A stretch of DNA of 64,000 nucleotides, taken from positions 12,305,119-12,369,118 of the forward strand of contig CM020618.1 of NCBI GenBank assembly GCA_009829735.1. The letters are read 5' to 3'. The notes under the pieces were generated by a model that was given only the letters and a program-made list of their open reading frames with translations, did no database searches and was not told the origin of the DNA. Source of the stretch: Pyropia yezoensis. Taxonomy: Eukaryota > Rhodophyta > Bangiophyceae > Bangiales > Bangiaceae. Below are positions 1 through 64,000 of this stretch, in pieces (the stretch's first letter is position 1; every line of letters starts with the position of its first letter). Position numbers and translations under genes: made by a program.

Positions 1-3000
1 ACCGACAAGGGGGGTCTACCGCCTACGTGGAGCACCCCCCCGCCTGTAGGCGCGTGGGATGGGTGGGTTGGGGAGGGGGAGGGGGCACAGCGGCAAACCG
101 CCGCACCCGCCCACTCGCGCCCCCCTCCCCCCAAGACCACCGCCGACCACGTCGCCATCACCACGGCGGTTGCGCCGGCTAGAGGGGCGTTGACGAGCGC
201 ACGGGGGACGAGGGCGGCACGAAGACAGGGGCCGCAAACAGCCGAGCCGGCCATGTCCCACTGGGGAAGAGCGGAGCGGCAAGGGAAGGGGGGGTTGACG
301 ACCGCGGCGGGGGCTGCGCTCTGGATCGGGAGACAGGGACGCGGGATTGGGAGGGAGGGACGGCGCGACGCGGACCCATGGCAATGGCCGTCGTGGGGGG
401 TATTGCAAGCGCCGCGGCGGCCGCTGAAAGGGAACTGCGGGGGGGTGGAGCAGTGATGAGGGGGGAGAGTAGAGGGAGAGGTTGGCCAAGGGGGGAAAGG
501 CAGCCGGGGAAAGGAGCAGTCGGGGGGCGGGGGGGAATTGCCGGGAGAGCGTGCGAGAGGGCAGCCGGGCACCAGCGGCTTGCCAAGAGGATGGAGAGGA
601 TGCTCCACTCCCCCCTGTCACCCACGCGCTCTCGCCCACGGCCCGCCCTTTGCCCACACGCGCCGAATACACAGGCTCTGCGCATGGACGTTCCCAGTCG
701 CCCCCCCCCCCCCTCCTCCCCGCCATCCCCCGGCCCGCCCCCCTGCCCGACTTCCCCCGCCCACCATTGCACAGTTCCAGAACGGCTGGTACTTTTCCAC
801 CTGTCGACGTCCCCCCCCAAACCCCCCCGCGGCCCCCACCTCAAGCCCCGAACGCAGCCGGGACTGCCACGGACAGGGCGCACGTCTCCTGCCTGAGGGC
901 GTGGCGACGGGCTGCCACTTCCCACCGGGCGGCGGCAGTGGCGGCCGCGCACGTCAGAAAGGTAGGGGTCCCTCGCACGGAGCACGTCGCTGGGGACGGG
1001 CGGGCAGGGAAGGAGGCCAGGGGGGGGGGGTTGGGGGGGGGGGGGGGGGGGGGGGGGGAGGCAGCGACGCGCCCGTGCATCGTGCACGCAAGTAATGCCG
1101 CGGGCTGTGGCGCTGAGGCGGAGTGCGGCACACCCCGTGCGCGGCGCGTGTACGCGCCGCTGCCGCCGTATGGCCAATCGGTCGCAGAGGGGGGGGGCTC
1201 GAGGGGCGCCACTCCGCACGGCCGGCTGCAGCGTCGGCGGCGGGGATGGCCGTGGCCTGAGCGAAACCATGCCAGCTGCAAAGGTTTCGTGGAGGGGATG
1301 ACGACCGCCGCGGCGGTGCGGCAGCGGGAGCCAGCGGTCTGAAGCCTATGTTGTTGTGGCTGCCCCCCCCCCCCCCCCCGCCATATCCTCCCTGCGGGTG
1401 TACCGTACTCCACAGCATGCGGCCGCGTGCCCAAAACGTCACTGGTGACAACCTCCCTCGTGGTGGCTCTAACGATGCACTGTGCTCTACTGATATCCGC
1501 TGTCTGTTTCTATTCTACGCGCGTGGAGGGCGGGGGTGTGGTGGCCGAGTCTGGGCCCCGTGGCCCGCAGATGCCGTCGCTCCCCCCCCCCCCCCCTGGC
1601 CAAGGCTGTCCGATGGATTCCACACATGCCGAGACTGTGTGGGACGGGGAACCCTGTCAACCGGACAGCCGTCACCGGCACCGCAGTGCAGAGCCACAGG
1701 GATGGCAGCAGGCTCTCCACGGCAGCCGCCCACCCCCCTCCGCATCGAGGGAAGAAACCCGCAGCCTTTGCCCCCCCCAAAGCTTTGCATGGATACACTG
1801 GCAGGCGGGGTGGCGGGAAGTCGCGCCGCCGCGCAAGTAGTGCCCCGTCGGCGAGCCCCATGGCAGGGTGATTATACTGTACGTACAGTACAATACAGTA
1901 CAGCCGCGGCGCGCGCGTTCCTGCCCATGTTTGCGTATGTATCCTGCGGGTGCGTGGGCAACCAACGCAAAAAAAAAAAAAATAGGGGCACGGCGGCGTC
2001 TGCATCGCTGGGACCCGCAGACCGCAAGAGGGCGGATGGGCGGCGCCGCCGGGGTGGCGACCAGGGGCCAGCGCACGCACTGCGCTGGCCGACGTGCCAA
2101 GCAAAGATCCGCGCCACCAGCATGGTCATGATTGTAGGGGGTGGCGCCACGGGCGCGGCACCTGGCGCCGCGCCCCCGCCGCAGATCCCGTCGCGCGGGA
2201 CCCCCTTCTCTGACCGGGGGGGCTGCTCCGCCACGGCCGTTTTTTGCGCCACCCGGGCCAAAAAAAGAAAAAACGGGCTCCCGCGCCCCCCCCTGGAGTC
2301 GCCTGGAGCCCCCCGGCCCTCCCCAGCGACTGCGGGCCTCGACCGGGAGGTCGTGTCGGCACTTTGCCGGCGCTGGCACCAACCAGCGCAGGGGGTCGGT
2401 CTGACAGCACTCCTCTCTCTCTCTCCCGCACTCTCTCCCCCTGACACTATTGCGCAGCCGCCGGCGGGGGGTGCGCCACTCGACAGCCCCAGCAGCCCAT
2501 CGCGCGCATCTGGCGCGCAAGACCTCGGCACGTTGCGCTCCAGCGGGGGGGGGGGTGCGTGAAGTGGCGGGCCCACCAGGGGGGGAAGGGTGCCTCCAGC
2601 CCGCCCCCCTTCCCAAACCTACGCCCCCGTGGCGGTGCGTTGTCGGCCAGCGCCTGCCGCGCGCCTGCCGCACGTGCCGCGTCACGTACGCGCCTGTGGG
2701 TACGGCGCGTGGCCGTCGGCTGGCATCCCCTCCGAGAGGAACGGGGGGGGGGGGTAGGCGGCGGCTCGGACCCCCCGGGGGCCGGAGCCCCCACCCGCTC
2801 GGCCGTGGCGCCGCCGCCCTCGTGGCGCCTGTGCGCCCCCGCCGCCAATGTGGGTGTGGCCCCGGCCGGGCGGAAGCGGCTCGCTGACTGGTCGATGCGG
2901 TGGGGGTGGCCGCCAGCATTGGCGGTCCGCGCGACGCTCTCCCTCCCACCCCGCCCCCCCCCCCGTCCCCCGCGCGGTGGCCACCTGCCGACCCCCGCGG

Positions 3001-3797
3001 TCTCTCCGACCCGCCCCCCGCCCGCCCCCCCCCCCCCCCCCCCCCAGTTGACGTCCCCGCTCCCCCCCCGCCCTTGCGCGGGACGCGGACGGCACGTGGC
3101 CGGCGGGCGATCACGCGGTCGCTCCCTCAACCCCCTTTTCGCAAGGAATGGGGTTTGGGTCTGGCTGGCCTCCCGCCGCCCATTCCCGCGCACCAACGGC
3201 GTGGGGGGGATGGGGAGGGGTGGCAGGCGCGGCCGACGGGCGGTGGTGTTTGGCGTGGGCGGCTGGCCCCACGCGTTGGAAAGGGAGGGGGGGGAGAGGG
3301 GGGGGGAGGTTGACACGAACCATGGCGGGTGCGTTGCGCGTGGCTGGTGAAGGATGGAGAGGGGGGGTTGGGGTGTGTGTGGCACGTATTGACCTTGCAG
3401 CCCCGCGGCCGTCCGCTTTGTGCGGCTGCCGGGGGTGTGGTGGTTGTGGGGGGGGGGTCCGCGTGGAGAAGGCTCGGGGAGAAGCAGCGATAACGAACGC
3501 GGCAACGGTGTAACCGCCGGGGGGTTCTGGGGCGGGGGGAGGGCCGCCCGCCTGCTCCCCTGCCGTTGTCCTGGTGTCACCGCCGCGAGACCAGCTCGGT
3601 GGGGCGGGGGAGGGGGGGCGAGCGGCACGGCAGGCAGGCGGTTTGCCACCGTCGACGGGCGGTGTGACTGTCGCACTGCCGCTTCCTCCTTCCAACCCTC
3701 CTCACCCCCGCCCCTCTTCTCCTCTCTCCCCACCCCTTGCCCCCGAGGCGAGAGACCCCGTCCACCGCCCGCCCCCACCGGCAGCATCCCAGTTGAG
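1..3797. other. GC-rich region, no gene recognised
   Basis: Upstream flank of the ammonium transporter. Many overlapping open frames exist on both strands, but they are proline-, glycine-, alanine- and arginine-rich, as expected by chance in very GC-rich DNA, and none shows a conserved domain. Long G or C runs are prominent, for example around 1020-1058 and 3020-3045. The only AT-richer patch is near 1865-1910, with repeated GTACAGTA-like words. The promoter and 5' UTR of the transporter must lie at the right end, but no clear TATA box was seen. Confidence 0.5.
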
Positions 3798-6695
3798 ATG
3801 GACGCCCCCCTGGCGACGGTTGCGGCGGCGGCGGCGGCTGCCGCCGCCACCACCACCACCACCACCACCGCCATGGTCGACGCCGCGTCGCGGCAGGCGG
3901 CCAGCACGGCGGTTGTGGCGCAGCTGCGGCTGCTGGGCGAGGCGGTGGATGTGGGCTTCATCGCCCTCACCGGCGTGCTCGTCCTGACCATGCAGACGGG
4001 CTTTGCGATGCTCACGGCGGGGAGCGTGCGGGCCAAGAATGTCAAGAGCGTGCTGATGAAGGTGCTGATGGACACCTGCCTGGGGGGGGTCGCGTGGATG
4101 CTGTTTGGGTACGTGGAAGAGGGCGATGAGAGTGTGCGGTATGGACAGCTGCAGTGCTGGGGGAGAGGGGAAGAGGGGACGATGTGGGAGTGCAGAGGCG
4201 CGGAGAGGCTATCCATGTCGGGGGGGGAGGTCGCTGGAAGATAGCCTCAGACGCAGCTCGATGACTGACCCGCTGGTTGCCTGTGGGACACTCGAGCCCT
4301 GCACAAGCCCCGTCTGCCCATCCTCTGGCGGCGCCCCTCCATCGGCTGCCTTGTCACCCCTCCCCCCCTCCCCGCCCACCCACAGCAACGCGTTTGCGCA
4401 CGGGGAGAAGGCCAGCTCCTTCATCGGCCACAGCGGGTGGGCGCTGGCCGGCGGGGAAACGGCGGACCTGGCCGTCTTCTTCTTCCGGTGGACCCTGTCG
4501 GCCACGGCCGCGACGATTGTGTCGGGGGCGGTAGCGGAGCGGGCGTCATTTTACGCCTACCTCGGCGCCACCCTCTGGCTGTCTTCGTTTGTCTATCCAG
4601 TCGTCGCTCACGGGGTACGTGCCCGTTTTTCCTGCTTTATTTCCCTCCTTTACGATTCCTGTCGTCGTCCGTGAGGGGGGGGGAGGAAGGCGTTGTGCGG
4701 ACGGAGCGGGAGCGCTGACGGGAGGGAAAGCGCCCGCGGGGCGCATGCGTGCCAGTCACCAGTGGGCCTGACCGGTGTGCCGGTGCTTTACCCCTCCTTC
4801 CCACTAGCGGTGGTGCCCTCTTCCCACCCTCTGGTCCGTATCTCCTCCATGCGTTTCGTTTCCTTTTTGTTCCTTGTTCTTCTGTGCGCAGGTGTGGGAC
4901 TCGACCGGCTGGCTGTCGGCGCTGTCCCCATCGCCGCTGCTTGGGGTGGGGGCGATTGACCACGCCGGCTGCGGGGTGGTGCACCTGGTCGGCGCCGTCA
5001 CTGGCCTGTGGGGGGCCATCGCGACGGGGCCGCGGCTGGGGCGGTTTGCCGTCGACGGCACGCCCCGGCCCATCCCGGGGCATAGCGCGCCGCTGATCCT
5101 ACTGGGCGGGTGCGTTGGGCGTTGGGGGGAGAGGGGTTGGCCTGGGGTGTGGGCAGGGGTGGGGGGGTGGCGGATGGTGAAGGGGGCACGACTGTGGTGG
5201 GGGGGGGGGGTGGCATGCGGTTTGGCCATGCATGCGGGGTGAGCGGGGGGATGGCGGCGTCTGGCGGGGGGGCGGTGGCGGGGGCGCTGGAGCTGTACTA
5301 ACGCCGCTTTGGCACTGTGCGCGATTCCCCTCCTGCTTGTAGTGGGTCTGTCTCTTTTTGGGTGTGGCACGCGGCTGCGGCGGTTGTTGTTTGCTTGACT
5401 ATTGCGGGTGGGCAGGTTTATCTTGTGGACCGGCTGGTTTGGCTTTGTACGTAACCGCGTCTTGTTCGCCACTGGTCGGGCTGGCCGTCGTGGCGGTCGC
5501 ACACTGGGGGGGGAGTCGTGGTGCTTGGCCCACGAGGGGAGGGCGGTGAAGGGCACCACCGGCAGCGGACTGACGTGCTGTGTCTTGGATTGGCTGGTAT
5601 TTGTCATGTGCGCGGCCCCTTTCTGATCATGTGATTCCACTGGCGCGTTGTGGGTGTCTGCAGAATGCGGGGTCTGGCCTCTCCCTTGTTCCCTACGAGG
5701 CGGCCAGCGGGCTCTTTTCCGGCAGCACGCAGACGCTTGCCGACGGGTCGGTGGTGGCCCAAAGCGGCCTCCTCACCGTCCAGCAGACGCTCGCGTCAAC
5801 CATGCTCGGCGCGTGTGGCGGCGCGCTTGTCGGCGTCGCCCTGTGCTATTGCCTGGCCGCCCATGTGATTGACCTGGGCACCATTGTCAACTGTCTGCTT
5901 GCGGGGCTGGTCAGCATCACCGCCGGCTGCGCCACCTTCCCGCCCTACATCTCCCTGCTGGTGGGCATGGCCGGCGCGGCCATCTACATGGCCGCCTCCC
6001 GCGCCATGCGCGCCCTCCGCATCGACGACCCGCTCGACGCGGTCGCCATCCACGGCGCGGGGGGGCTGTGGGGCCTCGCGTCTGTGGGCCTCTTTTCCGC
6101 CGCCACCCCCCAGGCGGCGGCGGGCTTTCGTGCGGCCCACTTTGGGGCCGCCTTTGGGGGAGGCTGGCGGCTGCTGGCCTGCCAGGCCACCGAGGCGGGC
6201 TTTGTCATTGGGTGGACGACCGCCACGACGGTGCCGCTGTGGTGGGGCCTCCGCGCGGCGGGGCTGCTGCGCGTGTCCCGTGACGAGGAGGCCGAGGGCA
6301 TTGACGAGGTCACCCACGGGGGCTCTGCGTACCCGGCCGACGCCGCGGCGTCGCCGTGGCACAGCCCCAAGGGGGCCGCCGTCGTCCCCGAGCACGGGGG
6401 GGGGGTCATGGCTGTCACCCGGCCGAGCCCCGCGCCCGCCCTCGAGGCGGTCATGAGCAGCGGGAGTCCGTTGTCCTCCTCGTCGGGTCCCCCGTCGTCC
6501 ATGTCGGGGCCCGGCGGGGCCGCGTCGGCCCCGCTGACGTCGTCAACGCGCAGCGGGGGGGACGGCAGCGGCCCGCCGTCGGGGCGGCCAGACCCGTCGC
6601 GTGCCATCATGGACGAAATGCACGCGGCGGGGGGGAGCGGCGAAGGGAGGGGGTGGGTGGGGGGGGTGCGCGCGTGGAGCCCGCGCGCCCGCTAA
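3798..6695 (+). CDS. ammonium transporter (Amt/MEP/Rh family), 5 exons
   Basis: Polytopic membrane protein that conducts ammonium/ammonia, probably at the plasma membrane for nitrogen uptake. I read five exons: 3798-4108, 4386-4614, 4892-5109, 5416-5446 and 5664-6695. All junctions are GT-AG and the phases agree, giving 606 residues. Exon 4 is a 31-nt microexon coding for FILWTGWFGF, the conserved Amt block. The family signature DHAGCGVVHLVG starts at about residue 203. The two pore histidines of the Amt twin-His are H211 and H393 (the latter in AVAIHGAGGLWG). The short N-terminus carries alanine and threonine runs. The last ~130 residues form a serine-, proline- and glycine-rich cytosolic tail that could be regulatory. 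The start is the first ATG of the open frame before the first membrane segment. Whether it is closer to Amt1 or to another Amt clade cannot be told by eye. Confidence 0.95.
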
Positions 6696-7260
6696 ACTCC
6701 CGCCCCCGCCATCGGGGCCGCCGGGTAGAGGGAGGAAAGGGGGGGGCGGGGGTGGGGGGTGGTGTGGGGGGAGGAGGGGGGGGGGACAGGCGGGGCGGGG
6801 ATGGCGGGGAGGGCCGGGAGGGCGGGGGGGGGACTGCAGAGGAGGGGGGCGGGCGGGCGCGGGGAACATTTCCCCGCCGCCGCGCCACCCGACGCCACGG
6901 CCACACGGGGCCATTGCGTCGGCGCCACGCAAATGACCATGACCATAAACAACCGCGTGCAAGGGACCGGTGCAAAGGGCGACCTTGGCGGGGGCTTGGC
7001 GGGGGGCGTGGCGGGGCGACCTGCCGTACGCGTCACCGCCCCCACGCCCCTCTCAGAAGAGGATAAAAGCGACTCTGCGTCGCGGTGTGAGGTGCCCCCA
7101 ACGGGTGGGCGCGACGGGACCCGGGCCCCTTATCCGTACTGCACTCCCCACCCCCCCCCCCACCAAATCCCCCAGTGCTGCGCGGAGTGCGCCTCCTAAA
7201 ACTGGCACCTCAGCGGCCAGCAACTCCCCCCCCCAACCCCCCCCTGGCTCCTCCTCGGTT
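6696..7260. other. intergenic region between convergent genes
   Basis: Shared 3' flank of the ammonium transporter and Prp3. It begins with a G-rich stretch (6720-6860), followed by mixed sequence. No coding domain or RNA gene was seen. Confidence 0.5.
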
Positions 7261-7440
7261 ACATCTCCCGCTTGCCCATCGTCGCGTCGGCCATGGGCAA
7301 CCCATATGCCGTGTCCCAGTCCATGTCCACCCCCCGCCGCCTCCTCTGTCACATCTCCCGCTTGCCCAACGTCGCGTCGGCCATGGGAAACCCATATGCT
7401 GTGTCCCAATACATCTCCACCCCCCGCCGCCGAAAGTCCG
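7261..7440 (-). repeat. 90-bp tandem duplication across the Prp3 stop codon
   Basis: Two copies of a ~90-bp unit lie head to tail with an exact period of 90 (the same words recur at 7261 and 7351). The right copy encodes the last ~20 residues of Prp3 and its TGA. The left copy, downstream of the stop, encodes nearly the same peptide with its own TGA. It ends GKREM like the first, with a few substitutions. Because 90 is a multiple of three, the copies are in one frame. Confidence 0.85.
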
Positions 7441-10054
7441 ACCGCGCCCGCTCCTCTGTCCGGTACGCCTTGTACGAAAAGGGGCCCGGCCAGGCGGGCA
7501 CCGCAACGCGGCCACCCCACACGCGCACCGCGCGGGGGGCGGCGGGGGCGCCAGCGGCGGCCGCCGCAGCTGGCAGCGGCGGCGGCGGCGGCGGCGCCTC
7601 CGCTGGACCCCCCCCCCCCAAGCCCCCCTCGGCGGGCGACGGCCCCGCCAGGACCTCTGCCCAGCGTATGCGGCGGAGCAAGAGGGCCTCCATCTTGGCC
7701 ACCTCGGCGGCCCCCCCCTCAACGACGAGCACCCCAACGGGCCCCGTGACGGCAAGCACCCCCCCCACGCCAAGCTGCTTGGCATTGGCCTCCACCTTTA
7801 GCCGAACCCCCAGCGGGCAGCCCCGCTGGCCCAGCACTGGCAGCCGCACCACTGCCACTGCAGGCACGCCGCCGTCCCGCGCCGCTCGGCGGGCGGCGCG
7901 GCGCGCCGCCTTTTCCCGGCGCTCCTCCTTAGTCAGCGCCCGCGCCGCGTTGGCGTCGAGGTGCTCCTGCCGCCGCGCCGCGGCGGCGGCCACCACCGCC
8001 GCTTCGGTGCCCGTCGGTGCCGCCGACGCGGCGGCGCCCACCACCCGGGGGAGGCTGCGGAGGGTGACCTTGGGGGGGGGAGGGGGGTCCAGGCCCGTCT
8101 GGATACGCAGCTGCTTCTCGGCTGCCGCCGCGGCGCGGCGGCGGTGGCGGAGCTTGCGCCGCTCCGCGGGGGTAAGCAGCAGGGGGGGGGGAGTGGTGGC
8201 AGGGGGGGGGACCGCCGATGGCAGAGGGGGGGGGTGGTGCACGTAGGCTGTGAGGCGGTGGAGACGCAGGCCTGGGGGAGGCGGGGGGGCAGGGGGCGCC
8301 CCGGCCGGCTGACCGTCGCCGCCACCCGCGGCCGGCTCCCCCGCCGCCGCGGGGTCGCCCGCGTCCGTGGCGTCGGCACTGTCACCGCGGTCGCCATCGT
8401 GCCCGCCCGCCCCAGACTCGGCGTCGGCATCCCCACCTGCACCAGAGGCTGTCCCACTGGCAACAGAGACAGCGGGCTTACTGCCGCCACCACCGGCCGC
8501 CGCCCCCGCGGCTGCATCCGCCCCCGTGCCAGAGGCTGCCTCACCACTGGCGGCAGCAGCGGCGGGCGCACCGCCACCGCTGCCGTCGGCCGCCGTCCCC
8601 ACAGCGACGGCGTCCCCCCCAGCACCAGCGGCAGTCTCACCGGCAGCAGCGTCGGGGGGCGCACCGCCACTGGCACCACCACCACCACCGCCGCCGCCAG
8701 CGCCCCCCCCCGCCCCCCCCCCGGCGGGGGCACCCACCGCCGGCGCCCCCCCCCCACCGAGCGCCGCCGCGACGGCCGCCTCTCCCCCCGCAATGGCATC
8801 AGCGTACCCCCCCCCCACCAGGAAAGGGGCGTCCCACCACTCGACCCCCCCCGGAGGCGGGGGCACCCCCCCGCCGCTGACCGCGGCGCCCGCCCCGCCC
8901 ACCACGGGGGGCACCACGGGTACCCGCGCGCCCGCCACCGCCCGCGCGGCCACCCGCTCCCGGTACGCGGCCGCTGCGGCCGCGGCGGCCGCGTCGGCGC
9001 GGGCGCGCTCGGCGGCGGCCACCACCGCGCCGGGGGGGAGGAAGGACAGCGCCCGGGGTGGGCCCCGATCCCCGCCCCCAATGCTCATCCCACCACGCCT
9101 GCCGCCGCCGCCACCGCCGCCTCGCCCGCCGCGGCCGCCGCCGCCACGGCCGCCGCCGCGGCTGCCGCTGCCAATGCTCGGGTCAAAGTAGGGATTGACG
9201 TCGGGCTCAGTCGACAGCATGTCCGCCGCCGTCAACTGCATGGCCGCCCGTGTCGCCGCCCGCGCCGCCGCCGCCCGGTTGACCGCAAGGCTCGCCTGCG
9301 GCCGCGGCGGCGGCAGCGCGGCAGCCGCAGCCGCAGCCGCGGCGACAGAGGCGGCAGGGGTGCCGGCGAGGGTGGGGACGCCCGCGGGCGGCGCCGCCGC
9401 CGCCGCTGCGTCGCCGGCAGGCGCGCTGCCCAGCGCCGCCGCCGGCGAGCGTGGCGGCGGGCGGCCGCCATGGCCCCGCCCTCGCGGGCGGGGGATTTGC
9501 GCCAGGTCCGGGGCGGAGAAGGAGGCCAGCGACCGCGGGCCATGGGCGGGGGAGAATGCCACCGCCGCGGGTGTGGCGGGCGTGGCCGGCGCCGCAGGTG
9601 CGGCGGGCGCGGCGGGCGCGGCGGGCGCGGCGGGACGGGGCAGGAGGGCCAGCCCCCCAGCAGACGGCGAGGAGGCGGCGGTGGTTGGCGGAACCGCGCC
9701 CGCAGTCGCGGGCGCCACCGCCGCCAGAGGCGCAGACGCCGACGGGGGCATCTGCGGCGGTTGCGGAGGCGGTGCGTCCCATGAAGACCGCCGACGTTTG
9801 GCGCTGAGGCGGGCGTGAAAGGTCGTGGTGGGGGCGTTGACCACCACCCGCCCTGCAGGGGCGGGCGCAGGGGCGGCGGCCGCAGCGGGTGAGGGAGGCG
9901 GGGGGACGCTACCATTGCTGGCGGCGGGTGTGGCGGCGGCAGCGGGGATGGTGGCGGCAGCGGCGGCGGGGGGGGGCGCCGACGCGTCGGCTGGCTTGGC
10001 GGGGGTGTTAGAGAAGCGGGAGCGGCGCTTGCGCTTGGCCGCAGGAGGGTCCAT
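7349..10054 (-). CDS. PRP3: U4/U6 snRNP protein Prp3
   Basis: Core spliceosomal protein of the U4/U6.U5 tri-snRNP, acting in the nucleus. 901 residues, one exon. Recognisable Prp3 landmarks occur in family order: NPYFDPSIG near residue 289 (human NTFFDP), VEWWD near 403 (human IEWWD), LTPAERRKLRHRRR near 621, then GLDPPPPPKV, ANAARALTKEERREK, a block ending VLVVEGG near 765 followed by LLLRRIRW, and the C-terminal domain ending RRRGVEMYWDTA (human HGVEHYWD). The long alanine-, glycine- and proline-rich inserts between these blocks are low complexity and typical of this genome. I chose the Met that precedes the basic PPAAKRKRRSRF segment. An in-frame Met 16 codons upstream is possible. Its 5' end faces ftsH; its 3' end carries a tandem duplication. 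Confidence 0.93.
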   Translation of the reverse strand: MDPPAAKRKRRSRFSNTPAKPADASAPPPAAAAATIPAAAATPAASNGSVPPPPSPAAAAAPAPAPAGRVVVNAPTTTFHARLSAKRRRSSWDAPPPQPPQMPPSASAPLAAVAPATAGAVPPTTAASSPSAGGLALLPRPAAPAAPAAPAAPAAPATPATPAAVAFSPAHGPRSLASFSAPDLAQIPRPRGRGHGGRPPPRSPAAALGSAPAGDAAAAAAPPAGVPTLAGTPAASVAAAAAAAAALPPPRPQASLAVNRAAAARAATRAAMQLTAADMLSTEPDVNPYFDPSIGSGSRGGGRGGGGRGGRGGGGGGGRRGGMSIGGGDRGPPRALSFLPPGAVVAAAERARADAAAAAAAAAYRERVAARAVAGARVPVVPPVVGGAGAAVSGGGVPPPPGGVEWWDAPFLVGGGYADAIAGGEAAVAAALGGGGAPAVGAPAGGGAGGGAGGGGGGGGASGGAPPDAAAGETAAGAGGDAVAVGTAADGSGGGAPAAAAASGEAASGTGADAAAGAAAGGGGSKPAVSVASGTASGAGGDADAESGAGGHDGDRGDSADATDAGDPAAAGEPAAGGGDGQPAGAPPAPPPPPGLRLHRLTAYVHHPPPLPSAVPPPATTPPPLLLTPAERRKLRHRRRAAAAAEKQLRIQTGLDPPPPPKVTLRSLPRVVGAAASAAPTGTEAAVVAAAAARRQEHLDANAARALTKEERREKAARRAARRAARDGGVPAVAVVRLPVLGQRGCPLGVRLKVEANAKQLGVGGVLAVTGPVGVLVVEGGAAEVAKMEALLLRRIRWAEVLAGPSPAEGGLGGGGPAEAPPPPPPLPAAAAAAGAPAAPRAVRVWGGRVAVPAWPGPFSYKAYRTEERARSDFRRRGVEMYWDTAYGFPMADATLGKREM

Positions 10055-10776
10055 GGTCAAAAGGGGGGTGGAGGTGGTGCAAGGGTGGTGGCAGCGCTCC
10101 ACAGAGACGGGGACGAAGAGACGATGGGCGATGGCCGGGGCTGGTCGGGACGTCGACGGCCGGGCGGGCGAGCGGGCGGGCGGGTGGGCGGGTTGACGGG
10201 TTGGCTCTGGTGGTCAAGGTGGGACGAGTTCGGACAAAGTCACCAGAATTAAGAGCGCCTTCGAGAAGTACCCAGGACTTCGGCACCAGTCACACATGGG
10301 GGCTGTAACGTAGCCCCCCTTGTGACCCATCGATGGACCTCGGACAATTGCCTTCCACGGCCACATCCCCCGCTACGGTTCCAGGCGTGGACAGCGGGCT
10401 TTTCCGACATCGTGCCATCCTGCCCACAGCGGCTTGTAGAGCCAGAAATTCCCCAGCGGGCGGACGTGCATCTCCCGCGGTCACGGCGGCGCGGTCGGGT
10501 GTGTGGTGCGCAGTCGCCTCCACCGCCTCTGGTATCATCCCTGGCCTGTGGTTTATATCTGGGCGCACCCCCACCTGGGACGCGGCCCGTGCGCATGCGA
10601 ACCAAACCGCCGCCGTCGTCTCCCCGCCGCAGCGACGCGCCTGAGACGTTGGCGACTCATCTGCCGCCACCTCCCCCCCCCGCCACTGCCACGAACTCGC
10701 TGACGTCGACCGGATCCACTTTGCAACGCCCTCGCCATCGACTCCCCTCTGTCCCCCTACCCCCCCGGCATCCACC
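10055..10776. promoter_or_regulatory. divergent intergenic region, Prp3 / ftsH
   Basis: 722 bp between the two start codons. Both genes point outward, so both promoters and 5' UTRs should be here. GC is somewhat lower near 10200-10330. No TATA box or known element was identified, and the short frames inside look like chance. The role is inferred from layout only. Confidence 0.5.
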
Positions 10777-13326
10777 ATGGCATTTGTCACCTGTGCTGCG
10801 GCGTCGCTGAGGCCGGCGGCCGCGCGGGCGGCCACGTCGACGGCCGCCGTCGGCCGCCGGGATGGCGCCTTTGTGCAGCCGCTCCGCACCGCCGCGCGCG
10901 TGGTGGCGCCGCGGGCGACGGTGTCAATGAAGTCTACCGAGCAGCAGGCGGCAGAGGTATGTGCGATCTGTGGGGCCATGAGTGGCGCGCTGGCGTTGCG
11001 CGCCGTACAGATGCCGCCGGCGCCTGAGGGGTGGCGACTGCTAGGGTGCTGGTGCTGCTATGTGGGACGGAGTAGCTCGTCTCCTTCGGTGTGCGTGCGC
11101 CTCCGTGTCAGAACCGAGTACTGACCCCACCATCCTTTCTCGTTTCTCTTGTCTATGATAACTCATTTGTTTCACTCTTGTGATCTTCAGTCCCTCGTCG
11201 CCATTGTGTCCCAGGCGATCGAGTCCAACGCTAAGGACGGCCATGCCGATCTGGGCGCCATGCGGAGGAAGATCTCCGCTCTGCTTGTCGCTGAGACGTC
11301 GCGCCTGGGGGGCGTCACCAACTCGTTTGTGGGTGCCCTGCGCAGCATGATGAGCGTGCCTTCGCTGCCTACGAAGTCCAAGACTGCGCTGATGGCTGTG
11401 CTGTCGGCCGTCATCCTGACCACTGGCTTCACGGCCGGCGCAATGCCCGCGTCGGCGGCGGGTCCGGCACCGGCCGAGATGGCGCAGTCTGAGACGTCTG
11501 CGTCGGACGCGCGCAGCATGGCCGCTGACGACAACTCTGCCTCGGCGCCGTCGCTGAGCAACTGGCGTTACTCGGAGTTCATCAACGCTGTGGAGGCCAA
11601 CAAGGTCGACAAGGTGACTTTCTCTGCCGACGGCCAGCGCGCCCTGGCGGTCGACTCGGACGGCAACCGCTTCAAGTTGGATGCCCTGCCCGGCGACCCA
11701 GACCTGCTGTCGACCTTGACATCTCACAAGGTGGATGTGACTGTTCTCCCCGCGGAGCAGGAGTCGGGTGCGGGTGAGTTCCTGCGCTCTCTCATCTTCC
11801 CTGCGGTTCTGTTCGGTGGACTCTTCTTCCTGTCTCGCCGTGCTGGTGGCGGCGGCATGGGCGGCCCCGGCGGTCCGATGGACCTGGCCAAGTCTGGCGC
11901 CCGCGTGGCCATGGTGCCAGAGACTGGCGTGACCTTTAAGGATGTTGCTGGCGTGGACCAGGCAAAGCTGGAGCTTCAGGAGGTGGTTCAGTTCCTGAAG
12001 GAGTCGGAGCGTTTCACCGACCTGGGCGCTAAGATCCCCCGTGGCGTCATCCTGGAGGGTCCTCCCGGTACCGGTAAGACTCTGCTGGCGCGAGCCGTGG
12101 CTGGCGAGGCGGGCGTGCCCTTCTTCTCCATCTCTGGCTCGGAGTTTGTGGAGATGTTCGTCGGTGTTGGTGCGTCGCGTGTGCGCGACCTGTTCAGCAA
12201 CGCCAAGAAGAACGCGCCGTGCATCATCTTCATTGACGAGATTGACGCGGTCGGTCGCCAGCGCGGTGCTGGCATTGCGGGCGGCAACGACGAGCGTGAG
12301 CAGACGCTTAACCAGATGCTGACGGAGATGGACGGGTTTGAAGGTAACGCCGGCGTGATTGTGATCGCGGCCACTAACCGCGCGGACGTGCTGGACTCGG
12401 CGCTGCTGCGGCCTGGGCGGTTCGACCGCCGTGTGATGGTGGATCTGCCCGACTGGTCGGGCCGTGTGTCCATCCTCAAGGTGCACGCGCGGAACAAGCC
12501 GATGGCCGCGGACGTGGACATTGAGAACGTTGCCCGCCGGACGCCAGGCTTCTCTGGCGCTTCTCTGCAGAACTTGCTGAACGAGGCGGCTATCTTCACC
12601 GCCCGGCGGAAGAAGACGGAGATTGGTGCTGAGGAGGTGGATGACGCCCTGGACCGCCTGACCATTGGTGCCGAGAAGAAGGACCCCGTTCTGTCTGTCC
12701 AGCGCAAGGAGCTGGTGGCCTTCCATGAGGCGGGCCATGCCGTGGTTGGCGCCCTGACGCCCGGCTACGACGAGGTTGCCAAGATCTCTATCATGCCTCG
12801 CGGCGGCGCGGGCGGTCTGACCTTCTTTGCGCCCAACGAGGCTCGCCTGGACTCTGGGCTCTACAGCCGCAGCTACCTTGAGGGCATGCTCTCCGTTGCG
12901 TTGGGTGGTCGCGCGGCGGAGGAGCTGATCTTCGGTACCTCGGCGGTCACCACTGGCGCTAGCAATGACTTTGAGCGCACCACGCAGGTGGCGCGCGGCC
13001 TGGTCACCCAGTATGGCATGTCGCCCCTGATTGGCGAGATCGCTGTGGACACGTCCTCGGGCGGCAACCCCTTCATGGGTCGCCAGATGGCACAGGGTGC
13101 GCCACCAGTGTCGTCGATGGTGAAGGCTGACATTGATGCCGAGGTGCTGCGGTTGGTCGATGGTGCCTACACGCGTGCCATGGATGTGCTCAAGGGCAAC
13201 CGCGCGCTGCTGGACAACCTGGCTAAGATGCTGGTGGAGAAGGAGGTGGTGTCGTCGGAGGACTTCCAGAAGCTGATTGCGTCCGAGTCGAGCGTTGAGA
13301 TGCTCCCGTACACGCCCATCGCCTGA
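10777..13326 (+). CDS. ftsH: plastid-targeted FtsH AAA+ metalloprotease
   Basis: ATP-dependent zinc protease anchored in the thylakoid membrane, the class that degrades damaged photosystem proteins. Exon 1 is 10777-10956 and exon 2 is 11191-13326, with a GT-AG intron in phase 0; 771 residues. The N-terminus [20 protein letters not shown] is basic, alanine- and serine-rich and has the early Phe seen in transit peptides of red algae and glaucophytes. A second hydrophobic segment near residues 127-155 ends AMPASAA, like a thylakoid-transfer peptide. A transmembrane segment follows ([15 protein letters not shown]). The AAA module has Walker A GPPGTGKT at 350-357 and Walker B with D409 and E410. 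The peptidase zinc site is HEAGH at 572-576, with the third ligand probably D653. All catalytic residues are intact. Codon use is less extreme than in neighbouring genes, consistent with high expression. Confidence 0.96.
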
Positions 13327-13637
13327 GCCATTGAGGGCCAGTAGATTTCTTCCGCCGACTGCGGCTCCACGGTCGCAGGTGCTGCGAACGTGACAGTGGG
13401 GTTTTGTTTTTCCTTTCCCTATTTACCTCTTGACGGTGCACCTGGTGCGTAGCCGTGTCGTTTGTAGTTGTACAGGCACGTAAGCCGCAGAGGCACTCGT
13501 GCGCTCCCCTACGCGGCCGCCGTGTGATTTTGGTTCAAATGTTTCGCACATTGATTGTCTCGATCAGCCCGCCTCGAGCTCAAGAGAATGTACCCACGTG
13601 CGTATGCGAGTGTCCGTGTGTGGAGGCTGCATATCCT

Positions 13638-14167
13638 TTACGCCAGTGGGGGTGGGAGCAATGCGGAGGGCGACCAATCAGCCCATGCAACGTTTGTAGC
13701 GCACTCTACCTGCAGCAGCGAAAAGCCACGCGCCCGCTGCGCCTGGGCGTCAAACACTGCCGGCACTGCCTGCCGTGTGGCGGTTGGTCGCCTCTCGGCG
13801 GCCGAGGGCCGGCGGTGTGGCGGGAAAAGGGCACCCTCGAGATTGACGTTGATATCCCGCGAATTAGATTCAACTGGCACTGGCGCCACGGGGGCGGTCG
13901 CAGAGGCGCCCCCACGGATCACGCAGCCACGGGTATGGGTGTCGGCGGCGGCTCTGGGTCGCGGTGCCGCTGGGTGATGCAGACCTCGAGCTCCTTCTCC
14001 CTCCACCTACCTGCGCCTTGCTTCTCGTCGGTCGCCAGTGAGACGGAAGCCTGGCGCTGCACTGTACCTCCCTCTCCCCGTGCCACACTGAACGCTGCAC
14101 GCGCTTGTCGCGGGCCATTGACTCCACCCACGTTCTCCATCGCCGCCACCAGGTCAGGCGTCGCCAT
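13638..14167 (-). CDS. candidate small gene, unrecognised
   Basis: A minus-strand frame begins MATPDLVAAMENVGG at 14167 and runs to a GTAGGT donor-like site (exon 14011-14167). A GT-AG interval of 41 nt (13970-14010) would join it in phase to an open frame that continues to a TAG at 13638, giving about 163 residues with ordinary composition (for example VPVESNSRDINVNLEGALFP). No domain was recognised. The implied intron is much shorter than the 217-414 nt introns seen elsewhere in this window, so the model may be wrong, or the frame may be chance within the ftsH-rsmI spacer. Confidence 0.22.
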
Positions 14168-14276
14168 TTCAGTCCGCCCACTCTGGCAGTTCTTTCTTCC
14201 CTTCAGCCGTTAACCTTCGTCACCTCCCCACCCCTTCCAAGGGCTGGCTCCTGCTGTGTGCCGCTGTGCCGGCATC

Positions 14277-15512
14277 ATGGCCGGTCTTCCCGCCTTTCTC
14301 CCTACCGCCACCCGCCTGGCCGGGCGGTCGCTGTGGTGGGGCCACCTCGGCCTGCGTCCCCCCCCTCGCCCCTTCCTGGCCCGGCGTGGCCTTTCCCCCC
14401 GGGCGCTGCCTCCGCGGGCGGCTGTAGCAGCGTCCACGTCTGCGTCGTCGTCTCGACGCGCGGCGACAGCGGCAACACCCGCGGCCGCGGCGGCGGCTGA
14501 CACTTCGGGCGGCAACGCCGCCCTGCCCGGCACCATCTACCTGGTCGCCACCCCCATTGGCAACATGGCCGACATCACTGCCAGAGCGCTGTCCATCCTT
14601 GACACTGTCGATGTGGTTGCGGCGGAGGACACCCGGCGGACGGGCCTGCTGCTGGCTCGGCTCTTTCCGTCCAACTCGACCAGCGGCGTCGGTGGCGACC
14701 GCCGCCGCCGTGGCCAGCGGCTGCTCTCTTACCACGCACACAACACCCACGCCCGAACGCCACACCTGCTGTCGCTGGCGCAGGGTGGCGCGTCTGTGGC
14801 GGTGGTGTCAGACGCGGGCACGCCAGGGGTGTCTGACCCCGGGTCGGAGCTGGTCGCTGCCGCGGTCCGAGCGTGCGTTCCCGTTGTGCCTGTCCCTGGC
14901 GCCTGTGCGGCGGTAGCTGCACTGATTGCGTCGGGCCTCGACACATCGTCGTGGACGTTTGTCGGCTTCCTTCCTACCCGCCGCTCCGAGCGGGCGAAGG
15001 AGCTCGGACGCCTCGCCTCCTTGACTTCCACGCTCGTGCTGTACGAGGCGCCCCACCGGGTGGCGGCGTCGCTGGCCGCCATCGCCGAGGTGCCATCCCT
15101 GCGGGACCGGCAGGTAGCGGTGGCGAGGGAGCTGACCAAGGTGCACGAGGAGTTCAGGCTGTTTGCTGGCGCGGGCGCCGCGGCCGAACACTACTGCGCA
15201 GGCGGGCCCGGGGTGCTCAAGGGTGAGTTTGTGCTCGTACTCGGCCCGCCCGCAAAGGATCCCCCTTCCGGCAAGGGCACCGTTGTGAGCATCGAGGAGC
15301 GCCAGGCGCGGGTAATGATTGAGGTCCTCATCTCCGAGGGTGTACCTGTCAGCGTGGCTGCGCGGGGGGTGGCCGCTGCCACGGGCGTGAGCCGACGGGC
15401 CCTCTACGCCCACGCGGTGCAAGTGGTCAAGGATACGGGGGGAGGTGCGGCCACGAACGGCGTGAGCAACGAGGTGGAGGACGCCGACCGCGAACACAGC
15501 GTGGACGTTTGA
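14277..15512 (+). CDS. rsmI: RsmI-type 16S rRNA 2'-O-methyltransferase, organellar
   Basis: SAM-dependent enzyme of the tetrapyrrole methylase fold. The bacterial homologue methylates the 2'-O of C1402 in 16S rRNA, so a role on plastid or mitochondrial small-subunit rRNA is likely. 411 residues, one exon. The N-terminal ~80 residues are rich in Arg, Ala, Ser and Pro with almost no acids, which fits an organelle-targeting peptide. The enzyme domain starts at about residue 84 with PGTIYLVATPIGNMADIT, then AAEDTRRTG, SYHAHN, VVSDAGTPGVSDPG, VPGACAAVAALIASG, FVGFLP, LYEAPHR and VARELTKVHEEF, all family hallmarks in order. The Met at 14277 was preferred. An in-frame Met at 14256 adds seven residues. 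Confidence 0.93.
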   Translation: MAGLPAFLPTATRLAGRSLWWGHLGLRPPPRPFLARRGLSPRALPPRAAVAASTSASSSRRAATAATPAAAAAADTSGGNAALPGTIYLVATPIGNMADITARALSILDTVDVVAAEDTRRTGLLLARLFPSNSTSGVGGDRRRRGQRLLSYHAHNTHARTPHLLSLAQGGASVAVVSDAGTPGVSDPGSELVAAAVRACVPVVPVPGACAAVAALIASGLDTSSWTFVGFLPTRRSERAKELGRLASLTSTLVLYEAPHRVAASLAAIAEVPSLRDRQVAVARELTKVHEEFRLFAGAGAAAEHYCAGGPGVLKGEFVLVLGPPAKDPPSGKGTVVSIEERQARVMIEVLISEGVPVSVAARGVAAATGVSRRALYAHAVQVVKDTGGGAATNGVSNEVEDADREHSVDV

Positions 15513-16338
15513 TGTGCGCACCAGGTTTGGAGGTTTGAGATGGGGTGGCGAACGATGCAGAAGCAAGACATTGGCGAGCTGGCGGCTCCTCCCAAGAAGC
15601 TGTGCTGCTGGGGAATATTGCGTAGTAGGCATAGTAGAGCGTGCCTCTTGAACGGACATGTCGGGCGGTGGCGGCGAACGCACCCGACGAGCCACGAAGA
15701 CAAAACGCCGCTGCTGTGGCCACGGAGAGGGACGGTCCGGCCTAGCCGTCCGAGTCACAGCGTGGAAGTAAGAGAACGTGACGCGCACACGCACACAAGG
15801 GAAGACAACGTTGACTTACGAGAGCGAACTCACTCAGACTAACACACAAAGAGCACCAAGGTCATGACGCACAAGAAAAATGAACTCGACACCAGCACGT
15901 GTACGATCACGGCGTGCCTGGCGGCGTGCCAGACCAAGTAGACCGAATTCTGCGTCTACCGTATCCTTCAGCCGCCCCCAGCTAGGGCCGCGCGCCACAT
16001 CCCTTAAGCGGGTCACTCGCAACCAAACAGTCCATAGAGCAGCTGGCGGGTGCCGCACCAGCCTGGGACAGCTCCAACCGGTGCGAAACACCCACGAGCA
16101 ATGCGAGCGCTTGGCCGCCGCTGGCAACCGTTGCCGTGACGACATGCTCCACCTACGCAAACGGCACACCCCGTTTCCTTGGGAGCAGGTCATGAAACCG
16201 GACGCGCGCGGCGCTTGCACTCCCCCTCCCTGCCGACCCCATCAGACGCACCCTGCCGACCAAGACCACAGCCACCCCAGTCAACCCCCCCTTCCTTTCC
16301 TCCCCCCCAGCACCCAAGTGTCGCCCCCCAAGCAACCG
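15513..16338. other. intergenic region between convergent genes
   Basis: 3' flanks of rsmI and the H2A.Z-like gene. GC is lower than in the genes. No coding domain, RNA gene or repeat was recognised. Confidence 0.5.
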
Positions 16339-16788
16339 TCACTTCTTCCCCCCCTTCTTCAGCCCCTTGGTCAGGTTCCTGTTGATATGAGGAAGAACAC
16401 CACCACCCGCAATGGTCGCCTTGACAAGCAAGTCCAATTCGTCATCCCCCCGGACCGCCAGCTGAATGTGCCGCGGGATGATACGCTTGAGCCGGTTGTC
16501 CCGCGCGGCATTGCCCGCCAGCTCCAGTACCTCGGCGGTGAGATACTCGAGGATGGCCGCTGCGTAGACGGCGGCGGTGGCGCCGACGCGTTCCCCGCGG
16601 CCGACGCGCGTCTTGAGCAGCCGGTGCATGCGGCCGACGGGGAACTGGAGGCCCGCCCGGACTGAGCGGGAAGTGGGGGGTTTCTTGGCGACCGGCGGCG
16701 TGGCGGGGGGGAGGGGAGTCGCGGCGGTGGCTTCCGACGTCGTCGCCGCCGAGGCGGCGGCCGAGGCGCCACCCTTCTTGGACACCAT
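16339..16788 (-). CDS. histone H2A.Z-like variant
   Basis: Nucleosome core histone, nuclear. 149 residues. The histone fold is clear: [47 protein letters not shown], then [17 protein letters not shown]. The segment [13 protein letters not shown] matches H2A.Z; canonical H2A has VTIAQGGVLP. RGDDELD also fits H2A.Z better. However, GNAARDN and IIPRHIQLA are H2A-like, so it could be a divergent or intermediate variant. The N-terminal tail is long and alanine-rich, with few lysines after MVSKKGG. The C-terminus ends KKGGKK. The open frame extends upstream without a stop, but that part is proline-rich with no histone similarity, so I take the Met at 16788. Confidence 0.92.
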
Positions 16789-18955
16789 GCTCCCGGGGGT
16801 GCCCCTCTCGGGCATACAAGTGGGGGCGCGGGACGGACCGGCGGCGGCGGCGGTGGGGCAGTCACGGCCAAGCACAACGCGGTACAGCCGTGAAGCCGGT
16901 GGCGGTGGCGGCGACGGCGGCAGCGGCGGTGGAGGCGGCGACAGCAGTGGCAACAAGAGGATGCCAACGACGGCTGCAACAGCAGCAGCAGGTGCGCGGA
17001 CAGCGGTCACCCCGTACGCCGGCGCTCAAACGTGCGACACGCTCTGCGTGAGCGAGACCGCGGCCGCCCGCCTGCGGGTGGAGGGCACGTAGGCGACGTC
17101 CGCGGCGGCACCCGGCCCCCCCCGGCCCACTGCCCAATGGCACACCCACGTGCGGGCGCGTTGGCCAAGTCGCTCACAGCAGCGTCTTGGCAACAGGCAC
17201 GCGCGCGCGCGCGGGCAAAGCCGTGGGCGGCGGGTGCGCACTCGGCCGGAAAAGAGAAAAAGGCGGGCACCGGGCGTCGTCGTGGGTGCGGGCGGGGGAG
17301 CCGTGCTGCTTCCTGCTGGCGGGTGGCGGCAGGCAGCGCTCCCCGTGGGAGGGGCGGGAAGTCCAAACGGCGATCGCTGGTTGGCCACTGAGCGCGTCGA
17401 TTATACAGGCCGCCGGGGTGACACACCAATGGGCGTTGCGGGTTGTTTTTTGGCTGGCCAGTGAGGAGGGGGTCTCGGCTTCAGATGAGATCTGCCGGGA
17501 CTAGATCTTCCAAGTACATCTGAGTTACATCTGAGTTCTGATAATAATTTCCGGGGCTTGATTTACCATGGTGCGAGAGACGTGGGGCCCTGGGCCAGTC
17601 TCGCGAGCGTGGCGGAGATGGTCACCACGCTCTCTGGCCTGACGCTGTCGGCGGTGGGGCGGTGTGCCTGTAGACATCCTCCGTGGCGATCAAGTGCCTG
17701 CGCCAGGCGTGCGGCTCGCGGTCGGCGACGGGCTGGGCAGCGGCAAAGGAGGTGGCAGTAGCTGTTGGTGACGGCGGTGACGAGAGCCTGTCTGCGCTGC
17801 GCTTGCCGGCAGTGCGGGCGGGTGTCACTGCCAGCCGGCGCCATGTAGGACGCAGCCTCTTGGCGGTTCCTTCTCGCAAGTGGCCTCGTGGTTGCGGTGC
17901 GCTCAAAGTGGCGCTCAGACGTGACTACGCGAGACCAATTGATGTGTTTTTACACCACCACCGTGGGCGTCGAAGAGGTTTTCCTGAAGCTAGTGCACGA
18001 CTTTGCGGCGTGTGGGAGGGCGCCAGTCGGGACGAAAGAAAAGAGGCGGCGACCTATTTGGGAGGTGCCTTTTGGGTAGGCGCCTCGTCGTCGGTGGTGC
18101 GGTGACGGATGTGGCGGGATCGTCCGCAATGACACCGGGCGTCATCTGGTGGGGGGCGCGGTCGGCGACGTGGTGGTAGTGGGCTACGTTGATCAACAGC
18201 CACGAGATGGACGGACGTGCTTTGGGACGCCTTCTTGGCCTTCCCCTCGTTGGTCAAGGCGCCAACGGCCACGATGGGCGAGCGGCTACCCCATGGTGGG
18301 TAGTGGCGGCGGGCGCGGTGTGAGTGTCCTCGCCGTGGGCAGCCTGTACTCTTGTGTTTCTTGCATCTACGTGCTGGGCGACGGCAGCGGCACCAGCCTA
18401 TGTTCAGCTATCGCGCGCACCTGCAAAGGGGAAGGTTGTTGCCGGCGGGGGGGTCTGCAGGCTGCTGGGGGTGGCGGTGCGGGCTGGATGCGCTTTCTGC
18501 GTCCTTCCTTCCGCCCACATCCCCCTCGTGGCAGCCCTCACGCCCTCTTCCGGCGCACCATGGCAGGGTACCTTCCCCCAAGAGGTCTGCGCCGACTCGG
18601 CTTCGCGCCATGATGATGCTCGCGTTGTTGTTGTGGAGGCGAGCAGCCAGCCCCTCCAACGTCGGCCGGCCTGAGGGGTGCCGCCCGAGGATGCCCGCCC
18701 GCTTTACGGCGGTCACCTTGCACACTGTGGTTACCCTTGCTGCAGCCCCGTCACACGACCGCGTGATCCCTCGCTGTGGCCATGTGGTCGGACGCCATCC
18801 GATTGCACAGTGCGTCCCTGCGCCGCCTTCAATCGCCCCAACGACTCTGCGAGTGTTTCTGTTCAAGAGCGCCCTTTTGAGGCTGAAAAGGCAGCCAGGA
18901 CGGTGACGCCGCCACGAGAGGGCGCTCTTGAACATATGCACTCGCAGGCAACATT
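16789..18955. other. gene-poor region, no supported gene
   Basis: No domain was recognised on either strand. Several minus-strand frames between 17.5 and 18.8 kb have ordinary amino-acid composition but are interrupted and shift frame, which could be remnants of an old coding sequence. A short direct repeat of CATCTGAGTT lies near 17516-17537. Confidence 0.4.
18860..18934. repeat. short inverted repeat (hairpin)
   Basis: TGTTCAAGAGCGCCCT at 18860-18875 is repeated exactly in inverse complement at 18919-18934, with 43 bp between. The arms could form a hairpin or be the ends of a very small MITE-like element. No target duplication is evident. Confidence 0.7.
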
Positions 18956-20249
18956 GTGGTCCACAGCTTGGGGCGGCGGGGCAAGGCTGCTGCGCGCACC
19001 CCCGCCACCGCGGCCGCCGTGGCTGGGGCGCCCGCTGGGACGGCCGCGGCGGCGGTGTCGGCGGCCAGGCGGTCGCTGTTTGCATCTGGTGCTGCCCCCG
19101 CGGCGTCCTCTCTGACGCTCACAGCCGCTGCCACGTCTGTGCCTGTTGCCAGCGCCAGCGTTGGTCCGAGGCCCGCCGGCGCAAGGCGGCCCAGTCTGCC
19201 TCTGCAGGATGTGGGGTCAAGGCTGGTGCGAAGGTGGCCGTCAAGGCAGGGGCGTCGCTGACCGAGGACGGGGGCGACGGCGGGTGTCAAGCCGCCCGCG
19301 ACGTCTGGGGGTGCCAAGCCAGCTGCGGTGGCGGGTGTGGCCAAGCCTACCTCAGCGGTGGCGTGTGGAGCTATGTCCGATGCGGTGGTGGGAGGAATCA
19401 AGCCTGCAGCGGCGGCGAGCGGCGCCAGGCCTCCAGCATTGGCCGAAAGCTAGCGGGCGGCCACTGGCGGCTCTGTCAGCGCTGGCGGCCGCAGCCGCGG
19501 GGCGTCCCGGCCCGCCTCACGGTCTGGGGATGCAACCTATCCCGCCCTCCCCGCCCCCGTGGTCGCCGTCATTTGTGACATCAGCGATCTGTGCACCCGC
19601 CAATTTTTTGGCCGCAAGCCCCGCCTCGAGACGGAAGAGATGCACCGGGTGCTGCTCGCCTCTTTCACCGCCGCCGCCTCGCGCCGAATGGCGATGCTCA
19701 ACGAGGAGTCAGCGGAGCCCCCCGTGGACGCGGCGTAGGTGCTGACACCCGCTGCGTGGAGTCGCCTCAGGTTCCAACGCTGCCAGCGGGCGAGCCTTAA
19801 GACGCAGGGCCACGCGCACAAGGCGTCGGCCGCCGCCGCCGCCGCCGCCGCCACGGCGCGGTCGCCGGCAGAGGTTGCGGCGGCAGCTGCGGCGGCGACG
19901 GCGGCTGGGGCGCTTGCCCGCTCTTTCCCCACCGGGCGGCTGGGGGGGGGGCGCGGGGGGGGGGGGGGGGGGCGCGCAAGCTGTGCGCGTCGGAAGGAGC
20001 GCCTGCAGCGGCGGCGACGGCGGCAGGGTGGAGCGGGGGGGGGAAACGCAGCCGCCCGTCGCTGCTGGCGGGTTCGGAGCGGCCAGCACCGCCGGCCGGC
20101 GGTGGCGGCGGCGGTGGCGGCGGCGGTGGTGGCGGCGGCAACGGTTGCGGCGGCGGAGCCGCCGCCGCGGCATCATGGGCGGCGGGGGTGCCGCCGTCGC
20201 GGCGCCGCCGCGGCACGACGTGATTGTCATTGAGGAAGACCAGGGGTAG
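18956..20249 (+). pseudogene. interrupted coding frame, unrecognised protein
   Basis: One plus-strand frame keeps a protein-like composition from 18956 to about 19960 despite three in-frame stops (TGA 19259, TAG 19451, TAG 19736). It includes a lysine/alanine repeat-like part (KPPATSGGAKPAAVAG) and a non-repetitive segment at about 19553-19735 that reads VICDISDLCTRQFFGRKPRL and continues with ETEEMHRVLLASF. An alternative frame is more protein-like at 19200-19260 (VKAGAKVAVKAGASLTEDGG), which suggests a frameshift. After a G-run near 19940-19972 the frame is uncertain. One option ends HDVIVIEEDQG at 20249, which resembles a SUMO-interacting motif. I do not recognise the family. It may be a pseudogene, or a gene whose introns I cannot place. 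Confidence 0.3.
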
Positions 20250-21064
20250 CGCCGCCTCCCGCCGCGGCGCTCGCCGCGTCGCACGGCCGCCGACTGCAAA
20301 TGTGAGGCACGCTGATCCATGCTCATCGTTGCTACCCATGCAGGGCATACAGACCACCATCCGGCGTGACCCCAGGCACCCAGGGTCATACGGGAGGCTT
20401 GGGTAGAAACGCAGTAGAACCCGCATTAATGCACAACAAGAACTGAGTGAGCCGCAGGCGCAGTGGTGCCACAGTGCCCATCAGCTGTGCCACCGGCTTT
20501 GCATCGCGGACCGTTGCCGCCTCTTTCCGTGTCGATGGCCACAAACCTCTTCGCAGAGAGTCCGGTGGAGTCCCACCCCTTGCATCTGCCGCGGTCCGTT
20601 CGCGTCGCTTTTCAGGCAGGGGCAGGCACTTCTGCTTTGGAGGGCTTGCATCATGCATGATGGCACTATCGACGCCCTCCTTCCGCAATAACGCACACGC
20701 AATCTCCCTCCTTTCCCAGCGCTATGATCCCTCGACCGGCGTGCGGATTGCTTCGTGCGGTGGTGGCCGCCGCCAGAGGCACCTCCCCCCCCGACCCATG
20801 TGTGCTGTTCTCACATAAGCGAGAGCCATGACCGCGGCACGGGCGCCCCGTCTACTCCCCATCCCGGCGGCGGGAGCCCTGCCCGGCCTCTGCCGCATTT
20901 TCGCTTGGCGATCATCGTCAGCCCGTGCGCGTGCATGAGAGTCGTGGCCACCTTTTCCGTGGCTACACGTGTTGATCGGCCAGGTCATGAGACAGAGCGC
21001 CTTTCTTTTCCGCCAGCTCGGCAGCTGCCGAAGATTGCTGTGCACCGCACGTCGATCAGCAAAC
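20250..21064. other. intergenic region, no gene recognised
   Basis: Left flank of the Tc1/mariner element. No conserved coding sequence, RNA gene or repeat was recognised. Confidence 0.5.
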
Positions 21065-21066
21065 TA

Positions 21067-23802
21067 AAGGTCTATTCCAGATAGCTAGTCACCCGGGAGG
21101 ACCCAACTTCATGTCCCCCGCATGGCTCAGGGCGACACGAGAGCAGCCAGTTTATGTTTTTTTTCGAGTACAATACTCGTAGGCATCAGGTTGCACTATT
21201 TAGCTGTCTTTTTCGGGATGGTCTCGTACGCTGAAAAAGAAAACACTCTGTTCGTAGGCACAACAGCCCGTATGACCCTGTCTCAAAATTCGGCAACTCG
21301 TCCGTTTGTCTCGCTTTTGAGTTCTTTATGTACGGACCATTATGCTTTTGTACGCTAGAGGTCACGGACGAGCCTGTTCTTCTCTGTTCAACGCCATATT
21401 GCTTCCCCGATGTGATAGAGAAGAACAGAGAGGTTGTTGTTCTTCACGGCCGATTTGACATAAATGTCCGATACGGGGGCTACCTCAAAGTACTATGACA
21501 CGAAAAATAAGTATCTTGGACTGAACTGAGTCAAGCTGAAGCGCCGTCAGACATGTCTCTTCCCTTCACCCCACCCCGTCATTGCTTGCACCGCTGTTGC
21601 ACCCCGCACTCTCTGCCACAACCGCCATCTCCCCAACGCCCCGTGCACACATCCGCTGGACGAGTTACTATGTCGCGCCCAAGCCAAACTCTTTCTGCTG
21701 GTGGCCACTCGCGTCGGCGCCGCGCCTTCTACCGTCTGACGAAGGAGACAGCCGTCCTGCTGGACAACGTGCGTCGTTTTCTTGAGGGGGAGCGCGTGGC
21801 CGGGCGCGCGTACTCGTTGAGCAATCCCGTGGCGCGCACCGCGCGCGCTACTGGCGTCAGCGAGCGGTCCGTTTTGCGTGTGCGGGACGATGACTTTTTT
21901 GAGTCTTTGGCCGTCACAGGGGATCGCGAGACGCGTGCGCGCGGGTCGCGGACTTCCCCCGCGGAGCAAGCGTGTGTGCGCGATGCGGTGTACCAGCAGT
22001 ACGAGAATCGCTCTCTCCCTACTGTGGATTCCACTTTGGAGTACCTCACGACCGCGGCCACGGTGCATGCGGCCACCGGAATTGGCTCGCCTCCTACGAC
22101 TTCTTGGACCCGCACATCGCTGCTTCGTGCTATGAGGGATTCTGGTTTTCATTTTGCGCGTGGTCTCAACCACTACGACGTGGCTCGCGAGAATCCTGCA
22201 ATCAAGGCGCAGCGGGAAAACTACATTGACACGGTGCGGGAGTACCGCCGCGTGGGTCGTACCATGTACTACACCGACGAGACCTGGGTTAATAAGAACA
22301 TGTCAGTGTACCGCAGTTGGAACGACGCGACGCTGAAGTCAAGACTAAATGTGCCGTCGGGAAAGGGCGGCCGGATTAATATCGCCCACGTCGGGTCTTG
22401 CGACACTGGGCTCTTGGACGGGGCCGGCCTCGTTTTCATTGGCAAGTCCAACACTGGGGACTACCACAACGAAATGAACTCCCGGCGCTGGCTGGAGTGG
22501 CTGCAAGAGGATGTCTTCCCCAAGATTAGTGGTCAAGTACTCGTCGTCGACCGGGCTCCGTACCACTCGGTGCGCACGCCCGAAACGCGACCTGCGACGA
22601 GCATGATGCGGAAGGCTGAGCTTGTTGATTGGCTGGTGGCGCACAATGCCGTTCCTGACAGCTGGGAGGGTCCGTGGCTGACCAAGAAAACCAAGGTGGA
22701 GCTGATGGCGCAAGCGGCCAAAAATCGGCCTGCTCCACGGCTTCTCGTACAAGACCAAGCGCAAGATTTCGGGGTGTCCATCCTGATTTCACCCGTGGCC
22801 CACCCGGAGCTGAACCCCATCGAAATGGTGTGGGGTACGGTCAAGATGGCGGCCAAGCGTGGGAACACGAACTTCACGCTGACAGCCCTCAAGGAGCTTG
22901 TGGCGGCGCAGTTTGCCAAGATAACTCCCGAGGAATGGCTGAAGAATGAGCTTCACGCCATCAAGATGGAGGAATCTTACCGGCGTCTCGGCGAGATTAG
23001 CGACCAAGTGACGGCAGCTTTTGACGATGAGCAGCTGGAGGTCGAATGGAGAGGTGGGGACGGCGAAGGAGAGGATGCCGCGGACGGAGTGGGAGAGGAG
23101 GTGGAGGACGATGAGGGAGGCGACGAGGGCGAGGAGGATGAGAGCACGACGGTGGGAGAGAGTGCGGAGAGTGTGTCGGACGAAAGCGAGGCAGGGGAGG
23201 GCAGCCCTTCCGATAGCATGGAGATGTGACCACGATACCGACCCAGCGCAGTTCCTACTTTTTTGAAGAGCGGCAGGCGACCACCTTCAGCCGGACGCGA
23301 TCTTTAGGTGGACATATGATTGGTCCCGAGGACCTCTCCCTGCCATGTAGGGTGGCTGACACGTTTCGGGGAAGGCGCTGGCGGTTCGCACTGCGATCCC
23401 GCTCCCTGCAACCGCAACGACGGGATTATGAATGGGTGTCACAGTGTCGTCCATCGAGACGAGATTACGGATTCAACGCAGCGCTCCCTGTTCGATTCAC
23501 GAATTGTCATGGAACGGGTCGATATGTAACCCCCGTTCAGCCAACGACACATTGCTCCAATGTGGTGTTGATCCGCATTTGGGCACCACGAACACGACCG
23601 GACCGCACCACGTGCGCTGGCGGACCTCCGATGCTCATCAGCCGAGCGTTCAGGCGCAAGAACACACTCTTGGGTCCTGTCTTTTTTACCACAGGCCCGG
23701 AGCGCATTGCTGATCATGTCCACCAAGTTTGAGCCGTAGCAGACCAGATGCGGCTGAAAGAAAACTCTTTTCTCAAGTGAGTAGCTATCTGGAATAGACC
23801 TT
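21067..23802 (+). mobile_element. complete Tc1/mariner-type DNA transposon
   Basis: A 2736-bp element with terminal inverted repeats. The left end starts AAGGTCTATTCCAGATAGCT and the right end is its inverse complement. The match runs over about 21 bp with one further mismatch before a shared TCAC. It is flanked by TA at 21065-21066 and at 23803-23804, the TA duplication expected for the IS630/Tc1/mariner superfamily. It holds one intact transposase gene. The non-coding parts (21090-21660 and 23230-23780) are AT-richer than the host DNA. Confidence 0.92.
21670..23229 (+). CDS. Tc1/mariner (IS630-like) DDE transposase
   Basis: Cut-and-paste transposase of the surrounding element. 519 residues from the Met at 21670; an in-frame Met at 21553 is possible. 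The N-terminal ~100 residues are basic, with a helix-turn-helix-like region (ARATGVSERSVLRVRDD). The catalytic triad is visible: first Asp in YYTDETWVN, second in VVDRAPYHSV, and Glu in HPELNPIEMVWG. The last ~70 residues are an acidic Glu/Asp/Gly tail, which is unusual for the family. There is no stop or frameshift, so the gene could still be functional. Confidence 0.93.
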   Translation: MSRPSQTLSAGGHSRRRRAFYRLTKETAVLLDNVRRFLEGERVAGRAYSLSNPVARTARATGVSERSVLRVRDDDFFESLAVTGDRETRARGSRTSPAEQACVRDAVYQQYENRSLPTVDSTLEYLTTAATVHAATGIGSPPTTSWTRTSLLRAMRDSGFHFARGLNHYDVARENPAIKAQRENYIDTVREYRRVGRTMYYTDETWVNKNMSVYRSWNDATLKSRLNVPSGKGGRINIAHVGSCDTGLLDGAGLVFIGKSNTGDYHNEMNSRRWLEWLQEDVFPKISGQVLVVDRAPYHSVRTPETRPATSMMRKAELVDWLVAHNAVPDSWEGPWLTKKTKVELMAQAAKNRPAPRLLVQDQAQDFGVSILISPVAHPELNPIEMVWGTVKMAAKRGNTNFTLTALKELVAAQFAKITPEEWLKNELHAIKMEESYRRLGEISDQVTAAFDDEQLEVEWRGGDGEGEDAADGVGEEVEDDEGGDEGEEDESTTVGESAESVSDESEAGEGSPSDSMEM

Positions 23803-23804
23803 TA

Positions 23805-24610
23805 AGGACACTCCACAACACATTGCAGTGGGACTCAAGGGAGAAGCCGTGGACGGACGAGGTGCCTCTGTGTGTCCCCTGCGTCACCCTGGGCAGGCGC
23901 AATCCAGCGACAATTCTATTGGAGACGCCCGCATGAGGCGCCTGATCGCTTTTGATCCGGCGCGGATTGTCGATCAGTCGTCCTCGCACAAGGCGCACGA
24001 TCTGATTGTGAGCCCTCGCGATAAATGACCAGTGACCGTGGCCGATGTGACAACCGCCAGCCCGCCGCAGGATCAAATCCAACGGAGCACGGCCTTGGAA
24101 CAGGTCACGCGTGCACGGCCATGTCTGATTGGCCGTCGCGAATCGCTTACGGCGGAGCTGGCGGCGGCCCTACTCAGCGTCGAGCTGGCGCTGGGCGTCG
24201 GAACAGAGACACCCTGATGACAGGTGCCGGCGGCGGCTGCGATTCGCGGCATGATGGCCGCGGCGGGAACGACGGGGAGCCGGGGCGCGCAGCCTGCCGC
24301 GGCCGGCGCCGCGCTGGCGGCGCACGGCAACGCGGCGGCGACGGCACGACGCGGCGAGGGCGGCTGCGGCTGGTTTGCTTGGTGTCTGCGGGGCGCAGGC
24401 CGGCGATCCTTCCCCGTCGGTCCCTCAGGCCAAGCTCTCCCTGCTCGAGGCCCCTGCCTGGATCAGCCGGGAGGCGCTGAAATGAGCAGCGGCGGCAGAC
24501 CGCTAAGGCTTGGTGAGGGGGAAGCCCCCGCCTGGTCGCCTCTCGACGAGACGGCTCCCGCCTCGTCACCGACTGGGGCTGCGCTTACCGTCGGCGCTCG
24601 GCGCCGCCGA
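23805..24610. other. region right of the transposon, no gene recognised
   Basis: No supported coding sequence. The minus-strand frame at 24463-24610 may be an out-of-frame continuation of the unidentified ORF to its right. Confidence 0.4.
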
Positions 24611-25675
24611 TCATCCGCAGCCGTATCCTTCCAGGAGCGACGGTTGTGGCGCACAGCTGCGTCGCAGCGCCGTCCGGAACACGCCCATTCTTGTAACTCG
24701 CAGGTACGGCCGAGGCCTGATTGGCGCTGCGGCCTTCCTGCGCGGCCGCACAGGACGACGCTTCACCGGACGCAATGAAGACGAAGAAGGCGCAGACGAC
24801 GCAGACCACGACGGCGAGAGAGAGGGTGACGACGAAGAAAACATGTTACCGCCCGGCACCGCTGCCACACTGCTGCCCGCTGCGCCGCCTCGCGCAGATG
24901 CTGCAGCGCCGCCGCCCGTTGGGCCTCCTAGCAGAGACTCTCCACCAGCCCGGCGGCCCGCCTGGACTCCCCGGGAAGACGCTCCAGTGCCTCTGCCGGA
25001 CGCGCCTGCTCCCCCAGAGTGAGAAGGACCGAGGGGTGCACCATCAATTGTGCTGTCCGAGAGTGGCGCCCCAATCATGGCCGCCCAGTCCAGATCGGGC
25101 GGCGACGCTGCAGCTGAGGCCTCACCCGTTCCCGGAAGAGGGGCGCTTGCAGCCGCGACGGCGCGGCCCATGGCCACCGCGTCTTCCGCTCCTTCCGCTG
25201 AGTTTGCCGTCCAACGCGGGATACGGCTCCAGACGGCTCTGGTCGCCAATGTCGTCGCGGCAATAGCCCATCCATCCGACGGCATCAGCGGCGCTAGGCC
25301 CTCCAAGACCAGCCCAAGCGGGGTGCCGTCTGTGAAGGACAGCTCGATCAGGCCTCCCAAGCTGAGGGAGAGGGCGCAGGCGCGGCATGAGATGAGCAGC
25401 GCGGCCGACACCGCGTCGGCGTCCACAGGAGACTGACGAGCGGGCGGGGACCCATCCGACCGCGCGCGCTGCACCCAAGCCAGATTGCTCCATCGCACCG
25501 CAAGGTCCGCAGCAGTGTTCGCTGCGATGTCAGCCGGTGAGGTCCTTGGCCCGACAATCAGCCGCATGCCGCCATCAGGGCCGATCAGCAGCCCAAAAAA
25601 GTGCAGGTAACGGTCCAGGACACCCTACCCGCGTCGAAGACGGGCCACCCGAGGAGGTGGCAGGGGGTTCTCCAT
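24611..25675 (-). pseudogene. unidentified ORF with an early in-frame stop
   Basis: Reading from the ATG at 25675, the frame gives MENPLPPPRVARLRRG, then TAG (25625-25627). The same frame then stays open for 338 codons to 24611. After the stop it reads GVLDRYLHFFGLLIGPDGG and then MRLIVGPRTSPADIAANTAA, a non-repetitive globular-looking domain of about 150 residues with hydrophobic stretches (for example ALLISCRACALSLSLGGLIE). A Gly/Ala/Ser-rich linker and a basic end follow. If the TAG is real, a start at 25567 leaves 318 residues. I know no family for it. It may be a broken host gene, a gene of a decayed mobile element, or an intact gene starting downstream of the TAG. Confidence 0.4.
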
Positions 25676-26527
25676 GGCGACGAAGACGGGCGCTGTCAAA
25701 CAGCACGGGGGATGCACGGCGCGAGGCTGATGACCGTGCGTTGTAACGCCAAAGCCTATTGGGGGAATGCAGCTCCCCTAGGTGCAGGGCGCGATGCACC
25801 ATGCGTTGGAGAGCCACACGGCGAGGGCTCTGGACCAAGCTCCCTTCTAGCATAGAGACGGGCCTTCTCTGTCAACAATATGCAAAACGTGATGCCTGGA
25901 GGACCAATCAGCAGTCTTCTGAGCCAAGGATGGCTTCTGGCCTCTGCTCATGGTCACCACACACTCCCCGGCCTGGCCGTCTGACAACGCGTCTCGAACG
26001 CTCCCAGGTAACTCACGAGCTTGTCAGGGTGCGCTGGTTGGGGCTGACCTGTCCGCATGACGCACCGCGGCAGAAGGGAGCCACGGGGGCGGCCTCCATC
26101 GGGATGGGGGGGAACGGTTCGAATATTTAAGTCGGCTGAAGCGGCCGAACAGAGCCGCGACGGCGGGCGCCAGAGGGAGAAGGGGTGTCCGGTGAGATTG
26201 TCCGGGGGGGCTGACGCACCGCAGATTCAAAAGGGTGTCGGGGGTAGGCTGCCTTTATGACTCAAGATGTCCTCGAAAGCCGGCTGGCGGCGGGCGAAAG
26301 GGGGGTTGGGGTGCCACGCTTGGGAGAGACCTAGCAGGATTGCGCATGGCGGCTTGAAGAGCCGGCAGCAGACCCAGGAAGGGGACGGGGAGCCGGCAGC
26401 GGGAAAACATGACACTTGGCGGCATCAACAGGTACAGACCGCGGAGGTGTCAAGCTGCGAGGGACTCCGACGCGCGGCCCCCGATCGATGCCAAGATGCC
26501 TGGCCAGGACAGAGTGGTAGCGGTGTG
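25676..26527. other. left flank of the Copia element, no gene recognised
   Basis: No conserved coding sequence was found. A TATTTAAG motif lies near 26124. The last five bases (26523-26527, GTGTG) are the left copy of the Copia target-site duplication. Confidence 0.5.
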
Positions 26528-26938
26528 TGTGAAACCGCCCCCACGTTTGTGCCTGCGCCATCACACTTCCCAATGTGACGAGACCTTGGCGGGGCGAGCG
26601 GTAATATATCTCATCCTAGCCGACGTGGCCGGACGGGTAGAGATCCTGCCAGCCGCACACGGCACGAGTGCCGTGCTGCTACTGGGCAACAGCCGTGCAT
26701 AGCCCTGTACGGGGTGGCTGAAAGGGGGGGACACGTGAGAGCGCACGAGAGAGGGGGAGGGGGAGTGGCGGGTCCGCCGCGCTTTATGAGTGACCCGACC
26801 GACCGCGCAGGGGTCGGTTGGCCTTGGGATCGACAAGCCATACCTTAGAAGTAGACATACATATTGTATTGTTTGCTCTGGGATACAGGCTGTCTCGCTC
26901 TCCTCTACGTTTCACCTGTAGTAGCCATACCTACCACA
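26528..26938 (+). repeat. Copia left LTR
   Basis: 411 bp, starting TGTGAAACC and ending CTACCACA. It carries the element promoter by family knowledge. It pairs with the right LTR at 35539. Confidence 0.95.
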
Positions 26939-27345
26939 TTCGCGAATTACTAAGTACGGTTGCTACAGCCCTACCTGGTCTTCCCCTCACCTTCTCCGCT
27001 TCAGACGCGATCCCTGACGGGATTTGCCGCCCTGTCCGCCCCGACCGCCTGGCCCCTCGACCGACCCTGATCCGTGACAAGGAGCCCCGGTCTCTTGTGA
27101 TCCTGTTGCCTAGGACGCTGTGCCGCCTCGTCCTGGTGCCACGTCGCGGTCCCTTGTCGCTTTCGCCCGGATTTGTGTGACCCCGTGCTGTGAGGGTGGC
27201 TGGACCTGTTTGTGCCGTCCGCCTCAGCACCTAAGAGCTACAGCTGTGCGCCAATCGCCCTTTCGCCCTGTTGTTTCTTTTCCACCTGTGCCCTACCTCC
27301 CCGACCCTGTTCTGCCCCACTCAACGTCCCAACCACAAACACACC

Positions 27346-29048
27346 ATGGAGGCAGGAGGTGCTTGGACCCGCCCGCCTGTCTTCATGCCGACGACAGACA
27401 TGACCACCGTGGATGATACGGTGCGCCAGTTTATCCACGCCGTCCGTACGCTGGAGCAGACCTTTATCGGCACGACCCCGCCTCAGGAGATCAAGGACGC
27501 GTTCGCGGAGGGCATCCAGGCAGCGCAGCTGTTCGACCCGGCGATGATCAATCCCATGCCCATTTACCGCGAGCTACGCCTGCAGCTCGGCCGTTACGGG
27601 GTTGTCTTTGGCCCCGTAGACTCCCACCTGCCGATGCCGCTGCGCACCCCTATGCTGCTGGCGACGACCATGTACCCCGAGGGCGCGGACCGCGAGGAGG
27701 CCAAGACCGTGGCCACCGCGCTGGCGGAAGCGTCACGCCTCCAGCGCTCGCGCCAGACGACTGGGACGACCATCGGGGCTAGCTCCCACGCCACCAGTGG
27801 TAGCAGTTACAACTCGGAGAAGGCGATGGCAACGCGCCACGCCCAGTACGTCGCGTCCCGTTTTGCGCACAAGCAATTCACGGGCGACTATCGTCAGGGG
27901 CAAGTTTGGTCGGAGTCGGTCTCGGACTTCCAGTCGGTCGCCCGTGACTTCGACCTCAACGCCGACATGCGGTACAAGCTGCTGCATAACATCCTGGGCG
28001 GCGATGCTAAGCGGTACTGCCCGAAAAACGTTCAGGGCCACGCCGCGTCCTACAATGAGGCGGTGGCTAAGATGGAGGCGGAGTATAACTCCCACTCCCG
28101 CCAGATGCAGGTCAAGAACTACATATCATCCTTCCGAATGCATAACCTGATCGTCAACTTGGGGACGACAGAGCCCAACGCCTTGGCTAAGACCTATTCG
28201 CTCATCCACAAGCTGGCGCCTATGACCCCTCCCTCATACCGCACGGACTCGGCTAAGGTCGATTTCTCTCGGCCGCCGTCCTTCGCTACCCGTGGGCGGC
28301 GCAAGCCCTCAGCCGCGCGAACAACAGCGGGTTGAGCTTCCAGCAACTCTACTCCGAACTGGAGAGCGATCTACAGCTCCATTACAACGGCAAGGTAGCT
28401 CATGCGAAGGACGCAGCGATTGACGGTATGAGCATGACGCCAGACATGATCGCGACGCAACTACCCAAGGTGTTGAGCGCCAAGGTGATGTACCAGCGGC
28501 AGGGTATGTATGCCCACCCAAAACGCAACCTAGGCGACTACTGCCCCTCCTCTCGGAGTAGGAGCGGCCCCCGCGGTGGTGCAGATGGCAGCCCACGCAG
28601 TTCTGGGTCCAAGTCATCAGCTCAGTTAGACCCGTTGTCGCTGGCTGGATGTTTCAACTGTGACCACCCGGGCCACACGATGCAGGACTGTCACGAGAAG
28701 ATTGATACCAAAAGGGCGGCGCTGCGCAAGCTCGAGTACTTCCGCAAGAAACACCGAGGTCACAATGTGGCCGCAACTGTTCTGTACCAGCTATGCCAGC
28801 AGCTGGACGCCATGGTCGGTGACGATGGTGAGCTGGCGTCTCTGGCATTCATCGGCATGGTATCCGACGACAAGCACGTGGATGAGGCGGCCTGCTTTAA
28901 GGCCCTCTGTATGAATGAAGAAGGGTCCACCCAAGGGCAAGCCGCGCCCCTGGATGATCCCTCTGACGACGAGTCTCCCCCCCGGCGGGTACATTTTGCC
29001 CCGGGGGCGTATGTCGTCATCGCACACCCCGATCTAGACGAAAGGCGC
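27346..29048 (+). pseudogene. gag: Copia gag, frameshifted
   Basis: Structural capsid/nucleocapsid protein of the element. The ATG at 27346 opens a frame to 28335 (MEAGGAWTRPP onward). Similarity-like composition then continues in another frame from about 28255 (reading NNSGLSFQQLYSELE) through a zinc knuckle CFNCDHPGHTMQDC at 28650-28691, which fits CX2CX4HX4C exactly. This means a one-base frameshift near 28255. A further shift in a C-run near 29048 is needed to reach the protease. Copia elements usually encode gag-pol as one frame, so these look like mutations rather than programmed shifts. Confidence 0.85.
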
Positions 29049-30641
29049 CCCCCTGGGAGCAGGACTCAGCTGCCTTTGAGTGTCTGTTTTCTGAGCGGCC
29101 TGACGCCCTCAACTTTGAAGGCGCCTGCCTTGACACTGGTGCTACCCGGACAGTCATCGGGCAGCACCAAGCCCGAGCCTTTGTGTCGATGATTGGAGCT
29201 CCGCCCCAGTGGCGGCGGGCCAAGGCCGCTAGCTTCCTGTTTGGTGGAGTGTCGACACCAAGCCTGGGAACTGTCCGTGTACGAGTACCCGTCTCGCGCA
29301 CCTTGTACGCCGATTCATGCGTTGATGTTGTGGACCCGGACGTTCCGTTCCTGTTTGGACTTGACATGCTCGACAGGCTAAGCCTCTACGTTAACAACGT
29401 GTAGGATCGCCTTAAGTGTGACCGTCGCGCCATAGCCACTCCGCTTGTGCGGAAGGGCAACCACCTCTACCTCGAGTGGGGTAACGAGGCGCACTACACC
29501 ACGACGGAGCTGGACCGCCTGCACCGTCACTTTGCTCACCCCCACCCTGAGCGTCTTGCTGCCTTACTGAGGCAAGCCAGGGATCCGAACGTCACCGTCG
29601 GCGCGCGACAGCAGCTGGACAAGCTGTCTGAAGAATGCGACGTTTGCCAGCGGCTTGCTCGTGCACCTGGTCGCTTCCGTGTGGCACTTTCACCGGGCGA
29701 CATTGCCTTCGACCGCACGGTGCTCATTGATATGATGTTCCTTGATGGCGATCCGGTTCTGCACATCATTGACAAGGACACCCGCTTTGGAGCCGCTGGA
29801 TTTACGACGGCCGGCGAGACGGCCGAGGCCACATGGAAGCTCTATGACCGGATCTGGGCGTCGGCCTACGTCGGCCACCCCGAGACGATGCATACTGACC
29901 AGGGACCACAGTTCAGGTCAGCCGCGTGGGCAGCCCTAGCTCACTCGGCCGGCATCGCCTTAGTCAACTCCGGCGTCGAGTCGCACAACGCCCTTGGCAG
30001 TGGAGAGCGTTACCACGCCTTCCTGCGCAACGTTTACCGCAGGGTGCATGCCGAACATCCAGGGTTAGACAAGGAATCAGCGCTGGCGATGGCGGTGGCC
30101 GCCGTTAATCAGACGGCCGGCCCGAGTGGGCTGACTCCGACCTTGTTGGTTTTTGGGGTCATTCCGAGGATGCCTGTCGCCCCCATCAGGGTGCCGTCGC
30201 AGCAGGACCGGTCCGCCGCCCTTATCACCGCCCGCAAGGAAATGGCGGCTCAAGTGGCGCGTATCCGCGTGCAGACGGCCCTGTCTGCTCCAGTCCCAGC
30301 GGCTGCTGACCGGGACATCCAGCCTGGTACCCAAGTGTTGGTCTACCGTGAGCCCCCTGTGGGCTCCTGGCAGGGCCCCTATACGGTGGTGGTACAGACC
30401 AACAAGGTGGTCAGTGTGGCGGTCGATGGCCAGCTCAAGTCCTTTGGCGTCGACAAGGTCAAGATCTACAAAAAGCCGTCTGCAGGGACTACGGCAGCAC
30501 CTAACCACTCGCCCCTGGCACCAACCGTACAGGGTACTGCGCCCACAGAGACTGTGGTGGTCGGTGATACACCCACGGCAACGGCAGTACCGAGCGCTAC
30601 ACCGATGACAACTACTGGCACAAACCCTATCGCCAACCGTG
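29049..30641 (+). pseudogene. pol: Copia protease and integrase part of pol
   Basis: The aspartic protease motif LDTGATRTVIG is at about 29129-29161, and the domain ends near 29400 with FLFGLDMLDRL. A TAG at 29402-29404 then interrupts the frame. The same frame resumes into integrase: HHCC zinc site (HRHFAHPHPERL with CDVCQ), then the DDE core with D in LIDMMFLD, D in HTDQGPQF and a Glu 36 residues later in GSGERYH, matching D-35-E. A C-terminal segment with GTQVLVYREPPVGSWQGPY follows, as in integrase tails. The reading is cut by the nested insertion at 30642. Confidence 0.9.
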
Positions 30642-33600
30642 ATCGTCGGCAACCGGAACCACATGCAACTCAATCACACACACTGCATGGCGTTTTATTT
30701 CACAATTTTCCACTGCAACGTGCTGCAACATCACGCGAAGACCGTCCACTGATGAAAAAAGAGCACCACTGCAATACATGTCATGACTTGTGTATGGCCG
30801 CATCTTCTTGTATTTCCCTGCAACACAGATCCCACATGCACATCACCGCTCCTCACGTACTGGCCATCGCGACTCCGACAGTCGCATCGGACGAGCTGGT
30901 CGAGTCACGGACGACGAAACATCGACCTTTCGTTCTCCACGCCTACACGCCCGGCCGCCAGTGTCGTCTTAGTTCAAAATACATCGCTGAAGAGTCCACC
31001 AATTCTTCCGACCCGACCAGATCGCGCGGTCCGGACGTTTCAGGACATCTGATTGACCACACAGCCTCACCCGAGCCTCCATTCACGCAGGCTACTTTTT
31101 GGCATCCCCTCCTGAACATGCTCATTTGCGCATCTACCGACGCCAGTGAGCTGATTCTGGACTCAGCTTGTCTTAAATCGCACCAAGATCCTCCACAAGT
31201 GATGATCCAGTTCCCGGCTCGCACCCCTCCCACATCACCACGCGAAGCACCTCCCGAGAATCGCTCTTGGGGAGGGGCACGGTGCCTTCTGGGCCCAATT
31301 CAGAGGACTGTCGACTTGGCGCAGTCAGCGAAGAGCAAGAGCCTGTACGTCTGCGTGTCCATGATTGAAGATTTCACCGAATCGCCTCTCCTTGCCACGT
31401 CCTGAGCAATCCCCACCCCTCTTTCCCGGAATTCTCATCTGACTCCTCAAATCCTAGTCAATCGCAGTTCCGGAAGCTCTCTGCCTCCCCGCCCCCCCGC
31501 GCCCCCCCAGCCCTCCCAGTTGCTCATGTTGACCCCCCCTCAAAGAAGGGCTCTCAATACATCAATTCAGCTCTTGGAACTTGTTCGGAAGGACGAATGA
31601 CGACTGGAGCAAGACGCTGGGCTCATTCGACAGCGTTATCCCGCGCTCCCGGGCAAGCTACTGCGACGTAAACAAAAAAAACCGCAGGGGCATGGAGGAC
31701 TGACAGGCTACAAAATCGGTCTCACTCCAGATTTCTTCTCGAGAAAGTTAGTAGACCTTAATTGTTCATGATAAGTCTCATTCGACACCACTATCGTGCG
31801 TTTGCATAGGGGCACCATCGCGTTCTGGTTGGTCGATGTGATGATATGCTTTGAAAACGTTGCATTTCCGCATGTTCTCTTGATGACTTACGTTAGAATG
31901 CTCGAGCATTCCGAAATTGGGGATGCTTCAAGTACGTTTTCGTTAGTAATTGAACTTTCCGTGTGCGCAAGTACAGGATCTTTTATTGGACTCTCACAGA
32001 GTCTGAACAGAGTGGGCAGGTCCTTGCACGGGCTTGCTCCATATGAGGATTATTTGCTTGACCAATCAGCGAAATCCGCCACCACCACTTGGCACCCAAT
32101 GAATGAACTGGTGGCTACCGTCGCTGCGGTGGAGACCGCACGCCATTGGATGCGTGTGGAGCACGAACCGGGCTTGCCACACCTTGCCCCTTCCACCCAC
32201 CGCCTTGCCTCCACCTCACCCCCCCTCCACGCCCCGCTCGCACTCTCCTCCAGCCCCTGCAAGCGCTCTCCCGGACTGCCCCTTCTCCCACCGTGTCGTG
32301 TCCCATTCCTTTCCAGCTCCCCCCCCACCCCCCCCGCCTCCCCCCCCCGCGCCCCCCTTCTCTCCATCTCCTCTCCCCCTTCCCCGCACCCATGCCCCCC
32401 CCCCACCCCCCCCCCTCTCCACCCCTCGCGCTCCCCTCGCTTCCCTCCATCTCCTCTCCCGCTTCCCCGCACCCACGCTCTTCCTTTTCCGCTTACTCTT
32501 CATGTCCATCACTCAGGTATGCCATGGGTGGTGCATGTGGGTGGATCGGCTGGACGGAGCTGCTCTGGTGATGTACGTGGGTGTATGCGCGGGGGGCTGC
32601 TCGCGCGGTGGTACGAGAGGGCGTGTGGGAGGGTGGCAGTTGCCGTGGTGGTGGCGGTAGGAAGACGATACACATGGGGGTGCCATACATGCACAGTTCC
32701 ATGTCATGCGCTGCATTGGCTTGCATTTCTCTGCATGTGCGTTGCGTTGGCTTGCAATTACCTGCATGTTTTTGATATTCACGAGTTTTTTGCCCGCTAC
32801 GTACCTTTCGCAGTTCCTTCTCAATGTGATCCTTACCGCGCTGGTGTCCTCTCTTCCCTTCCCTTCCGCCCCCGGCTTCCCGGCTCCCCTCCACGCGATT
32901 CCACACCCCCCGACGCACTCTCCCTCCTCCCCTTGGTCTTTCCGTGTACCCATCAGGTATGCGCAGAGTATGCAGTGAGTGGTGCATGTGGATGGATGAG
33001 CCAGACGCAGCTGATTGGTGATTTAGGTGGGTGCGTCGGCGGGTGGATGCGTCTGCTGTGGTACGGGAGGACATGTGGGCGGGAGGCCGCAGACGTAGTT
33101 GTGTGCGTCGGGTGACGGCGAGTACAGGCGGCCGTGCGTGGGAGCACCAGCAGGCGTGCGGAGTGTCTGGCGGGATCCGTTGAACGGTGTGTCTGCCCAC
33201 TGTGTCAGGGACGGCGGGTGTCTGGGGCGGCGCAGACATTGCGGCGAGGCATTGACGTCGATGCGGCAAGTGGCTGTGACTGTGTCTGCTTCTGGTGTGT
33301 GTCTGTGCCTGTGTCTATTCACCTGATCAGGCAGCTCCAGGTGGCCTGCCTCTGTAGTACGTGTCTAAATGCTTTGAGAAGGCGCTGAGTAACTTCTAAA
33401 GTGAACAAAAATGGATGAGCGATTCCACAAGGACCGGAATAAAAGGGGCCGTCATACGGCGTCATCCGGACTGTGCCGGATACGCACTGTAGTGGCCTAT
33501 TCAACTCTATGTGTTTCACACTGCAATCTAGCTTGCATTGAGGTGTGTTACGGGATGCAATACACGTGGTGTATGGTGCATCACACCATTGTTGCTGCCC

Positions 33601-33710
33601 TTTTTCGGTGCCTGAGGTGCAAGCATCTGCCTGTATTTACTGCATTTCAAACAGGCGTTGAAATACAGGAAAACATGCAGTGAAATACAGTGGTTCCGGT
33701 CGCCGACGAT
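30642..33710. mobile_element. nested 3.07 kb insertion with terminal inverted repeats
   Basis: It splits Copia pol between integrase and reverse transcriptase. The left end (30642-30662, ATCGTCGGCAACCGGAACCA plus C) and the right end (33690-33710) are inverse complements over 21 bp with one mismatch. The trinucleotide GTG flanks both ends (30639-30641 and 33711-33713), a possible 3-bp target duplication. A second, weaker inverted similarity (CACTGCATG at 30681-30689 and its complement at 33673-33681) lies just inside. No transposase was recognised. The interior is pyrimidine-rich at 32200-32480 and has two diverged copies of a ~135-bp segment (32515-32650 and 32954-33090). It is probably a non-autonomous DNA transposon of unknown superfamily. 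Confidence 0.6.
33631..33690. repeat. complex hairpin next to the right end of the nested insertion
   Basis: CTGTATTTACTGCAT near the left of this stretch pairs with ATGCAGTGAAATACAG at its right, with one bulged base. The loop holds a second palindrome, TTTCAA with TTGAAA. Structured ends are common in non-autonomous elements. Confidence 0.5.
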
Positions 33711-35543
33711 GTGGCTGAGTCGGAGTCTGCCCCGGCTGATGCTGTCGACGACACCAGTCCAGAACCGCCTGCTCAGCCTGCGGTGGACACCCCACCTCCA
33801 CCGGGTGACAGTGGGGACCTACCCACGGATGGTGCCTGGCTGGATTCCATCCTCGGCGGCGAGCAGCTATTGTGCAAGGTGTACCAGGCCGGTAATGGTA
33901 CTATGGGTCGCACAAATATGCCGGCGATGCCCGGGCTAGCTGACAAGCGAGCGTCAGTGTACCTCACGGTGAACGTGCCGACTGGCGACGCTCGCCTTAA
34001 GACGGCCCGTTTTAAAGCTGCTGCCCGCAAGGAAGCGGAGGGGCTGCAGGACCGTGGCGCCTTCCGCAAGGTCAAACGGCGTGATTTGCCACCTAACGCC
34101 AACGTCATTAAGGGCCGGTTTTTCTTCACCTTGAAGGAGTTCAACACTCCGGAGGAGCAAGCTAAGGCACGCTACGTAGCACAAGGGCAGCTAGACAAGG
34201 CCAAGGCTTTTGTAGTACACAACTCTTCTACGCTCAGGCAACGCTCTACTCGCATCATCCTGTCAACCTCGATCAACAAAGGTTTTAGACTCTTCTTCCA
34301 CGACATCACCCAGGCCTACCTCCAAAGTCGGGAAAAGTTCACTAGAGAAGTCTACCTCGACCCGCGCCCAACCGACCGAGAACTGTTTTGCCTCGACGAC
34401 GATGAGGTCCTACTGCTTTTGCTTCCGTTGTATGGTGTTTGTGACGCCGGGGACTACTGGGTTGACACCATGTCAAGCCACCTCCGTGTCGACCTGGCTA
34501 TGGTCCCCCTCGTCTCTGACCCCTCGGTGTTTGTCAAGCGGGCTAGTGATGCCGAGCTCCAGGGTATGACGGGCACCTACGTGGACGACCTGGCCAACGG
34601 TGGTGACAATGGCTTCCAGGAGTTGACGGAGAAGACTCTGGAGCGGTTCCAAGCCAAGGAACGTAAGTGGGACGAGCGCGCCTTTGTTGGCGTCCAGTTG
34701 GCCACGGTGGGTAAGATAATCAGGCATTCTACGGCGGGTCAACTTGAGTATGTTGACAACCTCGCCAAGCTGACTACCACGGCGTCCTACGAGGACTTCG
34801 CGTCCAGCAGAGCCAGCCTAGCCTGGTTGGTGCACAGGCGGCCGGACCTGGCCTCTGGTATCAACCAGCTTGCGCAGGTCGGCGAGGGGTCTTATGGACG
34901 TGTCACGGTTAAGTCGTACAACAACCTGGATGACCGCGCCAAGACCAACCGTGACCAAGTCCTCATGTACAAGCCCCTCAACATCAGTACACTACGTGTC
35001 TGTGCATACGCGGATGCATCCTTTGCTACCAACGCAGATCACTCGTCGCAAATCGGCTACATCATCCTGCTCTGCGACGCGTCGGGCAACGCTCACGTGC
35101 TGAGCTTTAGCAGCCGCAAGAGCCGGCGCGTCGTCCGTTCGGCTATGGCGGGCGAGGTCTTTGCATTTACCGCCTGCCTGGACGAGGCCTTCATCCTACG
35201 GTACGGCCTGGAGCAGTTATATAACTGCCGCATCCCCCTCAACATCATTACCGACTCGAGGCAGCTCTTTGACGTTATCAACCGCGCTTGCTACCCTACG
35301 GAGAAGCGCCTGATGATTGACGTTGCCGCAGCCAGGGAGGCCTACAACCGGGGGGACCTATCCAACATTGGGCTGGTGGCGGGCAAGTGCAACATGGCCG
35401 ACGGCTTCACCAAGCTCAAGCCTAACGACGCCCTTGAGCGATTCTTCGACACTGGTGCCGACAACACGCCGGTGGACCAGTGGGTCGTTCGCGCTCCAGT
35501 GGACTCCGGCCCCCGTCCGACCACGGGGCCGGGGGGAGTGTGA
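33711..35543 (+). CDS. pol: Copia reverse transcriptase and RNase H
   Basis: Second part of the Copia polyprotein, now cut off from gag-integrase by the nested insertion. The frame is open for about 610 codons. The reverse transcriptase contains VNVPTGDARL, KGRFFFTLKEF, YVAQGQLDKAKAF, DITQAYLQSREKF and the catalytic TYVDDLANGG (Tyr codon at 34578). RNase H follows, with YADASFATNADHSSQIGYI, SFSSRKSRRVVRSAMAGEV, NIITDSRQL and VAGKCNMADGFTK. The stop codon TGA (35541-35543) lies inside the right LTR, a usual Copia arrangement. No ATG precedes the domain, so it cannot be translated separately in an obvious way. Confidence 0.93.
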   Translation: MAESESAPADAVDDTSPEPPAQPAVDTPPPPGDSGDLPTDGAWLDSILGGEQLLCKVYQAGNGTMGRTNMPAMPGLADKRASVYLTVNVPTGDARLKTARFKAAARKEAEGLQDRGAFRKVKRRDLPPNANVIKGRFFFTLKEFNTPEEQAKARYVAQGQLDKAKAFVVHNSSTLRQRSTRIILSTSINKGFRLFFHDITQAYLQSREKFTREVYLDPRPTDRELFCLDDDEVLLLLLPLYGVCDAGDYWVDTMSSHLRVDLAMVPLVSDPSVFVKRASDAELQGMTGTYVDDLANGGDNGFQELTEKTLERFQAKERKWDERAFVGVQLATVGKIIRHSTAGQLEYVDNLAKLTTTASYEDFASSRASLAWLVHRRPDLASGINQLAQVGEGSYGRVTVKSYNNLDDRAKTNRDQVLMYKPLNISTLRVCAYADASFATNADHSSQIGYIILLCDASGNAHVLSFSSRKSRRVVRSAMAGEVFAFTACLDEAFILRYGLEQLYNCRIPLNIITDSRQLFDVINRACYPTEKRLMIDVAAAREAYNRGDLSNIGLVAGKCNMADGFTKLKPNDALERFFDTGADNTPVDQWVVRAPVDSGPRPTTGPGGV

Positions 35544-35949
35544 AGCCGCCCCCACGTTTGTGCCTGCGCCATCACACTTCCCAATGTGACGAGACCTTGG
35601 CGGGGCGAGCGGCAACATATCTCATCCTAGCCGACGTGGCTGGACAGGTAGAGATCCTGCCAGCGGCGCATGGCACGAGTGCAGTGCTGCCACTGGGCAA
35701 CAGCCGTGCATAGCCCTGTACGGGGTGGCTGAGAGGGGGGGACACGTGAGAGCGCACGAGAGAGGGGGAGGGGGAGTGGCGGGTCCGCCGCGCTTTATGA
35801 GTGACCCGACCGACCGCGCAGTGGTCGGTTGGCCTTGGGATCGACAAGCCATACCTTAGAAGTAGACATACATATTGTATTGTTTGCTCTGGGATACAGG
35901 CTGTTTCGCGCTTCTCTACGCTTCACCTGTAGTAGCCATACCTACCACA
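35539..35949 (+). repeat. Copia right LTR
   Basis: 411 bp, starting TGTGAAGCC and ending CTACCACA. It is followed directly by GTGTG, the right target-site duplication. It overlaps the pol stop codon. Confidence 0.95.
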
Positions 35950-35954
35950 GTGTG

Positions 35955-37151
35955 GGGGGCTGGGAGCGGCCCAGCTCACTCGTGTGTGCTTCGTCGCGGA
36001 TGGATCAACTTGCTGGCCCAGCCGTCACGCTCGTCAGTGTCGAGAGACGGCTGTGGAGATCTCGTGCTGGCTGGCGAGGGAGCAGGTCGCAAGCGCCGGC
36101 CAACCAATAAGAGGCGCAGCGCGCGAATCCGGGGATCACGTGTGTCTCATCCCGTGGCCTCGCATCTGTGCCCGCGTGAAGCAAACACGGGAGGCCAGGG
36201 TCAGCACGAACATTTGTTTTCAGTACTTTTCATCATGAGCCACGCACGCATTGTAGACCATTGGAAGAACCCTAGAACGCCTTGAGGACACTCTTTTTGA
36301 ACAACGTAGAAAGTAGTGTCTGCTTTCGCTACGGGTTATCGACGACCAGAACGAATATCGTGCAAGAGTTTAAGATTGGCGAAGCGTCAGACGCCAACTC
36401 GCATCGAGACGGCAGACCAAGCAGTACTCCCTCCTCACTCGCAAGCACTTTTCTGGCACCTGTGCATCTGTTCTTGCCAGCGTGGCTCGGTTGGTGGGTC
36501 TCGAGTGTGCCGCATCTTGGAGTATTCCAAGACTGTAACAGGTGTGTGAGCCACGTATGGTTCACATTTGGTCTTGACTGTGAAAAGTGGCTGTCAATAT
36601 GGCTTCACACGCTCGAGATCCGCACACGGAAAGCCACTTTATGATGAGCGACTTCATTTGCTCGTTTGGCAAGATGTCCACAGCGTCGAAAGTGGACCAG
36701 TTGGCCACACGGCGGCCCACCAATGTCGACACCAACCGTGTAAAACACAAAGAAAAATGAAGCACATATCTGGGAAGGAACCCTCGTGTAGCCCCGCGTT
36801 CGGTGGAACTCCTTCAGCACTGCTTGGTCTGATAGCCCTCAGATAGCCGAGCCACTGAACAGCTGACACGTTCGCACACGTGGCGCCTTAAAACGAACAT
36901 TTTAAGACTGATGACCGACATTGGTGGACGTGCCCTGAGCGACCGACGAGGGCGGCGCGACGCGCCCGATGGCCAAACTGCCGCGCAGTCACCGTGTTGG
37001 TGCTGCCGCGCTGCCGCCCCCCCTCTGCGCCTGTAGGCGGTGCTGGGCTGGTGCACAGCCCCAACGGCGACTGCCCTGCGATGAGAGGTGCGTGCTAGCT
37101 CTCGCCCCGCCGTGTGCTCCCTGCCCTTTCTATCTTTGGGCTCCAATTGAT
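35955..37151. other. right flank of the Copia element, no gene recognised
   Basis: Moderate GC. No conserved coding sequence, RNA gene or repeat was recognised. Its right end is the 3' flank of the minus-strand membrane-protein gene. Confidence 0.5.
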
Positions 37152-39351
37152 TTAGGCAAGGAGCTCCGTGGCGACCGCCCCCGCCAGCGCGTAGACGTAG
37201 GTGGTCGCCTGTACCAGCATCAGACCGCGGCACACCAACCGGCGGATGCCCTCGGCCGAGTAGGCGCCCACCTGTCGGACGGGCACCTCAGTGTCCCCCG
37301 ACCAGTCCTCCCTGCACCCGTGGCGGCAGAGCACCACCGCGGTGGCCACAAACGGCCACGGCGTCGGGTCGTTGGGGGGGTCATCCTGCCAGTCGTCGCT
37401 GCCTTCCTTGGCCACGCCGGCCTCCGCCGCCGTCGTCGCCGGCGCTGCGGCCGCGTGGCCACCTTCCGAGCCTCCACCTGCCGCTGCGCCCGCCGCATGC
37501 TGGCCACCGTTGGTGCTTTCCCCTGCAGCCGCTGCCACCGCCGCCACCGTCGTATCATCGGCGGCGGCTGGCGGCGTGCTGGCCGGTGGGGACGGTGGGG
37601 GTGAGAGCGCCGTGTCGAGCGCCTCTCGGGCTCTCATGCGGGTCATGGCGGCGGGGGCGGCGTAAAAGGCGGCCGTCTCTGCGGCGGGCGCGCGGTAGAT
37701 GCGCTCCAGCAGCCGAAGGGTGGCGACGCCCCGCCGGGCAGCGGCGACGGTCGGTGCAGCGGCGGGGGAGCTCAGTAGGCCTTCCGCGTACGCAACGTCG
37801 TTGACCCACTCGTGGTAGAGGAGGGTGGCGGGGGAAGTGACGTCGCCCCTCTCCTCGTACGTAGGGTCAATGGGGGCTTCCAGCACCAGCCCGAGGGTGC
37901 CCAGCGCAAAGAGCCGGGTGAAGAGGGTGTCGGCGCGCTTCCTCCAATCGTCTGTCGAGGAAGACGTGGATGTCGACGCCGCGCCGGTGCTGGCATACCT
38001 CGGCGGCCGCGTAGGACGCCTGCTGCCTGCCCCGCTGCTGCCGGAAGAGGCTGGTGGGGTGGGTGCCCCAGCGGCGGGGGGTGTGCTTCCATTGGCCCCC
38101 GCGGCGTGTGAAGCGGGGTTGGATCCACGGCTGCTGCCCGCGACAGCGCTATCGTCGTCGGGTGTCGGAGGCAGTACCAGCAGGCTGTCCAGCAAAACAG
38201 ATAGGGCCACAGCGGGAGCTGGCGTTGGCAGCACCCCCACCGCTGCCAGCGCCGCGTCCTCCCCCACCGACGGGGCCAGCAGGCCCCGCAGCATGGCCCG
38301 CAGGCTCCACCGCCGCCGCTCCCGGAGCGCGTCGTTTCGCCATGTCACCCGGTGTGCAGCCGCCTCTGCCCGCGCCATGCCGTACAGCTGGCGCGCCACG
38401 CCCTCAACGGAGAGGCGCTCCCAGGGGGGGAGGAAAACATCGGAAACGGGAAGCCGCCCAGACGGCGCCGCCGCTGCTGCCCCTGCCTGCCGGTCACCAC
38501 CGCCGCCGCCGCCGCCTCGCGGGGGGGGGGGGCCCGGCGCCTGCGGCTGGGGGCGCCACCAGCAGCGCTACGTGGCTGCCGGTGCCTGCGCCGTCGGCCA
38601 GCGACGACGGCACAGCCACCTCGACAGGGGTGCTGCTGGTCGGCGGCCGGCGCTCTTCGTCTGCCTCGGTGGGCACGGCTAGCTGGATGAGGCGGTCGTC
38701 GGGCCCCTCGAGGGTGTACGCCCGGTCGGGTCCGTAGAGCCCCGGCAGCAGGAGAAGGCCGTCGCCAACGTCCTCGCCCAGCCGCGACGGGGACGCCCGC
38801 AGGGCGGGGCGGAAGGGGTGCAGCCACGCGACGACCAGGGCAACCACGTTGGCGGCGAGGGCGTCCCACGTGCGCGTCAGGCCCATGAGCGCCAGCCCCC
38901 CGGCGGCGGCGGCAGTGCCGCCGACCGCCCAGCCCGGCGGGACGGTGCGAACCCACGTGCGGAGCGGCCCGTCTGCGGCCGCCGCCGCCCACGACGGGTG
39001 GGAGCGGATGGGGCAGGCGGCGGCGACCAAGGCGAGGAGGCCCACACTGGGGAAGAGGCGGCCCCAAGAGGTGCCCTCGTCGTCGCCAATGCCATAGTGG
39101 CCGCCCAGGCCGAGGGCGGTGGCCGCCGCCAAGACCAGCCCCTGCAGCCAGTACTCGCCGTGCAGCACCGCCCGGCGGGCCAGCGCCTTTGCGCGCACCG
39201 CCGTCCTGGGCGTGTACGCCGACCGCGCCGCCCCGGCGGCGGTGACGACCAGGCCGCCGCCCAGGATGGCGCACGCCGCATACCACGACGCCGCGTCGTT
39301 GGTAGTTACCACCACCGGTACCGGCGTCGGGCCGTCGGTGCCGTTGTTCAT
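37152..39351 (-). CDS. multi-pass membrane protein, unrecognised; frameshift at a C-run
   Basis: Two minus-strand frames appear to be one gene. The first starts MNNGTDGPTPVPVVVTT at 39351 and encodes about four hydrophobic segments in its first ~170 residues (for example WYAACAILGGGLVVTAAG, and WDALAANVVALVVAWL). It continues through DDRLIQLAVPTEADEE to a run of 12 C on the coding strand (38521-38532). One C fewer restores a second frame reading GRLPVSDVFLPPWERLSVEG, then VARQLYGMARAEAAAHRVTW, which runs to 37152. Together they give about 730 residues. The C-terminal half is soluble, with alanine- and serine-rich inserts, and ends in a mildly hydrophobic segment (GLMLVQATTYVYALAGAVA). I do not recognise the family. 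A membrane-anchored scaffold such as an Ndc1-like nucleoporin has a similar layout, but no diagnostic motif was seen. Confidence 0.55.
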
Positions 39352-39835
39352 GGCGGCGAGCGTGGGCGGGGGGCCGGGGGGAGTAGGGGGAGCGAGGGGG
39401 GAGGAGGGGTCGCGGAGACGTGGCCCCCGCAGGCGCCTACTCTGTGGCCGTCCACCCCGTCCCGCCGCGCACCCGCTGTGCACCCCCCGTTGACAAGGCA
39501 GACGCCGCCACTGCGGGCGCGGCGGCCGTCGTGTGTCCACGGGGCAGCCGTGCCGGTGCAGTGCGCCATTGGCGGCGATCGGCGCTGTCGGCCGCTACTG
39601 GCGCGCCCGCCCGGCACGGTCCGCCGTTTGCCCGCGCCCGCCCACGGATGACGTGGCCTTGTCAGGCCAGCAGTCCCTCTGGGCCGCTCTGCGCCAGGCG
39701 CCTATGCATTGTATGTGTCCATGGGGTAGGCCAGCCCAGCCTTGTCAGGCCCACCAGCAGGGCATGACCCGCACCAACACTGCGCACGCGTCCCCGTGCG
39801 GCGCGGCCTGACAACGCGCGGTGGTATCGGTCTGA

Positions 39836-40023
39836 CACCAGTTGTTCACAACTCGCATATGAGAGAAGGCTGCCATGCTGCTCTCTTCTCGAAAAGAATA
39901 TGAGCAGACTGAGGAGTTTCTCAGGAGTTCAGCTGTCTTGTCCGTTTCTCCAGGCGATGGCTGGTTCTCTAGAAAAAAAAAAGGTACCCTCTTTTGGCGG
40001 GGGGCACCAGTTGTTCACAACTC
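39836..40023. repeat. 19-bp direct repeat pair
   Basis: CACCAGTTGTTCACAACTC occurs at 39836-39854 and 40005-40023, 169 bp apart. The core GTTGT-TC-ACAAC is nearly palindromic. Function unknown. Confidence 0.6.
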
Positions 40024-40788
40024 ACTTTTCATACGCGCACGGCATCCAGGAGGCCCCCTTACAGCTATGTCCTGAAAATCTTGATTCTAATTTCTTACTG
40101 CTGGTCTCTCTCTGGTGCGTCTGACCAATGAGAGCGCGGAGAGCTGATCCAGCGTTGTCCCCTTGGCATCCCGTATCACCGTCTCGCTGGGCAGCCGGGC
40201 GCACCCTCCCCTCCTCTGGCACTGTTGCGCGTCCCTCCGCGCCCCCCCCCACCTTCGACAGCGCTCGCTCGGAGGAATGGCCTCACATGGAGCTTCATGC
40301 CTGCTCCACTGGTAGTGTTTTTCTTTTCTCGCCACTTGAGGCCCTGGAGGAGGTGCTTTTCTCCTCAATCAACGGGCATGAAGAGCATCTTCTTCGGCCC
40401 ACTCTGACGCTAATAATCCCGTCTGGAGAGGGCTATCCGCGCTTGGGAGAATAAGAAAACAAGCCCCTGTACAGCAGGAGGGGGGGTGCCCATTAGGCGC
40501 CCCAGCAACCTCCTTGAGGAGACGATCGAGAGCGGTGGCGGGGGGGGGGTGAAGGAGTCGGGAGGGCGAGGGGAAGAAGATCCTGGAGCCGCTGCTAGCC
40601 TGCGCAAGCACCTTGATGGTTCTTCAATTGCCAGCACCAGCTTGCAGGCGCGATGGGCTTCTTGCTCGGTTCTTTCCAATGTGCTATAGCGCAACGAATC
40701 CGAGTGCGGGGGGAGTGGGGGGATGGGAGGCGAGTTGAGGCGAGAGAGCATGGTTGGCAAAATGCATGCATTTTTTGAGTCGCCTTTG

Positions 40789-40806
40789 ATTAAAGCATGC
40801 TTTAAT
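40789..40806. repeat. perfect AT-rich palindrome
   Basis: ATTAAAGCATGCTTTAAT is its own inverse complement over 18 bp. It sits in an AT-rich patch of about 110 bp in otherwise GC-rich DNA. Confidence 0.7.
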
Positions 40807-41955
40807 GAAAGACATTTTTTAATTAATCAACGATGTGTCATTTTTAATACCTTTTTTGACATTGAACTAAATTCCTCTGGACTTGTGCGCCTCCCACAAT
40901 GCGCCAGCATGAGTAAGCGTGGTTGGGCGCCAACCAAGCAGTCGCCGTGCAACGTTTGAGTGCCAGTGACGTCCTCTTTGCGCGCCCTCTATCCCTCCCC
41001 CTTCCCACCGTGCCACGAAAAGAGCTTCGGGGGCCTACCGTTTTCGAGTGTCGGGTCGGCTCACGATACCCATGAAGACTTACCATGGAGGTTGACAGTG
41101 CGGGATTTGAAGCCTCAGCTGGCGATCGCGGCGGGCACCGCGTCGGCCGCGTCGGCCGCGGACCGTCTCCTGCGGAAAATAACCCGGTTTTTATGCTGGT
41201 TTGTTTGCCCAGGAAACGCGCATTGGTGGCCAGGAAACGCCCAGGAAACCCTCTCAATGAGACAACGAATCGATCACGGAATTCCTCATGATAGAGTGCA
41301 CCAAAGCAGAGAAAATGACTTATTCTGTTCTCGGGAGCATCTCAGATGTAAGAATGCGGCAATGATGTCACAATCCAGCACTGACAGTGCGGTTGCACAG
41401 AACGTCCCGAATGCGCGCCCGAGAAGCGCCCCGACACGACGCCGGGCTGTCCGAACGCGGCGGGACGCGCATAGATCCGACACCCGGGCGTTCCGGGCTC
41501 GGGCATTCGTCAGGTTCAGATCCGGCGAGATGTTGCAGGCGAAGCGATAGGAGTATCCAGCATGCGTCAGATTGCGAGTAGATCAATGGATAGGATGACT
41601 TGTAAGCACCCCTATTCGTCACGGACTTGACTTAGATGAGACTAGTCCTGTTGGACTTCATCTTAGGACGTGTAGTATTGAGAAAGCGTTTCCTGATATT
41701 TCAACTGCCTTTTCTGGCCATGATAACTCGTACTGTTCACAATTATTGATTCTGGTATTCTTGACTGAGCGTCACGGTAGTTTATTCACAGGGGCAACAA
41801 GTAAGAAAGTATGCTGATTAGAGCGGGATAACGCGCGTTGGGCTATTTTTTCAGCAAAGCTGAGACGCGTTGAGAGCGCTCAAAGTGCGTGTTAGCACTG
41901 CTTGTCCATGAACAGCTGCACACCGTCTTCTGAAACACTACTGATGGGAAACGCC

Positions 41956-42372
41956 CACTTTCCCTTCGGCTGGGACAACGCTGTTAACTGGTCCGGGCGG
42001 TGGGCGGCCCGGTCGGCGGCGCCTGTAAGCTGGGTGCTGCTGTCGAGCTGACCCTGTGCCGGCGTGGCGGGAGCGGCGGCCCGTTTTTTGCTCCGGGGTG
42101 GGTCGGTGCCCGTCCGCCGCTTGGCGTACGGCACGACGATGCCAGGACGGTATCGCCGCCTGGGCGCCCACCCCGCTCTCTCTCTCTCTCTCCGCCTCCT
42201 CCCCTCACCCCCACGCACGGGGCAGCGGACCCTGGTACCGCCTGGACGGCGGGCGGACGCGGCACGCCCGCACGCGGCGGCCGCCGGCCGGGGCACCGGG
42301 GGGCTGAAGAGCGGGCCGCCCACACCCGTCTGTCGCCAGCGGCCGGCCGGCAACGTCCTTCTCCTTGCCGCG
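41956..42372 (+). repeat. terminal direct repeat A1
   Basis: 417 bp, matching A2 (46701-47117) with few differences. It begins CACTTTCCCTTCGGCTGGGA and includes a CT-rich tract (TCTCTCTCTC). Its right part overlaps the upstream gag frame. Confidence 0.92.
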
Positions 42373-43566
42373 GTTGCACGCGGCAAGAAGGATTACCAGG
42401 CTGCCTTCCGCGGCCTCGGCTTGACGCCGACTGCGCGCCTGCTAGGCGTGAGCATGGGAGAGGACGACGCGCGGGGCACGCCGCCGCGGGTAGCGGAGGT
42501 CGTGACCAAGGCAGAGATCGACGAGATTGAGGCGCAGCTCGCGCAGCTCCTTGCCGTCGTCAATGCCCCCCCCGCGGCGGAGCGGTCGCATTCGGCGGCC
42601 GCCCCCGAAGCTCCGCGAGGACGGACCGCCGGTGACGGCGGCCATCCACGCGACGAAGACGAGGACCGGGACGACGCCGACGACTCCGGCCACGACGGCT
42701 CGACCGTCACCTCGAGTGGTGACTCCCTGCTTTGCGGGATCGGGGACGGGCACGGGGGTGGGTACATCCCCTCCAGCGCCGACAAGGGACGGCGCGCCCA
42801 CATTGTGCTACACCCCGACGGTTTCGACGACCCAGACCTCCCCGACGCGCACGATCTCATTCGGGCCTACGACGTACCTGCCTCCGTCCGACGGCGCGAC
42901 GGTATCCCCGTCCCTTTCTAGCCGGACGACGCGCGCTTCCACGCCAACTTCCGGCACGGCTCCGCCGGCTACCACGAGGCCGCATTCGCCTACCAGGTGG
43001 CCGCGTGGACCCAGGAGATCTCCAACGCCGCGGTCACCCTCTACCACCAGCGCCACGACTACAACGCCGCCGGCCTGGCGGACCGACTCGCTGGCGCAGC
43101 CATGGCTACCCGGCAGCTCTTCCACCTCGCCACCGCCCAGTACGACTACCTCGAGTTCCGACAGCGGGACCCCGTTGGCGCCGAGCTCTACAAGGCGACT
43201 GAAGCGGTCCCCCGCAACACCTTCCGAGGCCCCAAGGGGCGGCGCTGGCTGTCGACGGTTGCGCGGGACGAAGTCAAGATCAACATCAAGGCCGCCGCCG
43301 AGGCCAGAGTCAACAAAGCGCGCGGCCGCAAGAGCAACCCCGGCGGAGGCGGGGGAGGCGGCGGTGGCGGCAGCGGAGGCGGCGGCGGCGGTGGCGGCGG
43401 AGGCAAGGGCGGCGGTGGAGGTGGCCAAGCAAAGAACGGAGGCGGCGGCCAAGGCGGCGGCCAAGGCGGTGGCGGTGGGCCTAAATCTGGCAAAGGAGGT
43501 GGCAGCGGCGGTAGCTCGTCCTCCGGCGGCAAGACCGGCGGTGGCGGCGGCGAAAGCCCCGCCTAA
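42064..43566 (+). pseudogene. gag: gag-like ORF with one in-frame stop
   Basis: One frame runs from 42064 to 43566, interrupted only by a TAG at 42919-42921. The likely Met is at 42454 (MGEDDARGTPP), since the part before it lies mostly in repeat A1. Before the stop there is an acidic region (RDEDEDRDDADDSGHDG). After it come an alpha-helical part (YHEAAFAYQVAAWTQEIS; LADRLAGAAMATRQLFHLA) and a long Gly-rich tail (about 43340-43560) with interspersed Lys and Ser. No zinc knuckle was seen. Its role as the particle or RNA-binding protein is inferred from position. The stop makes this copy defective unless it is suppressed. Confidence 0.7.
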
Positions 43567-45658
43567 GGATTTTCGTCAGGCCTCGGGGAGCACGGACTCC
43601 GCCTCGAGCGCCGAGGAGCAAGGAGCCCCGGCAGACGGGACGATCCCGACCGTCAGCCGGCAGGACGCCGTTCCGCGCCCCGTGCGACCATACGTGGCCA
43701 CGAGGCGCGCCATCAAGGAGTGGAGGTCCTTGGGGGCCTCTCGGCGGGTAATCGAGACCATCTTCCGGGGGGTGCAGATACCGTGGCGCCAGCGGCCTCC
43801 CCAGTTTCGCAGCCAAGGGTACAAGCTGAGCGACTCGGACAACAAGTGGGCGACGGAGGACCTGGAGCGGTGGGTCTCTGCGGGCTACCTGCGGGAGCTG
43901 TCGCCGACCGAAGCGGCGGCGGCGCACTGCGTGGTGGGGGCCTTCGTGACCCACAGCGCCGGCAAGCCACGCGTCGTCGTGGACTACCGTCACCCCAACT
44001 CGTACATGGAGCGGCGCCGCTTCAAGTACGAGACGCTGTGGGAGCTGGCCCCGGGCTTGACGCAGGGGGACCAGCTCATATCGTGGGATATCGCCGACGC
44101 CTTTCACCACCTGCGCATCCGCGCGGAGGACCAGCCCTTCCTGAGCTTCACCATACAAGGGAGGGTCTTTGCCCCGTTGTCCATGCCGTTTGGGTTGGCC
44201 ATCGCCCCGTTCACCTGGACGAAGGTGTGCAGCCCCGTGGTGGCCAAGCTAAGGGAGATGGGCTTCGTCGTGACGGTATACGTCGACGACCTTGGGGGCC
44301 GGCCGCCGGTCCCAGCGCCGGGGAGGCCGGCGACCAACGCAGACGCCGCAGCCGGTTGGGCAGCCGCGGTAAGACTGCTGGAGACTCTGGGTCTGCGGGT
44401 GCACCAGAGGAAAGGAGTCAAGGACGGCACGACGGAGCTGCCATTGTTGGGCCACGTGGTGGACATGCACCTGGGCGTGTTCCGCTTGCAGCCGCAGCGC
44501 GTCGAGAAGATCGAGACGTCGGCCGCGGCGCTGGTACGGTACGCGTCAAAGCACCGGTGGTGGGTGCGCTTCGGCGCGCTGCGGTCATTCTGCGGGATGG
44601 CCGTCTCAACCTCGCTGTCCGTGCCGCACGCCCGGTTTCGCACCCAGTCGCTGTTCGCCCTGTTGGGCCCGGCGATGCGAACCGCCCAGCACAGCCGGCC
44701 GCGCCACCGCGACGTGCGGCTGTCGCATCAAGCCCTGGCGGACCTCAAGTGGTGGGCGAACTTGACCGCCCACGCGCTGTTGGGCCGGGCGCTCTGGCCC
44801 CAACCGGACGACGCCACCGTCCACACCGACGCGAGTATGACGGGGTGGGGGGCGACGTGGAATGGCACGGTGCCGGCCAGGGGCTTCCATGCGCCGGAGC
44901 GCAAGCACCTGCACATCAACGTCCACGAGCTGGGCACCGTGCGGCTCGCGCTCCAGTCCTTCGTCAAGTTGCTGCAGCCCAAGCACACCGCGCTGCGATT
45001 GATGATGGACTCGCTCGTGAGCGTGCACGTCGTCAACAACGGCACGTCCAAGTCGGAGGCAATGATGCGGGAGCTGAGGTTGCTGCACGGGTGGTGCCAG
45101 CTGCACATCGTGGAGCTGCGCGCGAGCCACCTTCCGTCCGCGGTGAACAACGCGGCGGACCGGCTGTCAAGGAGCAACGACAGCACCGACTGGGCATTGT
45201 CGGACCGGGCGTTCCAACGTCTCAAGCACCAGTACGGACCACGCACGCTGGACTTGTTTGGGACCAGCCTCAACAACAAGTGCGGCCGGTACCTCTCGAG
45301 GACGGCGGACCCTGGCACGGCCGGCGTCGACGCGATGTCCCAGAATTGGGTGAGCGACAACTGTTGGGTCAACCCGCCCTTCCAGCTGATCGGGTCTGTG
45401 CTGGACAAGATCCTCCGCACTAAGGCCCGGGCAACGCTGATCGTGCCGGTCTGGAGTGCCCAGCCGTGGTGGCAGCGAGCGGTGGAGACCTGCGCGTCCT
45501 GGGAGGAGCTGCCCAAGGCCGAGGGGGTCTTTACCCACGACACGCAGACTACGCCGGCCAAGGCGCCAAAGTGGCGCGTAGCCGCGTTCCGGTTCGACGG
45601 GGACGTAACCCTGTCACCCGTCTCGTGCGCTGGCAGCGCCTGTGCGACAACATCTTAG
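43567..45658 (+). CDS. pol: reverse transcriptase, RNase H and methyltransferase-like polyprotein
   Basis: The open frame starts far upstream in overlap with gag (from 42527, +1 relative to gag); recognisable similarity begins near 43650. The reverse transcriptase includes GKPRVVVDYRHPNSYM, SWDIADAFHHLRIRAEDQPF, SMPFGLAIAPFTWTK and the catalytic VTVYVDDLGG (Tyr codon at 44279). RNase H follows with HTDASMTGWGATWNG, MMDSLVSVHVVNNG and NNAADRLSR. The C-terminal part has CWVNPPFQLIGSVLDKIL and TLIVPVWSAQPWW, the N-6-adenine methyltransferase-like domain typical of DIRS-order elements. No ATG lies between the gag stop and the domain, so a fusion or frameshift from gag is likely. Confidence 0.92.
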
Positions 45659-46773
45659 CACGTCGCCTCGACAGCGGGCCAGGGTCGGTGGAGGGGGCGC
45701 GCCTCTTGGAGGCATCCACGCAACCCGGGACGGCCAGCAAGTACGTCAACAACGGGGAGGCGTTCGCGTCCTTCTGCACGAGCGCCTCCCTCTCCCCCTT
45801 GCCGGCTAGCCCGGAGACGATCGGGCGATACCTGGGGTCGGTGCGGGCGCGCGGCACCGTGGCGGCCGGATCGCTCGGGCCGTACCTGTCGCCCATCGCG
45901 GCACTGCAAGCCCTGGCGGGTTACCCGAGTCCGACGTCAGACGCGTTGGTCAGGAGCGCCAAGCGCGGCTACCGGCGGGCGCAAACGGCGGCGGTTGGCG
46001 GGCTCCGCGAAAAGCGTGGCCCGCTCCCAGCCGAGGCGGTGAACTGCTTCCTAGGCTTGTGGCCCCGGGCGGCGCCCGCTCTACGCGACAAGATTGCCGG
46101 CGTCACCCTCGCCTACCTGCTCTTCAACCGGCCTGAGGCGGCCTCCCACATGCGGGCATGCGACGTCTTCCCGACGGGGCGGGGCCTGGAGATACAGGTG
46201 CCCGACTACAAGATGGGGGTGCTGAAGGACGGCGAGCGGATTGCCTACACCGTCCCCGTGTTGTCCGGCGGGTGGGGGAGCGACGCGGTGCTCTCTCTGG
46301 TGCGTGGCCACTGGCGCGCGCACCGTGCGGCGGGGCGGCCCGCAACGGAGCGCCTGTTCGCGCCGGCGGGCCAGCGCAACCCACTCCCGATGCAGATCGT
46401 CACCACGTGGTTGAGAGAGCTACTGTCGCTCTCCGCCGTCCGCGCCCCGTTGGGGACCAAGTGGTCCGGCCACTCTCTCCGGGCTTGCGCGGCATCCGAG
46501 GCGCACGCGCTCGGGCTCCGCGACGCGCTTATCCGGCAGCTGATGGGCCTGGCCGACATCAAGACGGCCTACCGGCACTACATCGACGCGACGTGGGCGC
46601 CTACCTCGGCAGCCTGGGACTGGCTTGGGCGGTACGATCCTCGTACACGCCCACATCTCCGAGTGAATGGCTACACCCCCTCCCCCTTCCCGGTTAAGCT
46701 CACTTTCCCTTCGGCTGGGACAACGCTGTTAACTGGTCCGGGCGGTGGGCGGCCCGGTCGGCGGCGCCTGTAA
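45600..46773 (+). CDS. tyrosine recombinase of the retrotransposon
   Basis: Site-specific recombinase that inserts the circular DNA copy of the element. Catalytic residues are visible: Arg in LLFNRPEAASHM (codon 46129), the HxxR box GHSLRACAASEAH (His at 46471) and the nucleophile Tyr in YRHYID (46579). The N-terminal SAM-like part includes TASKYVNNGEAFASFC and SPETIGRYLGSVRA. The open frame overlaps the end of pol in another frame and has no ATG before the catalytic domain, so translation by frameshifting or splicing from pol is implied. The C-terminus runs through repeat B1 into A2, so the last ~35 residues come from terminal-repeat DNA. Confidence 0.92.
46668..46696 (+). repeat. split direct repeat B1
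   Basis: 29 bp starting TGGCTACACCCCCTCCCCCT, identical to B2. It lies 4 bp before A2. Confidence 0.9.
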
Positions 46774-47117
46774 GCTGGGTGCTGCTGTCGAGCTGACCCT
46801 GTGCCGGCGTGGCGGGAGCGGCGGCCCGTTTTTTGCTCCGGGGTGGGTCGGTGCCCGTCCGCCGCTTGGTGTACGGCACGACGATGCCAGGGCGGTATCG
46901 CCGCCTGGGCGCCCACCCCGCTCTCTCTCTTTCTCTCCGCCCCCTCCCCTCACCCCCCCGCACGGAGCAGCGGACCCTGGTACCGCCTGGACGGCGGGCG
47001 GACGCGGCACGCCCGCACGCGGCGGCCGCCGGCCGGGGCACCGGGCGGCTGAAGAGCGGGCCGCCCACCCCCGTCTCTCGCCGGCGGCCGGCCGGCAACG
47101 TCGTCCTTCTTGCCGCG
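46701..47117 (+). repeat. split direct repeat A2
   Basis: 417 bp, second copy of A1, directly after B1. The junction B1-A2 is the expected recombination product of PAT/Ngaro-type ends. Confidence 0.92.
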
Positions 47118-47292
47118 CCCCTGGCCTCCCCAGCGCTGGTTGGGCGCTGCTATCCGGGGAGGGGCTCTACGCCCTTTTGTCTTGGGCGGGGCGACGAGTG
47201 TGCCCCGCCATCTACGAGCGCACATGTTGCACTGCTCTCATGTTTTTTTTGGACTTTTCTCTCTCGTGCTCAATAAACGGTCGAGCGTTCAT

Positions 47293-47321
47293 TGGCTACA
47301 CCCCCTCCCCCTTCCCGGTTA
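47293..47321 (+). repeat. split direct repeat B2 (right end of element)
   Basis: 29 bp identical to B1, followed by unrelated sequence (ACGTAACTTCG onward becomes host). It marks the right end of the element. Confidence 0.88.
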
Positions 47322-47766
47322 CGTAACTTCGCGAAATATTCATAAACTGTCCAGAATGAGCAATAGCTGGGATGTTCTTCCGAGCAGTCCTGAAGTCTGT
47401 GAGGCTCAATGACAAATGACAGACCTTCTCTGAAGCGACTCTGTGGCCAGACTCGGTTGAAGCATGGGACATTGTCGAACACTCTTCTGCGGACTATTGT
47501 TCATCGTCCGATACCAGTGTCCAGGAAGCGGGGACAAAACGCTGTGAGGCTAGTAAAGTCAAGTTTGCAGCTTGGTACGGAAAATGTCTTAAAACTTCCG
47601 TTCTGCACGCACTGGGCCTTGAGGGCGGCTTTCATAATGAGAAGTCTCCTTACTACAGTGTATGTACTGTATGTACACCCCCCCCTCGCCTGGAGTTGGG
47701 CGCAACCCCAATCCCCAGGCTCTTGGAGGCCTTGGCGGGCTTGGGAGCTCCCGCCCGGCCCGGCCT
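47322..47766. other. spacer between two mobile elements, no gene recognised
   Basis: Moderate GC. Nothing recognisable was found. Confidence 0.5.
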
Positions 47767-48074
47767 CCCTACAACAAAAATAATCCGGATATCGGGGTTT
47801 TCTGTACTGGACGGAGGACCCTTGTGGGACTCGTCGAAAACCCTCAATATGATTTTTCAAGCCATCATCGGAGAGCATTGTCGCCCGCCAGAAGTGTCCG
47901 CAACCGCTTCTCATGATGTGGCGCAGACGCCATCTCTTGGACCGAGGCGCGCATCACAGCGGCTGCAACCACGTGCGACGCGATCGAGACAACGCTCAGA
48001 GCCTGCATGAGAGCCACTCTCATGATCTGAAGCGGTCAGCTAACTCGAACAGCAGACCCCACTCCTGCACCTGA

Positions 48075-48170
48075 GAACCCGTATATCCGGGATTCTCCTT
48101 GGAGGAACCCCGACATCCGGGTTTTTCCACGAGATAACCCGGATATCCGGGATAAAAACCCCGATTATGT
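48075..48170. repeat. cluster of ATATCCGGG palindromic units
   Basis: Three imperfect units spaced about 30 bp apart: ACCCGTATATCCGGGAT, ACCCCGACATCCGGGTT and ACCCGGATATCCGGGAT, followed by AAAACCCCGATTATG. The core CCGGATATCCGG is a perfect palindrome. The same motif occurs at 47784 and 52830. Confidence 0.7.
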
Positions 48171-50327
48171 GGGACTTTGATAGGCTGTGGATCATCCTCA
48201 GCGGGAACTCGAGGTCAGGGGGGCACTCGAGGTCAGATCAGCGTACCTTTAGGGGCAGTCGTTATATTAGGTATACATTAGTGTTCAACAAAACTTCAGT
48301 TGATATACAATGTTGTGTATCCAAATAAAAAATGATCAAAAAACGATCGGTGAGCTTCGTTCGAACTCTCACTTGCTACTGCCCCAGGCTCTCGCACCCC
48401 GTACTTATATGCGCCGCTCACCGTCACGCTATGGTACGTTGCACAAAAAAGATACACGGATGTTTTTCTCGGCTCGGGCCCGGGCTCCGCACCGGCCGCG
48501 GCGGGGTCCACGGTGGCCATGCTGACAGAAGGATCACATAGTCCCATGCGAACTCATGAGGTCCTTGGGCCCCCTGGACGGTGTACCGCTTTCAGGGACA
48601 CCCTGGGTGGACCGGCTGCTGTCGAACATGAAATGGGGCCATCCTTTTCGCATTGATTTGCCCGGCTCGGGGGTGGGTCCGGGCCCATGCGCTAACTGAG
48701 GCTTGGAAGAGGGATAGTCGATTTTAGAGAGAAGCCTAGGGACGGCTGGAGGCCATTGTTTTGAGGACCTTTTTCCGTGAGCGGGTCACCGTTTCTTAGA
48801 TGGCCGTTCTTGAGGTAAATGTTCCATGTCATGGGGTCGCCTGGTTAGTCCACGAAGAAGCCTGGTCCTCATGTGTCCAATGCTCATTGAGGCATCTCGG
48901 GCAGGTGCCCCTCATGCTCCTGACGAAGCGGCGTCTCCTCCCCCTTCCCCTCGTGGACCCCTCTTCTTGACCAGGCACATCAGGGAGGCAACCCCCCCCA
49001 AGCCAGCTTCCCTCTGGCGGTTCTACCTTTGGCAGGTGGAGTGCAGTGCGGGGGGGCGTGCCCAGGTGGAGTGGGTTCTCCATAAGCGCCGACAGTGCGC
49101 GAACCCAGGAAGCAAGGGGAAAGGCGTCTCCTGTGTGCGTGGCGTGGGGGGGGGTCATGCCTCAAGAAGGGGCGGAAGTGCACGACATCGCATCAAGGCA
49201 CTTCGTGCTTTGTGCGCGAAGTGCCTCGTTGCTGTTTGGCCTATCGTGCAGACCTTCCCAAGGCCCCCCCAAAATTCGGCCCTCTCGAAACCCTGCACCA
49301 TCCCGACACCACCTTCCTCCCTCTTCCGCTGCACCAGAATTTACCCACCCAGTCCCTCTTATCCCTTCTGCCCAGCGGAGCCACCGCACCAGCCCCCCTG
49401 CGCCCGCAACGGAAAGAAGAACGCCGGCGCTGACGCGGGCGCGAACGCCGGCGGCTAACACCATCGCCACTGTGTCGCCGTCACCCACTGCACTCCAATT
49501 CAAACAGTGACTTTACCCTGCCCGTTTCACCTTGCGCCGACGGACCCTCCCCCCGCCCCCCCATGCAGCTATCAAACCCCCCGCCATCGCCGTAGCTGCC
49601 CTCGCTCAAACAAGAACCCCGCCGCCATGCGTCACCTAAATGCCCCCAACGCAGAAGCCATCAACATCCCCTCCCCTCCCCCTCCAAAAAAGGGACACTA
49701 CCAGCCCTTGGAACCCTCCCCCGCCACCCCCTAGTGCTGCCACCGGCACCACACCCCCCAGCCAAAACACCGACCCCGCCATCCCCAGCGACCTGCCGGA
49801 CCCCCTCACAGAGTGCCCCCACCGTCCCCCCACCCTCCCCCTGCGCACCGTCCCCGCGGTCGCCCGTCGCCCGCCTCCCCCTTCCCCACAACGGCGGCGG
49901 CACCACCGCCCCCCCAAAAGACGTAGCCACGGCTCTCTGTGGCGTTCCTCACGCTCACCAAAAAAACCAGTCCACACGGCCGTCTGCCCGCCGCCCCCTC
50001 CCCCCCCCCCCTCAAACACAGTCCCCCCCTCCTCCCTCCCCCAAACACATTACCACAGCCGCCTGTGGCCTGCCCGTCTTTGCGACCGCCTCGATGGCTG
50101 CCGCGGCGGCCGCCGTGGCCGCCGCCTCGTCGATAGCCACCGCCGCCTCCGCGTCGACGGCCGCCGCCGTGACCGACGTCGCCACCGCCGCCGCCGCGGT
50201 CACCACTGCCGCCACATCGGATGCAGCAGCCGTCACCACGGACACCGCGGCAGGCGAGGTGGCCGCCACCGTGGGCACCGGCACAGGCGGGGTGTCCACC
50301 CCCACACTCTTGACTGCCGCGCCGGCC

Positions 50328-50467
50328 GCAGCCACAGGAGCCGACGCCACTTGCGCCGTCGCCGTCGCCGTCACCGGCGCCGCCCCCCCCCCCCCCCGCA
50401 GCCACAGGAGCCGACGCCACTTGCGCCGTCGCCGTCGCCGTCACCGGCGCCGCCCCCCCCCCCCCCC
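50328..50467. repeat. 70-bp tandem duplication
   Basis: Two adjacent copies beginning GCAGCCACAGGAGCCGACGC (50328 and 50398), each ending in a long C-run. Confidence 0.85.
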
Positions 50468-50479
50468 CCGCCCTCCCCA

Positions 50480-50830
50480 CCCCCAAACGCAACGTTGTCG
50501 CCGCCATCGCCGTCCACGTCGCCGTCGCTGTCGTTTCCGCCGTCGTTGCCGTTGACGCCGCCGGTGTCGCCGCCGTCGCCGCCGCCATTGACGCCGCCGG
50601 GGTCGCCGCCGTCGCCGCCGCCGTTGCTACCGCCGTTGCCGCCGCCGTTGCCGCTGCCGTTGCCGCTGCCGTTGCCGCTGCCGTTGCCGCCGCCGTTGCC
50701 GCCGCCGTTGCCGCCGCCGTCGCGCCGCTGTCGCTGTCGCCGCCGCCGTCGATGCTGCCGTCGATGCTGCCGTCGATGCTGCCGACGATGCTGCCGTCGT
50801 CGACGCCGGCGGCGGCACCGCCCCCTCGCC
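50480..50830. repeat. CCG/GTT-type microsatellite array
   Basis: Degenerate 3-, 6- and 12-bp repeats such as GCCGCCGTT, GTTGCCGCT and CGATGCTGCCGT. One frame reads as Pro/Leu-rich and others as Ala- or Arg/Cys-rich. No frame can be favoured, so I do not call a gene. Confidence 0.75.
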
Positions 50831-52860
50831 CCCGCCGTGTCGTGGACCTCCCCTCGTGCTGTACTCGCTCTCCAGTTGATGAGCGTCCTGGCATGGTTTC
50901 CGGAAACGGACCCACCACCGCTCATGTGGGGCGCATTACACCGGGGCATACCATCAAGGCACGTGATTGGCTCAGGTATGTGGCCCGAAGGTTCTCGGTG
51001 GAAAGAGAAAAGAACGCTCCGTGTATCTTTTTTCTGCAACGTACCATATCTACCATATCGTCTACACGCCTACATACTCTTGCGACCTTGTGTTTACTAG
51101 AATACATAAACACCATTATTTTTTCCGCGGGATGGATATTCGTCAGTACACAGGATCTGCGGCACGTCGTACACTACTCCGATGTTGTGCAGTGCCCACT
51201 GCGTCTTGTCCCAAAAGCATGAGACATAGCGCCTGGTCGCGCTCGTCGTTTACTACCGCAAATTAGTTTTTAGTAGCTTCAAAGAGATGACCTGCTGGCT
51301 TGCTGCCGGGCAGATGATGTCGTCACCCTGTGGTCGGAACTGGGAGGGCTTGACCCGTACTCATTGAGGCTCAGCTTAGATGAATCTGTGCAATTTCCTC
51401 GCTGCCCGTCGGCTACAGATCCTTTCGCGTCTATATTTCATTCTAATCTGTTTGATATGCGGCTACTCCTCGAAGCTACTTGTGTGGGATCACCCAGCTG
51501 AATTGACTCAGGCGTCTTCGTCGACAAAGAGCCGCAAGGGCCGGCCCCGGGGCCCCCGCAGGGTGGGGGTAGGAGGAAAGGGGAAAAGGCGGAGGGGGCG
51601 AGGGGGGGAGGGGGAGGGGTGAGCATGAACTAAGGCTGCAACTGATGACTCGAGACTATGAGAATTAGTCAAGAATCAGCAAGGGCAATGTACCCTGCGT
51701 CGCGCGCCCTCTGCTATTCATTTACTGGCTCCTCAGCACGTCCACCCGTATCTAGCGGGTTTGACAAGATCTCAGCTCTGGATCAATGTTTACCTTCCAA
51801 TGGCCAGCTCGCCATCTTCTAAATACATACATAGATTGATATCAACTTCAGCATCTTCGCCATTTGTGTCAGAGAGCTCTCCCCCCGCTCGATCTATCCT
51901 AATGCTGTTCCCCAATTTTGTCATGGGGAAAATGAAACTGGATCCACTGCGCGGGTCTCTCTACCAAGGAGAGAGCCGCGGGGACACCTCTGTATTTAGG
52001 GTACCGCTTGGATCGGGGAGCTGGGGGTGAGGGTGATCACTTGCGGCAATGGGAGACTCGAGACATAAAGGATTGGTCATCATTCAGCGAGGGCTGTTGG
52101 TTCTCCAATCCACCCGTTTTCCTTGCTGCGCTGAGCCATGCATCCCATTCCCGAATATTGACAGGATCTCGCGACTCGGGGATCAAGGATGACCTGCCAT
52201 TGGCTACGGCGCGCCACCTGCTATCTTCCAATGATATCAGCCTCTTCGCCAGTTTTGCAGAGAGCTCCCGTCTGCCTCCGGCCCCCGCGCGCCTAAAGCG
52301 CCTGATCTTGACCGCCCCCCATCACTGGATCTCGTGACATTCTGGTCGAAAATGCCCTGCGCTCGTCACCGCAATGGCAGCGGCCTGCGAAGGGCTACGC
52401 GGACGACTCGCAGCACTGACCCCCCTCCCGAATTTGCAGACCTTCTGGCTCGCAGAGGCCGGGCGGCGGCACCGCGACACCTGGGAAGCTCTCACGAGTT
52501 TTCACGAATAGCCTGGCCATTGGTCCACGGAGCTTGGCTGTTGTGAGAGCGGGTCGGCGCGGATGTGCGGCGGCGCGGCGGCGTGGCTACTGCGCTGCGC
52601 AAGGGAGGGGGGCGTCGTGGGAGCGAATGAGGTGGGGGGGTGGGCAGGCGGGGCACGGACGCCGACAAGGGGAGGGGGGGGGGGGGGCTCTCCATCAGGC
52701 CAGGACGTCCGGTCGAAAACGTGGAATAAAAGAGCTCCGCAACCACCCCTCTGGAAAATTCATCAGGGAGGGGCCCCGGTGCGGGGGGGGTCGTAATCCG
52801 GGAAAAAACCCGGATTACGGGACCCAGAACCCGGATATCCGGGTTATTTTTGTTGTAGGG

Positions 52861-55800
52861 CCTGGCCCGGACCAGCTGGTCGCAGGCAGGACGCGGGTGC
52901 GCTGGATCTTGGGGCGCCCCCCCGCGCTGCCATCAAAAACACCGGCGAGCGTCGGGCATTCTGTCTTGACGAGGGGACAGATCAGATGTGTAGATCATCT
53001 TTGCATGAATGTAGGCAATGCGCAGCTGCGGCTCTGCGCATCGCCATAGCGCCAGCTGGCGCGCGGACACCGGGGCACGTGGCGACACGGCCGCGCGGAG
53101 CGGCCGCTCGTGTGGGCCCTCCGCCGCCGGCCGTTCGCAGACCGACGGCGACGGAGGGCACCCCACACCCGCGCGTGGGCGAGCGCGGCCGCCGACGGCC
53201 GTGAGGGACCCCGCGCCTGGTAGGCCCTGCCCTCGATCGACCTGTGTTTGTACATTTGTACAATGCTGTGTATGTACAGTCAATTTCCATGCTTGTACGT
53301 AGCTTCGTTCCGTTGTTTGACTGAAGTCCTTCCCAGTTTCACAAAAGTTCAAGACGACCATGCAGAGTCGTTCGGGATGTACGCGGCTCTTGCAGCGGCA
53401 GGGATCTGCCCCAACGTCCTCCTTTGCGGTTGCGAAGGGCAGACCGCGGGGGACGGGCGATGCGCCTGGCCATTCCTGCCGATGAGCAGAGGAAAAGGCC
53501 CGCCGCTCTGCCTCGACACGGCCCCTCCTCTGCCTGCCGACGTGGGTCTTGCGTGTGGCCATCACGACAGGGGACTTCCCTTTGACAGGAGGGGGGGCGC
53601 GTGAAATGCGGCGCGCCACAGCGCGCGCGCGCGCGCGCGCGCCTCCCCTCCGTCCCTCCACCTCCACAAAACCCCCTTGCGCCTGTGGGCATGGCGGCGG
53701 TCCCGACCACGGCCGAGCAGCTGCGCCCTGGCCGCTAGTGGCGGCCGTCCCGCCACGCCACGCGCGGGGATGGTGGGGGGCTTGACTAGTCTGTCGCGGT
53801 GGCCGCCACCACGCCCCGCCTTCCGTCCAGTCGGACCACCTCTGGGCTTGGGGCGTGCAAGCCCAGCGCTGGGAGAGCGCCCGTCGCTCGGGCGGCTCAG
53901 CCACGAAATGTGGGAGTTCTCCCATAAACAGATACTTAAGATGGCCGACACACATATGAATTACGTTCCACAACACACTACCCTGAACCTGTCTCCCTCG
54001 CGACCTACCCAGGCAGCGTAATCCGCCGCAGGTACTATACCCTGCCAGCGTCGACATGCGGTGTGCCCGCTTCTCTGTCATTATCCTCGCCATCACCGTC
54101 CCCGCTACGGTCGCCTGCCCTGCGATGAACGCCGCGGTCCATCCGCCGCACTGTATCATGGACCGTGGCCAGTCCCCCGGCGCCGGCACGTGGGTCGCGT
54201 GGGCGCAGCCGCGGGCGGGGGGGCAGCTCGGCGCGCCCGGTCTGTACGGCCTCGCGGGGTGCGCGTCGGGGAGGCGGAAGGCGCCGCTTGGGTGGGGGGT
54301 GGTAACGTGGGGGGGGGGGGGGGGGGGGGCGGGGGGCGGTGGGGGGGGGGGGGATGGAGAGGGAGTGTGGGCGGCGGCCGCTCTGAAAGGGATGGTCGGG
54401 CTGGAGCTGCTCATGGGGGGGACGGAGTGGGCGGCGGTGGCGTGGCGGTGGCGGCGCCTTGGGGCGGGCGAGATGGAGAGTGAGGAGGGGGAGGGGGAAG
54501 ACGGGGAACACGTACTGTACAAGTGGGCCGAGAAGGAGGATAAAATGAAGGCCTTCCCCCCCCGGGGGGGGTGGGAGGCGAGGGTGTCCGACGCCATGCG
54601 GGCGAGTGGCAGCCACCGCGCAGAGCGACGGCCACCCATTGGTGGGGCGCCCCCGCGGTGCGGGAGCCCCCCCCGCTGGCGGCGGAGCGGCGGCACGACG
54701 CCGTCGACGACGGCCGGCCGGCGACCTCTCCCGCCACTGCCACTCCCCCCCCCCGGCGGTGCCGAAGCGGTCTTCACCGCCGCCGATGCCACGGCACTCC
54801 ACGTGCAGAAGACACGCTGCAGTACATAAGCCTGGACCTTGCAAATAATTCTGTCTGTGCTATTCTCTCCGCGGCTTGACCGCGCTGCTGTGTGTCTCAC
54901 GCGAAGACCCAAATGAGGGAACATATACCAGCAGATAGAGAGACGCACGACGAGTGCCGTTGTATGGTTTTTTTTGTCTCTCTCAGAGAGACAGAGGGTT
55001 GGAAGCGCACTCGTACACTTGCGCGGCTACTCCGATCGCCGCCGACCGCTAGGTAAGAGTCGCTCGCCGACGCCTCTATCCCTCCTCTCCAACTACCGCT
55101 ATGGACAAGAATCCCGCCTTCAGATGCGGTGCGACAGGGGGTCTGGCGGGGGAGTGGGCGGCTGGCACGATTTTCGGCCGACTCCCCTGACCAGCCGCGG
55201 CAACAGGATCGGCGATTGGGCTCGGCGATAGTCAGAGGCTCGACAGCAGAATGCGAATTTCGACGATGCCGCCTCCACCCCCCGTCACAAAGCGTGTCAG
55301 CCCTCCCCCGCGACGGGCGGGTGCCGGAAGTGGGTGGGTGGCGTTGTCCACCCCGCGCTCCACGGCACCAACTCCACCACCATGACGGTGGGTGTAGCCC
55401 CCTCACCCCCCCTCACCCCTTCCCTCCCCCCCCCCTGCAGGGTCCGCACTGCGGCCTACACACGCTCTGAGCGGGTATCGATGGAGGGGGGGTGGCGGCG
55501 GCTACTGCTCCACCGCCATCCCCCCCGTCTACGGGTTTGCAGAGGAGAAGGGGTCTCCCGTCCACTGATGTGTGCTGGGCACCGCTGGGCACCAGCGCTG
55601 CAGAACGCCGATACCCTCCCCCCACGCACAGGCTGTGTACCGTCCGCAATACCGGGCCGGCCCGCCGCCAGACAGACGCCGCCTGGCAACCGGGCCCACA
55701 GCCTCCCTCCCAAAGCCCCGCGTCCCCGCAGGCCTCCCTGCGCGGCGTACAGCGTCCAGCATGGTTGTGTTTTTGCAACGCAAAGCGGCACCCCCCACAC

Positions 55801-57096
55801 GGCCCCCTGGCGATAGCGGAAAGAGCGTGGCAGGTGCGTGCGAGCACACAGCGGACGCGAATGGTTGGGAGGTTAAGTCCCCCACCCACCGCCATCTTTC
55901 CCCCGCTCTCTGTTGGAGGGGGGGCGGGGCGGTGGGGGGGAAGGGAGGAGGTGGGAAAGGTAGGAGGGGGGCGGGCACCACGGTCGGTGCAGGCAGGCGT
56001 GGTGCGGCGGACGGACGGCGCCGGCCATCGCAAGGCAGGCGACTGACGCAGGGAGGGCTGAGAAGCGGTCAGATGGCATGCACTACTGGGAGTTGTGCAG
56101 GGTACAGTACTACCGGTCGGACCTACTGTGTAGTATCCGAGACTACCTGCATATTCTGTACCAGGGTGCCGGCCGATGAACGAAATGCACGCCCACAACC
56201 TGCCATGACAATCAGTGGCAACCAATGAAACTATACGCTGCTCCAATTTAGAACAGGGGAGTATCTAGATACTTTCAGATGTAAGTGTGGCTGTGGCTGT
56301 CCCGGTGGCGGATCACAACCCGCGATTCGGCATGCGGCTGTAAGCAGCGTGCCAGGGCGCCAACCAGGCCCGCTCCTCGGCTGGGCTTGCACGGCCCAAG
56401 CTCAGATGGGGTCCGACTGCCCCCCGCCTTCGCCCCCTCTCCCACCCCTCCCCCCCCTCCAACCTGCCCAGCCACTGCGGCCATACGGTCCGCCGCTCCT
56501 TTCGCTGCTCCTGCTGCATACTGCGTCCGCCGCCGCTCTTGCTGTGTTGCAGCTGCTGCCTGCCGCTCAGGCCGCCGCTCCTGCCGCCGCCTCGGCCGCC
56601 ACCCACCCTCTGCCGCGGTCGACACTGCCGACTCCCCCGCTGCCGCTGCCTTTCTCGCCGTCCCCGCTGCTGCCACCGGGCTGGGGCTTGGCCGCCCTAT
56701 CCGCGCGCACCCAGTGACGCCCGCCGGGGCCGCTGCTGGTGTCACTGCCGTTGCCGCTGCCGTCCTTTGTCTCCTTCTTTGGCTTTCCTCCCTCCCACGT
56801 CCGCCCGCGTATTGCCTTCGGTGGCGACGGCGGCGGTGACTGCGGTTGGAGAAGAGGGGTGGAAGTGGGTTGGGGGGAGGGGGCGGGCTTTCCGACTCGC
56901 CGCCGCCTCTGCCGCCATCACCGCCGGCCGCCGTCCTCGGCCGTCGCAGCCGCCGCCGCAGCCGCCGCCGCAGCCGCCGCTGCAGCCGCCGCTGCCCGCG
57001 GCGGCAGCGGCGGCGGCGTCACCGCGTTCCCAGCCGCATCTGGGGTGCTGCGCCGCGTGTCGATAGGGGATAGTGGTCGAGGCTGTGTTTAAGACG
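52861..57096. other. long region without a supported gene
   Basis: Long open frames occur on both strands, including one of 671 codons on the minus strand (52933-54948) and one on the plus strand with a signal-peptide-like start (54056-54829). None shows a domain, and they overlap each other. A CG dinucleotide run lies at about 53612-53642, and G-runs at 54308-54350. AT-richer patches lie at 53230-53350 and 56080-56290. The right end must contain the promoter of the glutamate-receptor-like gene. Confidence 0.4.
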
Positions 57097-57411
57097 ATGA
57101 CTGCGAACACGCCGGCGGGCGCGGCGTTGGTGGCGGCGGCGGCCGTCGGCCGCAGCGACAGCGGCTGCTGTCGTTGGTGCCGCTGCGGCCCCGGTACGGC
57201 TGACCCTGCAGCTGCCGCTGCCGTTTCCGCCGTCGCTTCCGTGCCACGGCGACAATGGTGGCGCCCGCGGGATGGACCGCCCGCCGCCAGCCTGGTGGTG
57301 GCAGCCGCGGTCGCGGCTGCGGCGGCGGCCCTAGTGTGGCGTGTGACGCCCGCTGCAGCCACCGAGGCGGATGCAGCAGCAGCAGCAGCAGCGGCGGCGG
57401 CGGCGACGGCG

Positions 57412-57463
<52 letters not shown>

Positions 57464-60400
57464 CGGGCGCAGCACCGGTCGTCCGCCTCGCGGCACTTAT
57501 CCCCCGGGATTACCGCGCATCCAACCTCATGACGACGCTTGTGTCGGCCATGCGGCTGGCGGAGTCCGACCTGAACCGTGCGTCAGATATCCTGCCCAAC
57601 CACACACTGGTGATGGACCTCCTGCCGCTGGCTGATGCGCCATCCTCCCTGAACGGCCACGTCACCCTCTGCCGCAGCTACCTCTCCCCGTCACGCGGTG
57701 ACGACAGTGGCGACCGGGATCCCGACGGCGACGTCGTCCTGGACAACCACGACAGCGGCGGGCCTGTCCGCACCGCCGCCGCTCCTGCACAGCCCATCCA
57801 CGGGATTGTGGGCCCTTTTACGTCGGCAGTCGCGGCCGGGCTTGCGCCGATTGTGTCGACCTTTGCGTACAATGTGCCGACGTTGTCGCCGACTGCACTG
57901 ATCGCCGAGACCAACGCTGCCAACCTCGACGCCGCCGCGCTCGCGGCGGCCACGTCGGCCCGGCGGCTGCTGCTGCTCCTCCCTGGCGGCGCCGATGCGC
58001 ATGCGCAGGCCCTGCTCGCCACCGTGCGGGCGATGAAGCGCCGTCGGGAGGAGGTGCGGTTTCGCGACAGCCGCACGGCGGCGCTGCTCGTCCGCGCCGA
58101 CGCCGAGATGCCTGAGCGGGTCGGCATTCTCTACTCGACCGACCCGTACGGGGAGGGGGGGCTCCGCGCGTTGCTGACGGCCATCCATGCCAGTCAGGCG
58201 GGCGGGGGGGGGGACAAGGCCTCTGCGCGAAGCGCCGCGGTGGAGGTCGTGGCGGCCCTTCCACTCAATGTCAACGAGCCGGGCCCGTCGCTGATCCAGT
58301 TTGCGGCCTCCTCCCCGCGTGTCATCGTTGTGTGGGGGATGCTCATCAATGGGCGGGCGTCTCGGCTCATCCGAGAGGCTGCCAAGGTTGGGCTCGTCAG
58401 CGACAAGCACCAGTGGATCCTGTCAGACGGGGGCGCGAGTAATGATATTTGGGATTCGCCACTGGCCACCGCATCCCCGTCTCCGTCTGAGGAGAAGCCT
58501 GGTGGCGGGCGGCGCGGCGGCAGTGGGGGCGGCCCTCGGGGTTTCATCAATAGCTTTGACTCGGACAATGACGTGGACCTGATGCCTGGCGAGGCCCATG
58601 TGGTGTCGGTAGAGCGCGACACACAAGCTGCTATTGCGGCGGTGGGCACCCTCGCCATCCGGCAGGCGTCCGTCACGTCCAATCCTACGGCGCAAGCGTT
58701 TGAGCGCCGCTGGCGCCGGCTCAACGCCACGCTCTACCCTGGTGCGGGGACGGACATGCTGCGCACCCAGGAGCTAAACGAATACGTCCTGTTTGCGTAC
58801 GACGCGGTGGTGGCGATGGCGCGCGCGCTTGACACGGTCATCCGCGCCCGCAACGGCACCGCCCCCGAAGGCTTTTCCCTCTCCCCGCTGCACGCGAGGG
58901 AGGGCGCCCCCCGCGCTGCCCCGGGTTCCGAGTGCGTGTGGGGCTCCGGCTGGGATGCGGGCAATGAAATGGCCGCCGCGTTGGCGGCGCTGGACTTTGT
59001 GGGCGCCAGCGGCCGCGTCACGTTTGGCGCCATGAATGGCATCCGGCCCAAGCAGCAGGGCGGCTTTGTGGTACAGAACTTGCAGACCCGTGGCAGAGAT
59101 GCGGTGTGGGTGCCGATTGCCAATGGCAGCTACCCCGGAGAGCTCCCAGACTCCGCAGCGGACGGTTTATTTGTACAGGCCCCTTACGGCCGTATCGACT
59201 ACTACGACCACAGCAGCGGCGCTTGGCTGCAGTCGCTGCAGTCGGCGTGGCAGCAGTTTCCAGGCGTAGCATCGGGCGGTAGCCTCCAGTACCCCTACGA
59301 CCGGGACTCGCTGCGGGGACGCCGCGAGCCGCTGCGCGTCATTGTCAAGCCGCTGTCTCCGTTTGTGATGACGGACGACCGGCGGTTGGGGAACGAACGG
59401 TTCTACGGCATCGCGGTGGACGTGTTGCTGCAGATTGCGCAGGAGCTGTTCTTTACGGTGGAGTTTTTTGCGGCCCCCGAATGGATGGGCACATCTGAGA
59501 TGCTCACGTCCCTGGTGCCTGGCTCGCGCATCGCTGTGCACGCTTTTGGGGGGGGGGTCACCGGCCGGCAGGGCAACGCGTCATCGGGCGTCGACGTGGC
59601 GTCAGCGTCTGGTATCACGCCGGCGGCCCCATCGCCGGGCGCCAGCGGCGGTGCATTGCGTGAAGGCACTCAGTTTGATATCGCCATTGGGGCTGTATCC
59701 ATCACCGCTGCGCGGGCGGCCAACCTGAGCTTTACCACCCCTTACTGGCAGTCGTCGTTACAGGTGATGGTTCGGGATACCGCCACTTCCTCCCCCATGT
59801 GGCGTTTTCTCGCCCCCCTGGACTTGTCGGTGTGGGCACTAGTGGTGCTCATGACGCTCCTCTACGGGCTGCTGATGTTGGCGTTTGAAAGGTCGGCGGC
59901 GATGGGCAATGCGGACTTCCGAGGCCACTCGCAGCTCGGCTCTGCGACGCTGTCGCTGTGGCACGCTGCCATGGTCGGCGTCGGCGGCCGCCAATTTGTG
60001 GCCGCCCGCACCGCCGAAGGCCGGCTCATCACCGTTGCGTTTGTGATGGGCGTGCTGGTCGTGGCCATGGCCTACACCGCCGAGTTGGGTGCGTTCCTCT
60101 CCACCTCCTCCTCGTCGGCTGTATTGCTGACGAGCGTGGAGGACATCCGCAACGGGGTGCTGCCTCTCCACCGGCTGGCTTTGCTCACGGGGGGGGCCAC
60201 AGAGGAGTGGGTGCTGCGCGAAATTGCCGGGGGGGGGATTGGGCGGGGGGAAGGGGCGGTGATAGTCGACGGCAGGCCCTTCCAGGCGTGTGCCAACTCA
60301 AAACAGTGCGAGCAGCTGCTCTCCCGCCAGAAGGCCGATGGGTGGTTGAATGACGGGCCGCTGTTGGTGGTACGGATTGGCGTTAGGCCGCACGGGGGGA

Positions 60401-61058
60401 GGGAGGAGGGGGGGGGGTGGCGGGGGAGCTCTGGTGGCCTGGCTTGGCCTTTGCTCACAGGCGGCGCAGCGATGCCGGCTGAGCGCTTGCTTTGTCTCAT
60501 GGGCTGCTTCCCTTTTGACCTGCATGGTTTGAGTACCTCTTCGAGTACCATCGGCCTGTGGTCCGCTTCTTTGCTGACCCCTGTCTTCTTCGCTACCTCG
60601 CCTGTTGCGTTGCATGTTTGTGCGCTCATCCACGCGACCGGCGGTCTGCGCATTGTCTCTTGTCTTCCTTTCCTTGTGGTGTACTGGTGCACCCCCTCCG
60701 TCCCTCCCCCCCTCCCGCCACCCCACAGTACCGAGCTAGTACTACTTCTTGTGAAATGACGGTTCTCCCTGTCAAGTTGTCTTCGGAAGGCTATGGTTTC
60801 GCCTTGCCGGCGTCTGCTCACGTTTCGGTGCTTCGGGAGCTCAACACAGCCATCGTGCAGCTGTCGGAGCGGTCCATTCTGGCCAAGCTCGAGTCGACCT
60901 ACTTCGTCAACGATTGCATCAACGAGGAGGGCGCCGGCGTCGTCGACGCCGAGGCGGTTGACTCGCACACCATCGCCGAGCTGGGCGGCCTCTTCGTCCT
61001 GTTGGGCGTCTTCATGGTCGCCGCCGTGCTGATCCGCTTCTTGCGGCTGTACTGGTAA
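57097..61058 (+). CDS. ionotropic glutamate receptor homologue
   Basis: Ligand-gated cation channel subunit, plasma membrane. Exon 1 is 57097-60369 and exon 2 is 60729-61058, joined by a phase-0 GT-AG intron; 1200 residues. A hydrophobic segment near residue 70 (SLVVAAAVAAAAAALVW) may be a signal anchor. Next come a poly-Ala stretch and a periplasmic-binding-type domain from about residue 128 (VVRLAALIPRDY; HGIVGPFTSAVAAGLAPIVS). Ligand-binding half S1 starts near 746 (LRVIVKPLSPFVM). It contains SITAARAANLSFTTPYW, whose Arg aligns with the glutamate-binding Arg of the family. M1 is about 908-930, the pore loop LSLWHAAMVGVGG follows, and M3 is about 977-1000 with AYTAELGAFLS (family SYTANLAAF). 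S2 ends GYGFALP, then TAIVQLSE, and M4 lies in exon 2 near the C-terminus. The upstream start is uncertain because the frame is open. Confidence 0.93.
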
Positions 61059-61622
61059 CGGGCCATGATCATTACCGCGTGGCCCAGACGCGGGTCGTTT
61101 GTTTGGTATGGTCTTCATGCCAGCGTGGTCATGGCGACCTATGTGTGACTATTTGCTGCATTTTCGCCATTCGCCGCCGGTGTGGGAGAGCGGACGCGTC
61201 CCCATAAAGCGTGACCACCCGCAAGTGCAAAAAGGCTTGCGGGGCGCCTGTGAGGGTGGGGGCGACTTAGGCCCTGTGGAAGCGACTGGCGTTGACCACG
61301 CAAGCTTGTGGCGCGCTCTCGGCGCCGACTGGCAGACGCTCCCGCGCTTGGTGGCTCCTGGGCCTCCCCCCCCCCCGGAAGGCGCGTGGGTGGGAAGGAC
61401 ACCTCCTCACTTGCCCCCTCATTCGTCTACTATGGCCGTGGCGCGTCGCGCGTACGATGGTGGGGAAGTGGGAGGGCAGGTGAACGGGGATGGGAGAGAG
61501 CGGGGGTGAGAAACAAACGGACGGCCCCGATGGGGTGACGCAGCGCGTCTCGGTTCCGAGCTGGTGTCCCACGCGCGGCGCGCGCGCGGGGCATGCCGCC
61601 CGCTCTCTCTGCCCACTTACGC
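61059..61622. other. intergenic region between convergent genes
   Basis: 3' flanks of the receptor gene and the peptidase gene. No coding domain or RNA gene was recognised. Confidence 0.5.
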
Positions 61623-63028
61623 TCACCCCGCGGCGGCCATCCCCAAGAGCTCCTCCACCAGCTCCACGTACCCGCCCACGCCCGCCGCCATCTTCGCCAC
61701 CCCCACCGCCTCGTCAGCCGTATGCGCAACGCGGATGTCGCCGACGCCGTACAGCACGGCGCCCGCCCGCAACCACCTCGCCGCGTAGGGCACGTCTGTG
61801 TTGTACGCCACGTCAATGGTGCCCGCCGGCCGCGCCGCCGCCCGGGGGGGCACCACAAACGCCACCCCCGCGTTGGCCGTGCCGGCCGTCACGGCCACGG
61901 TGACGCCGTCTACCCCCCCACCGCGGCGGGCCTCTGCCACCCGCCAGTCGGCGACCGCAGCGTCCACGGCGGCGGTGAGGGCGGCGGTGGCGGCCGCGGG
62001 GGAGACGCCCGGCGCCAGCCGCAGCATCACTCCCGCCGCCGCTGCGTCGGCAATTACATTCATGGCGGCGCCGCCGGAGAGGGTGCCCACGTTGAGCGTC
62101 GACGGCGGCGGCAAGGGGGGCGCCGCGAGTAGCGCCGCGCCCACCGCAAGGAGCGCGTGCGTCGCGGACGCTCCCGCGGCGGGGGTGCCTGAGTGGCCCG
62201 CCACCCCACGAGCGGTGAGGGTGTAGCGGGCCATGCCTTTCTGGGACCGCCCCACCGCCCCCGTCGTTGGCTCCCCGTTGAGGAGATAGGCGGGCCGGAG
62301 GGGGAGCGCCGACGCCGCCATCATGCCTGCGCCGTGGATGGGGGGGGCGCCGGCGTCAGGCGGAGTGGAAGAAGACGGGGGTGGCGGCGGGAAGGGGTGG
62401 CGGGGAGCAGAGGCAGGCAGCGCAACGGAGTGGGGCGTTCAAAGAAAGAAAGCAGCGTGAGTGCACACGGTCGACCAGAGCGCGCTCCACGGGCCCCGCC
62501 GTCGGCGGGGTGTCGGCACAAAAAGGGTGGCGCCCCAACCTGGCCAGGGGGCCACCCCCCTGCGCGCAGCAACTCGCCACCCACCGTGCTCGCCCCACAC
62601 CAGAGCACGCGGCCGCCAGAGGCGGCTGACCGTCCCCACCCCACCGCCCCTCCTCCGTCGCTGCGTCGGGCACATCCTCACAACCCCGCCATACACCGCC
62701 CCACCCCCACCCGCCCTCACCCCCCCCCCCTCAAACGTACCCCCATGGTCCGTCTCCTCCCCACACACGAGCAGCAGGCCGACGGCGCCACGCCCCCTCC
62801 CCCCCCCCCGGCCGAGGCGCTCGGCGGCGAGGACCATGGCGGCGGCTAGGCCCTTGGCGTCCACCACCCCCCGGCCGCGCAGCGTGCCGTCGACGGCGAG
62901 GGAGGAGGCGTACCACGGACCGACCGTGTCCAGGTGGGTGCTCAGCAGGACGGAGATGTCGCCCATTTCTGAGGCCGTCAGGCCGCCGCGGCGGGTCCGT
63001 GGGGGCGCACCGTCGTCGCCGTCGTCGA

Positions 63029-63074
<46 letters not shown>

Positions 63075-63652
63075 AACGGCTGCAGCGGCGGCAGGGGCGG
63101 CGGCAGAGGCAACGTCCACGCCCTCCTCCCCCGCTCCGGGTGGCCAAGCGGTGACCCCCCCCGCCCCCGCCCCCCGCCAGACGGCCACAATGTTGAGGCG
63201 CTCCCCGCCCCCCCCCCCCCCCCCCCCGCCTCCAGCGGCGCCACCGCCTGCGTCGCCACACCCCAGCCGCGGGCGGCAAGGGCGGCGGCGAGCCACCTGC
63301 CCAGGGGCCCCTCGGCGCCCGACACCGACGGGATGTCCACGAGCGCGCGGGTCAGGGAGGTGAGGTCCGCGGCAACAACCGACGCGGGGTTGGGCAGGGC
63401 GGCGGCGCCCACACCGGTGCCATTACCGCCGCCGCCGCCGCCGTAGGGGGACCCCCCCGCCGCCGCTGCCGCGTGGCTGGCGCGAATGTCGGCATAGCGG
63501 GGGGGGCGGGCCAAGATGGCAACGCCAACGACGGCGACGGCGAGGAGGACGCCGACCAGCAGGCTGGTTGGCCGGGGGGGGGGGTCGGCCGCCGCGGGGG
63601 AGGGGGGGGGGAAGCCCCGACCGCCCGCCACGAAGGTGCCGTTAGTGGCCAT
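61623..63652 (-). CDS. membrane-anchored M20 metallopeptidase; frameshift at a G-run
   Basis: Zinc-dependent aminoacylase/carboxypeptidase or deacylase of the M20 family. Start Met at 63652 (MATNGTF). An N-terminal anchor (LLVGVLLAVAVVGVAIL) comes first, then LTRALVDIPSVSGAEGPLGR. The frame breaks in a run of 20 C on the plus strand (63208-63227). One extra base restores ERLNIVAVWRG, the next family block. Metal ligands follow: HLD in LLSTHLDTVGPWY, Asp in GRGVVDAKG, and GEETDHG. A GT-AG intron (62327-62740) splits a Gly codon. Exon 2 (62326-61623) reads GMMAASALPLRPAYLLNGEPT, with the break before the last T only for display; it includes the dimerisation domain (ARGVAGHSGTPAAG) and the last ligand His in DIRVAHTADEAV. 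The layout resembles fungal M20 enzymes; the substrate is unknown. Confidence 0.88.
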
Positions 63653-64000
63653 GGGGGAGGCGGGGGGGGGCACGGGGAGCGGGAGCGGCGCTACAGGGCG
63701 GGGCGGGGATGCGAGCAGGGTGGTGACGGGGGCGAGCGTGGCGTGGCGACAAGGACAGACGGGCGATCACCTCGAGGCGTGATCCCCTCTCTTTTGATTT
63801 GTTCCTGTGTTGGCAACTTGAAAGACGTATGTTTTGAATTATGGCTGATGCGTGCAACAGCTTGTGCCGCGCAATATCGTCTCAGCCAATTGTGCGCCCA
63901 GAAGTCGGAGTTAGTCCAATCAGACACTGGCACGCAGGAGCAAAAGTGCATCGAACTCCATCATTTCTGGGACTGGTGCACCCGTCCCGCTTTTTGCGTA
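63653..64000. other. right edge of the window, no gene recognised
   Basis: Upstream flank of the peptidase gene; its promoter is expected here. GC falls sharply after 63780. Nothing else was recognised. Confidence 0.5.

Follow-up and report, generated by a model that had tools for sequence, protein, structure and literature searches.

A DIRS-order retrotransposon of probable PAT type in the red alga Pyropia yezoensis, with related tandem arrays and solo remnants

Introduction

Retrotransposons of the DIRS order insert without target-site duplication. In the published scheme (PMC4157794), a methyltransferase domain is what defines DIRS elements, and PAT elements are those among them that have split direct repeats. 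Ngaro and VIPER elements have no methyltransferase, and both have split repeats with the internal B1-A2 unit after the recombinase. The same text describes Kangaroo as having an inverted recombinase, and the algal Toc3 as having a direct recombinase and no zinc finger; PAT, Toc and Kangaroo are described likewise in PMC3266345. PAT-like elements are also reported from Chlamydomonas and its relatives (PMC8226300), and according to PMC6681497 they do not form one clade, which counts against filing an element under PAT. No report of DIRS elements in Bangiales or Pyropia was found in the literature searched, which lies largely outside subscription journals and wholly outside Repbase.

Here we describe an element in a 64,000-nucleotide stretch of P. 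yezoensis DNA (the window; C1:12305119-12369118) and its relatives in the genome (107.5 Mb in 11 contigs, C1 etc.; L numbers denote other loci of this genome). The element is very probably a tyrosine-recombinase retrotransposon that belongs to the DIRS order, being of PAT type and Toc3-like, an assignment set by its features and, for Toc3, by description only.

Results

Layout and ends of the element

The element spans positions 41952-47321 of the window (5370 bp) and is ordered A1 - gag - RT...methyltransferase-like - tyrosine recombinase - B1-A2 - B2, as follows.

41952..42372, + strand: A1, left terminal part of the split direct repeat, beginning CGCCCACTTT; placed by comparison with A2 (13 differences in 417), the CGCC start and the empty-site border
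42454..43566, + strand: gag-like frame with a Gly-rich end and no evident zinc finger; the first in-frame ATG, at 42454, is the putative start
43565..45658, + strand: pol, encoding a reverse transcriptase with YVDD, a region that resembles RNase H in its motifs, and a Dam-like methyltransferase with NPPF; the first and the last from Pfam
45595..46665, + strand: tyrosine recombinase, with R179, K211, H293xxR296 and Y329; from catalytic residues, a match to Cre and genome matches
46668..46696, + strand: B1, the inner counterpart of B2, to which it is identical at 29/29 positions
46697..47117, + strand: A2, the inner counterpart of A1, adjoining B1; from the repeat alignment to A1
47272..47277, + strand: AATAAA, a putative poly(A) signal about 20 nt 5' of B2
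47293..47321, + strand: B2, right terminal repeat, ending ...CCGGTTA; from identity with B1, with the right border taken from the empty site and other copies

The alignment of A1 with A2 contains 406/420 identities (695 bits, E 0.0). Counted from the CACTTT start the repeats agree at 404 of 417 positions, i.e., the near-identity over 417 bp recorded in the original prediction, which corresponds to 13 differences and 3.1% divergence; the first four nucleotides add two further differences (CGCC in A1, AGCT in A2). B1 and B2 are identical over all 29 nt. The order A1 ... B1-A2 ... B2 is far beyond chance, and the split direct repeats that had been proposed are thus present. The left end, previously set at 41956, was slightly misplaced and is better put at 41952, since CGCC also opens other copies and a 4-nt gap in the empty-site alignment falls on the same letters.

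With a slash marking each border, the outer ends of other copies read flank/CGCC on the left and GGTTA/flank on the right, with GGTTA/CGCC at the inner junction; the B1-A2 junction is GGTTA/CGCCCACTTT, or nearly so, in the window element, L021, L022, L015, L013 and L006. At the position matching the AATAAA of the window, all five copies compared carry CAATAAA, CAGTAAA or CAATTAAA.

Coding regions

All three coding regions lie on the + strand, and no stop interrupts the frames of pol and recombinase. The gag frame, which had been recognized earlier, carries an in-frame TAG at 42919-42921 that had been missed, and which divides it into two open stretches, 42052-42921 and 42922-43566, that share one reading frame. 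Both pieces are matched, one codon apart, by five relatives (L005, L013, L018, L021 and L022), all of which are open at the TAG position; L015 is too degraded there to judge, L017 matches the second piece only, and L016 neither. Inspection of the gag pieces by eye gave no C-x-C finger pattern.

In pol, the hits to RVT_1 (E 3.3e-9) and to Dam (PF05869; E 3.5e-8) both exceed the Pfam cut-offs, Dam with 33.8 bits where 28.1 are required, in agreement with the predicted reverse transcriptase and methyltransferase-like domain, and the YVDD motif is intact; the frame is 68% identical to the pol of L021. A PDB profile search with pol returned matches in the reverse transcriptase region only (best E 0.0045) and none for the methyltransferase. 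The segment which we take to be RNase H-like, from its likeness to the motifs of that domain, gave neither a Pfam match up to E 1 nor a PDB match.

The R, HxxR and Y from which a complete recombinase was originally proposed are present as R179, H293xxR296 and Y329, along with K211; the open frame of the recombinase continues to 46773, through B1 into A2. Phage_integrase scores 16.5 bits, below the Pfam cut-off of 27.1, and a profile of five genomic rows, two of them array units that hardly differ, gives a match to Cre at E 8.9e-10 that covers the first half of the profile (profile positions 51-197 of 350). In this profile the K, H, R and Y of the catalytic set are invariant (5/5 rows) and the first R is kept in 4/5, being C in L005. 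The frame layout of the window element recurs in L005 and L021 and is different in L013, L018 and L022; placement of pol and recombinase in different frames was considered as a defect and rejected, because L005 and L021 share this layout.

Many pol matches elsewhere in the genome carry exactly one TAG. Recoding of TAG was rejected as an explanation, as the stops are scattered: in 11 single-TAG stretches they occupy 10 different places, the shared place being that of the sister loci L026 and L033. An excess of TAG is expected, because 134 codon changes in the window pol lead to TAG, compared with 46 to TGA and 23 to TAA.

Relatives in the genome and age of the copy

A genome-wide protein search (E <= 1e-10) yielded at least 114 recombinase matches, with some copies counted as two pieces, and the search for other copies called for by the original prediction thereby recovered independent copies with the same architecture. 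All four repeats, A1, B1, A2 and B2, are seen in the window element, L021, L022 and L015; L013 retains B1-A2-B2 and part of A1, L006 retains B1-A2-B2, and L035 retains B1 and B2. Split direct repeats are thus found in the four copies with all repeat ends, in these three partial ones and in both tandem arrays examined (see below). Two loci on C3 (808573-824329) hold A1 (L005) and B1-A2-B2 (L006) with ~10 kb of other DNA between them, and are probably one split element. Also on C3 (108000-126500), L007 and L008 are two ~3.1 kb copies with an A start, a B end and a pol cut short, which are separated by ~12.6 kb and set in similar sequence.

The open pol and recombinase frames, the intact YVDD, the 404/417 match of A1 and A2, and the identity of B1 and B2 could be taken as signs that the window copy works fully and moved very recently. 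We regard this reading as improbable. The gag of the window copy is interrupted where five relatives are open, and because of this stop the copy is, judged from its sequence, probably not autonomous. Moreover, a DNA search with the recombinase found 22 other matches in the genome, of which the best is 74% identical over most of the query; apart from a 90-nt fragment at 87%, no other full-length recombinase gene exceeds 74%, and no close sister copy was found that would point to recent multiplication. The A repeats are also more similar to each other in L021 (4 differences in a 406-nt repeat) and L022 (6/370) than in the window, with 42/495 in L015 and 12/166 in L013, where the comparison covers only 166 nt of an A1 whose start was not found. 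L016 and L017, which are degraded, L012, which lacks an A start, and half-length matches were left out of this comparison. Assuming that A1/A2 divergence dates a copy as LTR divergence does, the window element is of intermediate age and not the youngest, and the earlier description of it as young and recently moved was overstated.

The first 169 of the 417 nt are free of differences between A1 and A2 in the window element (chance ~0.001, in a test chosen after seeing the data), as would fit copying of the A1 tip from A2. Such regeneration of the tip is unsupported as a general pattern: the differences fall at 27, 286, 333 and 394 in L021 and at 20, 45, 81, 246, 282 and 327 in L022, and are evenly spread in L015.

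Comparison with described elements

The window element combines the features of PAT, i.e., split direct repeats, a methyltransferase domain, a tyrosine recombinase and no target-site duplication, and its recombinase in the direction of pol, together with a gag lacking an evident zinc finger, points to the Toc3-like branch. With Toc3, as described in section 7 of PMC4157794, it shares the split direct repeats, methyltransferase, same-direction recombinase, absence of a gag zinc finger and algal host; it differs in that the host here is a red alga, and the place of the internal repeats in Toc3 is unstated in that section. Pat1-like elements of nematode and sea urchin are similar in split direct repeats, reverse transcriptase, methyltransferase and recombinase; however, the gag of Pat1 has a zinc finger (PMC4157794), and none is evident here. 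Kangaroo of Volvox is likewise an algal PAT element with no zinc finger, but its recombinase is inverted and its internal repeats lie between methyltransferase and recombinase, whereas those of the window element follow a direct recombinase (PMC4157794).

DIRS1-like elements belong to the same order and share reverse transcriptase, methyltransferase and recombinase. In contrast to DIRS1, which has inverted terminal repeats, none were found at the tips of the window element: among the best four inverted matches in each of five copies none reaches the tips or includes the first 38 nt, the longest being 72 columns at 72% inside the A repeat of L021. Other genomic copies with inverted termini would have spoken against the predicted layout; the copies examined, which are a part of the 114 recombinase matches, show split direct repeats instead.

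An Ngaro- or VIPER-type element would have the same repeat order, with the internal B1-A2 after the recombinase. The Dam-like domain is above its Pfam cut-off here and is absent from both groups by the published scheme (PMC4157794), which makes this affiliation highly improbable; of the PAT/Ngaro-type ends originally suggested, PAT is retained and Ngaro falls away. DIRS1, Ngaro, VIPER and Kangaroo each differ from the element in a tested feature. The assignment to the DIRS order was correct, and the combination of methyltransferase with split direct ends does serve to classify the element, as had been anticipated; it is not new, being the published definition of PAT. A search for distant relatives in viral_contigs gave 42 pattern matches, none of them confirmed.

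There is a negligible chance that A1 and A2 represent an unrelated segmental duplication flanking an ordinary insertion: some related loci do sit in duplicated surroundings (L010/L011, L007/L008), but L021, L022 and L015, each in different flanks, repeat the A1...B1-A2...B2 order together with its end motifs, and in each of these the A2 similarity stops before B2.

Insertion site

The search for empty sites suggested in the original prediction found an uninterrupted paralog of the target. This site, L001 (C1:18023010-18023193, minus strand), runs through the insertion point and is identical to the window flanks at 244/302 positions (81%), and is thus a paralog and not an orthologous allele. 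The 4-nt gap in its alignment coincides with the initial CGCC of A1. Together with the other copies it gives the insertion as GGGAAA/CGCC...GGTTA/CGTAACTT, with a right flank beginning CGTA and an ambiguity of 2 nt in the insertion point, arising from a CG common to element and target. No target-site duplication is present at the window element relative to this paralogous site, and the longest repeat abutting both ends at seven insertion sites is 0, 0, 0, 1, 0, 2 and 1 nt. Conservative joining by a tyrosine recombinase would be expected to leave no such duplication. Because the site is a paralog, the evidence that it provides for insertion without duplication is strong but indirect.

The flanks of the window element belong to repeated sequence. 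The left flank (window 41400-41730) has ~40 matches that span most of it at 83-94%, and the right flank (47764-47900) matches several places at 98-99%. Further downstream, 50326-50808 consists of dense GC-rich tandem repeats with units of 70, 36 and 24 nt.

Tandem arrays and solo remnants

Related elements form two tandem arrays. Array 1 (C1:28368316-28405500 and beyond; L018-L020, L023) has 8 recombinase places spaced 4679-4686 bp apart, and the stretches compared are 99.6-99.9% identical to one reference unit; array 2 (C1:39061200-39079047; L034, L027) has 4, at a spacing of 4959 bp. Read at their 3' sides, both end in YR-B1-A2-unique-B2, with a period equal to A-core-B, and thus as (A-core-B)n-A2-B2. 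A single TAG in pol stands at the same place in all 7 units compared of array 1 and in both units compared of array 2. The simplest reading is that the arrays grew in place from one copy already bearing the stop, although they may be an assembly error. Three further pairs of recombinase matches, C3:2364964/2369921 (4957 bp), C2:32210180/32215865 (5685 bp) and C3:12631974/12637498 (5524 bp), may be short tandems.

Solo A-B remnants without a core, the counterpart of solo LTRs, were found as 714 nt at L009 (1203-1916), L010 and L011, which represent one insertion copied with its surroundings since their flanks are shared, and as 688 nt at L014 (reverse strand, 1885-2572). Unequal recombination between A1 and A2 would yield arrays, and its reciprocal product would be a solo A-B remnant, which is present. 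For tandem LTR retrotransposons of plants, single insertion is favored over recombination by the authors (PMC11899658), and TATE elements are tandem in Leishmania (PMC6681497).

Discussion

The layout, domains, abutting ends and target paralog described above are observed, and to these the published model of the group can be applied. In this model the RNA would start in A1 and end at or near B2, and would be copied by the reverse transcriptase; with the internal B1-A2 as template, the ends would be brought together in a DNA circle containing a B2-A1 junction, at which the recombinase would insert the circle into a target of loose specificity, leaving no duplication of that target.

Such a cycle leaves room for a second role of the enzyme. 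The B1-A2 junction, taken to be complete in every genomic copy, would duplicate the junction of the circle, so that the recombinase could excise and re-insert A-core-B units, and re-insertion at B1-A2 would give tandem arrays and solo A-B remnants. We consider it unlikely that the recombinase in this way drives local amplification via the B1-A2 junctions of integrated copies, besides homologous recombination. If true, the split direct repeats would be a built-in site of array growth in red algal chromosomes.

The classification of the order is unchanged by the window element, the arrays or the solo remnants. What this patchily sampled order gains is a red algal genome with an abundance of PAT-type elements. 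It comes with a comparison to an empty site, with ends that are defined in several copies, and with both solo remnants and tandem arrays; through the arrays one could ask whether integrated copies are acted on by the recombinase.
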